NCBI GenBank assembly: GCA_017458085.1
Contig: JAFTGE010000048.1
Location: forward strand, 1 to 57,165
From: Oscillospiraceae bacterium
Lineage (GTDB): Bacteria; Bacillota; Clostridia; Oscillospirales; Oscillospiraceae
Length of the DNA stretch: 57,165 nt
Reading direction: 5' to 3'
The translations under genes and the position numbers were made by a program. This document shows positions 1 to 57,165 of this stretch, piece by piece. Under the pieces are notes generated by a model. That model searched no databases. It was not told the origin of the DNA and was given only the letters and a program-made list of their open reading frames with translations. Each line of letters opens with the position of its first letter. Position 1 is the stretch's first letter.

Positions 1-4
1 ATAT

Positions 5-79
5 GGCGCCATAGCCAAGTGGTAAGGCAGCGGACTGCAAATCCGCGATTCCCCGGTTCAAGTCCGGGTGGCGCCTCCA
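5..79 (+). tRNA. tRNA-Cys (GCA)
   Basis: The sequence folds as a full cloverleaf. The 7-bp acceptor stem pairs positions 5-11 with 69-75, the anticodon loop CTGCAAA carries anticodon GCA, the T-arm has the GGTTCAAGTCC consensus, and the discriminator T76 is followed by an encoded CCA at 77-79. A terminator follows within 10 bases. Confidence 0.97.
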
Positions 80-88
80 AAAAGAAAG

Positions 89-115
89 CACCCTCATCGA
101 GGGTGTTTTCTTTTT
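89..115 (+). terminator. Intrinsic terminator of tRNA-Cys
   Basis: A 7-bp stem CACCCTC/GAGGGTG (89-95 with 99-105) has a 3-nt loop and is followed by a T-rich tract TTTTCTTTTT. It ends the tRNA transcript. Confidence 0.9.
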
Positions 116-284
116 GGAAATGTCATTCCCAACCTTGAGCCGGTTCGCCGCAGGCGAATTCCGGCGACGGCGGCGCAGCCGCCCAGTCCCCGAAGGGGAT
201 TCAAGTCCGCTCAAAATTCTATAGATTTGTCGCCACTCAAATTACCTGTTTGCAGACGGTTATCTGCGTAATGCGCCCCCCTAT

Positions 285-314
285 CTTTCTTTTCGATCTT
301 GCACGAAAAGAAAG
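285..314. repeat. Hairpin repeat, copy 1
   Basis: A perfect 11-bp stem CTTTCTTTTCG/CGAAAAGAAAG (285-295 with 304-314) has loop ATCTTGCA. It is an inverted relative of the hairpin at 588-619, whose loop is CGCAAGAT. Confidence 0.7.
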
Positions 315-587
315 ACAGCGCCGCGCCCGGTGTAAGAAAGAAAAGGGCGCTAAACGCGCTGAACGTGGTTGCAGACTATAGGCTGGTCATCGCGATCGTC
401 GTACATTGTGCCGGTCTAGTCCGAGTCTATACCTGCCCGCGAAGCCGTCCGCGGAAACAGCGGCGATCCGGTATAGACTTTGCACTGGTTCAATACCCAC
501 GTTATGAATCCGCGGGCTGAAACGCTATGTGTTGCAAAATTGTTAGCCGCGTTTCAGCGCGCTTTTCTCTTTGAAGTCCAAGAACCG

Positions 588-619
588 TTTCTCTTTTCGC
601 GCAAGATCGAAAAGAGAAA
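588..619. repeat. Hairpin repeat, copy 2 (inverted)
   Basis: A perfect 12-bp stem TTTCTCTTTTCG/CGAAAAGAGAAA (588-599 with 608-619) has loop CGCAAGAT. It is nearly the reverse complement of the hairpin at 285-314, so the two copies face each other. Confidence 0.7.
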
Positions 620-837
620 TGGGTCTTGATATGCACAGGTTCCTTCACGGCGAACAGCTAAGCTCACCGGCGACAAATCTATGGTTTTGTTTCCCGATTC
701 TTCCCTCCGCCGCAGGCGAATTCCGGCGACGGTCTGGTTCTTCCTTTCCCCTTTTATCTGCATACCCGCAGATATTGGATGAAGCCGCTTCACATTATCG
801 GCCCTGTTCTGTATGATCGAGCAAAGGAGCTGATACT

Positions 838-1224
838 ATGTCAAGAATCGAAATCGTCATGCTTTGTCTTTCCTACGCGCTCGACCGTGTGCCGCACATG
901 TCAGAGATCCGCAGGGCAAAAGATGAATTGCTGGCCGTTGATCCGGGAAGCGTGAGCAAAGTTATCAAAAGCGCCCAGTTTATGTATCCATATATGACCG
1001 AGAAGGAGATCGCCACATTCAAAGAACAGCTGTGCACATGTATGCTTAGTGCCGTTGATTACCGAATAACACTGGCGGTGATGGAATACAACCCCCACGG
1101 ATATGCTCTTTGCCCCAGATGCGGAACACCGCTGGACCGGGATTACCAGGCATTCTGCGACCACTGTGGGCAGCATTTAAAATGGGGCGGGCAGAAATAT
1201 CTAAGGCGCGCCGATTCCAAGTAG
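838..1224 (+). CDS. Small zinc-ribbon protein, function unknown
   Basis: The product is 128 residues. The N-terminal 75 residues are predicted helical. The C-terminal part carries a CPRCG...CDHCG pair of knuckles (about residues 92-112), the pattern of a rubredoxin-like zinc ribbon. The start is set by AAAGGAG about 9 bases upstream of ATG. The family is not recognised. It stands alone, convergent with the channel gene downstream. A role in nucleic-acid or protein binding through the zinc ribbon is only a guess. Confidence 0.75.
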   Translation: MSRIEIVMLCLSYALDRVPHMSEIRRAKDELLAVDPGSVSKVIKSAQFMYPYMTEKEIATFKEQLCTCMLSAVDYRITLAVMEYNPHGYALCPRCGTPLDRDYQAFCDHCGQHLKWGGQKYLRRADSK

Positions 1225-1304
1225 CGTCCCCGGTTTCATGGCGCCATTTGCCGCAATCCCGGTTATAGTCGATCTTTTTATGCAGGGCAATGACCTTCCC
1301 TCCC

Positions 1305-2048
1305 CTACCGATCCAGCTCCTGCTCGTAAAGCTTCTTTTTATCGCGGTTGAGTACGTTGATATAGCCGGCGGTGATAATGCCGGAGGGCAGGGCCACAAT
1401 CGCAATACCGAACAGCGAGGAGATCATGGTGATGACGCGCCCGGCGGTGGTGACGGGGTAAATGTCGCCATAGCCCACGGTGGTCAAGGAGACCGTGGCC
1501 CAATAGATCGCATCAAAAAAGGTGTTAAAGGAGTCGGCCTCCACGTTGTAGATGATCAGGGCGGAGACGACGATATAGCCGAGGGCCAGGGTCACCACCG
1601 CCAGTAGAGGCTCACGGGAGTCGCGGACGACGCTGAGGATAATGGAAAAGCTCTTGGAATAGCGCAGCGCCTTGAACACGCGGAAGATGCGGAAGGTGCG
1701 GAGCATGCGGAAAATGCGGAACAGCCGGAAGCTGCCGTTGAGGACCGTCAGTGTCGGCAGAATGGACAGCAGATCCACAATGGCCCAGAGCGTGAAGGGA
1801 TAGCAGAGGAAAGCCGTCAAGCCCCGCCGCCGCTGCTTGAAATCCGCTGTGGCCCAGCGCAGCAGATAATCGACGATGAACAGCAGTGTCGTCACATAAT
1901 CCGAGTAGTGGAAAAACGCAGGGCTTTCCTTAAAGGCCAGCGGGATAATGCTGATCACAATGGCAACAAGCATCACCCAGTCATAAATCAAACTGGCACG
2001 GTCATCGTCACGGGAGACCTCGATGATCTCAAAGATTCTCTTTCTCAT
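1305..2048 (-). CDS. Voltage-gated-type potassium channel, ion transporter family
   Basis: This 247-residue integral membrane protein has the six-helix voltage-gated channel layout. S1 is near residues 22-38, S2 near 50-64, S3 near 83-98, and an arginine-rich S4 (about 108-129) has R or K at nearly every third position. The pore helix and selectivity filter TTVGYGD lie at 189-195, and S6 at about 204-228. The filter indicates K+ selectivity. No cytoplasmic RCK domain is present, and the short tail is charged. The ATG lies inside the end of the upstream GLUG gene (20-base overlap) with GGGAGG upstream, so the two are translationally coupled. It is the last gene of the MMPL-GLUG-channel unit. 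Confidence 0.92.
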   Translation of the reverse strand: MRKRIFEIIEVSRDDDRASLIYDWVMLVAIVISIIPLAFKESPAFFHYSDYVTTLLFIVDYLLRWATADFKQRRRGLTAFLCYPFTLWAIVDLLSILPTLTVLNGSFRLFRIFRMLRTFRIFRVFKALRYSKSFSIILSVVRDSREPLLAVVTLALGYIVVSALIIYNVEADSFNTFFDAIYWATVSLTTVGYGDIYPVTTAGRVITMISSLFGIAIVALPSGIITAGYINVLNRDKKKLYEQELDR

Positions 2049-4677
2049 ACTCGTTTTCCTCCCTTTCAGCAGGTTCGGCTGCCGCTTTCTTCTTTCTCTC
2101 GCGCAGGATCAGCCACACCGCCACCAGCACCGCCGCGGCCTCCGCGCCGATGATCAGCGGCAGATGCCCGGTCCCGTCAGTCGACTCTGCACGGCTGAGA
2201 ACCGTTCCGCCGTTTTCCAGGCGGAAGACCAGATAGCTGCCGTCACGTTCGGCGTCCAACTTCTCCTGCGTGCCGTCGGCACGCACCCGGTAGAGTCCGA
2301 CAGCCTCGGGCGCGTACATGCGTACGGTCAACGCGTCGGCGTAGTCATTGACGCGCAGAGTATCGGCGCTGATTACCGCCTCCGCGTCCGCGCCCACGCT
2401 ATAGGGCGTCACGGTCAGCGTCTGGCCCTCATAGAAGATCCCCTCGACCAAAAAGCGCGGAACGTCTTCCCCGGTGGAGAGGGTCATATTCGGCGCATAG
2501 TACTTGCCCGTTACCTTCTGGCTGTAATAAATATGGCTGTTGTCAAAATCGTCCCACTTCCAATAGCTGTCGCCGCGGTTTGATATTGCGGGAAGCGTGT
2601 CGATGCTGCCGCCAAAGGGCAGCTCCACCTGCTCGACCGTTTTATCGGAGCCGACAAAGCTCACGGTGATCTTATCAAAGTCCTGCGGCACCCCCGGGGT
2701 ATTGAGCATCCGCGCACGCGTGACCGGGGTCGACTGTCCCGTGCGGGCGACGCCGTCCACACCGGCCGCGCCATCGGAAACATAGAGATTGTCGGCAGCC
2801 GTACCGTCGATCCATCCGGCGACGGAACCGGCATATTCCTTTGCGTTTTCAATATGCGCCCAGCTCCGGCACGCGCTCAGGTCATGGCCAAGCCCGGCGA
2901 TGCCGCCGACGTACTTGTCCCCGCTCAAAACCGCGCGGGACCAGCAGCTGCTTACGCTGCCCGCCGACTGGCCGACGATACCGCCCACATAGTCCCCGTT
3001 CTGACTGCGGGCCTCGCCCAGGCCGACACTCCCGGCAATGGCGCCGATGTCCACCGCGCCGGCGATGATCCCCGCGCCCTCCTCCTTGCAGCCGACCGCG
3101 CAATAGCTGCCGCAATTGCGCACGGCGGCAAAGAGGTATTGCCGGGCGTTGCTGGTCAGGAAGCTCGACGTGTCAAGCCGGTCCTCCATGTCAAAGTCCA
3201 GTTCAAAGCCGACGGTGCCCACGATGCCGCCGGCGTGATTTTCCGCCTCGACCGCGCCGTAGTTGCTGCAGTTGGCAATGGCGCCGGTATCGCGGCTATA
3301 GGTTTCGGAGGCGGAAAGATCGTAGGTTTCCCCCAGAATATTGCCCATGTTGTTGACGGTCGCAGAGAGGCTGTTGAAGACAGCCGTCATCTGATTGGAA
3401 ACCCGCGTCAGATCCTCGGCCACGACAGAGACGCTGGCCGCGGCCAGCTGCGCCAGGACAGACGCTTCCCCCTCCATGTTGTACAGAGCCGCGGACAGCG
3501 CGGAGGTATCGGCCGAGCGGAAATAAGCGTCGTCAAAGCTGATCTCCCCCGTCTCCGGGTCAACAGAGATGCTGTCGACAATGCGTTGGTCATTCTCAGC
3601 ATACTGGCGCAAAACCGTCTCCAACGCGGCCAGCGCGTCGGCGGTGTAGCCATTGAGCAGAGAAAGCTCCCTTCCCACGTCCCCGGACATGGCCGAGGCG
3701 TCCCGGCTCAGCTCCGCCAACAGCGCCTGCATGCCGCCAAGCTCACCGACCAGCGCATCGAGCTTGCCGTCGGAGAGATCCCACACCGCGTACGGGATCA
3801 GCTGCCCGGCGATCCCGCCGACGTCCCGCCGCCCGGTGACGGACGCGGTGTTGGCGCAATCGGTGACATAGCCCGCGCTTTTCCCCACAACGCCGCCCAC
3901 GTTATAGCCGTTGTACTTATACCCCACAGCACCGACGTTGAGGCAGGAGATCAGCGTACCGCTGTTTTCCCCGGCGACGCCGCCGATGTTGGCCAGGTTG
4001 AGAAAATCATCCTCACTGAAGGCGGAGATATCAAAGCGCGGCTGTCCGGCAGGCTCGATGGCGTCGGTGTTGACCTCGCCCCGATTGGTGCAGCCGGAGA
4101 GAAGGCCGTCGTTTTTCCCGGCGATGCCGCCGACCTGATGCTCGGCAGAGACTCCGCCTTCAAACTGACAGTCGACAATGCGACCGCCATAGCGGTTATA
4201 TCCCACGACGCCGCCCACATTTTCAATGCCGCTGACTGTACCTTCAAAGCGGCATTCGGTGACCGTTCCGGCGTTTTCCCCCACAAGGCCGCCGACATTG
4301 ACCGCGGTGCCGCCGGGCGTCACGCTGCCCCGGACATTCAGCCGCTCGATGACGGCGGCTTCCCCCGTCGTACGAAACAGCCCCTGGCGGGAGCCGTCCC
4401 GCGTCACGCCGACGCCTGTGATCCAATGCCCGCCGCCGTCAAAGGCTCCGGCGAAATAGGGCACGGGCGCAAAGTCCGTATTGCTCAGATCAATGTCCGC
4501 AGTCAGAACAAAGCGCTTGTCGGCGGAATAGCTCTCCTCGGCGCAGGCGGCGGCAAAACGCAGGAAATCCTCCGTCGTCGCGATAACGACGGCCTCGCTC
4601 TCCCCGTCGGCACAGGCGGCCAGGGGAATCGAAAGCAACAACACCAGACCGAGCAGCAACGCTGCGATTCGTCTCAT
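2029..4677 (-). CDS. GLUG-repeat surface protein, membrane anchored
   Basis: The 882-residue protein begins with a signal peptide (residues 1-23) and has many GLUG-type repeats of the form GGIAGxNxGxIxxCxN, about residues 120-300 and 470-620. The repeats are expected to build a beta-helical stalk. They are split by a helical, probably coiled-coil segment (about 300-450). A C-terminal helix (about 845-863) followed by RERKKK should anchor it with the bulk outside the cell. The start overlaps the stop of the upstream MMPL gene by ATGA. GLUG motifs are known from secreted and adhesin-like proteins. Coupling to an MMPL exporter suggests a partner of that exporter rather than a free adhesin, which is inference. 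Confidence 0.88.
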   Translation of the reverse strand: MRRIAALLLGLVLLLSIPLAACADGESEAVVIATTEDFLRFAAACAEESYSADKRFVLTADIDLSNTDFAPVPYFAGAFDGGGHWITGVGVTRDGSRQGLFRTTGEAAVIERLNVRGSVTPGGTAVNVGGLVGENAGTVTECRFEGTVSGIENVGGVVGYNRYGGRIVDCQFEGGVSAEHQVGGIAGKNDGLLSGCTNRGEVNTDAIEPAGQPRFDISAFSEDDFLNLANIGGVAGENSGTLISCLNVGAVGYKYNGYNVGGVVGKSAGYVTDCANTASVTGRRDVGGIAGQLIPYAVWDLSDGKLDALVGELGGMQALLAELSRDASAMSGDVGRELSLLNGYTADALAALETVLRQYAENDQRIVDSISVDPETGEISFDDAYFRSADTSALSAALYNMEGEASVLAQLAAASVSVVAEDLTRVSNQMTAVFNSLSATVNNMGNILGETYDLSASETYSRDTGAIANCSNYGAVEAENHAGGIVGTVGFELDFDMEDRLDTSSFLTSNARQYLFAAVRNCGSYCAVGCKEEGAGIIAGAVDIGAIAGSVGLGEARSQNGDYVGGIVGQSAGSVSSCWSRAVLSGDKYVGGIAGLGHDLSACRSWAHIENAKEYAGSVAGWIDGTAADNLYVSDGAAGVDGVARTGQSTPVTRARMLNTPGVPQDFDKITVSFVGSDKTVEQVELPFGGSIDTLPAISNRGDSYWKWDDFDNSHIYYSQKVTGKYYAPNMTLSTGEDVPRFLVEGIFYEGQTLTVTPYSVGADAEAVISADTLRVNDYADALTVRMYAPEAVGLYRVRADGTQEKLDAERDGSYLVFRLENGGTVLSRAESTDGTGHLPLIIGAEAAAVLVAVWLILRERKKKAAAEPAEREENEYEKENL

Positions 4678-6971
4678 TCCCCTTCCCCTCCTGTCAGCTC
4701 AATGTGAAAGCGTGTTTTATCCACCGCCTTGTCCAGCAGCACCAACAGCTGCGGCAAAACGGACAGCACCAGAATCACCGAGATGAAAGCGCCGCGCCCC
4801 ACCGCCAAGCCGATATGGTTGACATACACGTCGCTGACGCGGTAGGCAATCAGAAGGCCCGCGATGGTCATGATCGCGCCCGAGGTCAACACCGTCGGGA
4901 AGCTCTGGTTGACCGCCTCGGCCATAGCCTTCTTCTTCGGCAGTCTCTCCTTGAGCACCTGGTAGCGGTTCATCAGCACGATGGCATAGTCGATGGTCGC
5001 GCCCATCTGGATGGCCGAGACGATCATGTTCGTGACGAAGGAGGGCACAGACCCCTCCAGATAGGGGAAGGAGAAATTGATCCAGATACTCCCCTGGATC
5101 ACAAACACCAGGATGGCCGAGCCCACCACCGTGCGGAAGGTAACGAGCAGGATCATAAAGACGAAACTGATCGTCAGGAGGCTGATGAGCCGGGAATCGC
5201 CGGTGTAGGAATCGTGCAGGTCGCGGGCACTGGTGACATCCCCGATGACAAGGACGTTGCCCTTTCCGTACTGCTTCTCGGCGATCGTGCGGATCGTCTC
5301 CACCAGGGCGATGCTCTCCTCCCCCTCCACCGGGACATCCGCGGTAAAGGCCATGCGGTTCCAGTGCTCGCCCCGGAGCTGGTCAAGCCCCATATCCAGC
5401 GTCTCGCGCAGGTCACGGACCTCCTCCGTGCGCGCATCGTCCAGAGTGACCACCCCCCGGTCCATCAGATCAAAGAGGAACAGGTACATGTCCACCAGCG
5501 GCACCTGATAATTCTCCGCATTGCCGAAGATGGCCTGGTACTCCTCATGCCGGAGGCCGTAGGCCTGAAACAGGAGACTCGCCTCCTCCGCCGACACATC
5601 CATCAGCTCCGAGAACATGCGGGGCGAGAAGCGGTCGGTCAGCACATACCCGTCGCCCACCTCAATATCGGCAAGCCCCGTGGCCGTGCGAATTTCGGGC
5701 AGGGCCTCGACCTCACGGATCACCAGCTTTTCCTTTTCAAAATCCTCCGCCGGCACCAGCAGCGCGATCGAGGTGGAGTGCGCAAAGGTATCGGTGATCT
5801 TATGCATGGCGGCGCGGTTTTCGTTATACACCAGCTCCGTGACGGAGCTGTCGTTGAAGGCATAGGTGGTGTGGCCGGAGCACCAGATGGCCGCCGGCAG
5901 GATCAGCAGGAACAGCCATACAAAGCAAAACCCGCTCCGCATCAGAAACCGGCCCCAGGGACGGATGTCCGGGATCAGGGACTTATGTGCCGTGCGGCGG
6001 ATGGCCTTCGGAAAGAGCATGATCAGCCCCGGCATCAGCAAAAACACCGTCAGCAGGCTGCATACAATGCCCTTGGCCAACACCATGCCCAGATCGTAGC
6101 CCAGGCGAAACTGCATCAGCATCAGCGCAACCAGCCCCGAAATGGTGGTCAGGCTGGAGGAGGAGATTTCCAGGATGGACTTGGCGAGGGCCACGATCAA
6201 CGCCTCTTTGTAGGTGTCATGGACCAGCGCCTCGTCCTGATAGCGGTGGGAAAAGATGATGGCGTAATCGATAGCCAGGGCCAGCTGCAAGATGATGGCG
6301 ATGGAGTTGGTGATGGAGGAGATCTCCCCCAGCCAGAAATTGGTGCCCATGTTCAGCAGCGCCGCGAACACGAACACGATCATGAAAATAACCACCTCAA
6401 AATAGCTGCGGGAGGTAAACAGCAGGATCGCCACGATCACCGCCGCGGCAATCAGTACCACGCCCACCATCTCGCGGGCCAGCTGCTGGAAATAATTGTC
6501 CAGGCTGCCGGAGTAGGTGTAGGTATCGTAAGGGGCCAGCAGCTCGCTGATCTCCTGCTTGGCGTCCTTGACGCGCTGGTCATTGCCCGTCCCCTTGAAG
6601 GACACGGACAGTAGCGCCGAGGCCCTGGTATAGTGGGAGGGCGTGTCGTCAAAGCCAACGGAAAAGACCATGTCCATCGCGGCGATCTCATCGGCCAGCG
6701 CCCGGGCCCGCTCATAGGTGATGTTGGCGATCATCAGATCCTCGCCCGCGTAAGCGGTAAATTCCTCCTCCATGATGGTCAGGCCCTGCCGCGTCTCCGT
6801 CTCCGGACTGAGGAAAAAGGTCAGGTCGGAGTTGACCCGGACGCGGCCCACAGAGAGCGCGCAGTATACCGCCGCCGCCAGAAACAGCAGAATAATGACA
6901 AAGCGGGAGCGCACGATCGTGGCCGCGATCGCGTACATGATATTCTTCTCTTGTGTTTTCTGCTGCGGCAT
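4674..6971 (-). CDS. MMPL/RND-family transporter
   Basis: This is a 765-residue efflux or lipid exporter of the MMPL (RND superfamily) type. The fold is duplicated: TM1 near the N-terminus, an extracellular loop, a five-helix bundle (about 185-360, with the sequence LALAIDYAIIFSHRY), a second TM, a second large loop and a second bundle carrying GATIDYAIVLMNRY. The paired DYA motifs in TM4 and TM10 fit the proton-relay aspartates of MMPL proteins. I chose ATG at 6971 because AAGGAG lies about 9 bases upstream; an in-frame start 21 bases earlier has no better site. It heads a three-gene overlapping unit with the GLUG protein and the K+ channel. Confidence 0.93.
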   Translation of the reverse strand: MPQQKTQEKNIMYAIAATIVRSRFVIILLFLAAAVYCALSVGRVRVNSDLTFFLSPETETRQGLTIMEEEFTAYAGEDLMIANITYERARALADEIAAMDMVFSVGFDDTPSHYTRASALLSVSFKGTGNDQRVKDAKQEISELLAPYDTYTYSGSLDNYFQQLAREMVGVVLIAAAVIVAILLFTSRSYFEVVIFMIVFVFAALLNMGTNFWLGEISSITNSIAIILQLALAIDYAIIFSHRYQDEALVHDTYKEALIVALAKSILEISSSSLTTISGLVALMLMQFRLGYDLGMVLAKGIVCSLLTVFLLMPGLIMLFPKAIRRTAHKSLIPDIRPWGRFLMRSGFCFVWLFLLILPAAIWCSGHTTYAFNDSSVTELVYNENRAAMHKITDTFAHSTSIALLVPAEDFEKEKLVIREVEALPEIRTATGLADIEVGDGYVLTDRFSPRMFSELMDVSAEEASLLFQAYGLRHEEYQAIFGNAENYQVPLVDMYLFLFDLMDRGVVTLDDARTEEVRDLRETLDMGLDQLRGEHWNRMAFTADVPVEGEESIALVETIRTIAEKQYGKGNVLVIGDVTSARDLHDSYTGDSRLISLLTISFVFMILLVTFRTVVGSAILVFVIQGSIWINFSFPYLEGSVPSFVTNMIVSAIQMGATIDYAIVLMNRYQVLKERLPKKKAMAEAVNQSFPTVLTSGAIMTIAGLLIAYRVSDVYVNHIGLAVGRGAFISVILVLSVLPQLLVLLDKAVDKTRFHIELTGGEGE

Positions 6972-7096
6972 GGCAGGTACGCTCCTTGACAAGATCAGGG
7001 ATTTCGTTTACATTTCAATATATCCTGTTTTGGCCCGCCGCGTCAATATGCTGACGGTCAATGCGTCGAATTTTTTGATTTCATGGAGGCGCTTTC

Positions 7097-7492
7097 ATGG
7101 CCCGCGTACTGCTGTATAATATACAAAATGAGGAAAAGGAAATGAAGATCCGCCTGGCCGCCTTTCGTCTCGGCATTCAGTGCCAGTCAGTTGCGGCGGA
7201 GGACTTCGGCGCGCCCGTCGGCTATCTGCTGGGATTGACCGGTTATGCCCGCGGCGGGGAATGCGCGGAGCGCTTTACCGACGAGATGCTGCTGATGGAG
7301 GATCTGCGCGGCGGGCAGCTCAACGCCTTTCTCGACGCGCTGCGCACCGCCCGCGTACCCGTAGCGCTCAAGGCCGTTGTCACCGAGCATAACGTGGGCT
7401 GGTCCTCGCTGCGGCTGCACGAGGAGCTGAAAAAGGAGCACGCCGCCATGCAGACCGCCGCCCGGCGCAGTGTACACAAAAAGAGAAAATAA
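7097..7492 (+). CDS. DUF3783-family protein
   Basis: A 131-residue soluble protein. The C-terminal half (about 65-115) reads as the DUF3783 pattern: acidic LLMEDL, then LNAFLDALR, then VPVALKAVVTEHNVGWS and a final helix. The family is conserved in Firmicutes and has no assigned function. GGAGG lies about 7 bases upstream of the ATG. It is divergent from the MMPL unit and 66 bases before the DUF937 gene. Confidence 0.8.
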   Translation: MARVLLYNIQNEEKEMKIRLAAFRLGIQCQSVAAEDFGAPVGYLLGLTGYARGGECAERFTDEMLLMEDLRGGQLNAFLDALRTARVPVALKAVVTEHNVGWSSLRLHEELKKEHAAMQTAARRSVHKKRK

Positions 7493-7558
7493 AGCGTGCA
7501 TTTTCATCCCGTATGGTGTAGAATCAGAATGAAATAGAAATTATTCAGGAGGTCAACC

Positions 7559-8152
7559 ATGAATCTTCTCAGTATTCTTCTCAAGGCCCTGCTGTCCGAC
7601 GGCGCGATCAAGGCGCTTGCCAAGAAGACCGGGCTCAGCTCCAAGCAGCTGAAGAAGCTGCTGCCCCTGGCCGTGCCCCTGCTCATCAAGGCGCTGACCA
7701 AGAACGCCTCTCAGACCGACGGTGCGCTTTCCCTGCTCTCCGCACTGACGCAGCACACCAGCAAAAAGTCCATAGATCAGCAGATCGAGGAAGCCGACAG
7801 CGAGGACGGCCGCAAGATCATCGGCCACATTCTCGGTAAGGACGCCGACGCTGATATCCAGACGCTTTCCAACCAGTCCGGCCTGAACGCCAGCGAGGTT
7901 TCCAGCGTGCTCAACGGCATTGCCCCCGCCCTTCTGAGCGGTCTGTCCGCCGCTACCGGCAGCGCCGGCGCCGGCAAGGTCGACCTGTCCGACGGGCTGG
8001 ATCTGGGCGACGTGATGGCCATGCTTGGCGGCGGCTCTGTGCAGAGCAGCGGCGGTCTGCTGGGCGGTCTGTTCGGCAAAAAGCCCAAGGAGGAAAAGGA
8101 CGCCGGGCTCAACGGCGGGACCCTGCTCGAGCTTCTGCTTGCCAACCAGTAA
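7559..8152 (+). CDS. DUF937-family protein
   Basis: A 197-residue helical protein. The N-terminus (MNLLSILLKALLSDGAIKALAKKTGLS) and the repeated LLPLAVPLLIKALTKNA / LNGIAPALLSGLSAATG segments are typical of DUF937, a family of unknown function related to YidB-like proteins. The C-terminus is glycine-rich (GGLLGGLFGKK). GGAGG is well placed upstream and a strong hairpin follows. There is no signal peptide or obvious membrane segment. Confidence 0.85.
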   Translation: MNLLSILLKALLSDGAIKALAKKTGLSSKQLKKLLPLAVPLLIKALTKNASQTDGALSLLSALTQHTSKKSIDQQIEEADSEDGRKIIGHILGKDADADIQTLSNQSGLNASEVSSVLNGIAPALLSGLSAATGSAGAGKVDLSDGLDLGDVMAMLGGGSVQSSGGLLGGLFGKKPKEEKDAGLNGGTLLELLLANQ

Positions 8153-8158
8153 AAAACA

Positions 8159-8186
8159 ACCGGGACGCTTTGAAAAGCGTCCCGGT
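8159..8186 (+). terminator. Hairpin after the DUF937 gene
   Basis: A 12-13 bp stem ACCGGGACGCTT/AAGCGTCCCGGT has a tiny loop and begins six bases after the DUF937 stop codon. It lacks a clear T-run, so it may be a weak terminator or an RNA-stabilising hairpin. Confidence 0.7.
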
Positions 8187-8254
8187 ATTCAGCTTGTCCA
8201 AAGGTCCCCTGCGGACTTCATCCTGCGCTTCGGCCGCCGAGAAGGAGATACGCC

Positions 8255-8428
8255 ATGATCCCCCGTGACCCCATGATTTTACTGAGCTACATCAACACCA
8301 AGCTGCGCGATGATTACGACAGTCTCGACGCTCTGTGCGAGGACCGGGAGCTGGACCGGTCGGCACTGGAGGAAACACTCCGGGACATCGGTTACACCTA
8401 CAGCCCAGAGCAAAACCGCTTTGTATAA
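8255..8428 (+). CDS. DUF4250-family small protein
   Basis: A 57-residue protein starting MIPRDPMILLSYINTKLRDD. It fits the DUF4250 family: an N-terminal PxDPxxLLSxxNxKLRD segment, a helix SLDALCEDRELDRSALEE, then LRDIGYxYxxExNxF at the end. The function is unknown; the helices resemble a small helix-turn-helix. GAAGGAG stands 7 bases before the ATG and a terminator follows directly. Confidence 0.85.
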   Translation: MIPRDPMILLSYINTKLRDDYDSLDALCEDRELDRSALEETLRDIGYTYSPEQNRFV

Positions 8429-8430
8429 GC

Positions 8431-8468
8431 AATCCGCATCGGGGATCTCCCCGGTGCGGATTATTTTT
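8431..8468 (+). terminator. Intrinsic terminator after the DUF4250 gene
   Basis: A GC-rich stem AATCCGCA.CGGGG / CCCCG.TGCGGATT is followed by TTATTTTT. It separates the gene from the convergent sulfurtransferase fusion gene. Confidence 0.85.
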
Positions 8469-8489
8469 AGGATGTTTTCGGGCTTGCTT

Positions 8490-9512
8490 TCAGATAAACA
8501 GGCTCATGTCGGACTGTTCACCGGCGCCCAGGAAGGTGGAAACGCCGCCCAGCTCGACGCCTTCAATCAGTTCTTCCTTCCGGATCCCCATGATATCCAT
8601 GGACATCTGGCAGGCCACCAGCCGCACCCCATGGGCACGGGCGCTGTCGATCAGTTCCTCCAGCGAACTGACCCCCTTCTCCTGCATGATACCGCGGATC
8701 ATCTTCGCTCCCAGTCCGCCCATGTTCATCCGGCTAAGCCCCAGCTTTTTCGTGCCCCGGGGCATCATAAAACCGAATGCCCGCTCCACAAAGCTCTTGA
8801 CCACAGAGACTCTTTCCGGTTTGCGCAGGATATTCAGTCCCCAGAACGTGAAGAACATCGTCACCCTGCGGCCCATGGCCGCCGCGCCGTTTGCCATGAT
8901 AAAAGCGGCAATGGTCTTATCCAGATCACCGGAAAAGATCACAAAGGTTTTATCGTTCTGCGCCGCAGCGGAAGGCTGCGTGGGCGCTTCCGCCTTCTCC
9001 ACAAGCGCCTCGATCCACTCCGGCTTCAGCTCCAGCTTCAGCAGCTTGTTTCCTGTCCGTTCGCACCAGACGGCGATATCCGAGACGAAGGCATCCTCTG
9101 TGGCTTCCACGCGCACCTTCTGCCCGGTCTGAAGCCCGCTCAGCGTATCCGCGAGCTTCACAACAGGTCCCGGACATTTAAGCCCACGCGCATCCAGGAA
9201 GACCGGCTCGGCCTGCTTCAGATATGTCTGCCAGGCCCGCCAGCCGCCGTCCACATTGGTGGCGTCCAGTCCCCAGTCCTGCAAAAGCTCGGTAACCTCC
9301 TCGCTGAACTGTCCCTCCTGACAGAAGACATAGATCGGCCTGTCCTTCGGCACCTTTTCCAGTTCTTTCCCGATCCGGGAAAACGGAATGTTGACAGCAC
9401 CCGCGATCCCCCCCAGGATCACCTGGTTCGGCTCCCGCAGATCCAGCAATGTAACCGTGCTGAAATCAAGCCTGGCAAACGCTTCGACCGATATGCGTTT
9501 GATATCATCCAT
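8490..9512 (-). CDS. Rhodanese-TusA-DsrE fusion sulfurtransferase
   Basis: A 340-residue cytoplasmic fusion of three sulfur-relay domains. Residues 5-100 are a rhodanese with active-site Cys near 64 (VFCQEGQ). Residues 104-180 are a TusA/SirA domain with the CPGP motif, Cys near 113. Residues 190-340 are a DsrE/DsrF/DrsH-like domain with conserved MGRRVTMFFTFWGL and a Cys in LVACQMSMD. The same three domains occur at the end of longer CoA-disulfide-reductase fusions; here the flavoprotein part is absent. The expected role is passing persulfide sulfur between cysteines. ATG at 9512 has GAGGAG 8 bases upstream; a GTG three codons earlier is possible. Confidence 0.92.
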   Translation of the reverse strand: MDDIKRISVEAFARLDFSTVTLLDLREPNQVILGGIAGAVNIPFSRIGKELEKVPKDRPIYVFCQEGQFSEEVTELLQDWGLDATNVDGGWRAWQTYLKQAEPVFLDARGLKCPGPVVKLADTLSGLQTGQKVRVEATEDAFVSDIAVWCERTGNKLLKLELKPEWIEALVEKAEAPTQPSAAAQNDKTFVIFSGDLDKTIAAFIMANGAAAMGRRVTMFFTFWGLNILRKPERVSVVKSFVERAFGFMMPRGTKKLGLSRMNMGGLGAKMIRGIMQEKGVSSLEELIDSARAHGVRLVACQMSMDIMGIRKEELIEGVELGGVSTFLGAGEQSDMSLFI

Positions 9513-9642
9513 GGGTTTCACTCCTCTGTTTTCCGTTCCTCAACCGCAGTATACGCAAATCAACCTACCAAGTCAACAGGGAATGAGATGTGGCGATGAA
9601 AAGAGGCTCTAAACGCTAAGGCTTTGTTCAAGACACCTCGCA

Positions 9643-10065
9643 TCATGTTAATGCATCGGCAAAATAATCTGTGCCGAGGCAGAAGAAAGTCATCAGCCCG
9701 GTTGCCAGCAGCTTTCCGTCATCGCCAGTGATATTTACCTCCGTCACACAGGTAGACCTCCCCCGGTAACGGACCCATGCTTCGGCCAGGATCGTACCCT
9801 CGCTCTGACTGCGCAGATAATTCACGCTGCTGCTCTGGGTCACATAGTCCCGGCCATCCGTGCGGGCTGCTGTTCCCGCCGCGGTGTCCGCCATCGTGTA
9901 GAATACGCCGCCGTGTAAAATCCCATAGGGGTTCTTGTGCACCTCGGCAGAATCCAGGCGAAGAACCACACGGTCCTTTTCAAGTTCCGCCAGTTCAACA
10001 CCGATCCATGTGATAAAGGAATTCTTCTCTAATAGCTCACGTGCTTTTTCTAAAGCGTCCATCAT
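9643..10065 (-). CDS. PaaI-type hotdog thioesterase
   Basis: A 140-residue single hotdog-fold protein. The motif NPYGILHGGVFYTMADTAAG (about 46-65) is the signature of PaaI/acyl-CoA thioesterase 4HBT domains, with the HGG helix and the following Asp. The rest (VTQSSSVNYLRS, ITGDDGKLLATGLMTF) fits the family. It probably hydrolyses an aromatic or short acyl-CoA ester; the substrate is unknown. AAGGA precedes the ATG-ATG start. It is the last host gene before the island. Confidence 0.9.
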   Translation of the reverse strand: MMDALEKARELLEKNSFITWIGVELAELEKDRVVLRLDSAEVHKNPYGILHGGVFYTMADTAAGTAARTDGRDYVTQSSSVNYLRSQSEGTILAEAWVRYRGRSTCVTEVNITGDDGKLLATGLMTFFCLGTDYFADALT

Positions 10066-10262
10066 TCAATTTCCTTCTGTTTCTTTCAATTGAGGCGCGC
10101 GTTCGTCCATCGGCGGCGCTATCTCGCGCACCTTTTCGCGTCTTATTGTATTTCATATTTCTTTTAAATGCAAGCGCTATGCACCTGTTTGGAACAGGCG
10201 GCGCATGTATGGGCGAACTTTTTTCCTGTGAGGGTCCGAATCCCCTTCACCAACCTATAAGT

Positions 10263-10296
10263 AAAAGCAGCCCACCCTTTCGGGTGAACTGCTTTC
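10263..10296 (-). terminator. Displaced tRNA-Gln terminator
   Basis: AAAGCAG/CTGCTTT outer arms and an ACCC/GGGT inner stem form a hairpin. Read on the minus strand it comes directly after the 23-bp tRNA 3'-end copy and ends in CTGCTTTTA. This is what is expected if the tRNA-Gln at 27.8 kb ended here before the island inserted. Confidence 0.65.
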
Positions 10297-10298
10297 CT

Positions 10299-10321
10299 TG
10301 GCAGCGGGAGAAGGATTCGAA
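10299..10321 (-). repeat. attL: copy of the tRNA-Gln 3' end
   Basis: These 23 bases are identical to 27786-27808, the last 23 bases of the tRNA-Gln gene including CCA. The match stops at both sides (T versus C before, G versus C after). The two copies flank integrase, mobilisation and defence genes and are in direct orientation, so this is the distal attachment site. Confidence 0.92.
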
Positions 10322-10472
10322 GAGCCGGATCGAACGTATCATAGGTGAAAAATAGCTCAAAACAGCAAAATTAATACATTATCGTAACTTTTCCGTGACG
10401 TTTTATCTAATCGGTTCAGGTGCGTACAATCAGGCAAGGGCCGGGTAAGGGTAAAAAAACAGGAGGAAAAGT

Positions 10473-10841
10473 ATGAAACAAAACAGCTTTGAAAAACACG
10501 GCGGAACGTACACGTTGGCAAAGGACTGCCTCATTCCGGATCTGATTCTGCCAGAATCGGAACCGCTTGGCAAGTGGAGCCTGCTGCGAAAGCACTATCT
10601 TCGGGAAAACCACCGGGCGTTGTATTCCAGCTGGCTTCTCACCGGAAAGCTGGATGAGCATCTGAAGCAAATCGAGAAAGACTGCGAGGAACATTTTGAG
10701 CTTATTACCTTGCAGATGGCAGAGCGTGAGAACGTCACCGAGGGACTGAAGGCCGACGACCAGATGGAGTGGCTGCGGTGTATGAACAGCATCTGGAACC
10801 GAGCGGAAGAGATCGTGCTGCACGAGCTCATCTATGTGTGA
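10473..10841 (+). CDS. tnpV: TnpV-like transposon-encoded protein
   Basis: A 122-residue soluble helical protein. It matches the TnpV type found in Tn4451-like and other clostridial mobile elements: LGKWSLLRKHYLRENHRALYSSWLLTGKL in the middle, a Glu-rich helix after it, and QMEWLRCMNSIWNRAEEIVLHELIYV at the end. The function of TnpV is not established. AGGAGG lies about 7 bases upstream of the ATG. It is the first gene inside attL. Confidence 0.85.
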   Translation: MKQNSFEKHGGTYTLAKDCLIPDLILPESEPLGKWSLLRKHYLRENHRALYSSWLLTGKLDEHLKQIEKDCEEHFELITLQMAERENVTEGLKADDQMEWLRCMNSIWNRAEEIVLHELIYV

Positions 10842-10854
10842 GGGGGGTGGCGGG

Positions 10855-11136
10855 ATGCAAGTTTTGGAGGACCTTTACCTCGGCGATATTCGCCCAAGCG
10901 ACCGCAGCTTCAAGCGCAACAGCCAGTATGCCGAACCGCTGGATGAGCTGGTAAAGGTGGGCGACGAGCTGGCGGCTACGCTCAATGAGAAAGAGAAGGA
11001 ACTCTTTGAGAGTTTTATGGATGCCCAGCGGGAAGTGACTGTCCTCACGGACTGCGAGACCTTTTGCTTCGCCTTCAAGCTCGGGGCGAAGATCATGCTG
11101 GATGTATTGACAGACGCACCGATGAAGGAAATCTAA
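10855..11136 (+). CDS. Small mobile-element protein (DUF6809-like)
   Basis: A 93-residue protein beginning MQVLEDLYLGDIRPSDRSF. This start, followed by two charged helices (LDELVKVGDELAATLNEKEKELFESFMDAQ) and FKLGAKIMLDVL, is the pattern of a family common in clostridial mobile elements that I recall as DUF6809. The role is unknown. It follows tnpV by 13 bases and is probably co-transcribed. The ATG at 10855 is preferred over an in-frame start 21 bases earlier. Confidence 0.75.
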   Translation: MQVLEDLYLGDIRPSDRSFKRNSQYAEPLDELVKVGDELAATLNEKEKELFESFMDAQREVTVLTDCETFCFAFKLGAKIMLDVLTDAPMKEI

Positions 11137-11156
11137 TTCAAGACCAACCTAAAAAG

Positions 11157-11191
11157 CACCTGGGAAGCCGCAGTCAGCGGTTTCCCAGGTG
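11157..11191. terminator. Bidirectional terminator between convergent units
   Basis: A 10-bp perfect stem CACCTGGGAA/TTCCCAGGTG lies between the stops of the DUF6809-like gene and the kinase gene. AAAAAG on one side and TGTCTTT on the other fit termination in both directions. Confidence 0.8.
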
Positions 11192-11198
11192 TCTGTCT

Positions 11199-12341
11199 TT
11201 ATAAGGCCCCTGCCGCATCGGCATTCGTTAGTGCGTCAAGCCGCCGGAAAAACATATCCCGGATGGCAGGATCATCAAACCACTCCGCCTTAACCTCGGC
11301 GATCTGATTCAGACCCACAGTGCGCACGGCCTCAATCGCGGCCTCGCGCTGGGACTGCTTTTTTGCGTTCGTTTGGCAGAGCGCACCGTCCAGCGTGTCA
11401 TAGGCCAGGAAGGACTTGTTGAAGTCCATCAGGGGGTAGAGCTTTTCCAGCCTGTTCGTATCGTTGCTGACCAGGAAGCCCCAGTTGCCCCAATGGCGGT
11501 CGGTATTGCCAACCAAGTAGTCGATCAGGTTCATCATGTGATAGGCATAGGCGGACGTCTTCAGCACAAAGGAGTCCCGATCCAGCTCATGGTTGACACA
11601 GTACACATCCACCGCCTCCATGGAGACGAGGCCCTCATCCTCAGAAGTGATGATGCGGCTCCGGGAAACCGGCTTGTCCTCAAAGGTAGACGGCTCATAG
11701 GCCACACTCTCGGCCCGGAAACAACGCGCGATCTTCGAGGCCAGGAGTTCGGCCTTTACGTCGCGCTCATCGCCGTTCTTCAAGAGATAGAATGTCTCGT
11801 TCTCCCGAATCCACGCCTTCGGTGCAACGCCCTGTGTCCCGATGTCCCCGGCCGCGTCGTTGGGCTTCAGCATTTCCGCGTTCTGAACGGTGAGCGACCG
11901 GCCGTTCAGACTGACGTCGGCGAAGGCTCCGGAAAGTGAATGCCGGAACAGGCTGAGATCGGCAAAGCTGACATTCTCCCGATTGAACTTAATCCAGTAC
12001 ACGTCGGTCAGACTAAGTCCGTGATAAGAAATGGCAATAGCGGCACGGTCACGGTCTGTCACGGCTTGCTTTGCACCAATGCTGTTCAGGATCTCCTTGG
12101 CGTATTTGCGATCCGGCGGCAGCACGCGGGAGGAGCACCAGTAATAGAAACTGTTTAGGTTGTTGAGTCGCGCGTCCAGGTCGCCGGCTTCCTCTAGATA
12201 GAGGTTATAGGGCATGAAGGACGGCGCGTAGATCGTGCAGATACCGTCCTCGCGAATGGTGGCGACCTTGCGATCTTTGTGCATGATCGTAAACCGCTCC
12301 CAGCCTTTAGCTAGGACGGCGTAATTGACAGCAATACTCAT
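11199..12341 (-). CDS. HipA-like protein kinase
   Basis: A 380-residue cytoplasmic protein with the C-terminal kinase layout of the HipA/CtkA-like group. The lysine in FYLLKNG (about 193) and the glutamate in KAELLASKIAR fit the ATP-binding Lys and its partner. NTDRHWGNWGF (about 285-295) is the catalytic loop (NxDRHxxN), and LMDFNKSF supplies the metal-binding Asp. The N-terminal 150 residues lack a recognisable HipA N1 domain, and no HipB-like antitoxin is adjacent. It directly follows the phosphatase gene: with ATG at 12341 the gap is 11 bases, while a TTG at 12356 would overlap by 4. The likely reaction is Ser/Thr phosphorylation of an unknown target. Confidence 0.82.
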   Translation of the reverse strand: MSIAVNYAVLAKGWERFTIMHKDRKVATIREDGICTIYAPSFMPYNLYLEEAGDLDARLNNLNSFYYWCSSRVLPPDRKYAKEILNSIGAKQAVTDRDRAAIAISYHGLSLTDVYWIKFNRENVSFADLSLFRHSLSGAFADVSLNGRSLTVQNAEMLKPNDAAGDIGTQGVAPKAWIRENETFYLLKNGDERDVKAELLASKIARCFRAESVAYEPSTFEDKPVSRSRIITSEDEGLVSMEAVDVYCVNHELDRDSFVLKTSAYAYHMMNLIDYLVGNTDRHWGNWGFLVSNDTNRLEKLYPLMDFNKSFLAYDTLDGALCQTNAKKQSQREAAIEAVRTVGLNQIAEVKAEWFDDPAIRDMFFRRLDALTNADAAGAL

Positions 12342-12352
12342 TTCAGCATTTC

Positions 12353-13102
12353 TCAATCATCGAGTATGATGACATTCACCTTCCGGCTAAGTGCCGTGCA
12401 AGCGTCCAGCGCGATCACGCCAGGGCCGTAGTAGGGACTGAAATCCGCGTCCGGCCCGAACTCGGAACCTTTGTTTTCATACCGTGCGTGGCCGTAGGAA
12501 CAATGCCAGTGACCGCAGAGGATGGTCTTGTCCTCGGTGCAGGACTGCGCCGCGTCCATGCCGTTGATCCATCGCGCCCGGCGCCATTCCGCGGGCGTGG
12601 CCTCGCGCCAGTCGGAGCGGTGGCAGAGACTGCCGTCGCGCTCCTGAATACAGGGAATCCAGCCATGAACGAAAACGTAGTGCTCGGTCTCATAGTAGTC
12701 GAGCATAGCCGGGATGATCTGCCGGAAATACGGCGTGTTCTGCGCATCCTCAGCGAAATCATAGTTGCGCACGATAGCAAGCCCGGGATCGTAGCCCGTC
12801 AGTTGCAGGGCCGTCCCATAGGTGCCATTGCTCTTGTGATGCCGGACGGGCAGGCCCTCGTCGATCGTGATCATTTCCTCGTAGAGATCTTCATGATTTC
12901 CTCGAATCAGAATCACGTTGCCCTGCTCTATGAGCTGCAGGATAAACTGCTGCATCTCCACGGCTTCTTGCCCGCGGTCGAAAAGATCACCCAGGATGAT
13001 CAGCTTGTGCGGCTCGGAATCAGTGAAATACCCCGCCTCATCCAGCGCTTTATGAAATTCAGTATAAAAGCCGTGAATATCGGCGGTGATGTAGTATTTC
13101 AT
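12353..13102 (-). CDS. PPP-type metallophosphoesterase / protein phosphatase
   Basis: A 249-residue calcineurin-like phosphoesterase with the full motif set: ADIHG (residues 7-11), GDLFDRG (about 38-44), RGNHE (about 70-74), HGWIP (about 145) and CGHWH (about 198). GDxxDRG plus GNHE is the protein Ser/Thr phosphatase or ApaH-like subgroup with two metal ions. It lies 25 bases after the nuclease stop and immediately before the kinase, so it probably opposes or restrains that kinase. That role is inference; ApaH-like dinucleotide hydrolysis is the alternative. Confidence 0.85.
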   Translation of the reverse strand: MKYYITADIHGFYTEFHKALDEAGYFTDSEPHKLIILGDLFDRGQEAVEMQQFILQLIEQGNVILIRGNHEDLYEEMITIDEGLPVRHHKSNGTYGTALQLTGYDPGLAIVRNYDFAEDAQNTPYFRQIIPAMLDYYETEHYVFVHGWIPCIQERDGSLCHRSDWREATPAEWRRARWINGMDAAQSCTEDKTILCGHWHCSYGHARYENKGSEFGPDADFSPYYGPGVIALDACTALSRKVNVIILDD

Positions 13103-13127
13103 AAGACATACTTTCAGTTTGAAGTGC

Positions 13128-14195
13128 TCACTCGATTCCCCAACATTTCTTCAAGCGGTCAACGGTGAAGTTCCATCTCTCAGCCTGCGGGCGGCAGACA
13201 GAGTTCTGGTTTCCAAAGAAGCCAAGCTCTTTTACAGCCTCAGAAGTATGAACGGTTTTAATCCATTGAACCTTTACTACATACTCCGCATTTTCGGGAT
13301 CATCGGCTGAATAAAGATAGTCCCCGCGGAGCGAAAGATCTGCCATCTTTACTTTTTCGCCTTTATGCTCGAAGATGGCATCCTTGGCCTGCTGCGCTGG
13401 CTCAGTGACTATACCAACACCAACATATCCAGTATGGGGGATATTCACCCAGACACGATCTCCGGGTGACAAAAGGGAGAGGGTCTTCGAGTACCAGCTT
13501 CCGCCGCCTGCAGAGATAAAGCCATACTTTCTCGCATCCTCCCAGTTCCGGGAACCCTCACCGAAGGAAGCATAGTATTCACCATTCCAAGGGCCTTTCT
13601 GTTTCACTTCTGCAGGAGCATATTCCTCGATATCTTCTTCAAACCAAGTACGGCTGATCAACCGCTCATTGCTGCATTGAAAGACTCGGAAAAACAGGAT
13701 GTTAATATCGACACTGTAGGTCTCCCGGAGGAAGCGGATGATTCGCTCTGTCCCGTCGTCCATTTTGGCCGCAACGATGACCATTTTTACCCTCTGATTT
13801 ACACTCCCCTCATCCAGCGCCGTTCCAAACTTCTTTTGAAATGCGGCGTTCAGGGTCTCGTTTCCGTTGGTGAAGGAAAGATACAACTGCGCAATCTCTT
13901 CCGCTGTCATTTTGGAAACGCTAGCAGCATAGTCAATGACCTGTGCAGTAACCTCGCGTGGTGTCAGATCCTTTTTCAGCTCTACTACGACCATATCCCC
14001 GTCGTGATCGATACAAAGAATATCAATGAACTTGCCAGCATCAGTTTTCACCTGATTACTGATAACCAGCCAACCTTTATTCAGGATCTCGATATTGTCC
14101 CGCAGGAGCAACTCAAGCTCTTTTTCGTCGATGAGACTGGCTACCTGCAGGGGCTTTTTCTCATCAAGAGACCAAACAGTATGTGAGATAGGCAT
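13128..14195 (-). CDS. NucS-like nuclease with C-terminal PUA-like domain
   Basis: A 355-residue protein in two parts. The N-terminal domain (about 10-130) has the PD-(D/E)XK layout of DUF91/NucS enzymes: KFIDILCIDHDGDMVVVELKKD supplies the Asp and the ExK pair. The C-terminal domain (about 205-330) has LLSPGDRVWVNIPHTGYVGVGIV, resembling PUA/EVE-like folds that read modified bases. A modification-sensing restriction nuclease is therefore possible but unproven. ATG at 14195 has GAGGT 9 bases upstream and is preferred to the ATG two codons earlier. It lies between hsdR and the phosphatase. Confidence 0.75.
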   Translation of the reverse strand: MPISHTVWSLDEKKPLQVASLIDEKELELLLRDNIEILNKGWLVISNQVKTDAGKFIDILCIDHDGDMVVVELKKDLTPREVTAQVIDYAASVSKMTAEEIAQLYLSFTNGNETLNAAFQKKFGTALDEGSVNQRVKMVIVAAKMDDGTERIIRFLRETYSVDINILFFRVFQCSNERLISRTWFEEDIEEYAPAEVKQKGPWNGEYYASFGEGSRNWEDARKYGFISAGGGSWYSKTLSLLSPGDRVWVNIPHTGYVGVGIVTEPAQQAKDAIFEHKGEKVKMADLSLRGDYLYSADDPENAEYVVKVQWIKTVHTSEAVKELGFFGNQNSVCRPQAERWNFTVDRLKKCWGIE

Positions 14196-14248
14196 ATGCA
14201 TTTACCTCTTTTTATGTTGTTAACATTAAGTATAGATTTATATGGGTT

Positions 14249-17200
14249 TTACGCCACATCCGGATACCGAGTATACACATATTCGTAAATCTGCTGGCGG
14301 TAGTGGGAAATACTGAGATCGTCGTAGCACTCCGGCAGCTCGTTCCAGAGCGTGTCGCGGATCAGTGTATCCACGACCGCCTTAGTCTCCTGCTTGTCCG
14401 TCCAGTGGTCGAGCTGGGAAATCTTCCCCTTGACCTTGGCAAGCAGGGACACGGCGACCTCCTTGATCTTCTTGATATCCGCCTTGGAGAGATCCTCCCG
14501 GAACAGCATGTCGTAGAGCGACAGCTCCTCGTCGCTGGTGAAGCCTTCGCGCACGTAGCGCTGCTGCTCCTGCGTCATGCTCTGGGCCAGGTTCATCAGA
14601 TCCATGAAGGTCTTCTCAATGGCGCTGCGGTCCTGCTCCTGGTTGTAGGCCTCGATAATCTTCTGATACTGCTCGTAGTAGTTGATGCGGTTGGGGTTGT
14701 TGAACAGCATGGCGGCGATGCGCTCTTGGATCACCAGCTCCAGATCCCGGATCACCAGATTCTTCCGCCGGGCCTTGGAAAACTCCCGGCGCAGCAGATC
14801 GAAGTCGATGCCGCTGATATCGAACTGACGCGAGGGCGCGACGCCCTGCTCAGCCGGCTCGATCTGCACATAGTCGTTGATGATACCGTTTATCTCCACC
14901 ATCAGATCTGTCGTGTCCACATGCTTGCGCTTCTTCTGCAGCATGGCATAGATCGCGGCGATAGCGTCGTACTGCTTTTTCTCCCCGCCAGTCAGATCGT
15001 CCCGGTCGGTGTACTTGAAAAGACGCACCATCTCAGAGGCCATCGTGGTGAAGGCTTTTTTGGTCTCGATACTCTCGCACACGGCGTCGCAGGCGTCCAA
15101 AAGCAGGGCCGTCTTCTGGAAGTCCTTTGCGTCGATCAAGGTCTGCAAATCAAAGCCTTGCTCCTCGAGAAAATTTCGAGCCTTTTCGATGACCTCCCGG
15201 ATACGCGCCAGCAGCTGCTCCTTGTCAATCGTTGGGTCGACCGAACTGCCGCCAATGTTGGCAGTGTAATCTGCCAGCGCTTTCCGCAGCGCCTTGACGA
15301 TGCCGATGTAGTCGATAATGAGGCCGTTGGATTTGCCCTCCGCCACACGGTTGGCACGGGCGATGGTCTGCATCAGCGTATGCGCCTTGAGGGGCTTGTC
15401 CAGATACAGGCAGGACAGACACTTGACGTCAAAGCCCGTCAGCCACATGGCGCAGACGAACACGACGCGCAGCGGGTTGTCACGGTCCTTGAACTCCTTG
15501 TCCAGTTCCCGCTTCTCCATCTTGGCTCGATGGGGCAGAATATCCAGTCCCCACTTCTTGAAGGTCTGGATCTCATTCTGATCCTGGGAAATGACCACGG
15601 CCATTTCGGTCTCCCGCATCCACTGGATCTTGCGTTCCAGCTCCTGCGCCTCCTGCTGGGAGGCGTGCTTCTGCTGAATCTCCAGCGCCTCGATCTCCGC
15701 CTGCCAATACTGCTGGACAAAGTTGTACATGCGCACGCAGGTGACCTTGTTGAGGCAGACGAACATGGCCTTGCCGCTGGCCCAGAGATCGGAATAATGT
15801 CCCGCAAAATCCCGTGCGATGGAGCGCAGACGCGGCTCGGCGGTCAGCAGGTGGATCTCCTTGGCAAACTCCGCCTCCAGCTTGTCCTGCTTGTCTACAT
15901 CCAGATCCGCCGCCTCGATGGCGTCCAGGATGCGGTCAGTGATTTCTGGGTTGTGCAGGTCGAGGATCTTCTCACCCCGGTTCTCATAGTAGAGCGGCAC
16001 GGTGGCCCCGTCGTCCACAGCGCGCTTGAAGTCGTAGATGGATATGTAGCCGCCGAAGGTGCGGGCGGTGATGTTGTCGTTGCTAAGAAGCGGCGTGCCG
16101 GTGAAGCCGATGCGTGAGGCCGTGGGCAGCATGCGCATCATATTGTCGGCGAAGATTCCGTTTTGTGTCCGGTGGGCCTCGTCTGACATAAGGATCACGT
16201 CATGATCGGGATAGATCGGCTCGCAGTCCGGGCGGTTGAATTTGTGGATCAGCGTGAAGATGAAGCTGGGGTTGCCGCGGAGCTTGGCTTCCAGATCCGC
16301 ACCGCTGGAGGCGATATACTGCGACGCCTTTGTCCCCTTGCCCAGCAGGCCGCAGTTTTCAAAGGTGTCGCTGATCTGCTTGTTCAGCTCATCCCGGTCG
16401 GTGAGGATCACAATGGTGGGGGAACCCGCAAACTTCCGGCGGATCTTCTGGAATAGCTCTTGCCGCTGCCCTGGGTGTGCCAAAAGACGCCCAGCTTGCC
16501 GTTGTTCAGCTTCCGGGCTGCGTAGGCCTTGACCGCCTCGTTGACGCCCAAGTACTGGTGGTTGCGCGCCAGGATCTTGGCAGTGGTCCCGCCGGAGTGG
16601 TCGTAGAGGATGAAGTTTTCAAACAGGTCGAGGAAGGTCTCCTTCCGGCAGATACCCCGCAGCATGGTTTCCAGTGCGACGTTGCCTGGCTCCTGCTCAC
16701 TGAGGCGCTTCCATTCGTGGAAAAACTCGTACTTGCTGCCCAGCGTACCGACCTTGGCCTCCACCCCGTTGGAGAGGATCAGAAAGGCGTTGTAAGTGAA
16801 CAGATGCGGGATGGTGTCCAGATAGTCCGTGTAGTTGTCGGTATAGGCGTTCTGCACGTCCACCGTGGTGTTTTTGAGTTCTACGAACAGCAAGGGCAAG
16901 CCGTTGACAAAGCCGACGATATCCGTCCGCCTGCGGTAGAGGTCGCCGTGGATCTTCATCTCCTTCACCGCGAGGAAGCGGTTTTCAGTCGGGTTTTGGA
17001 AGTCGATCACCATGGCGCGCTTTGGCTCTGTGTGCCCGTCGGGGTGTCGGTAGGTGACGGGGACTCCGTCCCGCAGAAGGAAGTATTTCTCCTCATTAAC
17101 TTGCAGGAGTGACGAAGTAGAGAGCCGCTGCTCCAATATTCCGATAGCCTCACTGATCTGGGCAGGCGTGATCCAGGGGTTGAATTTCTGCAGCGCGGCG

Positions 17201-17370
17201 CGGAGATCCCGTTTCAGCAGGATCTCTTTATAGCTTGTCCGCCCCAGCGTGCCGTTTTCCCCCAGCACTTCCTTGTTGTAGGCATAGACCACATCCCAGC
17301 CCAGCTCGTCATGCAGGAGGTTTCCCGCGGACTCTTGGACGAGGATGTTTTCGGAATAGTCGTAGGACAT
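14249..17370 (-). pseudogene. hsdR: hsdR, type I restriction subunit, frameshifted
   Basis: The N-terminal part (17370 to about 16450) has the HsdR nuclease domain (VDIVGF...PLLFVELKN, with the ExK pair) and Walker A TQGSGKS. Reading then fails just after GKSYS and resumes in another frame at FQKIRRKFAGSPTIVILTDRDEL, running to 14249 with DEAH-like SDEAHR, SAT-like FTGTP and the C-terminal helical domain. Relatives have about MVFF between SYS and QKI. A loss of about 13 bases between two TTCC copies near 16460 would explain both the missing residues and the frame. The intact gene would encode about 1044 residues. As written, no full motor-nuclease is made. Confidence 0.88.
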
Positions 17371-17451
17371 GGGTGCGTTTCCTCCACAAAATGAAAATAC
17401 CCGTTGTAGGAATTAATACAATTGCTACTTCAACAAGATATCAATGTAATA

Positions 17452-18117
17452 CTATTGCAAACTGTTTTCTGTTTTTATCTCATATATCGTGTCATAGATG
17501 GATATGTAGTCTTCTTTTTTGGTCATTGACACCCAATCAGATTTGAGCATCTGAATTGTACTTTCTTCGGTGTATGGTGTAATATGAGTTAAATCTAACT
17601 CGAAATGTTTCCAAAGTTGCGATGGATAATAAGCACATGAGGTTATTATAATAAAAAGGAAAACTAACATAAACACAAGAATCCATAAGCAGATTTTTAT
17701 TACTTTATTCGCTTGCTTTGATGTATCTTTTGACCTGCTATTTATATTATTATATTTCTTTATTAACTGCAATTCTTTATCTGTTAGCTTGTCTGTTTCT
17801 TTTTCTAATACATTAGATTCTTTTATTCTTGCTAAAGTATCTGTCTCATTAACTATTTTGAAACTTTTAATTATAAACCCAAAGATACAACCACTCAGTA
17901 TTCCGAACAATAAAAACAAAAAATATTCACTAAACGAGGCAGAGTTTTGCCTTGCGGCAATTCTAAATAGATAATTCTGCCACGTCTTAAAGAACGAGTA
18001 CTTTTTCTCAGTCGGCATTGAAATAATAATATTTCCAAGTTTAAACACAATAGTGCAGAGAATGGTAGAAACAATACCGACCAAAAGACCATTTTTATTA
18101 TTTTTTATCCAATTCAT
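17452..18117 (-). CDS. Low-GC three-helix membrane protein, unknown
   Basis: A 221-residue protein with membrane segments at about 10-32, 66-86 and 140-163. Between the second and third is a charged cytoplasmic or coiled region (about 90-138, rich in K, E, N) and after the third an outside or inside tail of about 55 residues. It begins two bases after the hsdS stop, using AGAGGTG inside hsdS as ribosome site, so it belongs to the operon. It is far more AT-rich than its neighbours. No family is recognised. Its place inside an RM operon suggests an accessory defence or immunity role, or a later insertion. Confidence 0.7.
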   Translation of the reverse strand: MNWIKNNKNGLLVGIVSTILCTIVFKLGNIIISMPTEKKYSFFKTWQNYLFRIAARQNSASFSEYFLFLLFGILSGCIFGFIIKSFKIVNETDTLARIKESNVLEKETDKLTDKELQLIKKYNNINSRSKDTSKQANKVIKICLWILVFMLVFLFIIITSCAYYPSQLWKHFELDLTHITPYTEESTIQMLKSDWVSMTKKEDYISIYDTIYEIKTENSLQ

Positions 18118-18119
18118 CT

Positions 18120-19310
18120 TTACACCTCTATTTCTCCGCTCATGAGTTTTGGAAGCAGACGGTCACGGGCCTCTGTTAACTTGATTATTTCGTCGTCTAC
18201 TGCTTCAATTTTCTTATCAATCGTGCTTGCTATTTCATCGTATTGACATGCAATGCTTGAAACTGGAACGACGAACAATTGTCCAAACAATTCATCTTTT
18301 GAGATTGAAGCAAATATTGAGCCATTACCGACAAGGTTATCTTTAAAAAAGCGCTCTTTCAGCATATAGAATAACAGGCTCTGCAAGCCCTCTTTATGAT
18401 TCAAGGCAGCGATGCCACGCCCAACAACAATTTTATTGCGTGTAATATTCAGCCTACCAACAGGAGCCCGTACACTAAAAAGAATACTCCCAGAATCTGC
18501 TATACGAGTATAGGAAGTTGAATAAACATCGTCAACGACAAAACGATTTCCATAGCTACCAACGCCTTGATGAAATGGCAGTCCCTGGTTTTCCGTATTA
18601 TAGTATTCCGATTTTGGGCTTTGACCCATAACTATGCCTGCTATATCTCCTAATGTCTTCTTCTCCCACCCCTCCGGGACACCGTCATAAATGGGAGTTG
18701 TCTCATGTCCGGGGAAGCGGAGGTCGATGAACCATTCCTTATACAGCCGCTGCGCTGCCTCCTCCAGCAGCTTGATCTGCTTCTGGTTATTATCGATGAG
18801 CTCGTCATAAGCTGAAAGTATATCGGCTATTCTCTTTTGAACATCAACAGGAGGCAACGGAAATTGAAGCAGTTTTATAGATGCTATCGGTACTGCTTTC
18901 TGTGCAGTTCCTTTTGCTATTGCATCTATTTTCTTTTGCCCCTCATGGGATAGTATCCAATAGTACAAATAGTTGACATTCAGGTTTTTATCAAAGTCTT
19001 TTAGCCATGTTAGATTTCCATCTGCAAAATAAAACCTATCGGAATCTTTATAGATATAGGGGATTCCATATGTTCCCCTTGTGGTAATAAGTAAATCTCC
19101 GCATTGAGGAACCCCGAATTGTTTCTTGACGCTTTCATAAAACTCTTCTTTTATGTAATCGCACTCTGCGACTTCTTCGCCTTTAACTTTCTGAATGATT
19201 TCCTTTGAACAATAGAATGGCACACCTGACTCGCTGCGGTCAGATAGATGAAATCGTTTGCTTGATGTGACAGTGCAATGCTCCCCAATAGTTGAAACTT
19301 CCCACTTCAT
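18120..19310 (-). CDS. hsdS: Type I restriction specificity subunit S
   Basis: A 396-residue HsdS with two target-recognition domains (about 1-165 and 205-370). Each is followed by a conserved long helix: LSAYDELIDNNQKQIKLLEEAAQRLYKEWF (about 169-198) and IDKKIEAVDDEIIKLTEARDRLLPKLMSGEIEV at the end. The second recognition domain opens with GWEKKTLGDIAGIVMGQSP. It would set the DNA sequence bound by the HsdM/HsdR complex. The ATG overlaps the hsdM stop by four bases. The gene is intact, more AT-rich in the variable domains, and shows no second silent copy nearby. Confidence 0.95.
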   Translation of the reverse strand: MKWEVSTIGEHCTVTSSKRFHLSDRSESGVPFYCSKEIIQKVKGEEVAECDYIKEEFYESVKKQFGVPQCGDLLITTRGTYGIPYIYKDSDRFYFADGNLTWLKDFDKNLNVNYLYYWILSHEGQKKIDAIAKGTAQKAVPIASIKLLQFPLPPVDVQKRIADILSAYDELIDNNQKQIKLLEEAAQRLYKEWFIDLRFPGHETTPIYDGVPEGWEKKTLGDIAGIVMGQSPKSEYYNTENQGLPFHQGVGSYGNRFVVDDVYSTSYTRIADSGSILFSVRAPVGRLNITRNKIVVGRGIAALNHKEGLQSLLFYMLKERFFKDNLVGNGSIFASISKDELFGQLFVVPVSSIACQYDEIASTIDKKIEAVDDEIIKLTEARDRLLPKLMSGEIEV

Positions 19311-21134
19311 AACCCCAGCCCCTCCAAGTTCCGGGAGATGGTCTCCATGAGCTCGTTGGACTGGGCCTGCAATTTCAGCAGCTCCGCGTGGATTTCCGTC
19401 ATGCGCTGCTTGAAGTCCACGCCGTCGTCCGCCACGGGCGCGACGCCAACATAGGCACCGGGCGTCAGCGACCAGCCCTTGGCCTCAATTTCGCTCCGCT
19501 CCGCCACCTTACACAGGCCGGGGATATCCCGATATTCGCCCTCACCAAATTTGTCATACAGCCAGACGGCCTCTTTTGCTATGGACAGATAATGCTCCAG
19601 ATTGGCTATGTCCCCGTCATAGTGCTCCTGAATCTGTTTCTTGTCCTTGCGTGCCGCCCGCTCCACATCCTCCTTGGCGGCGGCGCGGCAGCTTGCCAGA
19701 TCGTCGGTCAACTGCTGCAGGCGCTCAGAAAAAGTCAGGGAGTCGCCGAGGACAGCGCGGTACTCGTCCAGCAGCGCCGTGTATTTCTCCGTCTCACCCC
19801 GGTACAGCCAGACGATGGCGTTGAGGTTCTTGAGCTGCCAGTCCGTCCACTCGTTAAGAGTGCGGTCGACCACGGTATAATAATTGCGCGCGTCGATGAA
19901 CAGCACCTTGTCCAGGCGCGCCACGTCCTTGCCCTTGTCGAAGAACCACAGGGAGCAGGGCAGGGATTTGGTATAGAAAAAGTTGTTGCCCACGCTGACC
20001 ATCACGTCCACATGGCCGGTCTCCACCAGCTTCTGCCGGATGTCCTTATCCCGGCCCTGGCTGTCGGTGGCGGAGGAGGCCATGACAAAGCCCGCCCGGC
20101 CCGTCTCGTTCAGGTAGGCGTAGAAATAGGAGATCCAGAGATAGTTGGCGTTGCCGACCTCTTTGGATTTGTTCACCCCGGGCAGGCCGAAGGGCAGCCG
20201 CCCCGCGCTCTCGCAGCTCTCGGATTTGACCTTGTCCACATTAAACGGCGGATTTGCCATCACATAGTCGCAGCAGCCCGCCAAGTTGTGGGCGTCGTGG
20301 TAGAAGGTGTTGGCCTCGTCGCCGGACTTGATGACGCCGGTGAGACCGTGCACCGCCATGTTCATCAGGCAGAGCTGGGCGTTGTACTCCACCTTCTCCT
20401 GCCCGTAAAAGGTCATAGCAGTATTGGCAGACATGCCGGCATTGTTGACGAAATCACCGGTCTGGACAAACATGCCGCCAGAGCCACAGGCCGGGTCCAG
20501 CAGGACGCCGCCCTTTGGCTCCAGGATGTTCACGATCATCTTGACCAGGGACTTGGGGGGTGAAGAACACACCGTCGTCCGAGGCGATGTTCTTGGCAAA
20601 CTTGTTGAGGAAGTATTCGTAGATGCGGCCAATCACGTCGCCGCCCACTGCATCCAGAGTCTTGTTGTTGAAGATGCGCAGCAGCTCCGAAAGCAGCTCG
20701 TCCGAGAAGATGGTGTAGTCCTTGGGCAGCACGCCGGCAAGCTGTTCGCTCTGTTCCTCGACCAAAGCCATGGCATTATTGACCACCTCGCCCAGGCTGT
20801 TCATAGGCTGGCCGTCTTTGTTGGCAAGGCCCGCCGCGGCGATATTCGCGGGCAGGTTCACAAGATAGTCGTACTGTGCCTCCTTGGGTAGAAAAAGCGC
20901 ACTCTTGGCGGCAAAGTCGCTGGCTTCCACGGGCAGGACGCGCCCGCCGCGAGAGGGGCGGTTGCTCAGAATCTCCGCCTCCACCAGCTTGAAGCGGCTG
21001 TAGGCATAGCGTAGAAAGATCAATCCCAGCACGGGCATGCAGTATTGGTTGGAGGTCAGCTTCGACCCCGCCCGCAACAGATCTGCCGACTCCCAGAGTT
21101 CCGCTTCCAGTTTCCGAATGCTTCTGTTGTCCAT
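19307..21134 (-). pseudogene. hsdM: hsdM, type I methyltransferase subunit, frameshifted
   Basis: The N-terminal part (from 21134) carries the helical HsdM domain up to SDDGVFFTP. The remainder (to 19307) continues as KSLVKMIVNILEP, then SAM-binding LDPACGSGGMF and catalytic NPPF (in YVMANPPFNVD). The frame changes at a run of six C on the coding strand (20555-20560); five C restores ACC-CCC-AAG and a 608-residue protein. This is a single-base insertion, so either a true inactivation, a slippage switch, or a base-calling error. The gene would N6-methylate adenine at the HsdS site and is the first hsd gene in the operon. Confidence 0.92.
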
Positions 21135-21179
21135 ATATTGGCTCTCTTTCTCTATTTGAATTGCATCTAAACGTTTCGG

Positions 21180-22514
21180 TTACTGATCGTTTCCCAAGAA
21201 CATCACATCATAGATCGGAATATACGTGATCTTGCCGTTTGTTGTGATTTCACGGGCATTGGACAGCACATAGGCCTTCTTCACATGATAATCCTCGTTT
21301 TTCACAAAGGCGTTCAGCGCGCTGTGGATGGTGTAATCCTTGCCGGACTTGACTTCGATCGGAACGGCGGACAGGCTGTCGTAATCGTCGATCAGGTAAT
21401 CGACCTCGCCCTTGTTGCGGTTGTCGTAATAAAACAGCTTGCAGCCATGTGCGGCGAGCTCCTGGGCAACCACGCTTTCATACACCGAGCCGAGATTGAT
21501 TCCCGTCTCATCGTCCAGAACTGCGCGAATATTGCTGCCGTACAGAACGTCCGTCAAAAGCCCCACATCGTTCAGATAGAGCTTGAGCAGGTTTTTCCCA
21601 ACGGCCTGCGTAAGCGGGAACACCGGCGTGGAGATCGCGTTGACATCCAGGACGATGCCCGCAGAGATCAGATACTCGAACTCATCCTGATAGTCGGAGA
21701 AACGCTTGCCGCGTTTGTCCTCGATATCCTGGAAGACCACCCGCTTCTTCTTGCTCTCCAGGTTGGAGGGGATCATGTCATAGATCCGGCGGATCTTCAG
21801 CTTCCGATTGTTGTCCGCCTCATACTTCGACGCGTCGTCGGCATAGAACGTGCGGATATCGCGGTGGATCGTCCGCACCTTCACAATGTTGGTATCGGCG
21901 ACAAAGGAGTTCACGGCATCGGGCAGCCCGCCAATCAACAGATATTTTTTGAAAAGGTCCATGACCTTCTCATGCGCAGCCGCGTCCAGACTCTCACCGG
22001 CCAGGAACTTCTCACGCATCATGTCGATCGCAAAGCGATTGAAGCCATTGGCCAGCAGGAACTCTTCAAAGTCCAGCGGGAACATGCGCTTGACCTCGAT
22101 GCTTCCGATGGGGATGGAGCTTGTCTTCTTCAGGGTCACGCCGAGCAGGGAACCGCTCGCGATATAGGTAAAGCGGTCGTCCTGCTTCAGGAATTTGAGC
22201 ATGGTCAGAAGATGGGGATAGGCCTGGATCTCATCAAGGAAGATCAGCGTGTTTTTCTTCTCGCCCATCTTCTCGCCGGCGATCGTGCTGACCTGGAAAT
22301 AGAAATCCCTGACCGTCCGGACCTGCTCAAACAGCTTGGGGCCGTTCTGATCCTCTGCAAAGTTCAGCTCGATATAGTTTTCAAAAAGCTGCTGACCGAC
22401 GTGACGGATGATAAAAGTCTTCCCGATCTGCCGTGCTCCATCGATGATCAGCACCTTGTTGGAGTCTGACTTCAAATAGTTTTCGATATACGGTTGGATC
22501 TTTCGATATAGCAT
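21180..22514 (-). CDS. AAA-type ATPase with DUF4143 domain
   Basis: A 444-residue protein of the AAA_14-DUF4143 type. Walker A is DGARQIGKTF (about 25-34), Walker B TLIFLDEIQAYP (about 90-101), and the sensor region is FTYIASGSLLG. The DUF4143 half contains QELAAHGCKLFYYDNRNKGEVDYLI...VPIEVKSGK, a PD-(D/E)XK-like core with the E-VK pair. Family roles are unclear; members are frequent in accessory regions. ATG at 22514 has GGAGG 6 bases upstream; a GTG 15 bases earlier would overlap that site. It is the first gene of the minus-strand cargo unit, with a promoter at 22608-22635. Confidence 0.9.
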   Translation of the reverse strand: MLYRKIQPYIENYLKSDSNKVLIIDGARQIGKTFIIRHVGQQLFENYIELNFAEDQNGPKLFEQVRTVRDFYFQVSTIAGEKMGEKKNTLIFLDEIQAYPHLLTMLKFLKQDDRFTYIASGSLLGVTLKKTSSIPIGSIEVKRMFPLDFEEFLLANGFNRFAIDMMREKFLAGESLDAAAHEKVMDLFKKYLLIGGLPDAVNSFVADTNIVKVRTIHRDIRTFYADDASKYEADNNRKLKIRRIYDMIPSNLESKKKRVVFQDIEDKRGKRFSDYQDEFEYLISAGIVLDVNAISTPVFPLTQAVGKNLLKLYLNDVGLLTDVLYGSNIRAVLDDETGINLGSVYESVVAQELAAHGCKLFYYDNRNKGEVDYLIDDYDSLSAVPIEVKSGKDYTIHSALNAFVKNEDYHVKKAYVLSNAREITTNGKITYIPIYDVMFLGNDQ

Positions 22515-22607
22515 AGCGCACCTCCGCACTTTTCAATTGGATCAAAACGCAGGGAAACACAGATTTCAATTCGTAACGCACAACGAATTTCACACATTTC
22601 AATATCT

Positions 22608-22635
22608 ATTATACTCAAATAATCGCACAAAGCAA
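22608..22635 (-). promoter_or_regulatory. Promoter of the island cargo unit
   Basis: On the minus strand TTGCTT (22630-22635) and TATAAT (22608-22613) are 16 bases apart. They lie about 95 bases upstream of the AAA ATPase start. It faces away from the LexA-like gene. Confidence 0.75.
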
Positions 22636-22659
22636 TAGCTGGTGCAAAAAGAAAATTTT

Positions 22660-22674
22660 TGAGCAAATTACTCC
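22660..22674. promoter_or_regulatory. Probable S24-repressor operator 1
   Basis: TGAGCAAATTACTCC matches operator 2 (GGAGTAAATAACTCC) at 12 of 15 bases and keeps the GAG...ACTCC dyad. It lies between the two divergent promoters, just upstream of both -35 elements. Confidence 0.6.
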
Positions 22675-22683
22675 AAAAAGTTC

Positions 22684-22712
22684 TTGACAATTCTATCAAG
22701 CAGCGTTACTAT
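22684..22712 (+). promoter_or_regulatory. Promoter of the LexA-like gene
   Basis: TTGACA (22684-22689) and TACTAT (22707-22712) with a 17-base spacer form a near-consensus sigma-A promoter. Transcription would start near 22720, just before operator 2. Confidence 0.85.
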
Positions 22713-22729
22713 TAGCACACAGAACAAAT

Positions 22730-22744
22730 GGAGTAAATAACTCC
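22730..22744. promoter_or_regulatory. Probable S24-repressor operator 2
   Basis: GGAGTAAATAACTCC is a perfect 5-bp dyad with a 5-base spacer. It lies between the expected start of transcription and the LexA-like start codon, as expected for autorepression. Confidence 0.7.
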
Positions 22745-22764
22745 GTTATGAACGAGGTGTTTGT

Positions 22765-23385
22765 ATGCGCCCCAAACTGAATTCCAGGAAAGAGATCATC
22801 GCACAGTTCGTGACAGATTATTTTGTGCAGTATGACCGCTTCCCCAGCGAAAAGAATATCGTGGACGCAACCGGCATTCCGGCCGGATCGGTTCATCGCT
22901 ATCTGAATGAAATGAAAGAAAGCGGCGAATTCGTTTCGGACGGCGGCCGTCGCAGCACTCGACCGGAAACTTTGCGATACAGTCCGAAAAATCTTCTGCG
23001 CGTTCTCGGTTTTGTCGCCTGTGGCCCCGGCCAAGAGGAAGAGGAACGCTTCATCGAGTACATTCACATGCCTGAGTGCATGGTTGGCAAAGGCGAATGC
23101 TTTGCGCTGATTGCCAAAGGCGAAAGCATGATCGGCGCGGGTATTCATCCCGGCGATTATGTGATCGTGCGCAGACAACAGACCGCGCGTCCGGGCGATC
23201 TCATTATTGCCCTCTCTGACGAAAAAAACAATTTAAAGAAATTGGCCTTGGACGAAGAAAATCAGAAATTCATTCTGCAGTCCTGCAATCCGGATAAGGA
23301 AGCGTTTCCGGATATCATTGTAGATGAGCTGCAGATCCAGGGCATCGTGATCGGAGTGTATCATAGCTTTGAAAACCAAACGTGA
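22765..23385 (+). CDS. LexA-like S24-family self-cleaving repressor
   Basis: A 206-residue protein. The N-terminal winged-helix part (about 5-65) has the recognition segment GIPAGSVHRYLNEMKESGEF. A linker holds a cleavage-type site at Cys86-Gly87 (FVACGPG), followed by an S24 peptidase domain with Ser121 (AKGESMIGAGIHPGDYVIV) and Lys158 (NNLKKLAL). RecA-stimulated self-cleavage of such proteins releases target genes after DNA damage. It is divergent from the cargo unit, and two matching dyads lie in the shared intergenic region, so it probably controls itself and the cargo. The C-G cleavage dipeptide is like UmuD rather than typical LexA. Confidence 0.92.
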   Translation: MRPKLNSRKEIIAQFVTDYFVQYDRFPSEKNIVDATGIPAGSVHRYLNEMKESGEFVSDGGRRSTRPETLRYSPKNLLRVLGFVACGPGQEEEERFIEYIHMPECMVGKGECFALIAKGESMIGAGIHPGDYVIVRRQQTARPGDLIIALSDEKNNLKKLALDEENQKFILQSCNPDKEAFPDIIVDELQIQGIVIGVYHSFENQT

Positions 23386-23407
23386 TTATCCTGTTGGTGG
23401 ATCACTG

Positions 23408-23752
23408 ATGATTCACCAAGAAGGACAAATCGAGCCAATCTTGTTGCAAAAGAGAAAAGGCTCAAACCCCGGAAAGGAAAAACTACCAGCAATTAAATGC
23501 CCTGTTTGCAAAAAACTCTTATTCTCCGTGCCGGACAAGAACATGCGCAACGCTATGTTGGCGTACGATCTTCAAAATGAATTGCTTTCTTCTTTTTGCC
23601 CCAGTTACATACATCGCTGCCCTCGTTGTCACAACATGGTCGGTATACTTTACCTGACTCGTGATATTCGAAAACGACTGAACATTACTATTGCTACAGC
23701 ATATCTGCGATTGTCAGATGAGCAAGAACAATTGAATATCGGTTTTGACTAA
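23408..23752 (+). CDS. Small two-knuckle zinc-binding protein
   Basis: A 114-residue protein with CPVCKKLLF (about 32-40) and CPSYIHRCPRCHN (about 71-83), which together can bind one zinc ion. The rest is helical with a basic stretch RDIRKRLN. The ATG at 23408 has GGTGG 7 bases upstream; an earlier TTG inside the repressor gene at 23369 is less likely. The family is not recognised, though small zinc-ribbon proteins next to mob genes are common in such elements. Confidence 0.65.
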   Translation: MIHQEGQIEPILLQKRKGSNPGKEKLPAIKCPVCKKLLFSVPDKNMRNAMLAYDLQNELLSSFCPSYIHRCPRCHNMVGILYLTRDIRKRLNITIATAYLRLSDEQEQLNIGFD

Positions 23753-24164
23753 GCCGGCCATCCGCCCATCGGTGAATATGGGGCGTCGATAAGCGCATAG
23801 GTTTTCGATAGTACTGCAAGGTCAGATACGCGACTACTGAACAACAAAGGGTAGGTCTTAAACTCGCAGCGTCACAACTTTAAGTGGAACAGGTACATTT
23901 CCTGGTACGCTTTTGTTGTGGTGCTGCGAGTTTTTTACTTGCCGCAAAGGAGGTGTTTTGAAAAAAATGCAACAGTAATTTCGATCCCCCTCGGAGAGCA
24001 AGTTTCGCCTCGTGCTACAAAAATGCATTTTTGCATTTTCAGCCGAGACACTTGTTGGGGATTTCGCTCCCCAATCCCGCATGAATTTTTGCAACTATCA
24101 TTGCGGTGTTTGCTTGCTGCAAACACAGTTTTGATTACGCTTCGCAAATCAAAAGGAGGCAAAA
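23753..24164. other. Non-coding region with hairpins upstream of mobC, candidate oriT
   Basis: No gene is seen in these 412 bases. A large imperfect inverted repeat (23860-23878 with 23915-23933, 17 of 19 matched) ends in TTTTTT and encloses a small CAGG/CCTG hairpin. A perfect 7-bp hairpin TTGGGGA/TCCCCAA lies at 24055-24074, and a repeated TGCATTTTTGCATTTT tract at about 24023-24039. Position just before mobC makes this the best candidate for a transfer origin; the first hairpin could instead be a terminator of the zinc-protein gene. Confidence 0.5.
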
Positions 24165-24539
24165 ATGGCAAGAAAGAAAGATGAGCTTGGAACGAAAGAG
24201 AAAACCATTCACTTTCGTGTTTCGGAAGCATTTTACGAAGTAATCGCCCATGAGGCAAAGCAATGCGGGTTATCCATATCCGAGTTTTGCCGCCGCGTTC
24301 TTCTCAACCGACCAATCAAAAAACTCCCGGTTATCATTCACGACGAAAGATATATCATTCAGGAGCTGCGGAACATCGACAAGCTCGAAAAAGATCTCGA
24401 TCAGATCGCGCGGCATCTCAAAGAAGGAGGTGAGCTCACGCAGCCGATATTGGACAAAATCGAAAAAGTACATTACGACTTAGACATCTCGATCCATGAT
24501 TTCAATCGCGCTGTCGAGAGTGAATATGAAATGGCTTAG
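24165..24539 (+). CDS. mobC: MobC-like relaxosome accessory protein
   Basis: A 124-residue basic-to-acidic protein. The N-terminal ribbon-helix-helix (about 14-45: KTIHFRVSEAFYEVIAHEAKQCGLSISEFCRRVLL) and the following coil with LRNIDKLEKDLDQIARHLKEGGEL fit plasmid MobC proteins, which bind oriT and help the relaxase. AAGGAGG lies 6 bases before the ATG. In related elements a relaxase gene overlaps or follows mobC; here none does. Confidence 0.85.
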   Translation: MARKKDELGTKEKTIHFRVSEAFYEVIAHEAKQCGLSISEFCRRVLLNRPIKKLPVIIHDERYIIQELRNIDKLEKDLDQIARHLKEGGELTQPILDKIEKVHYDLDISIHDFNRAVESEYEMA

Positions 24540-24630
24540 AACGAGCAAGGAGAAAAAAGATGAACGACGCAAGGCCGCCCCCCCGAAATCTGTAATGAAA
24601 AAACCGCAACGGAAAAAGAAAAGGACGTGA
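24526..24630 (+). CDS. Possible 34-residue basic peptide
   Basis: An open frame starts within the end of mobC (ATGAAATGGCTT) and ends at TGA 24628-24630, where a GTG of the next frame overlaps. The peptide is very basic (KEKKDERRKAAPPK, then KKPQRKKKR). It may be the residue of a lost gene junction rather than a real product. Confidence 0.3.
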   Translation: MKWLRTSKEKKDERRKAAPPKSVMKKPQRKKKRT

Positions 24631-24728
24631 TAAAAACCGAGACTCTATCTTCATGCATCATAAAATCAAAAACTGATGCACCTTATAAACTGAATAACGA
24701 AATGAATTGCCAGGAAGGAGCGATTGCT

Positions 24729-24959
24729 ATGACTACTACTGCCACTACCGCCAACAAGCCCAACGCCTATTATTCTTTTTCCGAGGTCCCCGTGGTCCTC
24801 AACGCCAATCAACTCGCGAGCGTGCTGAACATCTCGCTGACCAATGCCTATTGCCTGCTTCGCAGCGAGAACTTTCCCACGCTGCGCATCGGCCGCCGCC
24901 TGCTCGTTTCTCGCGACAATCTGCTAAACCGGATGAACGAGAACTCCCTCGCATCGTGA
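24729..24959 (+). CDS. Excisionase-like helix-turn-helix protein
   Basis: A 76-residue protein with a MerR/excisionase-type winged-helix core: VVLNANQLASVLNISLTNAYCLLRSENFPTLRIGRRLLVSRDNLLNRM (about 19-68). This is the usual DNA-binding excisionase (HTH_17) pattern of integrative elements. AAGGAGCGATTGCT precedes the ATG at 24729. It may direct excision with the integrase or regulate the repA-like gene 10 bases downstream. Confidence 0.85.
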   Translation: MTTTATTANKPNAYYSFSEVPVVLNANQLASVLNISLTNAYCLLRSENFPTLRIGRRLLVSRDNLLNRMNENSLAS

Positions 24960-24969
24960 GGTGTTGCCC

Positions 24970-26220
24970 ATGACCGAAGAAAAGATCGAACTATTTCGGG
25001 AACGAGTGCGGCCGCAGCTTCGAGATTATTTGAAAGCAGCGCACATTGAGCTGGACGAGGATGAGTTCATCACGACCTGCCCAATCTGTGGAGACACAGC
25101 GGGGATCATGAAGGACGACACCTGGCTGTGTATGCACTGCAACAAGCGCGGCGACTTGCTCGATTATGTTTTGTGTGAACACCCGAGCATGAAAGTATCC
25201 GGTGCAAAGCGTCACATTCAGCGAACGCTGGGCGAAAAAATCCTCGAACTTGACGCTGTGAACGCCAACGATTTGATGGAAATGGACTTTCAGCCCACCG
25301 GTTGGCTGATCGAAAAAATGCTCAGCAAGGGCGTGTACATTTTGGCCGGTGCATCGAAAATCGGCAAGAGTTGGCTGGTGCTCTGGCTGGCCGACCGCGT
25401 GAGCAAGGGCGAAAAAGTTTGGGACTTCCAGACCTCGCCCTGTGAGGTTTTGTATGTGAGTCTTGAAGATACCGAGCAGCGCATCCAGCAGCGGCTGGGC
25501 GAAGTGACGGGCGGTGAGGCGGACAAGATCTGGATCGCTACCGAGGCCGAGCTTTTAGGCAAAGGCTTCGAGCAGCAGATCGGAAACTTCCTCGCCGCGC
25601 ACCCGAACGTCGGCTTTGTGATCGTCGATACGCTGCAACGTATTCGTCAGTTGAAAACCGAGGGCTACAGTTACGGCGGCGATTACGAGGTCATGACTTC
25701 CCTCAAAACCATCGCCGACCGCTTCAACATCACGATCCTGGTGGTGCATCACACGCGCAAGGAGGACTCCGACGATTCCTTCAACAAGATCTCCGGCACC
25801 AACGGCCTGCTTGGCTGTGCGGACGGGGCGATGGTGCTCCAAAAGCAGTCCCGGATCGGAAAGACGGCCACGCTGGATATCACCGGACGTGAGGTGGCTG
25901 ATCTCCGGCTGAAGCTGGAATTTGACGAGAGCAAGCGCTGGCAATTCATCGAGTATGGCACAGACAGTGCGGACGAGAGTTCGAACAAGCTGCTGGCCGC
26001 CATACAGAAACTGGTGTCCGAGTGCCACAAATGGCAAGGCACGCCTACTGAATTATTGGGCGCGCTGACGAGCGTCGTGCCTCCGAATACCAAACCGAAC
26101 GCATTGACCCGACAGCTCAACACAAGCGTGCAGACCTTGGCGCAGCAATACGGCGTTCAATATGATTTCAGCCGCACCATGGACGCGAGAATGATCACGC
26201 TCTCCGAGCTGCCATCCTGA
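24970..26220 (+). CDS. RepA-like RecA-fold ATPase with N-terminal zinc finger
   Basis: A 416-residue protein. An N-terminal primase-type zinc finger (CPICGD...CMHCNKRGD, about 37-62) is followed by a RecA-like ATPase with Walker A GASKIGKSW (about 127-135) and Walker B FVIVDTL (about 217-223), and VVHHTRKE as sensor. It matches the hexameric RepA/primase-helicase-like proteins of plasmids and integrative elements, so it may replicate the excised circle. ATG at 24970 has GAGGTG 7 bases upstream; a GTG at 24961 overlaps that site. Confidence 0.88.
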   Translation: MTEEKIELFRERVRPQLRDYLKAAHIELDEDEFITTCPICGDTAGIMKDDTWLCMHCNKRGDLLDYVLCEHPSMKVSGAKRHIQRTLGEKILELDAVNANDLMEMDFQPTGWLIEKMLSKGVYILAGASKIGKSWLVLWLADRVSKGEKVWDFQTSPCEVLYVSLEDTEQRIQQRLGEVTGGEADKIWIATEAELLGKGFEQQIGNFLAAHPNVGFVIVDTLQRIRQLKTEGYSYGGDYEVMTSLKTIADRFNITILVVHHTRKEDSDDSFNKISGTNGLLGCADGAMVLQKQSRIGKTATLDITGREVADLRLKLEFDESKRWQFIEYGTDSADESSNKLLAAIQKLVSECHKWQGTPTELLGALTSVVPPNTKPNALTRQLNTSVQTLAQQYGVQYDFSRTMDARMITLSELPS

Positions 26221-26224
26221 TCGC

Positions 26225-26293
26225 ATGACGATATGACGATCATGACGGTATTCGAGCCCACCCTGAATACCGTCATATCGTCATTACCGTCAT
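26225..26293. repeat. Symmetric array of six ATGACGRT octamers
   Basis: Three direct copies lie at 26225-26232, 26233-26240 and 26242-26249; three inverted copies at 26269-26276, 26277-26284 and 26286-26293. The inner arms extend to 12 bp (ATGACGGTATTC with GAATACCGTCAT). It sits just after the repA-like stop and before the integrase promoter. It resembles iterons or integrase/excisionase arm sites, and can also form a terminator-like hairpin. Confidence 0.75.
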
Positions 26294-26332
26294 ATAGTTG
26301 TCAGAAAAGTCTAATGGTTAAAAATAAATTTC

Positions 26333-26360
26333 TTGCTTTAAAGCGTGAAAGTGTTATAAT
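26333..26360 (+). promoter_or_regulatory. Integrase promoter
   Basis: TTGCTT (26333-26338) and a perfect TATAAT (26355-26360) are 16 bases apart, about 50 bases upstream of the integrase start. Confidence 0.75.
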
Positions 26361-26413
26361 GGCAGTGAACCCGAACGGACAGGTTGGGTGAACTCGAAGA
26401 AAGCGAGGTAGCA

Positions 26414-27619
26414 TTGTCTAAAGGAAAAGCAAATAAGAATCCTAACGGAGCCGGAACAATCCGAAGACGCCCCAATGGCCGATGGGAAGGCCGTTATTCC
26501 AATGGCTTTGATAAAGACGGAAAGCAGATCCAGAAATCCATCTACGGCGCAACGCAGCAGGAAGTCCGGCAAAAGCTGGCGAAAGTCATAACGGAAATCG
26601 ATGACGGAACGCATATTGAACCGTCCAAGCTGAAGCTGGGCGAGTGGCTGGATATCTGGCTGACGGAGTACTGCGGCGACAAGAAGTATTCGACTGTCAA
26701 GAATTATCGCGCCAGCGTCAAGACGCATATCAAGCCTCAGATCGGCAATATTCCGCTTGGAAAACTTACCACGACGGATATTCAGCAGTTTTATAATCGG
26801 CTGCTCAAGCCACCGGACGGCTCTCAGGGGATTAGCCCCAAAACCATCAAGAATACGCACGGTGTTCTGAGCAAGGCGATGAGTGTGGCGGTCGTCAACG
26901 GCTATATCCGATCCAATCCCTGTGTGGGCACGATCCTTCCCCGCGTGGAAAAGCATGAGGTGGAACCCCTGACGGACGACCAGGTCGCGCTGCTTCTCCA
27001 GATGGCCGAGGAGGATGAGGAATACGGCATTCTGCTGAAAGTGATCCTCCTGACCGGTGTCCGAAAGGCCGAAGCCATGGGCATCACCTGGGACTGTGTA
27101 GACTTCCGGCGCGGAGTGATTCGTATCAACAAGCAGCTTCAAAAGCGTCCCAAGAGAGACGGCGGCGTTGTCTTTGCTTCCTCTAAAAACGGAAAGGGCC
27201 GCGTCCTGAAGCCGGCTCCGTACGTAATGGAACTGATGAAGAAGCGCTACGAGCAGCAGATCCGACAAAAGGAAGACGCCTCTGTTGCCTGGCAAGGTTG
27301 GCAAACGGAAGCGGAGCATCGGACCGCCCTGGCCTTTACAACTCTTTTCGGAACACCGCTACAGCCTCAGACCGTCTACAATCATTTCAAGAAGATCGCC
27401 GTCGAGATCGGAGCACCCGAAGCCAGAGTTCATGATCTGCGCCATACTTACGCGGTTCTGTCCCTCCAAAACGGGGACGATGTGAAGACGGTACAGGGCA
27501 ACTTGGGGCACGCCACAGCGGCTTTTACGCTGGATGTTTACGGGCATGTTTCCGAAGCCATGAAGACAGCCAGCGCCAACCGGATGGAAGAATATGTGCG
27601 ACAAATCCCCGGTATTTAA
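26414..27619 (+). CDS. int: Tyrosine integrase of the island
   Basis: A 401-residue phage/ICE-type tyrosine recombinase. An N-terminal arm-binding domain (NGAGTIRRRPNGRWEGRYSNG, about 10-60) and a SAM-like core-binding domain (about 70-170) precede the catalytic domain. That domain has the Arg in LLTGVRKAEAMG, Lys in SSKNGKGR, HDLRHT, LGHA and the nucleophile Tyr in LDVYGH. The TTG at 26414 has GAGGT 5 bases upstream; a TTG 30 bases earlier is possible. It lies about 170 bases from attR, the normal place for an integrase acting on that tRNA. Confidence 0.95.
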   Translation: MSKGKANKNPNGAGTIRRRPNGRWEGRYSNGFDKDGKQIQKSIYGATQQEVRQKLAKVITEIDDGTHIEPSKLKLGEWLDIWLTEYCGDKKYSTVKNYRASVKTHIKPQIGNIPLGKLTTTDIQQFYNRLLKPPDGSQGISPKTIKNTHGVLSKAMSVAVVNGYIRSNPCVGTILPRVEKHEVEPLTDDQVALLLQMAEEDEEYGILLKVILLTGVRKAEAMGITWDCVDFRRGVIRINKQLQKRPKRDGGVVFASSKNGKGRVLKPAPYVMELMKKRYEQQIRQKEDASVAWQGWQTEAEHRTALAFTTLFGTPLQPQTVYNHFKKIAVEIGAPEARVHDLRHTYAVLSLQNGDDVKTVQGNLGHATAAFTLDVYGHVSEAMKTASANRMEEYVRQIPGI

Positions 27620-27785
27620 TGACCCTAATCCCGAAAAACCTTGTATTTATCTCGTTTTTTCGGGCAATCTTCACGGCGGTAAGGGTACGGTAAGGGTCAG
27701 ACTTCTCCACTCGTAACTGTTGAAATCAAAAGCAGGCCGAAGAATAAGAAAATCGGCTTGAATCGTAACGATTCAAGCCGATATC

Positions 27786-27808
27786 TGGCAGCGGGAGAAG
27801 GATTCGAA
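27786..27808 (-). repeat. attR: tRNA-Gln 3' end
   Basis: These are the final 23 bases of tRNA-Gln, identical and in the same orientation to 10299-10321. They mark the integrase-proximal end of the island. Confidence 0.92.
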
Positions 27809-27859
27809 CCCTCACAAACGGAGTCAGAGTCCGGTGTGCTACCATTACACAATCCCGCT
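27786..27859 (-). tRNA. tRNA-Gln (CTG)
   Basis: A complete cloverleaf with 7-bp acceptor stem AGCGGGA/TCCCGCT, D-loop AATGGTAGCAC, anticodon loop CTCTGAC (anticodon CTG), T-loop TTCGAAT, discriminator G and encoded CCA. The outermost anticodon-stem pair is a C-T mismatch. The last 23 bases are repeated at 10299-10321, showing insertion of the island at this gene while restoring its 3' end. Confidence 0.95.
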
Positions 27860-27927
27860 AAATGCAAGAGCTATTATACATGCTTTTTCCGATTTGTCAA
27901 GCATATTTTTCCCTTGTTTTTACATTG

Positions 27928-29097
27928 TCAGTTTTCCGGCGTCATGTCAAACCATTCCAGCGCCGCGTCGTAATAGTAATTCACCAGCAGATCCACACAG
28001 GCGCCGTAGCTGCGCATGCCGAGCGTCTGCTCATAGCTTTGCAGGAAGCCCTCGTATACCGTGTTCGTCACCGTCTGCACCGGGGTCTCATACCGCGCCC
28101 AGTACTCATCGTTGGCCCGCAGATCTGCACGGACAGTCTCATCCAGTCCCTGATAAATCAGGCGATACGCCCCGGGATTGACGCTGTAGAGCGCGTTGCC
28201 CAGGTGGATATAGGCAAGCATGCACGCCGAGTAGGCATAGTCAACATCCCCATTCTCCAGCGAGGAGAGCACCGCCACAAAGTTGGCCTCCTGCTCCTTG
28301 GCTACCCCCCGCTGGTGGGAAAGCTCATGGGCCACCGTGGACGCAAAGAGGCCGACCGGAAAGTCCGTGTTGACATTGGCCTCTGCCGTAAAGGGGAAGA
28401 AAAAACCCGTAAAGTCGATCAGGCTCATGATCTTGGAGAACACCATGCCCTTGGCACGGACCTCCGGCCCGTCCAGGCAGGGGTATTTGGCCACCACCTT
28501 ACGGTAAAGCGTGGGAGACTTTGCGAGAATCCCCTGCCGGTCAGCACAGTAGAGGCCGTTTTCGTCGCGCTCCACCTGGGCGCTGTAGCCGTTGAGCCGG
28601 TCGGCAAAATAGACCGTGACCACCTCCAGCTCATCCATGGAGATCGGCCGCGTCTGCAGCCCGCTCATGGCAGCAAAGTCGTCCCCGTAATAGTACACAC
28701 CCCATAGCAGGCAGAACAGCGCGTATATGCACAGCGCCAGCGCGATCACCCGCATCAGCAGCCGATACAGGCGCCGCAGTCTCCCCTTGTGCCGGATCAG
28801 TCGGACGAGTTCAGAAATTATGTAAACCAAAACGGTCCCAATCAATACCGCGTACAGCAGCTCCGCCAGCGAGAAGGGCAGCCGCCCCGTCAACGCGGCC
28901 AGGCGCTGGTGCACCGGATGAATGACCCCCGCGGAAAGCCGCCGCATCAGAGCGCGGTCATGCCGCAGCAACAGGTGCAGCCCGATGACGCAGGCGCTGA
29001 CCAATGCCACGATATGGGCCCCCGGGCACAGGGAAAAGATGGCGGCTGGGCCGCGTTTTTTTACGCTTGTTGTTTCCATGGGCGTATTATAGCGCAT
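27928..29097 (-). CDS. DUF3810-family membrane protein with HExxH motif
   Basis: A 389-residue protein with three membrane helices (about 25-45, 76-99 and 114-134) and a large domain after them. That domain carries VAHELSHQRGVAKEQEANF (about 255-273), an HExxH zinc site with a downstream Glu, as in DUF3810 proteins. It may be a membrane-anchored metallopeptidase; no substrate is known. The first ATG at 29097 has GGGGG only 2 bases away; ATG at 29079 is an alternative with a weaker site. It is the first host gene beyond the island and is divergent from the DUF1015 gene. Confidence 0.88.
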   Translation of the reverse strand: MRYNTPMETTSVKKRGPAAIFSLCPGAHIVALVSACVIGLHLLLRHDRALMRRLSAGVIHPVHQRLAALTGRLPFSLAELLYAVLIGTVLVYIISELVRLIRHKGRLRRLYRLLMRVIALALCIYALFCLLWGVYYYGDDFAAMSGLQTRPISMDELEVVTVYFADRLNGYSAQVERDENGLYCADRQGILAKSPTLYRKVVAKYPCLDGPEVRAKGMVFSKIMSLIDFTGFFFPFTAEANVNTDFPVGLFASTVAHELSHQRGVAKEQEANFVAVLSSLENGDVDYAYSACMLAYIHLGNALYSVNPGAYRLIYQGLDETVRADLRANDEYWARYETPVQTVTNTVYEGFLQSYEQTLGMRSYGACVDLLVNYYYDAALEWFDMTPEN

Positions 29098-29315
29098 TCC
29101 CCCGGCGCAGGCAATGACGAATCATGGAAAAAGCGGCAGATTTCTCTGACGGTTTTGGTTTACATAATCTTAGTTTTTCCTTCAAAACGCCATAGCACCC
29201 GCTCGCGCCGAGGAAAACCAAAGCGCATACTGGTGTTTATCCGCAATGTATGTTATAATTTGATTTTGTCAGCGGGCAAGGCTCGCGGACAGCACGATAA
29301 ACAAGGAGAAATCTC

Positions 29316-30557
29316 ATGTCTGTTTTTCAAGCCGCGGACATTTTCCTTCCGCCGGAAAGCTCGCTGCCCGACTGGGCGGTCATCGCCTGCGATCAGTTTA
29401 CCTCTCAGCCGGAATATTGGCAGCAGGTTCGTCAGCGTGTGGCGGATCGCCCCTCGGCCTATCACATCATTTTCCCGGAGGCTGAGCTGGGCGGGGATGA
29501 CGCGGGCCGTATCGCTGCCATCGACGCCACAATGGACACCTACCGCCGGAGCGATCTGTTCCGCCGCTTCCCACAGTCGTATGTATATATTGAGCGCACG
29601 CTGCTCGACGGCAGCATTCGCCGCGGTGTGCTGGGCGCGGTCGATCTGGAGACCTATGACTTTCACGCCGATGCCATTTCTCCCATCCGTGCCACAGAAC
29701 AGACCGTGGTGGAGCGGATTCCGCCGCGGGTAAAGATTCGCACCGGCGCCTCGCTGGAGCTTTCCCATGTGCTGCTGCTGTGCGACGATGCGCAGCAGCG
29801 TCTTCTGGAAACGCTGGAGGCCCGCAAGGCCGAGCTTGAAAAGCTTTACGATTTTGACCTCATGCAGGGCGGCGGACACATTGCCGGTTGGCTCTGCACC
29901 GACGAAGCGTCGGCCGCCTTTGACACTGCGCTCGCCTGCTATGAGCGTGAGATGACCGCACGCTATACAGCGCTGGGGAAAGCCCCGCTGTTGTATGCCG
30001 TGGGCGACGGGAACCACTCTCTTGCCACCGCCAAGACCTGCTGGGAGGCGCTCAAGGCGCAAGACCCCGCGCTGGCCGGGAGCGATCACCCCGCCCGTTA
30101 TGCCATGGTGGAGCTGGAAAACATCCACGACGCGGCGCAGAAATTTGAGCCCATTCACCGGATTGTGCGCGGCATCAATGTCGACGACTTTCTGGCCGCC
30201 GCCGAAGAACTCTGTGCGCCGAAGGGTTACGAAGTTCGCTGGTTTGCCGGCGAACGGCAGGGCGTACTCCGCCTCGATCCCGCCCGCGGTGAGCTCGCCA
30301 TTGCCATTCTCCAGCCCTTCCTCGACGCCTACCTGAAAACCCACGGCGGCAGCATCGACTACATCCACGGCGACGATGTCGTCAGAGCGCTTGCTCAGGA
30401 GAGCGCTTCTGTCGGGCTGCTGCTGCCCGGCATCGCCAAGGGGGATTTTTTCCGCGGCATTGCCCTGGACGGCGTCCTGCCGCGCAAGACCTTCTCCATG
30501 GGCCATGCCCGGGAGAAGCGGTACTATCTCGAATGCCGCGCCATCCGCGCCGAATAA
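29316..30557 (+). CDS. DUF1015-family protein
   Basis: A 413-residue soluble protein of the DUF1015 family. Family segments seen are WAVIACDQFTSQPEYW near residue 20, LLYAVGDGNHSLATAK near 227 (the strongest block), and IHRIVRGI near 285. The function is unproven; the family occurs widely in Firmicutes. AAGGAG lies 8 bases upstream of the ATG. A shared hairpin separates it from the convergent malQ gene. Confidence 0.9.
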   Translation: MSVFQAADIFLPPESSLPDWAVIACDQFTSQPEYWQQVRQRVADRPSAYHIIFPEAELGGDDAGRIAAIDATMDTYRRSDLFRRFPQSYVYIERTLLDGSIRRGVLGAVDLETYDFHADAISPIRATEQTVVERIPPRVKIRTGASLELSHVLLLCDDAQQRLLETLEARKAELEKLYDFDLMQGGGHIAGWLCTDEASAAFDTALACYEREMTARYTALGKAPLLYAVGDGNHSLATAKTCWEALKAQDPALAGSDHPARYAMVELENIHDAAQKFEPIHRIVRGINVDDFLAAAEELCAPKGYEVRWFAGERQGVLRLDPARGELAIAILQPFLDAYLKTHGGSIDYIHGDDVVRALAQESASVGLLLPGIAKGDFFRGIALDGVLPRKTFSMGHAREKRYYLECRAIRAE

Positions 30558-30563
30558 GCATAA

Positions 30564-30596
30564 CAAAAGGAAGCGCCCGCGGGCGCTTCCTTTTGC
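30564..30596. terminator. Bidirectional terminator
   Basis: AAAAGGAAGCGCCCGC/GCGGGCGCTTCCTTTT forms a long perfect stem between the convergent DUF1015 and malQ genes, with A- and T-runs for both directions. Confidence 0.9.
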
Positions 30597-32075
30597 TTAC
30601 AGTCTTCTAAAGGTCTCTGTATAGAGGCGGAGCTTTTTGGCCAGCTCCTTGTCGGCCTTGCCGGGCAGCATGCGCCAGCGCCAGTTTCCCTCCGGCTTGC
30701 CGGGGATATTGATGCGGGCGGAAGCGGGCAGCTCCAGCAGGTCCTGCATCTGCACCACAAACAGATTTGAGGCGGAGGCCATGCCGGCGCGGATCATGCC
30801 CCAGCACCAGCCCTCGTCCTCGGTGATGTGCATATAGCGGGCGGCAAAGCGCCGGTCCGCAGCGCGGGTGCTTTTCAGCCAGCCCATGACCGTGTCGTTG
30901 TCGTGGGTGCCGATATAGCAGACGCTGTTGGCCGCACAGTTGTGGGGCAGATAGTCGGAGTCGCCGTGGGCGTCGAAGGAAAACTGCATGACCTTCATGC
31001 CGGGCAGCCCGGAGTCCGACAGCAGCTTGCGCACACCGGGCGTGACATAGCCCAGATCCTCCGCGATGAAATCCAGGTCGTTAAACCACGCCGTCAGCAC
31101 GCCCACCAGCTTCATGCCGGGGCCGGGCTTCCAGACGCCGTTTTTCGCGGTGGTCTCCCCATAGGGGACGGCCCAGTAGCTTTCAAAGCCGCGGAAGTGG
31201 TCGATCCGGATCACGTCGTAGAGCTTGCTGGCGCCATCGATGCGGCGGATCCACCAGCCAAAGCCGTCCTTCTCCATGGCGTCCCAGTCATAGAGCGGAT
31301 TGCCCCAGAGCTGGCCGTCCTCGGTAAAGGCGTCGGGCGGAACGCCGGCGACCTCCTTGGGAACGTTGTCCTCGTCCAGCTGGAAAAACTGCGGCTCGCT
31401 CCAGACATCGGCAGAGTCCAGCGCCACGTAGATGGGAATGTCCCCAATAAAGGACACGCCCTTCTGATGCGCATAGGTCCGCAGCGACGCCCACTGATCG
31501 AAGAAGAGGTACTGGACAAAGATGTGAAAATCGATCTCGTCCTTCAGTTCTTCCCGGCAGCGCGCCACCGCAGCGGCTTTATGCAGCCGGATATCCTCAT
31601 CCGGCCACTGCGTCCAGGGCAGCATGTCATAGCGCTGCTTGAGCGCCATATAAAGCGCGTAGGTTTCGACCCAGGGGTTTTCCGTGACAAAGGCCTCCAG
31701 CGCCTCGTCAAAGGCTTCCCGGCCGCGGGCATAGGCCAGGCGCAGCACGCGGCTGCGCTGATCGAACAGCTTGCCGTAATCCACCCGTTCGGGGTCATCG
31801 CCCCAGTCGATGCCTTCCAGATCCTTCTTTTTCAGCAGCTTGTCTTTTACCAGCAGATCCAAATCGATAAAGTAGGGATTGCCGGCAAAGGTCGAAAAGG
31901 AGGAGTACGGGCTGTCCCCCGCACTGGTCGGCACCAGGGGAAGCAGCTGCCAGTATTTCTGACCGGCGGCCTTGAGGAAATCCACGAACTGATAGGCGCT
32001 TTTTCCCATCGTGCCGATCCCGTAGGGTGACGGCAGGGAGCTCATGGGCATCAGTACGCCGCTTGCACGATGCAT
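30597..32075 (-). CDS. malQ: 4-alpha-glucanotransferase (GH77, amylomaltase)
   Basis: A 492-residue GH77 enzyme that transfers alpha-1,4-glucan segments between maltodextrins in the cytoplasm. Visible family blocks are RASGVLMPMSSLPSPYGIGTMG at the N-terminus, GDIPIYVALDSADVW, GNPLYDWDAM, VIRIDHFRGF (catalytic Asp nucleophile), and IAEDLGYVTPGV with the acid/base Glu. GTHDNDT supplies the third carboxylate. ATG at 32075 is better placed than a TTG at 32084. It ends the maltodextrin operon. Confidence 0.97.
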   Translation of the reverse strand: MHRASGVLMPMSSLPSPYGIGTMGKSAYQFVDFLKAAGQKYWQLLPLVPTSAGDSPYSSFSTFAGNPYFIDLDLLVKDKLLKKKDLEGIDWGDDPERVDYGKLFDQRSRVLRLAYARGREAFDEALEAFVTENPWVETYALYMALKQRYDMLPWTQWPDEDIRLHKAAAVARCREELKDEIDFHIFVQYLFFDQWASLRTYAHQKGVSFIGDIPIYVALDSADVWSEPQFFQLDEDNVPKEVAGVPPDAFTEDGQLWGNPLYDWDAMEKDGFGWWIRRIDGASKLYDVIRIDHFRGFESYWAVPYGETTAKNGVWKPGPGMKLVGVLTAWFNDLDFIAEDLGYVTPGVRKLLSDSGLPGMKVMQFSFDAHGDSDYLPHNCAANSVCYIGTHDNDTVMGWLKSTRAADRRFAARYMHITEDEGWCWGMIRAGMASASNLFVVQMQDLLELPASARINIPGKPEGNWRWRMLPGKADKELAKKLRLYTETFRRL

Positions 32076-32097
32076 TTGAATCAACTCTTTTCTTTCA

Positions 32098-32123
32098 GGG
32101 CGCGATACCGGGATACCGCGCCC
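32098..32123 (-). terminator. Intercistronic hairpin, malG-malQ
   Basis: GGGCGCG/CGCGCCC arms surround a 12-base loop between the permease stop and the malQ start. No strong U-run follows, so it is more likely an attenuator or mRNA processing hairpin. Confidence 0.5.
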
Positions 32124-32142
32124 CTTCTGCGTTATGGGGAAC

Positions 32143-33003
32143 TCAGCCCTTGACGGCGCCGGCGGCGACGCCCTTGATGATGTGCTTCTGGCACAGCAGG
32201 TAGAAGATAATGACCGGGATGATGCTCAGCAGGATCAGGGCCATGGTAGCGCCCAGATCGACGGTGCCGTAGCTTCCCTTGAGGTACTGGATATGGATGG
32301 GGATGGTGCGGTACTCGTTGATGTCCAGCACCAGCACGGGCAGGAGGTAGTCATTCCAGACCCACATGATTTCCAGAATGCCGACGGAAATCAGGGTGGG
32401 CTTGAGCATGGGAAAGACCACGGAGAAGTAGGTGCGCAGCGGGCCGCAGCCGTCGATGGCGGCGGCTTCCTCGATCTCCAGCGGGATGGACTTGACAAAG
32501 CCCACGAACATAAAGATCGCAAGGCCCGCGCCAAAGCCCAGGTAGACGATGGGGATCGTCCAGGGGGTGTTCAGATGGAGGGTGTCCGCCGTCTTGGAGA
32601 GGGTGAACATGACCATCTGGAAGGGAACGACCATGGAGAACACGCACAGGAAGTAGACCGCCTTGCAGAACTTGGAGTTGACGCGGGCGATGTACCAGGC
32701 GGCCATGGAGGTAAACAGCAGGATCAGCGCCGTGGAGAGCACGGTAATAACCACGCTGAACAGCACGCTTTTCCAGAAGGGGTAGTTGCCGAAGGTCATG
32801 CCCTTGATAAAGTTCTGGAAGCCGGCCCACATCTCCCCGACGGGAAGGGCAAAGGTGTCGGTTTTGACGAAGGTGTTGTACTTGAAGGAGTTGATCACCA
32901 CGGACAGAACCGGCAGCACGTAGATAATGCAGATGGCGGCCAGCACCACAGAGAGGACGGTTTTCCGGCGGCGTTCGGCGCTCAGGCTTTCCTTTTTATT
33001 CAT
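32143..33003 (-). CDS. Sugar ABC transporter permease (MalG-like)
   Basis: A 286-residue inner-membrane permease with six predicted helices. The EAA loop EEAAAIDGCGPLRTYFSVVFPMLKP (about 187-211) contacts the ATPase. The C-terminus ends QKHIIKGVAAGAVKG, the usual end of MalG-type subunits. The ATG overlaps the upstream permease stop by one base (TAATG). No ATPase gene lies in the operon, so a shared MsmK/MalK-type ATPase must be encoded elsewhere. Confidence 0.95.
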   Translation of the reverse strand: MNKKESLSAERRRKTVLSVVLAAICIIYVLPVLSVVINSFKYNTFVKTDTFALPVGEMWAGFQNFIKGMTFGNYPFWKSVLFSVVITVLSTALILLFTSMAAWYIARVNSKFCKAVYFLCVFSMVVPFQMVMFTLSKTADTLHLNTPWTIPIVYLGFGAGLAIFMFVGFVKSIPLEIEEAAAIDGCGPLRTYFSVVFPMLKPTLISVGILEIMWVWNDYLLPVLVLDINEYRTIPIHIQYLKGSYGTVDLGATMALILLSIIPVIIFYLLCQKHIIKGVAAGAVKG

Positions 33004-33887
33004 TACTGCTGCACCTCCCTCTTACGGGTGTAGGCAAGCTGGGCCAGACCCAGGCCCGCCACAAGGATGAAGAACAAAACGGCCTTGGCCTGCGCCACGC
33101 CCTGCGAGGCGGAGTTGGAGCCGTAGAAGGTGTTGTAGATATTCAGAGCCAGCATTTCGGTGGTCTTGATGGTAGAGCCGTCGGGCTGGATGATAAAGGG
33201 CTGGCCGGCGGTCAGCGCGAGGTTTTGGTCAAAGAGCTTGAAGCCGTTGGTGAGCCCAAGGAATGTGCAGATGGTGATGGAGGGCATGACGTTGGGGATC
33301 GTGACCTTAAAGAGCGTCTGCCACTTGTTGGCGCCGTCGATCTTGGCGGCCTCCAGCATATCGCCGGGGACGGCCTGCAATCCGGCAATGTAAATGATCA
33401 TCATGTAGCCGATCTGCTGCCAGCACATAAGAATGATCAGGCCCCAGAAGCCGTACTTGGTCTCCATGAGGATGGAGGTGCCATAGCGGGAGAGGATGCC
33501 GTCAAAAATCATGGACCAGATGTAGCCCAGCACGATGCCGCCGATCAGGTTCGGCATGAAGAACACCGTGCGATAGAGGTTGGAGCCCTTGATGCCGGAG
33601 GTCAGCGCCAGAGCCACAGCAAAGGCCAGGACGTTGATAAGCACCAGGCTGACCACGGCAAAGAGGGCCGTGTACCAGAAGGAGTGCATAAAGCTGGGGT
33701 CGGTCAGGGCCTGGGCATAGTTGCCGAAGCCGATAAACTTCGCGTCGGAGATCAGGCGGAATTTACACAGGGAGAGCCAGATGCCCTGAATAAACGGCCA
33801 GACAAAGCCGATGGCGAAGGCCGCCACCACCGGGCCCATAAAGAGCCACGCCCAGCGACGGAGGGGATTCTTGAAGAAGTTTTTCAA
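33003..33887 (-). CDS. Sugar ABC transporter permease (MalF-like)
   Basis: A 294-residue permease with six helices and the EAA loop LEAAKIDGANKWQTLFKVTIPNVMPS (about 193-218). It pairs with the MalG-like subunit directly downstream to form the channel for the sugar delivered by the binding protein encoded upstream. It is separated from the binding-protein gene by a hairpin that should lower its expression. Confidence 0.95.
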   Translation of the reverse strand: MKNFFKNPLRRWAWLFMGPVVAAFAIGFVWPFIQGIWLSLCKFRLISDAKFIGFGNYAQALTDPSFMHSFWYTALFAVVSLVLINVLAFAVALALTSGIKGSNLYRTVFFMPNLIGGIVLGYIWSMIFDGILSRYGTSILMETKYGFWGLIILMCWQQIGYMMIIYIAGLQAVPGDMLEAAKIDGANKWQTLFKVTIPNVMPSITICTFLGLTNGFKLFDQNLALTAGQPFIIQPDGSTIKTTEMLALNIYNTFYGSNSASQGVAQAKAVLFFILVAGLGLAQLAYTRKREVQQ

Positions 33888-33931
33888 TGGATCAACTCCC
33901 TACTCTCTAATACTCGCATTCAAAAAGAAAG

Positions 33932-33957
33932 CGGGGCGGACGAACGCGTCCGCCCCG
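33932..33957 (-). terminator. Attenuating terminator between binding protein and permeases
   Basis: An 11-bp stem CGGGGCGGACG/CGTCCGCCCCG with loop AACG is followed on the minus strand by CTTTCTTTTT. Such partial terminators after malE-type genes keep binding protein in excess over permeases. Confidence 0.85.
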
Positions 33958-33993
33958 TAAAAGTGTCTGTGCGATTCGTTTACGCAGGGGAAA

Positions 33994-35271
33994 TCAGCCG
34001 TTGGCCTTCTGGTACTGCTGGGCCCAGCCGTCAACGAAGGCGGTCTTGACCAGCTCCCAGTTGGTCGCGCTCTGGTCGGCATTGTACTGGTTCAGAGCGG
34101 AGACGAGAGCGGCACGGTAGTCGTCGACATTGGGCTGGTAGTTGGTGGCCCAATCCATGACGTAGCAGCCGTTGTTGGAGTACTCGTTGGCAGCGGCCAG
34201 GAAGCCGTTGGTGGACTCGGCAGCCTGCTTATAGGGCATGACACCGAAGGAGTCGACCAGCAGACGGGAAGCATCGGGATCGGTGACGCACCACACCAGG
34301 AAGTCCATGGTGGCCTTCTAGTCAGCCTCGGAAGCCTTGGCGTTGATGGCCCAGCAGTTCTCGGTGCCGCAGTTGAGACCGGCCTTCTCCTCGCCGGCAA
34401 CGCCGCAGTAGTAGGGGATCATGGTGGCGTTGGGAACAGCCTCGGAAACGGCGGAGTACTCCCAGGAGCCGTTGACAAAGAAGGCAGCCTTGGCAGTCTT
34501 GAACTCGTTCTCGGCATCGTGACCGCCGGTGGCCAGATCCTTGGGATCGGTCAGGCTGTTGTTGATGCACAGGTCGTACAGGTTCTTGAAGTTCTCCATG
34601 TAAGCGCCGGTGAGGGCAGGCGGGCACTCGGTCCAGCCGCCGGCGTCGCGCTCTTCATAGAAGTACTCGAGGTTGGCCATGTGGCCGGTGAAGCGCCAGG
34701 AGGAGGAGGGGTCCATGTCGGAGGAGGAGAAGGCGTCGAAGCCCAGCTCGGCAGCGCGGGCGTGGATGTCCTCGGCAACGGCCTTCAGGCCGGCGAAGTT
34801 GGTCAGCTCATCCATGGAGTGACCGGCCTTGGCGATCAGATCGGGGTTGACGATGATGCCGTAGCACTCGTAGCAGTAGCCGATGGAGACCAGCTTGCCG
34901 GTCTCGTCATAGAGGTTGTAGGCGTCGGTGTTGAGCTGCTCGGCGATGGCGGAGCCGTTGAGGTCAAGGGCGTAGTCCTTCCAATCCTTGACGCCGGCCT
35001 GGTTGCCGACGACGAACAGGGTGGGCGGGTTGCTCTTGTCCATCTCGGAGGTCAGGGTCTGGCTGTAGGTACCGGAGGCGGCGGTGACGACCTTGACGTC
35101 GACGCCCGTCTTGTCCTTGTACATTTTGGCGACCTGCTGGAGGACCTCGTCAGATTCAGGCTTGAAGTTCAGCCAATAGACGGAGCCGGTCTTGCTGCTG
35201 CCGCTGTTTCCGCAGGCGCACAGCGCGAAGACCATAACCAGCGCAAGAAGCAATGCGATGATCTTTTTCAT
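33994..35271 (-). pseudogene. Sugar-binding lipoprotein (MalE-like) with in-frame amber codon
   Basis: A 425-residue extracellular solute-binding protein if read through. It has a lipoprotein signal with lipobox LCAC (cleavage near residue 20), then the periplasmic-type fold with GSWEYSAV and WAINAKAS. Codon 318 is TAG (34318-34320), in the sequence ASEAD-stop-KATMDFL; the frame continues open to 33994. A CAG glutamine codon is the likely ancestor (one C-to-T change). Without suppression the C-terminal 107 residues are lost and a stable binding protein is unlikely. The rest of the operon is intact. Confidence 0.88.
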
Positions 35272-35350
35272 TTGGGTTTCTCCTTTTCATTTTTTCCTTG
35301 CATGGCAAGGTAATTTACTTTTTATTTTCAGATCCCGAAGGATCGGAAAA

Positions 35351-36361
35351 TCAAACGGAACGGACCGATGCGCCCTCGCGCAGCGTCGCCTCCAGCCGCA
35401 CATGGCGGGTCTGCCCGGTTTCCAGCATCTCGGCAAGGATCCGCACGCTCTCGCGGCCCATCTCCTCGGCCGGCTGCACCATGGTGGTCAGCGTCGGCGT
35501 GACGTATTCCGAGACGTTCAGCCCGTCGATGGCGATGACGGACACATCCTCCGGCACATGCAGGCCGTGATCCTCCAGCGCCTTCATTGCGGCAATGGCC
35601 GTGGTGTCCGACAGGACAAACAGCGCCGTAAAATCCCGCGTGCGCCCGAGCAGGCGGCACATGCCCTCATAGGTCTCCGGCATCTCAAAGCAGCCGCCGG
35701 TCTCCTCCAGCAGTGCCGGATCCGGCTCCAGGCCGCTGTCGATCAGGGCCGAGAGATAGCCGTCATAGCGCAGCTCACTGATGGAGTGATCGTCCACGCT
35801 GGGGACCAGCGCGGCGATGCGCCGATGGCCAAGCCGGATCAGATACTCCACCGCGCGACGCGCTGTCTCATGATCGTCGATCGAGACGGAGGAATACTCC
35901 CCCTCGTCCAGCGAACCGAAAACATTCGTATACGAGCAGCAGACGTACGGCACCCCCACCAGGGCAAGCTCGGCACTGGTGTAATCAAAGCGCCCGCCGA
36001 GAAAAATCAGGCCGCGCAGCTTTTTCTCCCGCTCCAGGATCGCCCCGGCCTTGACCTCGTCCGCGTCGGAATCCAGAAAATGCAACACCATGGTATAGCC
36101 CCGCTGCTCCAGCTGGCGGGAGATGGTCTTGATCATGGCCGAAAAGAACAGGTTCCCCGTGCCGCGCACCACAACGCCCACCGCGTCCGAGCGGCTGCGC
36201 ACCAGATCACGGGCGCTGTTGTTGGGGATATAGCCCCGCTCCTCCACCGCCGAGAGCACCTTGCGGCGCACCGCCTCGCTCACATCGGGGTGGTTATTCA
36301 GCACACGGGAGACGGTGCTCACACTGACGCCGCACTCACGGGCGATATCCTTAATGGTCAT
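35351..36361 (-). CDS. LacI-family regulator of the maltodextrin-type operon
   Basis: A 336-residue repressor. An N-terminal helix-turn-helix (TIKDIARECGVSVSTVSRVLNNHPDVSE) and hinge helix (NNSARDLVRSRSD) precede a sugar-binding effector domain. It lies 79 bases upstream of the binding-protein gene in the same direction. Its own promoter region has several GGAAACG dyads, so it probably controls itself and the genes downstream. The effector is probably a maltodextrin or glucose derivative, inferred from malQ. Confidence 0.93.
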   Translation of the reverse strand: MTIKDIARECGVSVSTVSRVLNNHPDVSEAVRRKVLSAVEERGYIPNNSARDLVRSRSDAVGVVVRGTGNLFFSAMIKTISRQLEQRGYTMVLHFLDSDADEVKAGAILEREKKLRGLIFLGGRFDYTSAELALVGVPYVCCSYTNVFGSLDEGEYSSVSIDDHETARRAVEYLIRLGHRRIAALVPSVDDHSISELRYDGYLSALIDSGLEPDPALLEETGGCFEMPETYEGMCRLLGRTRDFTALFVLSDTTAIAAMKALEDHGLHVPEDVSVIAIDGLNVSEYVTPTLTTMVQPAEEMGRESVRILAEMLETGQTRHVRLEATLREGASVRSV

Positions 36362-36395
36362 AGGCTGTCTCCTGTCGGCTGTGCGGCCGGTCCTG

Positions 36396-36436
36396 TTCCC
36401 GGAAACGGTGCCGGAAACGTTCCCGGAAACGATTCC
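36396..36436. promoter_or_regulatory. LacI-type operator cluster
   Basis: Three spaced CCGGAAACG copies create overlapping dyads: GGAA-ACG-TTCC and GGAA-ACGA-TTCC. They lie just downstream of the expected lacI transcription start, the classic position for repression. Confidence 0.65.
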
Positions 36437-36452
36437 AGTTCTCTTTATTTAG

Positions 36453-36481
36453 ATACTATCAAGCCGCCGCCGCAAAGTCAA
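36453..36481 (-). promoter_or_regulatory. lacI / maltodextrin operon promoter
   Basis: On the minus strand TTGACT (36476-36481) and TAGTAT (36453-36458) are 17 bases apart, upstream of the operator cluster. Confidence 0.75.
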
Positions 36482-36607
36482 CTGTCTTTCGTTGGAATGC
36501 CGAAAATTTCGTAGCTTTGTCCAATTTTACCGTTCAAAATTGTGAACTTTGACCAGTGCGGCTGCCGTGCTCCTTTTTCTTTCCGAGGCTCGCGGGCCGC
36601 TTACCTA

Positions 36608-36636
36608 TTGACTTGATGGGTTATCCGCATTATAAT
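36608..36636 (+). promoter_or_regulatory. Promoter of the PLP-enzyme gene
   Basis: TTGACT (36608-36613) and TATAAT (36631-36636) are 17 bases apart, giving a strong sigma-A promoter about 45 bases upstream of the ATG. Confidence 0.85.
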
Positions 36637-36680
36637 TGCGGGCAGGCAGTATGCGGACAGATTAGAAAGGACGGATCAAC

Positions 36681-37832
36681 ATGGCATACGATTTTGAGAC
36701 CCGATGTATTCACGGCAAGGGTGCCGACGGCCTGACAGAGGACACCTGCTCGGTCAGCTTCCCCATTTATCAGACAGCCTGCTTCAGTCACATCAAGCCC
36801 GGCCACAACGCCAACGGCTTTGACTACACGCGGGAATCCAACCCCACCCGAAGCAAGCTGGAGGAAGTGATCACCGCCCTGGAGGGTGCCGCGGACAGCG
36901 TGGCTCTTTCCTCCGGCATGGCGGCAATCAGCGTCTGCTTTGAGCTGTTCCGGCCGGGCGACCATATCCTGTGCGCGGAGGATCTCTATGGCGGCGTCTT
37001 CCGTCTGCACAAGCTTGTCAATCAGAAGAACGGTCTTGAAATCGACTATGCCGACTTGCGTGATCCCGCGGTCTTTGAAGCGGCCATCCGGGATAACACC
37101 CGCGCGGTCTATCTGGAGTCCCCCACCAACCCCATGATGAACATTACGGATCTGCGCCAAACGGCGGAGATCGCCCACCGGCACGGCTGCCTGCTCATCG
37201 TGGACAACACCTTCATGTCCCCCTGCTTCCAGCAGCCGCTGGCTCTGGGTGCGGACATTGTCGTTCACAGCGGCACCAAGTTCCTCGGCGGGCACAACGA
37301 CACCTCCTCCGGCTTTGTCTGCGCCAGGGATCCGGACCTCGCCGCGCAGCTGCGGCTGCTGTCGAAAACCATCGGCGGCGTGCTGGCTCCCTTTGACTGC
37401 TGGCTGGTCCTGCGCGGGATCAAAACCCTGTCCGTGCGCATGGAGCGGCAGCAGGCCAACGCCATGGCTATCGCCCGCTGGCTCAAAGAACAGGCTTGTG
37501 TCACCGCGGTTTACTATCCCGGCCTGCCCGAGCACCCCGGCCACGATGTGCAGTCCGCGCAGGCCAGCGGCTTCGGCAGCATGATCTCCTTCCGCGTCGA
37601 CAGCGCGGAAACCGCCGTACATATTCTCGAGCATGTCCGGCTGATCACCTTTGCCGAGAGTCTCGGCGGCACCGAGTCGCTGCTCACCTACCCCGTGACG
37701 CAGACCCATCTGGATGTGCCGGAGGCGCTGCGGAAAAAGCTCGGTATCGACGACACGCTGCTGCGCATGTCGGTCGGATTGGAGAGCGCAGAGGATCTGC
37801 TGGAGGATCTGCGCCAGGCCATGGACATTTGA
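36681..37832 (+). CDS. Cystathionine gamma-synthase / lyase family PLP enzyme
   Basis: A 383-residue fold-type I PLP enzyme of the Cys/Met metabolism family. YTRESNPT (about 49-56) and SSGMAAIS (about 77-84) form part of the cofactor site; VDNTFMSP (about 173-180) holds the pyridine-nitrogen Asp. HSGTKFLGGHND (about 195-206) holds the Schiff-base Lys. SLGGTESLLTYP near the end binds substrate carboxylate. The sequence does not decide between cystathionine synthase, lyase or methionine gamma-lyase. It is monocistronic between its promoter and a strong terminator. Confidence 0.93.
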   Translation: MAYDFETRCIHGKGADGLTEDTCSVSFPIYQTACFSHIKPGHNANGFDYTRESNPTRSKLEEVITALEGAADSVALSSGMAAISVCFELFRPGDHILCAEDLYGGVFRLHKLVNQKNGLEIDYADLRDPAVFEAAIRDNTRAVYLESPTNPMMNITDLRQTAEIAHRHGCLLIVDNTFMSPCFQQPLALGADIVVHSGTKFLGGHNDTSSGFVCARDPDLAAQLRLLSKTIGGVLAPFDCWLVLRGIKTLSVRMERQQANAMAIARWLKEQACVTAVYYPGLPEHPGHDVQSAQASGFGSMISFRVDSAETAVHILEHVRLITFAESLGGTESLLTYPVTQTHLDVPEALRKKLGIDDTLLRMSVGLESAEDLLEDLRQAMDI

Positions 37833-37845
37833 CAGAAAAAATGCC

Positions 37846-37884
37846 AAAACCCCTTAGGGAGAAACTTTCTCCCTAAGGGGTTTT
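37846..37884. terminator. Bidirectional terminator
   Basis: AAAACCCCTTAGGGAGAAA and its exact complement flank a single central base, giving a 19-bp inverted repeat between the PLP-enzyme stop and the convergent OpuC-type operon end. Confidence 0.95.
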
Positions 37885-37896
37885 GTTCGTTTGGAA

Positions 37897-38502
37897 TCAG
37901 CCCTTTTCCGCCAGGAGCAGGAGTCGGTCCATGCCGATCGCCAGCGCCGCGGACAGCAGGCTGCCCCACAGGATCTTGGCAACGTTCATGGTGCGCAGGC
38001 CGTCAAAGAGAATGCTGCCCAGCCCGCCGGCGTTGATGGATGCCGCAATGGTGGCGATGCCCACGGTGGACACCAGCGCTATGCGTAGCCCCGCGATCAG
38101 CGCCTTCTTTGCCAGGGGAATCTGCACCTTCCACAATAGCTGCATGTGCGTCATGCCCATGCCGGTGGCGGCCTCCACCACGCTGCGATCCACGCCGTCG
38201 AGCCCCGCAAGAAAATTGCGCAGCAGCAGATACTGATTGTAGATCACCAGCACAATGACGGCCGTCTTCTTGCCCAAGCCCGTCACCGGGATCAGCAGCG
38301 CCAACAGTGCAAGGCTCGGAACGGAGTAGATCACCGAGAACGCATTCAGCAGGATCCGCGACAGCGTTCTGGAATAGCTGCACGCCACCGTAAGCCCCGC
38401 CGCGATCACCAGCGAAATCAGCAGCGTGATCACCACGATCTCCAGATGCTCCAGCGTGGCGCTGAGCAGTCGGTCATAATATTTGGAAGCGTAAGCAATC
38501 AT
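37897..38502 (-). CDS. OpuC-type ABC transporter permease (second)
   Basis: A 201-residue permease with five to six helices and the EAA-type loop VVEAATGMGMTHMQLLWKVQIPLAKK (about 109-134), typical of the glycine-betaine/choline OpuCB/OpuCD group. ATG at 38502 has GAGAGG upstream and overlaps the ATPase stop by four bases; a TTG 15 bases earlier is less likely. It is the last gene of the seven-gene operon that begins with the sirtuin gene. Confidence 0.92.
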   Translation of the reverse strand: MIAYASKYYDRLLSATLEHLEIVVITLLISLVIAAGLTVACSYSRTLSRILLNAFSVIYSVPSLALLALLIPVTGLGKKTAVIVLVIYNQYLLLRNFLAGLDGVDRSVVEAATGMGMTHMQLLWKVQIPLAKKALIAGLRIALVSTVGIATIAASINAGGLGSILFDGLRTMNVAKILWGSLLSAALAIGMDRLLLLAEKG

Positions 38503-39272
38503 CGATACCTCTCCCAAAAGCGTTCCTTGGCCAGGGCAGAGTCTACCAGAGATTGAACAAAGGCATCCGCAGGCTGCCGGATGATATTCTCCGGCGTATC
38601 AAATTGCCGGATTTTTCCCTCGTTCATGATGATGACCCGGTCGCCCAGCTTGAAGGCTTCCTCAATGTCATGCGTGACGAACAGGATCGTCTTGCCCATG
38701 TTCCTATGCAGGTCCAGCAGCTCGCTCTGCAGCTTCTCCCTCGTGATGGAGTCAATCGCGCCGAAGGGCTCGTCCATCAGCATGATCTTGGGGTCAATGG
38801 CCAGAGCACGCGCCAGGCCGACCCGCTGCTGCTGGCCGCCGGAGAGCTGGCTTGGGTAGCGGTCCCGGAACTCATCGGGCTTCAGGCCCACCAGCTCCAG
38901 CAGCTCATCGACCCGTGCGGCAGTCTTCTCCTTATCCCATTTGAGGAGCTTCGGCACCGTGGCGATGTTCTCCCCCACCGTGTAGTGCGGGAACAGGCCG
39001 ATCTGCTGGATCACATAACCGATGCGGCGGCGTACCTTCACTACGTCCACGGTGGAGATATCCTCTCCGAAGAGAATGATGCTGCCGGAATCCGGCTCGT
39101 ATAGCCGGTTGATCATCTTTAAAAGCGTTGTCTTGCCGCAGCCGGAGGAGCCGAGGATCGTGACGAATTCGCCCTCGTTCACCGTCACACTCACATGATC
39201 CACCGCACTGTAGCTTGCGCCCTTGAAGGTTTTGGTGACATCTCGAAATTCAATGGCCGTGTTCATTTGCAT
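38499..39272 (-). CDS. OpuC-type ABC transporter ATPase
   Basis: A 257-residue ATPase with Walker A GSSGCGKTT (about 42-50), signature LSGGQQQR (about 142-149) and Walker B KIMLMDEPFGAID. Unlike most OpuCA proteins it lacks the C-terminal CBS pair that senses ionic strength, so osmotic gating by that route is unlikely. It overlaps the binding-protein gene by 10 bases (4 if the second ATG is used). Confidence 0.95.
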   Translation of the reverse strand: MQMNTAIEFRDVTKTFKGASYSAVDHVSVTVNEGEFVTILGSSGCGKTTLLKMINRLYEPDSGSIILFGEDISTVDVVKVRRRIGYVIQQIGLFPHYTVGENIATVPKLLKWDKEKTAARVDELLELVGLKPDEFRDRYPSQLSGGQQQRVGLARALAIDPKIMLMDEPFGAIDSITREKLQSELLDLHRNMGKTILFVTHDIEEAFKLGDRVIIMNEGKIRQFDTPENIIRQPADAFVQSLVDSALAKERFWERYR

Positions 39273-40162
39273 ACCGTCTCATAAAACTCGCGGGCTACTT
39301 CCTCATACTCCATATGGTCGATGTCCACCTTGGCATTGAGGGAGACCATGGTCTCGGTATCCAGCTTCGCGCTGACAGCGTTCAGAATCTCGGCAATTTC
39401 AGGATTGGCCTCCAGTACCTCGTTTCGCACGATGGGTGCCAAGTAGTAGGGCGGCCAGAAACCCTTATCGTCCTCGAGGTAGGTGAATTTATCCGTGTTC
39501 ACCAACTGCGCGTCAGTGGAGTAGCCGGGGCAGAGATCGGCCTCGCCCTGCTCGAGGATCTGGTACTTGATGCCGTTGTCATAGACGTTGATGGAGGCGA
39601 AGTTGAATGGACCGTAGACCTTGGTCATGCCGGGGATGCCGTCCTCACGGTACTCAAACTCGCCCTGGGAGCAGACGCAGATGTGCTCCGCCTCCCGCTG
39701 CAGGTCGGACATGGTGTAGATGTTGTACTGTTGCGCGACATCTGTGCGGATGGCGAGGCCGTTGCGGTCGTTCACATCGGTGGAGTCGAGCCAGGTGATC
39801 TGAAACTGCTCGTCATAAGCTGCCTTGACCGTGTTATAGACCTCATCGGGATCGCTGCTCATAGGCAGCTGCAAAATGGCGAGAAGACCCGTTCCGGTGT
39901 ACTCGGGGTAGAGGTCGATCTCTCCGGAGGTGATGGCGGTATGTACCACAGAACCGGCGATGTTCAGCTTGCGCTCCACGGTGTAGCCCGCGTCCTCCAG
40001 CGCCAGCGCATAGATCTCGGCGACGATCAGGTTTTCGGTGAAGTCCTTGGAGCCCACGCGGATGACGGGTCCCTGCTGTTTGGTCTGCCCGCAGGCTGCG
40101 AGAGACAGCGCCATGCTCAAAACGAGGGCAATGGCCAGAATGATGGAAATGGTTTTCTTCAT
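39263..40162 (-). CDS. OpuC-type substrate-binding lipoprotein
   Basis: A 299-residue lipoprotein with lipobox SLAAC (Cys near 24). The mature part starts IRVGSKDFTENLIVAEIYALAL and has the hallmark IDLYPEYTGTGLL, both of the OpuAC/OpuCC fold that binds quaternary amines through aromatic residues. Candidate ligands are betaine, choline, carnitine or ergothioneine-like betaines; the sequence does not settle which. It lies 13 bases after the first permease. Confidence 0.93.
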   Translation of the reverse strand: MKKTISIILAIALVLSMALSLAACGQTKQQGPVIRVGSKDFTENLIVAEIYALALEDAGYTVERKLNIAGSVVHTAITSGEIDLYPEYTGTGLLAILQLPMSSDPDEVYNTVKAAYDEQFQITWLDSTDVNDRNGLAIRTDVAQQYNIYTMSDLQREAEHICVCSQGEFEYREDGIPGMTKVYGPFNFASINVYDNGIKYQILEQGEADLCPGYSTDAQLVNTDKFTYLEDDKGFWPPYYLAPIVRNEVLEANPEIAEILNAVSAKLDTETMVSLNAKVDIDHMEYEEVAREFYETVCK

Positions 40163-40175
40163 GTGAATCGCTCCT

Positions 40176-40814
40176 TTATACGGTTCTATGTTTCATAGTG
40201 GATTTTTCTACGATGGCAAAGATTAGTCCGGTCAGCAGAGAGAGCAGCGCAACGGACACGCCGCCGATCAGCAGCAGCTCGGTCTTGAAGAGGCCGATGC
40301 CAGCAAAGATGATATCCCCCAAGCCGCCCGCGCCGATCTTGGAGGCAATCGTCGCGCTGGCGACGATCTCCACCGCCGCGGTTTTGATCCCGGTCAGGAT
40401 CATCGGCATGGCCAGCGGAAAGCGGACCTTTGTCCAGACCTGCGTGGGATCCATGCCCACGCCCTCCGCCGTTTCCAGCATGAAGGGCGGCACGCCCTCC
40501 AGACCGGCCACGGTGTTCATCAAAATTGGCGGCACGGCCAGCAACACCAGCGCTACTACAGCGGGTGCGGTGCCAGTTCCCATGATGGGAACCATCAAAA
40601 GCAAGATGGCAAGGCTGGGGATCACGCGCAAAAGGCTGAACAGACCGGTGATGTACTTCTGCGCTTTCTTCCAGCGCACACAGAGGAAGCCAGCCGGAAT
40701 GCCGATCAGCACCGCGATCACCAGAGCGATCAAGCTGATGCGGATATGAGCTGTCAGCATGCCCCAGAAGCGGCCGCTGTTTTCTTGAAAGTAGTTCAGG
40801 ATCAGCGCCATCAT
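40176..40814 (-). CDS. OpuC-type ABC transporter permease (first)
   Basis: A 212-residue permease with HIRISLIALVIAVLIGIPAGFLCVRW as first helix region and the EAA-type loop LETAEGVGMDPTQVWTKVRFPLAMP (about 113-137). It is a paralog of the permease at 37.9 kb and forms the heterodimeric channel with it. The start overlaps the upstream flavoprotein-ferredoxin gene by four bases, tying the transporter to the redox genes. Confidence 0.93.
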   Translation of the reverse strand: MMALILNYFQENSGRFWGMLTAHIRISLIALVIAVLIGIPAGFLCVRWKKAQKYITGLFSLLRVIPSLAILLLMVPIMGTGTAPAVVALVLLAVPPILMNTVAGLEGVPPFMLETAEGVGMDPTQVWTKVRFPLAMPMILTGIKTAAVEIVASATIASKIGAGGLGDIIFAGIGLFKTELLLIGGVSVALLSLLTGLIFAIVEKSTMKHRTV

Positions 40815-41434
40815 GAGGCGTCTCCCTCGCCCCGCCGCACGATGGCCTGCACGGGGCAGTTCTCTTCGCAGAGCCCGCAGTGCAGGCAGTTGCGCTGCCG
40901 GATCACAAACGGCGTCCCCTCGTCAATAGCCTGCTGGGGGCAATTCGCGGCGCAGGTGCCGCAGCCGATGCAGGTGTCCGCGATGAAAAAGCCCTTCTTT
41001 TCCGGCTTGGCATCCCCGAAAGAAAAGCACTCGCGCTCAATGGGGCTGACGTTCAGATCAAAACACTCCAACTGCCCTTCGTCGATGCAGAAGGGATCGA
41101 GGATGTAGCGGCTCTCGCCGGGATACACGCCGTTCATAGAGGGATTAGCCTCGAAAATGCGGTCGATCCATACTTTTTGATCGGAGAGCTTTTTCGCCTT
41201 TCCGTTTAGGCGGATCATTTTGTAGTCCCGGGTCAGTCCGGTCACGGCTATATCGCCCGAGGCCATGAGCTGGGCGTAGAAATCCTTTCCCCGGCCGGTG
41301 CAAAAATAGAGCTTTCCTTCCTCTACCAGCATTACGTCGATGATCCTGGCCTGGGGTTTCCCGTTGGCCGAGACCGTGGAAAAGGTCACGTCCCGCAGCT
41401 CCCGCAGCTTGTTCAGGCAATCCTGTGCGTTCAT
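40811..41434 (-). CDS. PPOX-like flavoprotein fused to a 2[4Fe-4S] ferredoxin
   Basis: A 207-residue fusion. The N-terminal 120 residues have the split-barrel FMN-binding fold of the pyridoxamine 5'-phosphate oxidase-like group (VTFSTVSANGKPQARIIDVMLVEEGKLYFCTGRGKDFYAQL). The C-terminal part (about 150-198) has two ferredoxin clusters, CIGCGTCAANCP and CLHCGLCEENCP. It probably moves electrons between ferredoxin-type carriers and a flavin substrate. It overlaps genes on both sides by four bases. Confidence 0.92.
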   Translation of the reverse strand: MNAQDCLNKLRELRDVTFSTVSANGKPQARIIDVMLVEEGKLYFCTGRGKDFYAQLMASGDIAVTGLTRDYKMIRLNGKAKKLSDQKVWIDRIFEANPSMNGVYPGESRYILDPFCIDEGQLECFDLNVSPIERECFSFGDAKPEKKGFFIADTCIGCGTCAANCPQQAIDEGTPFVIRQRNCLHCGLCEENCPVQAIVRRGEGDAS

Positions 41435-42306
41435 TTCGATTCCTCCATTTCAAAGCGCAGGCGGTGGATCCTTGCTTCCTCTACGCCTCTCTGCGTGCCT
41501 CTTGCATAGCGGATCTCCGGCCAGCCGAAGCCCAGCATCACGCCAATATAGTGATCCTCCGGGATTTGCAGCAGAGCACGGATGCGCGGCATGGTGTTCA
41601 GCACGTCCTTCGGGAAGGTCATCATCACGCAGCCCAGCCCCCTTGACGCGCAGAGCAGTTCAAAGTAAGCTGCGGCGACCATCACGTCCTCCACCGGTTC
41701 TCCCCTGCCCAGCGGAGCATGGGGAATGAGCAAATACGGCGCGCCACAAAACAGCATGTCCGGGCGCACGGTCTTTTCCCAGTGCTTCATGTCTTCATAG
41801 GACGCCCTGTCAAAGCCCGCAGGATAGACGCCCTCCGCCGCGAGGCGTTCCATCTCCCCATAGGCGAGGGTGCGGAAGCGTTCCATCTGCGTTCGGTCGT
41901 CAATGAGCGTGAAAGCCACCTGCTGCTTGTTGCCGCCGTTGGGGGCATTGCCCAGCATTTGGAGCATGGCGTTGATCAGCTCCGGAGCCACATCCTTTTT
42001 CAGAAAGCGGCGGCAGGAGTGGCGGTTCATGATCAGCGCGTCCAGCACCGGCGCGGCAGTGTCCGCCTTTATGGGCGGCAGGCTGTTCTCCGGCGACTTG
42101 CCGAAGATGCTGATCGCGCCCTTGGGACACACCGCCAGGCAGTGCTCACACTTCCAGCAGCCGTTCCAGCCAAAGCCGTCTATGGGCTGCATCTCGGCCT
42201 TGCGCTGGTCATTCACACGTAGAATTCCGCCGGGGCAGACCTTCATGCACAGACCGCAACCGATGCAGCGGCTCTCGTCAACGTAAAACTGCGCAATATT
42301 GTTCAT
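41431..42306 (-). CDS. Nitroreductase with N-terminal ferredoxin domain
   Basis: A 291-residue fusion. Residues 10-65 carry two [4Fe-4S] motifs, CIGCGLCMKVCP and CWKCEHCLAVCP. Residues 85-275 are a nitroreductase FMN domain with the entry motif IMNRHSCRRF and GLGCVMMTFP. Such enzymes reduce nitro, quinone or enone substrates with ferredoxin electrons in anaerobes. The ATG overlaps the sirtuin stop by four bases. Confidence 0.93.
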   Translation of the reverse strand: MNNIAQFYVDESRCIGCGLCMKVCPGGILRVNDQRKAEMQPIDGFGWNGCWKCEHCLAVCPKGAISIFGKSPENSLPPIKADTAAPVLDALIMNRHSCRRFLKKDVAPELINAMLQMLGNAPNGGNKQQVAFTLIDDRTQMERFRTLAYGEMERLAAEGVYPAGFDRASYEDMKHWEKTVRPDMLFCGAPYLLIPHAPLGRGEPVEDVMVAAAYFELLCASRGLGCVMMTFPKDVLNTMPRIRALLQIPEDHYIGVMLGFGWPEIRYARGTQRGVEEARIHRLRFEMEESK

Positions 42307-43268
42307 GACAGCGCCCTTGTTTCCCTGAGTCCTGCGGCAATATCCGAAATACTCTCGGCCATGTCGGCGTTGATACCGATGGCGCGCTCGCCCAGACTCG
42401 CCGGAACGATAGCCTTGCTGCGGCTGAGGCGGATGAGGGTGATGTTCTCGTGCTCCCGCGTCAGCTTTTCAAAGGGGAAACGGATTATGGTCGGGGTGTT
42501 AAAGCCGACCCCCAGCTCCAGCAGCACCGTCTTCCCGTTTACACATTCCGACAGGAAGCGGCTGAAGCGATCCTCGGCGGCATGCCAGTTCTCGTCTTCA
42601 ACGAAAAAGTTATCACAGCGCAGGTTCATCGCCATCGGCCCGCCGCAGACCGGACACTTGGGAACCAGCTCTGTTGGGATTCGCCCGTCCTTCCGGGCAA
42701 GCTCCATTTCGCGGAAGCGCTCGACCGCATCGTAGGTCTTCGGATGGCACCCGCGCTGGCACTGGATCAGGTTGTAGCTGCCCTGGGTGGCAAAGATCTG
42801 CTCGGTCGGCAGTCCCGCCTTGTCGAACTGGTGGTCGGCATTGGTACTCAGCAGGAACAGCTTCTTCCCTTTTAACGCGTCCAGCAGCGTCCTGTGCAGC
42901 GGCGTCACATCCAGGTCGGCCCCCGCAATCAGCGCCAGATGGGACCACAGCCCCCAGCGGCTCTCCTCGTCGGGGAAGGGATAAAAGCCCGCGGAATACA
43001 TGTCCTGCATATAGGGACCCTTGCCATAGATTTTTTGGAATTCGGCAAAGTTTTCCTCAAAGAAGCTTCCGCCGTATTCAGCCCCGGCCGCGGCGCTCAT
43101 ACCCGCGCCCGCGCCGAGCATGACATAGTCCGCCTCCCGAATGCGTCTGACGGCCTCCTTGATCTGTGCGGCATAGGGCGTGTCCTGCACAATATAATCC
43201 CGCGCGTAGCTGCCGCACAGGAAATTTTCAAACGTCATTTTCTTTTTGACAGAGCGGTCAAATGTCAT
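42303..43268 (-). CDS. Class M sirtuin (SirTM-like), probable ADP-ribosyltransferase
   Basis: A 321-residue Sir2-fold protein. NAD-binding GAGAGMSAAAG lies at 52-62. STNADHQF (Asn143) and ATQGSYN (Gln162) stand where classical sirtuins have NxD and the catalytic His; loss of that His, plus CQRGC...CPVCG zinc ligands (170, 174, 205, 208) and LLELGVGFNTPTIIRFPF, are the marks of SirTM proteins. Known SirTMs ADP-ribosylate a lipoylated GcvH-like protein encoded beside them with a macrodomain. Neither partner is adjacent here. AAGGAGG precedes the ATG by 9 bases. It heads the operon and is divergent from hxlR. Confidence 0.87.
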   Translation of the reverse strand: MTFDRSVKKKMTFENFLCGSYARDYIVQDTPYAAQIKEAVRRIREADYVMLGAGAGMSAAAGAEYGGSFFEENFAEFQKIYGKGPYMQDMYSAGFYPFPDEESRWGLWSHLALIAGADLDVTPLHRTLLDALKGKKLFLLSTNADHQFDKAGLPTEQIFATQGSYNLIQCQRGCHPKTYDAVERFREMELARKDGRIPTELVPKCPVCGGPMAMNLRCDNFFVEDENWHAAEDRFSRFLSECVNGKTVLLELGVGFNTPTIIRFPFEKLTREHENITLIRLSRSKAIVPASLGERAIGINADMAESISDIAAGLRETRALS

Positions 43269-43300
43269 GATTTCTTCCCTCCTTGGGTTTTGCTTCTTTT

Positions 43301-43329
43301 ATTATACAGATTGGAGACATGCTCCGCAA
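43301..43329 (-). promoter_or_regulatory. Promoter of the sirtuin operon
   Basis: On the minus strand TTGCGG (43324-43329) and TATAAT (43301-43306) have a 17-base spacer, about 33 bases upstream of the sirtuin ATG. Confidence 0.75.
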
Positions 43330-43351
43330 GCACGCACCTTTTTGTAACCCC

Positions 43352-43380
43352 TTGCACCGGGACCTTTCCTGCTGTATAAT
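43352..43380 (+). promoter_or_regulatory. hxlR promoter
   Basis: TTGCAC (43352-43357) and TATAAT (43375-43380) are 17 bases apart. Its -35 lies only 22 bases from the -35 of the divergent sirtuin promoter, so one bound regulator could act on both. Confidence 0.8.
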
Positions 43381-43411
43381 TCCGGTAAAGAGAAAACAAC
43401 GGAGGCGCGTT

Positions 43412-43756
43412 ATGAGAACCAAAGCCGATATCCTCCCCGAATGCCCGGTGGCAACGACCGTCGCCTTGATCGGCAGCAAGTGGAAGCTGCTCATCATGCG
43501 GAATCTGATGTCGCGTCCCTGGCGCTTTAATGAGCTGCTCAAGAGCATCGACGGCATCAGTCAAAAGGTGCTGACCGATTCCCTGCGTTCCATGGAGGCT
43601 GACGGGATCGTCGCCCGCACCGTGTATGACGAGGTGCCGCCCCGGGTGGAATACTCCCTGACAGAGCTTGGCCAATCCATGCAGCCCATCATCAAATCCA
43701 TGGAGGTCTGGGGCACCGCCTACAAAGAACGCTTGCAGTCTGCGGGCGAGGTGTGA
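43412..43756 (+). CDS. HxlR-family transcriptional regulator
   Basis: A 114-residue winged-helix regulator of the HxlR/MarR-like type. It has the characteristic N-terminal CPVATTVALIGSKWKLLIMRNLM (Cys near residue 11), GISQKVLTDSLRSMEADGIV recognition region, and VEYSLTELGQSM wing. Many HxlR proteins use the N-terminal Cys to sense quinones, diamide or hypochlorite. GGAGG precedes the ATG at 43412. Divergence from the sirtuin-redox operon suggests that it controls it. Confidence 0.92.
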   Translation: MRTKADILPECPVATTVALIGSKWKLLIMRNLMSRPWRFNELLKSIDGISQKVLTDSLRSMEADGIVARTVYDEVPPRVEYSLTELGQSMQPIIKSMEVWGTAYKERLQSAGEV

Positions 43757-43864
43757 AGCAGCGCTCCCGCTTGTTATAGTGGAAAACCCCGATGAAATGA
43801 GGTATAATAAACTACCTTTTTTGAGCGTGAGGCGGAGACGGTCGGATTAGGGAGGCAGACGAGA

Positions 43865-44332
43865 ATGATTGAATGCAAAGAAGTCAAGCCCGAAAACAGA
43901 GAGCTTCTATGGAACATCCATCAAAAGTATCTCTACGAGATGACAGCCTACTATGATGATGAAATGGACGAATCCGGTAATTACCATTATGGGTACTTCG
44001 ATGCCTATTTTACCGAGCCGGAGAGGAAGGCGCTACTTATCTACGATAGTCAGGTTCTCGTCGGTTTTGCGATGATCAATCCGTACTCCTATATCAACGG
44101 ACAGCCCGATCATGTGCTGGCTGAGTTCACCATCTTTCCCATGTATCGAAAGAAGCACCTGGCGACGGACGCCGCAGAGGGCATTTTCTGTAACTTCGGC
44201 GGTAGTTGGGAAATCAAATACAATGAGAAAAATGCCGCCGCGAAGCGTCTGTGGACTCAGGTCACTGCAAAATACGATCCCCGGCGGTATCGCTACAGCG
44301 AGGATGAAACCGTTCTGTCCTTTTCAACTTGA
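43865..44332 (+). CDS. GNAT-family acetyltransferase
   Basis: A 155-residue GNAT-fold protein. The acceptor-side helices are at the N-terminus, and the strand-loop LAEFTIFPMYRKKHLATDAAEGIF (about 84-107) includes the acetyl-CoA pyrophosphate loop R-x-x-x-x-A. WEIKYNEKNAAAKRLW is the final conserved segment. The substrate is unknown. GGGAGG stands upstream of the ATG, and the MazG-like gene follows after 38 bases. Confidence 0.85.
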   Translation: MIECKEVKPENRELLWNIHQKYLYEMTAYYDDEMDESGNYHYGYFDAYFTEPERKALLIYDSQVLVGFAMINPYSYINGQPDHVLAEFTIFPMYRKKHLATDAAEGIFCNFGGSWEIKYNEKNAAAKRLWTQVTAKYDPRRYRYSEDETVLSFST

Positions 44333-44370
44333 GAGCCGATTCCGGTCTGACTTGACCTTGGGAGGAGAAA

Positions 44371-44697
44371 ATGGCTGATTTCAGTATAAACGAAATGCTT
44401 GAAATGCAGGAAGCATTGCAGGAAAAATATAAAGATATCTGGGAAGGGATATCCCCTGAGGTCGGGAAAAACAAACTTCTGTGGATGATTGGAGAAATTG
44501 GCGAAGTCGTTGATATTGTTAAGAAACATGGTGACGAAGCGGCAAGTCAGGATCAGGAATTGAGAGCGCAACTTGTTGAAGAATTGGCAGATGTCCTTAT
44601 GTATTACAATGATATTTTGCTTTGCTATGGGATATCGGCGGAAGAATTGAAACAATCTTATACCAGTAAGTTTGAGAAAAATATGAAACGCTGGTAA
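44371..44697 (+). CDS. MazG-like nucleotide pyrophosphohydrolase
   Basis: A 108-residue all-helical protein. LLWMIGEIGEVVDIVKKHG (about 36-54) and VEELADVLMYYNDIL (about 69-83) supply the ExxE and ExxD metal-binding groups of the MazG/dUTPase superfamily. It probably hydrolyses a non-canonical or damaged NTP to NMP and pyrophosphate. It may be co-transcribed with the acetyltransferase gene. Confidence 0.87.
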   Translation: MADFSINEMLEMQEALQEKYKDIWEGISPEVGKNKLLWMIGEIGEVVDIVKKHGDEAASQDQELRAQLVEELADVLMYYNDILLCYGISAEELKQSYTSKFEKNMKRW

Positions 44698-44948
44698 ATC
44701 CCGGTTTTATCTCCCCGCATTTTCCTTCACCCGGCGGTAGTAATCCCCCTCGATTTTTACTACCATTTGACTACTATTGACAGCCGCATTTTGCCGCATT
44801 TCGGCTAAGTCTATCATTGTGACCCCGATAAGCAGGCAAAGATACGCTTGGCAAATCGCGGCACACCGAAGACGTCCCTTGTGGAAAACGGGGCAGAATA
44901 CGGCTTTTTACACTGAAAGCGTCCCTTTAGGGAGGAGGCTGATCGCAC
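44698..44948. other. Intergenic stretch without a recognised gene
   Basis: A minus-strand frame here reads RDAFSV...FGVPRFAKRIFACLSGS, but it has no start or family I recognise. The stretch ends with AGGAGG near 44933, the ribosome site of the next gene. Confidence 0.4.
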
Positions 44949-45653
44949 TTGATAAAAATACTTTTTGTCTGCCACGGGAATATCTGTCGCAGCCCGATGG
45001 CCGAGTTTATATTGAAGGACATGGCTCAACGCGCCGGGAAAGAGGCGGAGCTGACCATTGCCTCTGCCGCCACCAGTTCGGAGGAACTCGGCAACGGCGT
45101 CTATCCCCCGGCTCGCCGCAAGCTGGCCGAGCACGGGATCTCCTGCGAGGGAAAGACCGCGCGCCGTATCCGGGAGGATGATTATGTAAACTACGATCTC
45201 CTCATCGGCTTCGACAGCGCCAACATGCGCAATATGGAGCGCAGCTTCCACGGCGATCCCGAGGGCAAGCTGCGCCTGATTACAGAATATATGGGCCGCC
45301 CCGACGCCATTGTGGATGATCCCTGGTATACCCGGGACTTTGACACCGCCTGGGAGGACATTTACGCCTGCTGCCTGGGGCTGATGAATACGCTCTACCC
45401 CACGGTGACGTTGGATTTCTCCGCCTGCCGGGAGCGTTCGGAGCTTTACGACATCATGGCCGACGCCATGCTGTGGCAGCCGGACTATGGCCGGAATCTG
45501 GACGCGCTGTACGACATTGTGACGGGGCTGCCTCATCTGGGCATGCGCTTTCGTCTGCTGCTCCCGGCGCAGGATGCCCCCTGCCGCGGCTATGCGGAGA
45601 TCATCGGCCAGGTGCTGGACGACGCCGGAGTCGAAACAGAGATTGCGCAATAA
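44949..45653 (+). CDS. LMW protein-tyrosine phosphatase fused to a barstar-like domain
   Basis: A 234-residue two-domain protein. Residues 1-152 are a low-molecular-weight phosphotyrosine phosphatase with P-loop CHGNICRS (Cys8, Arg14) and general acid Asp124 (VDDPWYTRD). Residues 153-232 match barstar: LDFSACRERSELYDIMADAM, then PDYGRNLDALYDIVTG, then VLDDAGVETEI. Barstar domains inhibit barnase-like RNases. The fusion is unusual. The start is a TTG with AGGAGG 10 bases upstream. No barnase-like gene is seen nearby. Confidence 0.88.
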   Translation: MIKILFVCHGNICRSPMAEFILKDMAQRAGKEAELTIASAATSSEELGNGVYPPARRKLAEHGISCEGKTARRIREDDYVNYDLLIGFDSANMRNMERSFHGDPEGKLRLITEYMGRPDAIVDDPWYTRDFDTAWEDIYACCLGLMNTLYPTVTLDFSACRERSELYDIMADAMLWQPDYGRNLDALYDIVTGLPHLGMRFRLLLPAQDAPCRGYAEIIGQVLDDAGVETEIAQ

Positions 45654-45666
45654 CCTTATATAGGAA

Positions 45667-45704
45667 GCAAGAGCGCGGCAGAACCTGCCGCGCTCTTGCT
45701 TTGT
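45667..45704. terminator. Bidirectional terminator
   Basis: GCAAGAGCGCGGCAG/CTGCCGCGCTCTTGC forms a 15-bp stem with loop AAC, followed by TTTGTC, between the convergent phosphatase-barstar and coiled-coil genes. Confidence 0.9.
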
Positions 45705-45711
45705 CGCTTTC

Positions 45712-46266
45712 TTATTCTCCGCCGATCCCCTGCATCTCACGGGCGATGGCGCCAACCTTGTCCTCAAGATCGGCCGGAACCTCATCATTTGGCGTCTTAC
45801 CGTCCTCCTCGGAGACCGTCAGCTCACAGAGAAACTGCTGCCACTGGGCATTGAGGGTCTCGATGGCGTCCAGATGCTGTTGCTTCATTTGGGAAATACA
45901 GCTCTCCACGCAGCGCACCGCGTGCTCTTGCTGGGTCTGAAGCGCTGTCTTCTCCACTTCGCGCCGGGCTTCGGCGCGGATGGCCTCGGCCTGCTCATTG
46001 GCCTCGCGCAATATTACGGCAGCTTGATCGTTTGCCTCGCGGACGATTTCCTCCGCCTGGCGGCGGGCCTTTTCCAGCACGCGCCTGGCCAGGGATTTGG
46101 CCGAGAGCAGCGTGTCCCCGATCTCAGTGCGCTGGCTGTTTAAGCTGTCCAGCTGGCTTTTCAGTTCCGCGTTTTCCTGGCTGGTTGAGTCCGCCCGTTT
46201 CTTGACATTCTCAAGCAGCGCTTTGACCTGATCCTCGTCATAGTATTTTTTCTTCTCCAGCGCCAC
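45712..46266 (-). CDS. DivIVA-like coiled-coil protein
   Basis: A 184-residue protein that is almost all coiled coil (about 20-140). It has the repeated RRQAEEIVREANDQAAVILREANEQAEAIRAEARREVEKT pattern seen in DivIVA/GpsB- and SepIVA-like proteins. A tail of acidic residues follows. No membrane segment is seen. A scaffold role at the cell pole or division site is possible from similarity of form only. The start is a GTG at 46266. Confidence 0.7.
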   Translation of the reverse strand: MALEKKKYYDEDQVKALLENVKKRADSTSQENAELKSQLDSLNSQRTEIGDTLLSAKSLARRVLEKARRQAEEIVREANDQAAVILREANEQAEAIRAEARREVEKTALQTQQEHAVRCVESCISQMKQQHLDAIETLNAQWQQFLCELTVSEEDGKTPNDEVPADLEDKVGAIAREMQGIGGE

Positions 46267-46468
46267 GGCACTTCACCCCAAGCTTTTTTGTCGATTATAG
46301 CAGATTGCATCTCCGGGTGCAACTGGAAAGCGTTTCCAAACACACATATCAAGAAACGAGCTTCGGTTGATTCTGCGCTGTGTCTCCTTGTAATGACAGC
46401 GGGAAGATACTTGCGCCGTCAGTCAGAGGCGGGTATAATACAGAAAATCGAAAAGGACGGGATCGAAC

Positions 46469-47074
46469 ATGTTTGAACAGCTGCACGATAGCTCCCTGTA
46501 TTTGCCGCTGACCGAAGAGATCACAGAGCTTCAGCGCAAATGCCTGGAGCTCCAGTACGACTATAACGCGACGCGCCCCACCGAGCTTGCCAGGCGCGAG
46601 ATGCTGCTGCGCGAAATGTTTGCGGAAATCGGCGAGGGAAGCTTCCTTGAGCCGCCGCTGCATGCCAACTGGGGCGGGCACTTTGTCCACATGGGGCGCA
46701 ATGTATACGCAAACTTTGGTCTGACGCTGGTAGATGACACGGAGATTTTCATCGGGGACAACTGCATGTTCGGACCGAACGTGGTCATTGCAACCGCCGG
46801 GCACCCTGTCCTGCCGGAGCTGCGCGCGCAAGGCTATCAGTATAACGCGGCGGTGCACATTGGCCGCAACGTCTGGGTCGGCGCGGGCGCGCTGATCCTG
46901 CCCGGCGTCAGCATTGGGGACGACACGGTCATCGGCGCGGGCAGCGTCGTCACCCGCGATATTCCGGCGGGCGTAGTGGCCGTGGGCAACCCCTGCCGTG
47001 TGCTGCGCCCCATCGGGGAGAGAGATCGGGAAACATATTTCCGGAATCTGCGCATCCCCGACGAGCTTCTTTGA
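46469..47074 (+). CDS. Sugar O-acetyltransferase (maltose/galactoside type)
   Basis: A 201-residue left-handed beta-helix enzyme of the Maa/LacA group. An N-terminal helical domain (TEITELQRKCLELQYDYNATRPTELARREMLLREMF) precedes hexapeptide repeats (IFIGDNCMFGPNVVIATAGHPV, with the catalytic His in TAGHP; VWVGAGALILPGVSIGDDTVIGAGSVV). It transfers acetyl from acetyl-CoA to a sugar. AAAGGACG precedes the ATG. Confidence 0.93.
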   Translation: MFEQLHDSSLYLPLTEEITELQRKCLELQYDYNATRPTELARREMLLREMFAEIGEGSFLEPPLHANWGGHFVHMGRNVYANFGLTLVDDTEIFIGDNCMFGPNVVIATAGHPVLPELRAQGYQYNAAVHIGRNVWVGAGALILPGVSIGDDTVIGAGSVVTRDIPAGVVAVGNPCRVLRPIGERDRETYFRNLRIPDELL

Positions 47075-47087
47075 CGCAAACCCGGCT

Positions 47088-47714
47088 CTATTTCCGGGCT
47101 ATTATCGTCAGGCGGTCGTTGGCCTCGTCATCATCGACCTCAACGGTGGAAAAGCCCGCCGCCTGGAGCGCGGTCTTGAGCTGTTGGCCGGTATAGACGG
47201 TCATGCCGTCAATGATTTTCGTCCAGCGCAGGGTCTTTTCATGCTTCCCGTCGGCCTCATTGACGATGAGAAAGAACCCGCCCGGCTTGAGCACACGGCA
47301 GACCTCCTTGAAACAGTCTGTCAGCCCCGGCCAGAAGTACACTGTCTCAAAGGCGGAAGCCACGTCAAAGCTGCCATCGGCGAAGGGAAGCTTCTCCACG
47401 GAGCCACGGACGATCTCGCAGCGTCCCGCGGCGATAGCCTCGGCATTGACGCGCAGTGATTTGGCAACAGAAACCTCCGAGTAATCCAGTCCCGTAACCT
47501 TCCCCCTGGGCGCCAGCTTGAGAAACTTTTTCACATTTGCCCCGCCGCCGCAGCCGCAGTCCAGCACCGCTTCATCCCCGCGCAGGGTGATGTGGCGCAG
47601 CCCCCATTTGGCCAGCTTTGCGTGGTCGCCGCTGTTCATGCCGGAAACCATCAGCTTCCCGATCAGGCCCGCCGGCCTGCGGGTATTGGCAAACACCTGT
47701 TGCAGGATACGCAT
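47088..47714 (-). CDS. Class I SAM-dependent methyltransferase
   Basis: A 208-residue methyltransferase. Motif I is AVLDCGCGGGANVKKFL (about 48-64), followed by VTGLDYSEVSVAKS with the acidic ribose-binding Asp, and FDVASAFETVYFWPGL and EVCRVLKPGGFFLIVNE as later motifs. The substrate is not evident. AAAGGATG precedes the ATG. A promoter and a dyad lie just upstream. Confidence 0.92.
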   Translation of the reverse strand: MRILQQVFANTRRPAGLIGKLMVSGMNSGDHAKLAKWGLRHITLRGDEAVLDCGCGGGANVKKFLKLAPRGKVTGLDYSEVSVAKSLRVNAEAIAAGRCEIVRGSVEKLPFADGSFDVASAFETVYFWPGLTDCFKEVCRVLKPGGFFLIVNEADGKHEKTLRWTKIIDGMTVYTGQQLKTALQAAGFSTVEVDDDEANDRLTIIARK

Positions 47715-47737
47715 TTTGCTTCATCCTTTCTTTTGTG

Positions 47738-47753
47738 GTTAGTTCATGCTAAC
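47738..47753. promoter_or_regulatory. Possible operator dyad upstream of the methyltransferase
   Basis: GTTAG-TTCATG-CTAAC is a perfect 5-bp dyad with a 6-base spacer. It lies between the -10 element and the methyltransferase start, where a repressor would block transcription. Confidence 0.5.
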
Positions 47754-47764
47754 TTTCTGTTTTT

Positions 47765-47793
47765 ATTATAATGGTCATTTTTGCAAATTGCAA
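47765..47793 (-). promoter_or_regulatory. Promoter of the methyltransferase gene
   Basis: On the minus strand TTGCAA (47788-47793) and TATAAT (47765-47770) are 17 bases apart. Confidence 0.75.
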
Positions 47794-47824
47794 GCACGGG
47801 AGCGGGTTCCTTTCTGATTTCCTA

Positions 47825-47854
47825 TTGCCGAAATGCAGAAGAATATGTTATAGT
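47825..47854 (+). promoter_or_regulatory. Promoter of the MgtC gene pair
   Basis: TTGCCG (47825-47830) and TATAGT (47849-47854) are 18 bases apart, about 42 bases upstream of the first mgtC-like ATG. Confidence 0.6.
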
Positions 47855-47895
47855 AGCAAAGTTAAAACTTATGAACAGCTTCAAGGAGATACCCT

Positions 47896-48618
47896 ATGGA
47901 GGCTTCCTATCTGGAACAGTTTAACTTTGTGTCCGTGTTGCTGCGGCTGATGCTGGCCATGGCCTCCGGCGCGGCGATCGGCTTCGGCCGGTCGCGAAAA
48001 AAGCAAAACGCCGGCTTTCGGACGTATATTCTGGTAAGTCTCGGCGCGGCGCTGACCATCCTGATTTCCCTGTATGAATATCAGATGCTGGTCGGCCCCT
48101 GGGCCGAGGCCGCTGCCTACACGGATCTGAAATTCGACGCCTCCCGCTTTGCTGCCCAGGTGGTCAGCGGCATCGGCTTTCTGGCCGCAGGCACCATCAT
48201 TGCCATTGCCCACCGGCAGGTTTCCGGCCTGACCACGGCCATCGGCCTGTTTGCCGCCGCCTGTCTTGGGATCGCGGCGGGCGCCGGCTACTACGCCTGT
48301 GTGATCACCGCGGCCCTGCTGGTCATCTTCACGATGGAGACCATGAAGCCCATCGAGGTGGGCTTCAAGCGCCGTCTGCGCAACATGACCGTCTCCGTCA
48401 CCTACGGAAAAGACAGCGATGTGGCCGCCATCGTGCGCACCATGGAAGCAAGCGGCGTGCAGCTGTTCGACATCGACGTGGAACGCAGCCAGGCCGAGGG
48501 GACCCCCACCGCTATCTTCACGATGAAGCTCAGCCGGGAAAATTCCTCTCATGCGGCCCTGCTGTCCTCGGTGGCCGAGCTAAGCTGCGTGCAGTCCGTC
48601 CAGGAACTGATTTCTTAA
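47896..48618 (+). CDS. MgtC/SapB-family membrane protein, copy 1
   Basis: A 240-residue protein with four to five helices in the first 140 residues: LRLMLASGAAIGFGRSRKKQNAGFRTYILVSLGAALTILIS contains the family's first conserved block, and VSGIGFLAAGTIIAIAHRQVSGLTTAIGLFAAACLGIAAGAGYY the second. A soluble ACT-like domain (about 155-240) follows. The usual GxExGxxRK acid is replaced by GFGRSRKK. Family members are tied to Mg2+ limitation or membrane potential control. AAGGAG precedes the ATG, and copy 2 follows after 15 bases. Confidence 0.9.
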   Translation: MEASYLEQFNFVSVLLRLMLAMASGAAIGFGRSRKKQNAGFRTYILVSLGAALTILISLYEYQMLVGPWAEAAAYTDLKFDASRFAAQVVSGIGFLAAGTIIAIAHRQVSGLTTAIGLFAAACLGIAAGAGYYACVITAALLVIFTMETMKPIEVGFKRRLRNMTVSVTYGKDSDVAAIVRTMEASGVQLFDIDVERSQAEGTPTAIFTMKLSRENSSHAALLSSVAELSCVQSVQELIS

Positions 48619-48633
48619 AGGAGGCCACGCGAT

Positions 48634-49344
48634 ATGCTGTCCCTGTTTGATCCGCTGCGGGATCTGTCCAATATCAATACGGTCATCCGTCTCCTGTTCG
48701 CCTTTGTGTGCGGCGGTGCGATCGGCATGGAGCGCTCCGCCAAAAACCGCGCCGCCGGCCTGCGTACGCACATTCTGGTATGCCTGGCCGCCTGTGCCGC
48801 CTCCATGACGGGCGTCTACCTCTATCTCAATCTCCATCTGCCCACAGACATCTCCCGTCTGGGCGCGCAGATCGTCTCCGGCCTGGGCTTCATCGGCGCG
48901 GGCACCATCTTCGTCACCAAAAAGCCCACCGTCAAGGGGCTGACCACGGCGGCGGGTCTGTGGACCTCCGGTGTGATCGGTCTTGCCATCGGCGGCGGCT
49001 TTTTTGAGGGTGCTCTGGCTGTCACGGCCTTTGTTCTGATTACGGAGGTTTTCTTCTACCGGATCACCATGAACCTCCGGCGGCCATCCATCTTCGCCCT
49101 GCGCATCTGCTACAGCGATAAGGACGCCCTTGATCAGGTCATGCGCTACTGCAAGGACAAGCGCATCGTCATCTTGCAGCTGCAGGTCACAAGCCGCCCC
49201 GACGAAGACGCTCCGGTCTACGACGCCGTTGTATCGCTCCGTCCCCGGCGTGAGGTCAACCGGGAGCTCCTGCTGTCGCACATCTTGGAAATACCCGGTA
49301 TTCTTTCCGTTCGAGACGGCACCACGACCGAGGAGGTCGTGTAA
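48634..49344 (+). CDS. MgtC/SapB-family membrane protein, copy 2
   Basis: A 236-residue paralog of the previous gene. CGGAIGMERSAKNRAAGLRTHILVCLAACAASM keeps the conserved Glu (GMERS) missing from copy 1, and QIVSGLGFIGAGTIFVTKKPTVKGLTTAAGLWTSGVIGLAIG is the second block. A C-terminal ACT-like domain follows (about 150-235). The pair may form a heteromer. AAAGGAGG lies upstream of the ATG. Confidence 0.92.
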   Translation: MLSLFDPLRDLSNINTVIRLLFAFVCGGAIGMERSAKNRAAGLRTHILVCLAACAASMTGVYLYLNLHLPTDISRLGAQIVSGLGFIGAGTIFVTKKPTVKGLTTAAGLWTSGVIGLAIGGGFFEGALAVTAFVLITEVFFYRITMNLRRPSIFALRICYSDKDALDQVMRYCKDKRIVILQLQVTSRPDEDAPVYDAVVSLRPRREVNRELLLSHILEIPGILSVRDGTTTEEVV

Positions 49345-49353
49345 GCTTCTGCA

Positions 49354-49392
49354 AAAGAAAACTCCCGCCAGAGGCGGGAGTTTTCTTTTGCG
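49354..49392. terminator. Bidirectional terminator
   Basis: AAAAGAAAACTCCCGCC/GGCGGGAGTTTTCTTTT forms a 17-bp stem with a short loop between the second mgtC-like gene and the convergent GH5 gene. Confidence 0.95.
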
Positions 49393-49399
49393 CTCGGGA

Positions 49400-50350
49400 T
49401 TACAGGTCGTTCAGCAGCCTGGCGCGTACGGCGTCCATGCGTTTGTCAGCCAGGCCGAAGTCCATCTCCTTGTAGCTCCACAGGCAATGCGGAATGCCAT
49501 GGCGCTTAAAGACGGCGTTGATGGCCTGATACCAGGGCAGCGCTTCCTCCGGCGGCACAACATCGATAACACCGTACTCGCCGCAGTAGAGTTCCGCGCC
49601 CTCACACGCGGCCTTCTCGATGGCCGGGGCAAAGAGTTCTTCAAAGAATTGCTCATCGGCGCCGCTGGCGGCAAAGGTCAGTCCGGTCTTATGGTGCAGC
49701 TCCGGCATCCAGTAGGCGCCCTGGTGCGTAAACTCGATGGGCTCATAGCAATGGAAATTATAGACGACGCGGTTATCCCAGGGCGCGTCCAGCTCCGGCA
49801 GGGTGCGGGCACTGTTGTGGTGGTAGCTGCCGAGGAGGATCACCGTTTCGGGCGCATATGCGCGGATTCGGCGGATCACTTCGGCGCTGATGCGCTTCCA
49901 TGCAGGGAGGTACTTTGCCTCGGTGACTTCGTTTAGAAGCTCAAAAGCCACGCGGTCCTGCATACCGCCAAACCGCCGGGCCGCCTCCTCCCACAGGGAA
50001 TAGAACAGCGCCTGATACCGCTCGCTTTCAAAGAAGCCCGCTTCATGCTCCCCCGCGTCGAAGGAGAAGCCCTGGGTCTTGTGCAGATCAAGCACGGCCT
50101 TGAGGCCGTATTTTTCACAGAGGGCCAGAGCGGCGGCCAGACGCTCAAAGCCGTCTTCGATCAGACTGCCGTCGGCGTTTTGGACGATATTATAATCAAA
50201 GGGAATGCGCACGTGGTCAAAGCCCCAGGCCGCGATCTGCTTGAAGTCCGGCTCGGTGATGAAGCTGTCCAGGCGCTCTGTGCTGTAGTCGCACTGGGAA
50301 AACCAGCCGCCGAGGTTGACGCCTCTTTGGATTCCCATTTCTTTTAACAT
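49400..50350 (-). CDS. GH5 family glycoside hydrolase, cytoplasmic
   Basis: A 316-residue (beta/alpha)8 enzyme. HVRIPFDYN (about 47-55) is the GH5 arginine block, VAFELLNEVTEA holds the acid/base Glu (about 141), VVYNFHCYEP the His/Tyr pair, and ELYCGEYGVID the nucleophile Glu (about 258). There is no signal peptide, so it acts on imported oligosaccharides, probably beta-glucosides or beta-1,3/1,4-glucan fragments. ATG at 50350 has AGGAGG 6 bases upstream; an ATG 21 bases earlier would overlap that site. It ends the minus-strand transport operon. Confidence 0.92.
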   Translation of the reverse strand: MLKEMGIQRGVNLGGWFSQCDYSTERLDSFITEPDFKQIAAWGFDHVRIPFDYNIVQNADGSLIEDGFERLAAALALCEKYGLKAVLDLHKTQGFSFDAGEHEAGFFESERYQALFYSLWEEAARRFGGMQDRVAFELLNEVTEAKYLPAWKRISAEVIRRIRAYAPETVILLGSYHHNSARTLPELDAPWDNRVVYNFHCYEPIEFTHQGAYWMPELHHKTGLTFAASGADEQFFEELFAPAIEKAACEGAELYCGEYGVIDVVPPEEALPWYQAINAVFKRHGIPHCLWSYKEMDFGLADKRMDAVRARLLNDL

Positions 50351-50368
50351 AAGTACCTCCTGAACCTT

Positions 50369-50398
50369 CAAACGGCTCTCCTGCGGGAGAGCCGTTTG
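50369..50398 (-). terminator. Intercistronic hairpin, permease-GH5
   Basis: CAAACGGCTCTCC/GGGAGAGCCGTTTG is a strong stem just upstream of the GH5 ribosome site. It could terminate part of the transcripts or stabilise the upstream mRNA. Confidence 0.7.
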
Positions 50399-50415
50399 CC
50401 TTGTTTTTGTTTGAA

Positions 50416-51288
50416 TCAGCCCTTGACAGCGCCGGCCGTAGCGCCCTTGATGATGGACTTGGAGAGGATGATGTACACCACCATGACCGGCAGGATCGCC
50501 AGCAGGATGAACATGTACACCTTGCCCATGTCGAACTTGGAGTAGTCGGCAGAACGCAGCTGGGCGATCATGATCGGCACGGTCTTCATCTCCGCCTTGG
50601 TCAGCAGCAGGGAGGGCAGGAAGTAGTTGTTCCAGGACTGGACGAAAGAGAAGATCAGCTGCACCGCCAGCGCGGGCTTGAGCATGGGGAGAATGATGGT
50701 GTTGAAGGTGCGGAACTCATTTGAGCCGTCCACGCGTGCAGCCTCCACAATCTCCATGGGCAGTACGCTCTCCATGTATTGCTTCATATAGAAGAACACA
50801 ATGGGCGCGGCAATGCCGGGCAGGATCAGGACCAAATAGTTATTGGTCAGGCCGAACTTGTAGCAGATCTGCACAAAGCCGGCGGCGGACACCTGGCTGG
50901 GGATGACCATGATGGCCATGATGAAGGTAAAGGCGGCCTTCTTGAGCTTGAAGTCATAGGCGTGGATGCCATAAGCCGTCAGCGCAGAGAAATAGGTGGT
51001 CAAAATCGCGGTCAGAGACGCGACCAAAAAGCTGTTGAGCAGACCGCGGGGGATGTTAATGGAGGAATCTGTCCATGCGTTTTTCAGGTTCTCCAACATA
51101 TGGCCGCCGGGAACAAGTGTGAAGCCCGCCTGCAGCTGGCCGTTGGAGCGCGTGGCGTTGATGATCAGCATGTAGAAGGAGAACAGGCACAGGATGGACA
51201 GGAAGATCAGGACAATATAGACGACAACGCGAAGCGCCGTCAGCTGAGCGCGGGCCTTACGGCTGTCAGCGGAATTACTTTTGGTCAT
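50416..51288 (-). CDS. Sugar ABC transporter permease (MalG-like), beta-glucoside locus
   Basis: A 290-residue permease with six helices, the EAA loop VEAARVDGSNEFRTFNTIILPMLKP (about 190-214) and the C-terminal SKSIIKGATAGAVKG. GGGAGGG precedes the ATG. It lies 15 bases after its partner permease. It is clearly paralogous to the permease at 32.1 kb but more divergent than a recent copy. Confidence 0.95.
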   Translation of the reverse strand: MTKSNSADSRKARAQLTALRVVVYIVLIFLSILCLFSFYMLIINATRSNGQLQAGFTLVPGGHMLENLKNAWTDSSINIPRGLLNSFLVASLTAILTTYFSALTAYGIHAYDFKLKKAAFTFIMAIMVIPSQVSAAGFVQICYKFGLTNNYLVLILPGIAAPIVFFYMKQYMESVLPMEIVEAARVDGSNEFRTFNTIILPMLKPALAVQLIFSFVQSWNNYFLPSLLLTKAEMKTVPIMIAQLRSADYSKFDMGKVYMFILLAILPVMVVYIILSKSIIKGATAGAVKG

Positions 51289-51303
51289 TTCCTTATCCCT
51301 CCC

Positions 51304-52221
51304 TTAGTCTTTTTTGGTCAGAGAACGGTAGACAAACATGCTCAGGATGCCGGTGATGATGAAGATGATCACCGAGATCGCGCCGGACATGCCGTAGTTC
51401 TTGCTGCCGCCGAGGTAGTTGTTCAAATACATGATCAGGGTCATGGACGTACGGTCGGGCATGCCCTTACCGTTGGTCAAAACCTGAGGCACGTCGAACA
51501 TCTGCAAACCGCCGATCATGGCGGTGATGACGGTGTAGACAAGGATCGGCATCAGCAGCGGGAGCGTGACCCGGAAGAAAACCTGCACGGAGCTGGCCCC
51601 ATCGAGGTTGGCCGCCTCAAACAGGCTCTGGTCGATGCCCATGATGCCGGCCATCAGCAAAATCGTCGTGTTGCCGAACCACATCAGGAAGTTCATAATG
51701 CAGATCAGGCCGCGGACCGTGCCCTTATAGGCGAAGAAATCAATCGGCACATCGCTCCAGCCCCAGGCCTGGATCAGCTGGTTGACCGGGCCGACATTGG
51801 AAAAGAGCGTAAAGAACAGCATAGAGAAGGCCGATGCCATGATCAGGTTCGGCATGTAGATGACCGTCTTGAAAAACTGCTGGCCCTTGATGTTCAGTCG
51901 GTAGCTGGTGAAGAAGATGGCCAGAAGCAGCGCAATGACGATCTGCGGGATGGCGCCGCCAATCCACAAAGCCAGTGTGTTGCCGGTATACTTGAGGATA
52001 TTGATGGTGCCGGACTTATCGGGCGTGAAGAGCTTGACATAGTTTCCAAGACCGACAAAGTTGGGGCCGACTTGCTTGAGACCCTCGCGGTAGTTTTCAA
52101 AGAAGCTGTTGTAAATGGTCAGCAGCTGCGGGAACAGGGTGAACACCGCGTAGGCGATGAAAAACGGCGCGATGAAGATATACCCCCATTTGGCGTAGCT
52201 GATGCCTTTCCCTTTTTTCAT
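51304..52221 (-). CDS. Sugar ABC transporter permease (MalF-like), beta-glucoside locus
   Basis: A 305-residue permease with six helices and the EAA loop FEAANLDGASSVQVFFRVTLPLLMP (about 198-222). ATG at 52221 has AGGAGG 8 bases upstream and starts MKKGKGISYAKWGYIF; the open frame reaches 90 bases further upstream but those residues look non-coding. It pairs with the MalG-like permease downstream; the ATPase is not in the window. Confidence 0.95.
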   Translation of the reverse strand: MKKGKGISYAKWGYIFIAPFFIAYAVFTLFPQLLTIYNSFFENYREGLKQVGPNFVGLGNYVKLFTPDKSGTINILKYTGNTLALWIGGAIPQIVIALLLAIFFTSYRLNIKGQQFFKTVIYMPNLIMASAFSMLFFTLFSNVGPVNQLIQAWGWSDVPIDFFAYKGTVRGLICIMNFLMWFGNTTILLMAGIMGIDQSLFEAANLDGASSVQVFFRVTLPLLMPILVYTVITAMIGGLQMFDVPQVLTNGKGMPDRTSMTLIMYLNNYLGGSKNYGMSGAISVIIFIITGILSMFVYRSLTKKD

Positions 52222-52302
52222 GGGCTGCATCCTCCTGTTGTTAACTTTTTTCTCCTCACAATGCGCCGCGTGCGGCACACTCTGAGCAGCGCTTTTATGG
52301 AA

Positions 52303-52330
52303 CCGAGGCAAGGCAGATGCCTTGCCTCGG
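52303..52330 (-). terminator. Attenuating hairpin between binding protein and permeases
   Basis: CCGAGGCAAGGC/GCCTTGCCTCGG is a perfect 12-bp stem with loop AGAT, in the same place as the hairpin after the other binding-protein gene. The U-run is weak. Confidence 0.75.
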
Positions 52331-52368
52331 CAAAAAGCTGAGTATATGTTTACGCGATTGCTCTCAGG

Positions 52369-53733
52369 TCAGGGAGTAACAATGGTGGGGTACTTCTCGT
52401 TGACGTAGAGGTAGAAGTTCTGCATAGCAGTCTCCTTGTCGACAGAGCCGCGGTAGTACTCCTGCAGAGCATTCTGCAGACCCTCGTTGAGGAGCTGGTC
52501 GTAGATGGTGTGGTTCTCCCACTTGATGTTGTCGGTCATCTCGGAGAAGACAGCGACGTCGTTCTGGCCGCCCAGGAACTCGGAGCCGTAGCTGGGATCA
52601 GCGGCGAACTTGGCGTTGACAGCCTGGTTGTTGGAGAACTGAGCCTCGTTGGCAACGAGAGCGGTGCAGACATCCTCATCGTTGATGAAGGTGTTCATCA
52701 CGTCGGCCAGCATGGTCGGGTTATCGGAGCCGGCAGGAGCCAGCAGCCAGGTGCCGCCCCAGAAGTGAGCAGCGGGGCCTTCGCAGATGGCCCAGTCACC
52801 GGAGCAGCCCTTGTCGGGATCCATGGCGTTGCCCATGCAGAAGTTGAAGTACCAGGCGGGGCCGAAGAAGCACATGGTCTTGCCGTCGGCAAACATCTGA
52901 ACGTTCTTCTCATCGTCCCAAACACCGGCGGTCAGGGTGTAGCCGTTGGCGATGAACTCGTCGGTCTGGTCGATCCAAGCCTGGATCTCGGGGTCGATCT
53001 GGAGGTTGTTGTCTTCGTCAACCCAGGGAGTGGTGCAGTTGTTGGAGAAGGGACGGTAGGTCTCGGCGAAGGAAGCGGTCATGTAGTAGCCCTTGGCCTT
53101 GGCGTCGGCGGCAACAGCGTTGAACTTATCCCAGCTGTCCAGCAGAGCCTGAACCTCGGCGGGATCATCGGTGCCGAGAACGTCCTTGGCGATGGAGCGG
53201 CGGTAGATCAGAGCGGAGGGGCAGCACTGGAAGGAAACGCCCTTGACAACGCCGTTGGCGTCAGAGGCGGCACCCACGGTGTAGGTGTAAGCGTTGGAGA
53301 AATCGGTGACGCCGAGGGCGGTGATGTCCTGGGTAGCATCGGAGTCGACGTACTTGAGGATGTAGTCGGCCTCGGCCAGGAACATGTCGACCTTGTCGTC
53401 GGCAGCGGCGGCATCCTGGTTCAGCAGAGCCTCGTCCAGAGCATCCTGGTAGGCACCGTTATCGCTGGGAACGATGATCCAGTTGACAGTCACGCCATCG
53501 GGAACGGTGTAGTACTTCTCAAAGAAGCCCTTGAACTCCTCGTTCCAGGCGTAGATGTTGAAGACCTTGCCTTCGCCGTTATCAGCGGCAGCAGGCTCGG
53601 CGGCGGGCTCAGCGGCAGCGGGTGCGGCAGCAGCCGGAGCAGCGGTGGCAGCGGGTGCGGAAGAGGAGCTGCCGCAAGCTGCAAGGGAGGCTACCATCAG
53701 GACAGCCATGAGCAGTGCGATGAACTTTTTCAT
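52369..53733 (-). CDS. Sugar-binding lipoprotein, beta-glucoside locus
   Basis: A 454-residue binding protein of the ABC type. The signal peptide ends in lipobox SLAAC (Cys near 20). An Ala/Pro/Glu-rich linker (about 21-52) then holds the domain off the membrane. The ligand domain begins VFNIYAWNEEFKGFFEKYY and carries typical two-lobe segments (FFGPAWYFNFCMGNAMDPD, HFWGGTWLLAPAGSDNP). ATG at 53733 has AGGAGG upstream. The likely ligand is a cello- or laminari-oligosaccharide, inferred from the GH5 and GH94 neighbours. Confidence 0.94.
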   Translation of the reverse strand: MKKFIALLMAVLMVASLAACGSSSSAPAATAAPAAAAPAAAEPAAEPAAADNGEGKVFNIYAWNEEFKGFFEKYYTVPDGVTVNWIIVPSDNGAYQDALDEALLNQDAAAADDKVDMFLAEADYILKYVDSDATQDITALGVTDFSNAYTYTVGAASDANGVVKGVSFQCCPSALIYRRSIAKDVLGTDDPAEVQALLDSWDKFNAVAADAKAKGYYMTASFAETYRPFSNNCTTPWVDEDNNLQIDPEIQAWIDQTDEFIANGYTLTAGVWDDEKNVQMFADGKTMCFFGPAWYFNFCMGNAMDPDKGCSGDWAICEGPAAHFWGGTWLLAPAGSDNPTMLADVMNTFINDEDVCTALVANEAQFSNNQAVNAKFAADPSYGSEFLGGQNDVAVFSEMTDNIKWENHTIYDQLLNEGLQNALQEYYRGSVDKETAMQNFYLYVNEKYPTIVTP

Positions 53734-53804
53734 TGTGTTTCCTCCTAAAAATTTTGTGTGATATATTCGGTGGGTTTCCCCACGGATCACCGCTGGAAAA
53801 GGGA

Positions 53805-53844
53805 TTGCTTTCGCATAAGCGAAAGCAAAAGGCCATGGCCTTTT
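53805..53844. other. Two adjacent hairpins in the lacI-binding protein gap
   Basis: TTGCTTTCGC/GCGAAAGCAA (53805-53828, loop ATAA) runs into the perfect 18-bp palindrome AAAAGGCCATGGCCTTTT (53827-53844). A third small hairpin GTGGG/CCCAC lies at about 53771-53784. They could end the lacI transcript or regulate the leader of the binding-protein gene. Confidence 0.6.
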
Positions 53845-53857
53845 GGTAAGGCGCGGT

Positions 53858-54865
53858 TTAAAGTTGCCGGACGGACGCGCCCTCCTGGAGTCTGCCGCTG
53901 ACGATCACGCGGTCACGGATCGCGGTGCGCGGGTGCTCGATCAGCTCGATCAGCCGGGCCGCGGCTGTCCTGCCCAGACCGGCCGTATCCTGGCACCAGG
54001 TGGTGAGCGCAGGGCTGACCGTACGCGAGAGCGGAATGCCGTCATACCCAACCACGGAGATATCCTCCGGAATGCGCAGCCCCGCCTCGCGGATGGCGTT
54101 GCAGCCGCCGACAGCGGAGTAATCATCGGGAAAGAAAATGCAGGTGGGCTTTTCGGCCAGAGTCAGAAGCTGCTTTGTGATCTCGTAGCAGCCGCGGGGA
54201 TCATGGAACACGCCCTCCCGCACCCACTCATCGCGTACCGGAATGCCCATTTCCTCGCAGACCCGGTAAAAGCCGCCGAGCCGGTTGACGGTGACGCTGG
54301 TCTTCTCGCCGTGGATCAGGGCAAGGCGGCGGTGGCCTCGGCTGACGACATAACGCGTCAGCGCCTCCATCCCCTGGTGATTATCCGATACGACCGCGAT
54401 GCCGTCATTAAACAGGTGGTCAATGGTAACCACCGGCAGCGACGCCGCGGCAAGCTCTGTCACCATGGGGTCGGTAAAATCCGCCGAGGCGATGACCACC
54501 CCGTCCACCCCGCGGTACAGACAATGCTGTAAATAGGTGGTCGTCCGCTGCCCGACACGGCAGTTGATAAAGGTGATGTCATAGCCGTTTTGCTCGGCCT
54601 GCATGCGGATACCGTCCAGCACCGAGGAAAAAAACTCATGTGCCAGGCCCCCGTGCATGGGGTCGACAAACAGGACGCCGATGTTATAGCTTCGGTTGGT
54701 CTTGAGCGCGCGGGCCGAGGCGTTGGCCATGTAGCCCATCTCGTCCGCCGTCTCGATAATGCGGCGGCGTGTTTCCTCGCCGATATCCTGCTGTCCGTTG
54801 AGGGCCTTGCTCACCGTGGCGACCGAGACATTGCACCGCTTGGCAATGTCTTTCATGGATACCAC
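53858..54865 (-). CDS. LacI-family regulator of the beta-glucoside locus
   Basis: A 335-residue repressor: helix-turn-helix MKDIAKRCNVSVATVSKALNGQQDIGEETR, hinge ANASARALKTNRS, then the sugar-binding core (GVLFVDPMHGG..., GVVIASADFTDP, VVGYDGIPLSRTVSPALTT). It is divergent from the GH94 gene and upstream of the transport operon. The start is GTG at 54865 with AAGGGG 8 bases upstream; an ATG three codons later is possible. Candidate operators lie at 54883-54892 and 55147-55156. Confidence 0.93.
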   Translation of the reverse strand: MVSMKDIAKRCNVSVATVSKALNGQQDIGEETRRRIIETADEMGYMANASARALKTNRSYNIGVLFVDPMHGGLAHEFFSSVLDGIRMQAEQNGYDITFINCRVGQRTTTYLQHCLYRGVDGVVIASADFTDPMVTELAAASLPVVTIDHLFNDGIAVVSDNHQGMEALTRYVVSRGHRRLALIHGEKTSVTVNRLGGFYRVCEEMGIPVRDEWVREGVFHDPRGCYEITKQLLTLAEKPTCIFFPDDYSAVGGCNAIREAGLRIPEDISVVGYDGIPLSRTVSPALTTWCQDTAGLGRTAAARLIELIEHPRTAIRDRVIVSGRLQEGASVRQL

Positions 54866-55173
54866 GGGATCAGCCCCTTACTTAATCGTTTTCGTCGACT
54901 TGAATGTACCCCATTTTCGTCATTTTTTCAAGTATGACTTTCATTTTCTTCCCATTTTTTTGAACTTTCGTGAAAAGTGTACAGAATTGCCGGATCGATT
55001 TTGGCTATTTGGCCAGTTGACTTCTTGTGCCCTCCATATATACGCTGCCGCACTTGGCAAATTGTTCGGTTTCTACCGAAAAAATTTCGATTGCCTATTG
55101 CATTTTTCATAAAAATAGGATAGTCTCTAAGGCGAATATTTCACCTTAAACGTTTACGTGGAGGAATTCCGTC
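54866..55173. other. Divergent control region between lacI and the GH94 gene
   Basis: No gene lies in these 308 bases. The sequence is AT-rich. A degenerate LacI-type site TAATCGTTTT lies at 54883-54892, and a near-palindrome GGCGAATATTTCACC at 55131-55145. Next comes the operator at 55147-55156, then GGAGG at 55160-55164. A possible GH94 promoter is TTGCAT (55098-55103) with TAGTCT (55121-55126). Confidence 0.6.
55147..55156. promoter_or_regulatory. LacI-type operator upstream of the GH94 gene
   Basis: TAAACGTTTA is a perfect 10-bp palindrome with the central CG of LacI/GalR-family sites. It lies 17 bases before the GH94 start codon. Confidence 0.7.
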
Positions 55174-57165
55174 ATGCAATACGGCCATTTTGACGACCAG
55201 CGCCGGGAATATGTCATCACCACGGCGCGCACTCCCCTGCCCTGGATCAACTACCTCGGCAGTGAGGATTTCTTTACGCTGCTTTCCAATACCGCAGGCG
55301 GCTACAGCTTTTACCGCGACGCGCGCCTGCGCCGTCTGACCCGCTACCGTTACAACAATTGCCCGCTCGATTCCGAGGGCTTCCACTTCTATGTCAAGGA
55401 CGGCGAGAGCATCTGGAACCCCGGCTGGCAGCCGACCCAGACAGAGCTTGACAGCTATGAATGCCGCCACGGTCTGGGCTACAGTGTCATCGAGGGTGCC
55501 AAAAATAACGTGCGCGCCACGCAGGAGATGTTCGTCCCCAAGGGTGACCGCTGCCTGCTCATGCGCGTGACGGTGGAAAACGCCGGCGATGCGGCCAAGG
55601 CTGTGCAGCTGTTTCCCTTTGTGGAGTTCTGTCTCTGGGACGCGATGGACGACGGCTCCAACTTCCAGCGCAACTACTCCACCGGCGAGGTGGAGGTTGT
55701 CGGCTCCGCCATCTATCACAAGACCGAGTACCGCGAGCGGCGGGATCACTACGCCGTGTTCTGGTCCAACTGCCAACCGGACGGCTTTGACACCGCCCGC
55801 GAACGCTTTATCGGCGTATACGGCAGTCCCGCGCGGCCCGAGGCTGTGCTGGACGGCAAGTGCACCGGCAGCGTTGCCCACGGCTGGCAGCCGGTGGCGG
55901 CGCAGCAGTTCGATCTCACGCTGTTGCCCGGGCAGAAGGAAAGCCTGATCTTCGGGCTGGGCTATATTGAAACCCCCCAGGGTGAGAAGTGGGAGAAGCC
56001 GGGCGTGATCAACAAGTCCCGTGCCGAGGCCATGATGGCCCGCTACGCTGACGACGCTGCCTTCGATTCTGCGCTCGAGGCGCTGAAGGCGCACTGGTCA
56101 TCGCTTTTGAGCGCTTATCAGGTCACGACCGGGGACGAAAAGCTCGACCGCATGGTCAATATCTGGAACCAGTACCAGTGCATGGTCACCTTCAATATGA
56201 GCCGTTCGGCCAGCTACTTTGAGAGCGGCATGGGCCGCGGGATGGGCTTCCGCGACTCCTGCCAGGACCTGCTGGGCTTTGTGCACATGATCCCCGAGCG
56301 TGCCCGTGAGCGCATTCTCGACATTGCGGCCACGCAGTTTCCCGACGGCAGCGCCTACCACCAGTATCAGCCCCTGACCAAGAAGGGCAACCTGGACGTC
56401 GGCAGCGGCTTTAACGACGATCCCCTCTGGCTCATCGCGGGCACCGACGCCTACCTGCGCGAAACCGGGGACTGGAGCATTCTGGACGAGCAGGTGGACT
56501 TTGACAACGACGCCTCCCTCGCCCAGCCGCTGCTGGAGCATCTGCGCCGGAGCTTCAACTATACGAAGACCCATCTCGGCCCCCACGGTCTGCCGCTGAT
56601 CGGCCGGGCCGACTGGAACGACTGCCTCAACCTCAACTGCTTCTCGGAGCACCCGGGCGAGAGCTTCCAGATCACCGGACCCAGTGAAGGCCCCGTGGCG
56701 GAGAGCGTGTTCATCGCCGGTATGTTCGTCAAATACGGCCGCGCCTGGGCGGATATCTGCCGCCACCTGGGACTGCGCGGTGAGGCTGATGAAGCCGACG
56801 CCGCTATCGCCTCTGTCGAGGCCGCCGCACTGGACGCCGGGTGGGACGGCGAATGGTTCCGCCGCGCCTACGACGCTTACGGCAACGTGGTGGGCGGCAA
56901 GCAATGCGAGGAGGGGCAGATCTTCATCGAGCCCCAGGGCATGTGCGTTATGGCCGGCATCGGCAAGGCCACCGGCGAAGCCGCGCGCGCCCTCAAGAGT
57001 GTGGAGGAAAGGCTCGACACCAAGTACGGCATCGTGCTTCTTAACCCCGCCTACACCCGCTACCACCTGGAGCTGGGTGAGATCACCAGCTACCCTCCCG
57101 GATACAAGGAGAACGCCGGCATCTTCTGCCCCAACAATCCAAGGATCGTCTGCGCCGAGGCAGAG
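55174..57165 (+). CDS. GH94 cellobiose phosphorylase-type enzyme (3' end cut by window)
   Basis: The first 664 residues of a GH94 phosphorylase, open to the last base. The N-terminal beta-sandwich has [21 protein letters not shown] (about 42-62). The (alpha/alpha)6 domain has [20 protein letters not shown] (about 350-369, glucose-binding Arg/Asp), and [13 protein letters not shown] (about 477-489, containing the general-acid Asp). Late motifs are [16 protein letters not shown] and [15 protein letters not shown]. It splits cellobiose or a related beta-glucoside with phosphate to glucose-1-phosphate, saving ATP. GGAGG lies 9 bases before the ATG. About 130-150 residues are missing. Confidence 0.95.

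Follow-up and report, generated by a model that had tools for sequence, protein, structure and literature searches.

The window, the whole stretch of 57,165 nucleotides that was analysed, carries a minus-strand operon of seven genes (37897..43268) in which the gene for a class M sirtuin (SirTM) comes first and is followed by genes for two Fe-S flavoenzymes and an ABC importer. One of the flavoenzymes, PPOX-ferredoxin (PPOX-Fd), is a frequent genomic partner of SirTM, and the strong conserved partners of the sirtuin are PPOX-Fd, the macrodomain and an HxlR-type regulator. We give about an even chance to the reading that this is a stress operon controlled by a redox sensor, in which ADP-ribosylation would gate the Fe-S flavoenzymes without lipoylated GcvH. 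The operon points to possible SirTM targets in bacteria without GcvH.

Operon layout and the sirtuin

The genes and the sequence elements around them are as follows.

42303..43268, minus strand: class M sirtuin (SirTM, P0001), 321 aa; match to PDB 5a3a and active-site residues
41431..42306, minus strand: Fd-nitroreductase, 291 aa; Fer4 domains and Nitroreductase (Pfam)
40811..41434, minus strand: PPOX-Fd (P0003), 207 aa; PNPOx_N-type and Fer4 domains, two 4Fe-4S motifs
40176..40814, minus strand: ABC permease A, ProW-like; BPD_transp_1
39263..40162, minus strand: binding protein P0005, OpuAC family; lipoprotein-type signal
38499..39272, minus strand: ABC ATPase, ProV-like; ABC_tran
37897..38502, minus strand: ABC permease B; BPD_transp_1
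43412..43756, plus strand: HxlR/DUF24-type regulator, divergent from the operon, 114 aa; HxlR domain PF01638
43332..43348, plus strand: putative HxlR operator, ACGCACCTTTTTGTAAC, between the divergent promoter-like sequences of HxlR and SirTM
43301..43329, minus strand: possible promoter of the SirTM operon, TTGCGG, 17 bases, TATAAT; by eye
43352..43380, plus strand: possible HxlR promoter, TTGCAC, 17 bases, TATAAT; by eye
37846..37884, no strand: perfect inverted repeat with A and T runs at its ends; by eye

In gene order, the junctions are three overlaps of 4 bases, a gap of 13 bases and overlaps of 10 and 4 bases, in exact agreement with the original prediction (overlaps of 4, 4, 4, 10 and 4 bases and one 13-base gap); for permease B, the ATG overlapping the ATPase stop by 4 bases was chosen as the start. 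The ferredoxin domains ascribed to the redox enzymes were found as Fer4 in both the nitroreductase and the PPOX protein. A Cys/Met-metabolism gene converges on the 3′ end of the operon, and the inverted repeat is likely a terminator common to the two. The original prediction mentioned neither this terminator-like repeat (37846-37884) nor the divergent HxlR gene and the motif.

The arrangement of sirtuin, flavoenzyme and transporter is confirmed as real and is not an assembly artefact, because SirTM, Fd-nitroreductase and a complete transporter also stand together in the MAG L032 and in another genus (L109, G079), with no P0003-type PPOX-Fd adjoining them. L040 has the same arrangement, its nitroreductase and first permease having been found by tblastn only. 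In some relatives a protein of 137-140 aa, c15, is encoded before Fd-nitroreductase, and a Pfam search with it gave no match.

P0001 matched no Pfam model at a cut-off of 0.01 and matched S. pyogenes SirTM (PDB 5a3a) with an E value of 1.7e-46. Its Asn143, Gln162 and Arg217 correspond to Asn118, Gln137 and Arg192 of the S. pyogenes protein; Gln162-Gly163 (QG) replaces the catalytic HG of sirtuins, and the motif GVGFNTP is present. Among 93 aligned SirTM sequences, the window included, the Asn is found in 93, the Gln in 92 (one X) and the Arg in 93, and the GxGxNTP motif has its Thr in 92. At the level of sequence, the predicted membership in class M is confirmed, with the tested active-site residues all intact, and the protein presumably acts as a transferase in this bacterium. 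A role in anti-phage defence was considered and rejected, P0001 having matched 0 PADLOC families at E 0.01; the BrxP matches (PADLOC) of both flavoenzymes, likewise set aside, were weak and confined to the ferredoxin parts.

Partners of SirTM and its possible target

In an order sample of 394 genomes, searched at a cut-off of our own choice (E 1e-25), 35 of the 38 genomes with PPOX-Fd also had SirTM (Fisher p 1.7e-21), and the two genes lay within 5 kb of each other in 30 of these 35. Outside the family, SirTM was present in 28 of 31 PPOX-Fd genomes of that sample and linked in 25 of the 28. The family sample gave 21 of 24 (p 4e-9), at a cut-off of 100 bits for PPOX-Fd and the binding protein that was set after inspection of the list and with two of the 24 PPOX-Fd matches partial (G077, G167). 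In several of the nearest relatives (L032, L040, L109), SirTM has no PPOX-Fd neighbour and the nitroreductase is followed by a permease; PPOX-Fd is therefore not obligatory in this clade. In relatives, the SirTM/macrodomain genes come after HxlR and genes for radical SAM, nitroreductase and PPOX-Fd. A locus of this composition is present in the cultured commensal relative Frisingicoccus caecimuris DSM 28559 (L055), and this genome's third SirTM locus is organised likewise, with Fd-nitroreductase present and PPOX-Fd absent.

At least 46 of the 70 fetched SirTM loci have a macrodomain gene (the window, itself without one, is counted), the locus counts being lower bounds from a simple ORF calling of our own. 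No macrodomain gene lies in the window operon, as had been stated, or adjacent to it, but the close relatives L037, L040 and L042 have a convergent macrodomain gene behind the transporter genes. This genome has five macrodomain matches, one of them adjoining its third SirTM; a macrodomain lies on C116, and copies on C71 and C93 sit at contig edges. The domain search found neither GcvH-L nor LplA2 among the seven operon genes, as predicted, but a lipoate ligase-like gene lies elsewhere in the genome, at C123:42424.

The predicted absence of a GcvH partner extends to the whole genome, in which the search gave no match. GcvH was also unmatched in 48 of the 64 SirTM genomes tested (of 65, G116 being left out for its marginal SirTM match, E 5.9e-4), and five of the 16 matches were short and weak (E above 1e-5). 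According to passages of one study (PMC11490716), no SirTM target but GcvH-L is known, and those of other SirTM/Zn-Macro systems are elusive. With no GcvH match here or in those 48 genomes, this SirTM probably has a different target. That target may still be lipoylated, since the lipoate ligase-like gene is present, and characterised SirTM activity depends on lipoylation in the account given in parts of PMC4518038. SirTM could then modify a lipoylated E2 or another lipoyl domain elsewhere, as in known systems, with the operon neighbours merely co-regulated. We consider this rather unlikely in view of the GcvH results; in addition, no LplA/GcvH-L pair was recognised beside SirTM in the loci viewed by eye.

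The extended SirTM operon of S. aureus and S. pyogenes comprises GcvH-L, macrodomain, SirTM and LplA2 with OYE and LLM flavoenzymes, as described in parts of Rack 2015 (PMC4518038). The window operon shares with it the SirTM active-site residues, flavin oxidoreductases, a proposed role in redox stress and the macrodomain eraser, which here, however, lies beside the operon in some relatives only. It differs in lacking GcvH-L, LplA2 and macrodomain, in having Fd-nitroreductase and PPOX-Fd instead of OYE/LLM enzymes, and in its divergent HxlR gene, motif and ABC importer. As in the minimal Zn-macrodomain/SirTM pairs, whose target is called elusive in passages of PMC11490716, SirTM genes of this branch most often have a macrodomain gene as neighbour; unlike them, the branch has an HxlR-linked set with radical-SAM, nitroreductase and PPOX-Fd, and no macrodomain adjoins the window copy. 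Titles and abstract beginnings, mostly outside subscription journals, contained no printed link of a sirtuin with nitroreductase, ferredoxin and transporter, and none that joins radical SAM to a macrodomain and a sirtuin; titles and abstract beginnings of the SirTM papers listed showed no such operon link, and such an operon is not described in passages of the one paper found to cover both HxlR and sirtuin, on Treponema denticola.

The HxlR-type regulator and its putative operator

The HxlR gene product (PF01638, E 5.1e-32) has an N-terminal Cys, Cys11 (ECPVATTV), and by domain and residue is a candidate redox sensor of the HxlR/DUF24 type. A consensus scan of 43200-43480 found no promoter and no terminator, although both strands show TATAAT boxes. 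All three matches of the motif in this genome (up to 2 mismatches) lie at its three SirTM loci (3/3). Upstream of HxlR, the motif was found in 24 of 31 regions, with up to 6 of 21 mismatches allowed, a cut-off chosen after inspection of the list, and it was missing at this cut-off in the other seven (7/31); random windows, the best of up to 30 for each locus, reached it at 2/31 loci. For this count, 27 loci were dropped that had been judged by hand to duplicate other loci or to be small subsets of them. Nine more distant HxlR genes (<55% identity; one genome is represented twice) were scored outside the 31, and eight lacked the motif while one reached the cut-off. A scan of eight genomes gave 8 matches of the motif against 4 of a reversed-pattern control, and the motif was not matched in G004 and G174, of the same genus, or in G023; the case for the motif therefore rests on location and not on number.

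HypR, YodB and CatR also belong to the HxlR/DUF24 family, and according to passages of PMC6943732 they respond to HOCl, quinones and diamide. Their B. subtilis regulons resemble the window in the N-terminal-Cys regulator family and in the control of nitroreductase-type flavoenzymes, whereas the probable regulated set of the window adds a class M sirtuin, Fe-S flavoenzymes and a transporter. The HxlR-type regulator is probably the stress-sensor switch of the operon and common to relatives. HxlR proper is described, in passages of the literature, as a positive regulator linked to formaldehyde, so the operon signal could be aldehydes.

The transporter, its ligand and a possible mechanism

The quaternary-amine-type importer of the original prediction is present: an OpuAC binding protein, two BPD_transp_1 permeases and an ABC_tran ATPase make up the gene set of an OpuB/OpuC-type system, and P0005 is the only OpuAC-type binding protein match in this genome. 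The predicted neighbourhood link of SirTM with such a transporter was found in two distant lineages of the SirTM tree (five duplicate loci removed and sirtuin pieces <240 aa excluded), but across 200 genomes the co-occurrence of binding protein and SirTM was at chance (8/24 vs 57/176, p = 1.0), and in L033, L037 and L042 the transporter is partly deleted with SirTM retained. The transporter is accessory, decaying in close relatives and recurring beside PPOX-Fd: outside the window clade, eight loci have PPOX-Fd next to such a transporter.

These deletions and the chance-level co-occurrence favour an ordinary compatible-solute importer that one lineage acquired by insertion behind SirTM and Fd-nitroreductase and that shares a promoter without a mechanistic link to the sirtuin. 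The nearest solved relatives of P0005 (PDB) also include osmoprotectant, choline and ergothioneine binders, after engineered nicotine and acetylcholine sensors. We regard such an insertion as a serious contender at somewhat less than even probability. Against it, in five of the eight PPOX-Fd/transporter loci (L164, L166, L168, L200, L201) an HxlR gene is a neighbour or the motif lies upstream, and L168 has macrodomain and SirTM further along the same strand. Moreover, P0005 lacks the four-aromatic quaternary-amine cage described for betaine binders: three of its four positions are kept, and the fourth Tyr is Asn (Gln in G079).

In a redox-controlled stress operon, the reading we favour, oxidants or electrophiles would be the trigger in an uncultured gut Oscillospiraceae-like bacterium, and the HxlR-type thiol sensor would act on the operator between its own gene and SirTM. 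Fd-nitroreductase and PPOX-Fd (flavin/4Fe-4S) would pass ferredoxin-level electrons to a detoxifying reduction, and the importer would bring in a small zwitterion. SirTM would mono-ADP-ribosylate a regulon protein, most likely PPOX-Fd or Fd-nitroreductase, and so gate it, and a zinc macrodomain, whose gene adjoins the operon in some relatives and here lies elsewhere in the genome, would remove the mark. If the flavoenzymes act with a dedicated importer, ADP-ribosylation would set the electron flow to an imported small molecule. That SirTM and zinc macrodomain form a lipoate-independent switch on PPOX-Fd or Fd-nitroreductase in gut Clostridia, under an HxlR thiol sensor and with the importer paired to the flavoenzymes in the window version, is possible but doubtful. 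The PPOX-Fd/SirTM pairing and the common motif name candidate targets and a regulator, and with so short a list the question of the SirTM target becomes directly testable with a few purified proteins.

In the sense of the original prediction, the operon might import a betaine-like thione such as ergothioneine and reduce it with the flavoenzymes. The PDB matches of P0005 include EgtUC chains (E about 1e-37), and the binding proteins of the sister loci L164 and L168 match PDB 8dp6 best, which we take to be the H. pylori ergothioneine binder. P0005, however, belongs to another subtype than the sister proteins, seven of the eight being 33-40% identical to it, and to our knowledge the operon encodes no thione-converting enzyme family. 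In pneumococcal EgtUC, Gly244 and Phe293 are called specific for ergothioneine in passages of PMC9732360; P0005 has Phe and Tyr at these places and Asn at cage Tyr341, the positions having been assigned by motif and with AfProX as a bridge rather than on an alignment with EgtUC. Ergothioneine import by P0005 was given low weight on this mapping, and thione import as a whole appears very improbable. P0005 and its partners nevertheless resemble the OpuB/OpuC and EgtU importers, as far as these are described in PMC9732360, in the OpuAC-family binding protein, two permeases and ATPase; EgtUBC is fused, whereas the binding protein of the window is separate.

The sirtuin and its relatives

The minus-strand operon at 37897-43268 encodes the same kind of enzyme as known SirTM (class M sirtuin) systems, whereas its partner set and its link to a regulator are new and GcvH was not found here. 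The seven genes proposed in the original prediction, their order (SirTM, Fd-nitroreductase, PPOX-ferredoxin or PPOX-Fd, permease, binding protein P0005, ATPase, permease) and all the overlaps given for them proved correct when checked on the window coordinates. Pfam assigns the six neighbours of the sirtuin to nitroreductase with Fer4, PNPOx_N with Fer4, BPD_transp_1 (two permeases), OpuAC and ABC_tran. For the sirtuin itself Pfam gives no match at E 0.01, and its score against a single NCBIfam sirtuin model is far under that model's cut-off; by phmmer the protein matches S. pyogenes SirTM (5a3a, E 1.7e-46) and the second half of 8rsn (E 9.6e-28), a longer chain whose label is ADP-ribose 1''-phosphate phosphatase. 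Asn118, Gln137 and Arg192, essential in SirTM according to Rack et al. (2015, PMC4518038), correspond to Asn143, Gln162 and Arg217 in the window protein, and GVGx[NT]TP reads GVGFNTP. All 93 aligned sequences, the window's among them, have the Asn and the Arg; 92 have the Gln, and the remaining one has X there.

A scan of named genome contigs yielded 69 SirTM loci, mostly from MAGs labelled Lachnospiraceae, Oscillospiraceae/Ruminococcaceae or Clostridia, and three from Methanobrevibacter. With the window included and up to 8 kb on either side of SirTM counted, the recurrent clusters at these 70 loci are macrodomain (46), HxlR (24), PPOX-Fd (20), Rrf2 regulator (12), DUF1848 (11) and radical SAM/SPASM (8). 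A frequent layout has HxlR facing radical SAM, nitroreductase or alcohol dehydrogenase, PPOX-Fd, macrodomain and SirTM. The window clade in the SirTM tree has 22 rows (support 98), and in its loci SirTM often comes first, adjoining HxlR.

PPOX-Fd and the transporter

PPOX-Fd is the most telling partner in the operon. In a family sample of 200 genomes, 24 carry it (>100 bits), and SirTM is present in 21 of these vs 44 of 176 others (p 4e-9); in an order sample of 394 genomes (E 1e-25 or better), PPOX-Fd occurs in 38, SirTM in 93 and both in 35 (p 1.7e-21), p-values that exaggerate the association because the samples overlap (6 of the 38 come from the family sample too) and the genomes are kin. 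Physical linkage is the stronger argument: PPOX-Fd lies within 5 kb of SirTM in 30 of the 35 genomes having both, and outside the family SirTM occurs in 28 of 31 PPOX-Fd genomes, linked in 25.

Of all parts of the operon, the importer is the least conserved. Binding-protein matches (>100 bits; 24 of the 200 family genomes) show no association with SirTM across this sample (8/24 vs 57/176, p 1.0) and are associated with PPOX-Fd (8/24 vs 16/176, p 0.003); the two occur together in eight genomes, window counted, and share a single gene row in six of these. Beyond the window clade, eight loci (L164-L168, L199-L201) combine PPOX-Fd, binding protein, ATPase and a permease that either stands alone or forms a fusion with the binding domain. 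HxlR stands alongside at L164, L166, L168 and L201, the putative HxlR operator motif lies upstream of PPOX-Fd at L200 (2/21 mismatches), and neither was seen at L165, L167 and L199. L164 (genome G136) has the window order, Fd-nitroreductase, PPOX-Fd, fused permease-binding protein and ATPase, with another binding-protein subtype. At L168 (G023), HxlR faces PPOX-Fd (one in-frame stop in the assembly), permease, binding protein, ATPase, flavin reductase, a phosphoesterase-like gene, macrodomain and, beyond an opposite-strand ORF, a SirTM of a clade distant from the window's. The SirTM-transporter linkage requires three or more changes on starred branches of the SirTM tree, which may be gains and losses. 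Within the window clade the window itself has a complete transporter, and so do L032, L040 and L109 (the last from a second genus); remnants stand at L037 (two adjoining permease genes), L042 (one permease) and L033 (a fragment). Given these remnants and the PPOX-Fd association, the transporter appears to be an accessory of PPOX-Fd, one that lineages can lose.

Ergothioneine had been suggested as a ligand. According to PMC9732360, the pneumococcal EgtUC cage comprises Phe293, Tyr341, Tyr419 and Tyr443 with Asn339, and specificity is marked by Gly244 and a Tyr-to-Phe switch. At these positions, mapped by motif and an AfProX alignment rather than an EgtUC alignment, P0005 has Phe in place of Gly244, Tyr in place of Phe293, Asn in place of Tyr341 and Asp in place of Asn339, and its G079 orthologue has Gln at the Tyr341 position. 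The absence of the marks is no proof against ergothioneine, because some related transporters, e.g. in H. pylori, import it at lower affinity (PMC9732360). Both an ordinary betaine and ergothioneine are less probable ligands than the family name would lead one to expect.

Elsewhere in the window, a solute-binding-protein-like gene (33994-35271, minus) is apparently in two frames, 34318-35271 and 33994-34308 (by eye), which seems to be decay or sequence error.

The HxlR regulator and its putative operator

The following features lie upstream of SirTM.

43301-43329, minus strand: promoter-like sequence with perfect TATAAT, flanking the motif (by eye)
43332-43348: motif ACGCACCTTTTTGTAAC, between the HxlR and SirTM genes
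43352-43380, plus strand: promoter-like sequence with perfect TATAAT, flanking the motif (by eye)
43412-43756, plus strand: HxlR-type regulator gene, divergent from SirTM (PF01638, E 5.1e-32)

The promoter scan reported neither of the two divergent promoter-like sequences. A longer form of the motif, AAGTACGCACCTTTTTGTAAC, occurs with at most 6/21 mismatches upstream of 24 of 31 related HxlR genes (>=55% identity) and of 1 of 9 more distant ones; in a random control, the best of up to 30 windows per locus reached the cut-off in 2 of 31 loci. With up to two mismatches, the motif occurs three times in the own genome, in the window and on contigs C109 and C116, and the three SirTM matches of this genome are at the same three loci. 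The C109 copy sits inside a paralogous SirTM operon; that on C116 has on one side an HxlR gene with 75% identity to the window's and on the other a row of radical SAM, alcohol dehydrogenase, Fd-nitroreductase, PCC-domain protein, nitroreductase, macrodomain and SirTM genes. Weighing against the motif, eight genomes gave eight matches vs four with the pattern reversed, of which one is in the own genome, and three of the eight genomes have no motif match; the case for the motif rests on the positions of matches, not their number.

The 17-base motif recurs without a mismatch inside the paralogous operon (L107, C109 34-4711). The SirTM of this operon is 83% identical to the window's, and the other genes encode a DUF1848-like protein, a PPOX-like protein with a lipoprotein-type signal, a short-chain dehydrogenase, an uncharacterised 137-aa protein (c15) and Fd-nitroreductase.

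Proposed function, target and eraser

A stress operon is the best supported mechanism; beyond gene content, motif and co-occurrence, we infer its steps. HxlR would sense thiol-reactive stress, by analogy with a precedent in its family (PMC6943732), and the operon would be released. Ferredoxin-fed flavoenzymes would then reduce a harmful compound, the importer would supply a small zwitterion, protective or reducible, and SirTM/macrodomain would tune a regulon protein through reversible ADP-ribosylation, as Rack et al. proposed for GcvH-L.

According to PMC11490716, GcvH-L is the sole SirTM target known. GcvH has no match in the own genome (93.5% complete) or in 48 of the 64 SirTM genomes of the family; 11 of the other 16 have strong matches. 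A lipoyl protein other than GcvH is a possible target, because a lipoate ligase-like gene is present in the own genome.

Several SirTM loci are truncated at contig boundaries. Eight window-clade loci have a macrodomain gene, the presumed eraser, within the fetched stretch: convergent at L037, L040, L041, L042, L044 and L045, where at L037, L040 and L042 it comes right after transporter genes or remnants, and on the same strand at L046 and L048. The own genome has five macrodomain matches, one adjoining the C116 SirTM and two at contig ends (C71 and C93); that on C71 is 90% identical over the overlap to the L041 macrodomain. At this contig end (L111, C71 2-1460), two successive macrodomain ORFs enclose a helix-turn-helix-like gene, and one of these ORFs may be the eraser that the window operon lacks.

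DUF1848 genes lie right behind SirTM at L035, L043, L046, L047, L048 and others, overlapping it by a few bases in several, and DUF1848 protein is a possible further partner. Macrodomain-SirTM pairs occur in the Methanobrevibacter MAGs L095, L096 and L097, adjoined at L095 and L096 by a divergent HxlR-like gene; the association extends to archaea. SirTM-like genes form tandem triplets at G182:C22:4285-6849 and G470:C29:1727-4302, where every member shares about 30% identity with the window protein, and are paired in G122, G143, G472 and G348.
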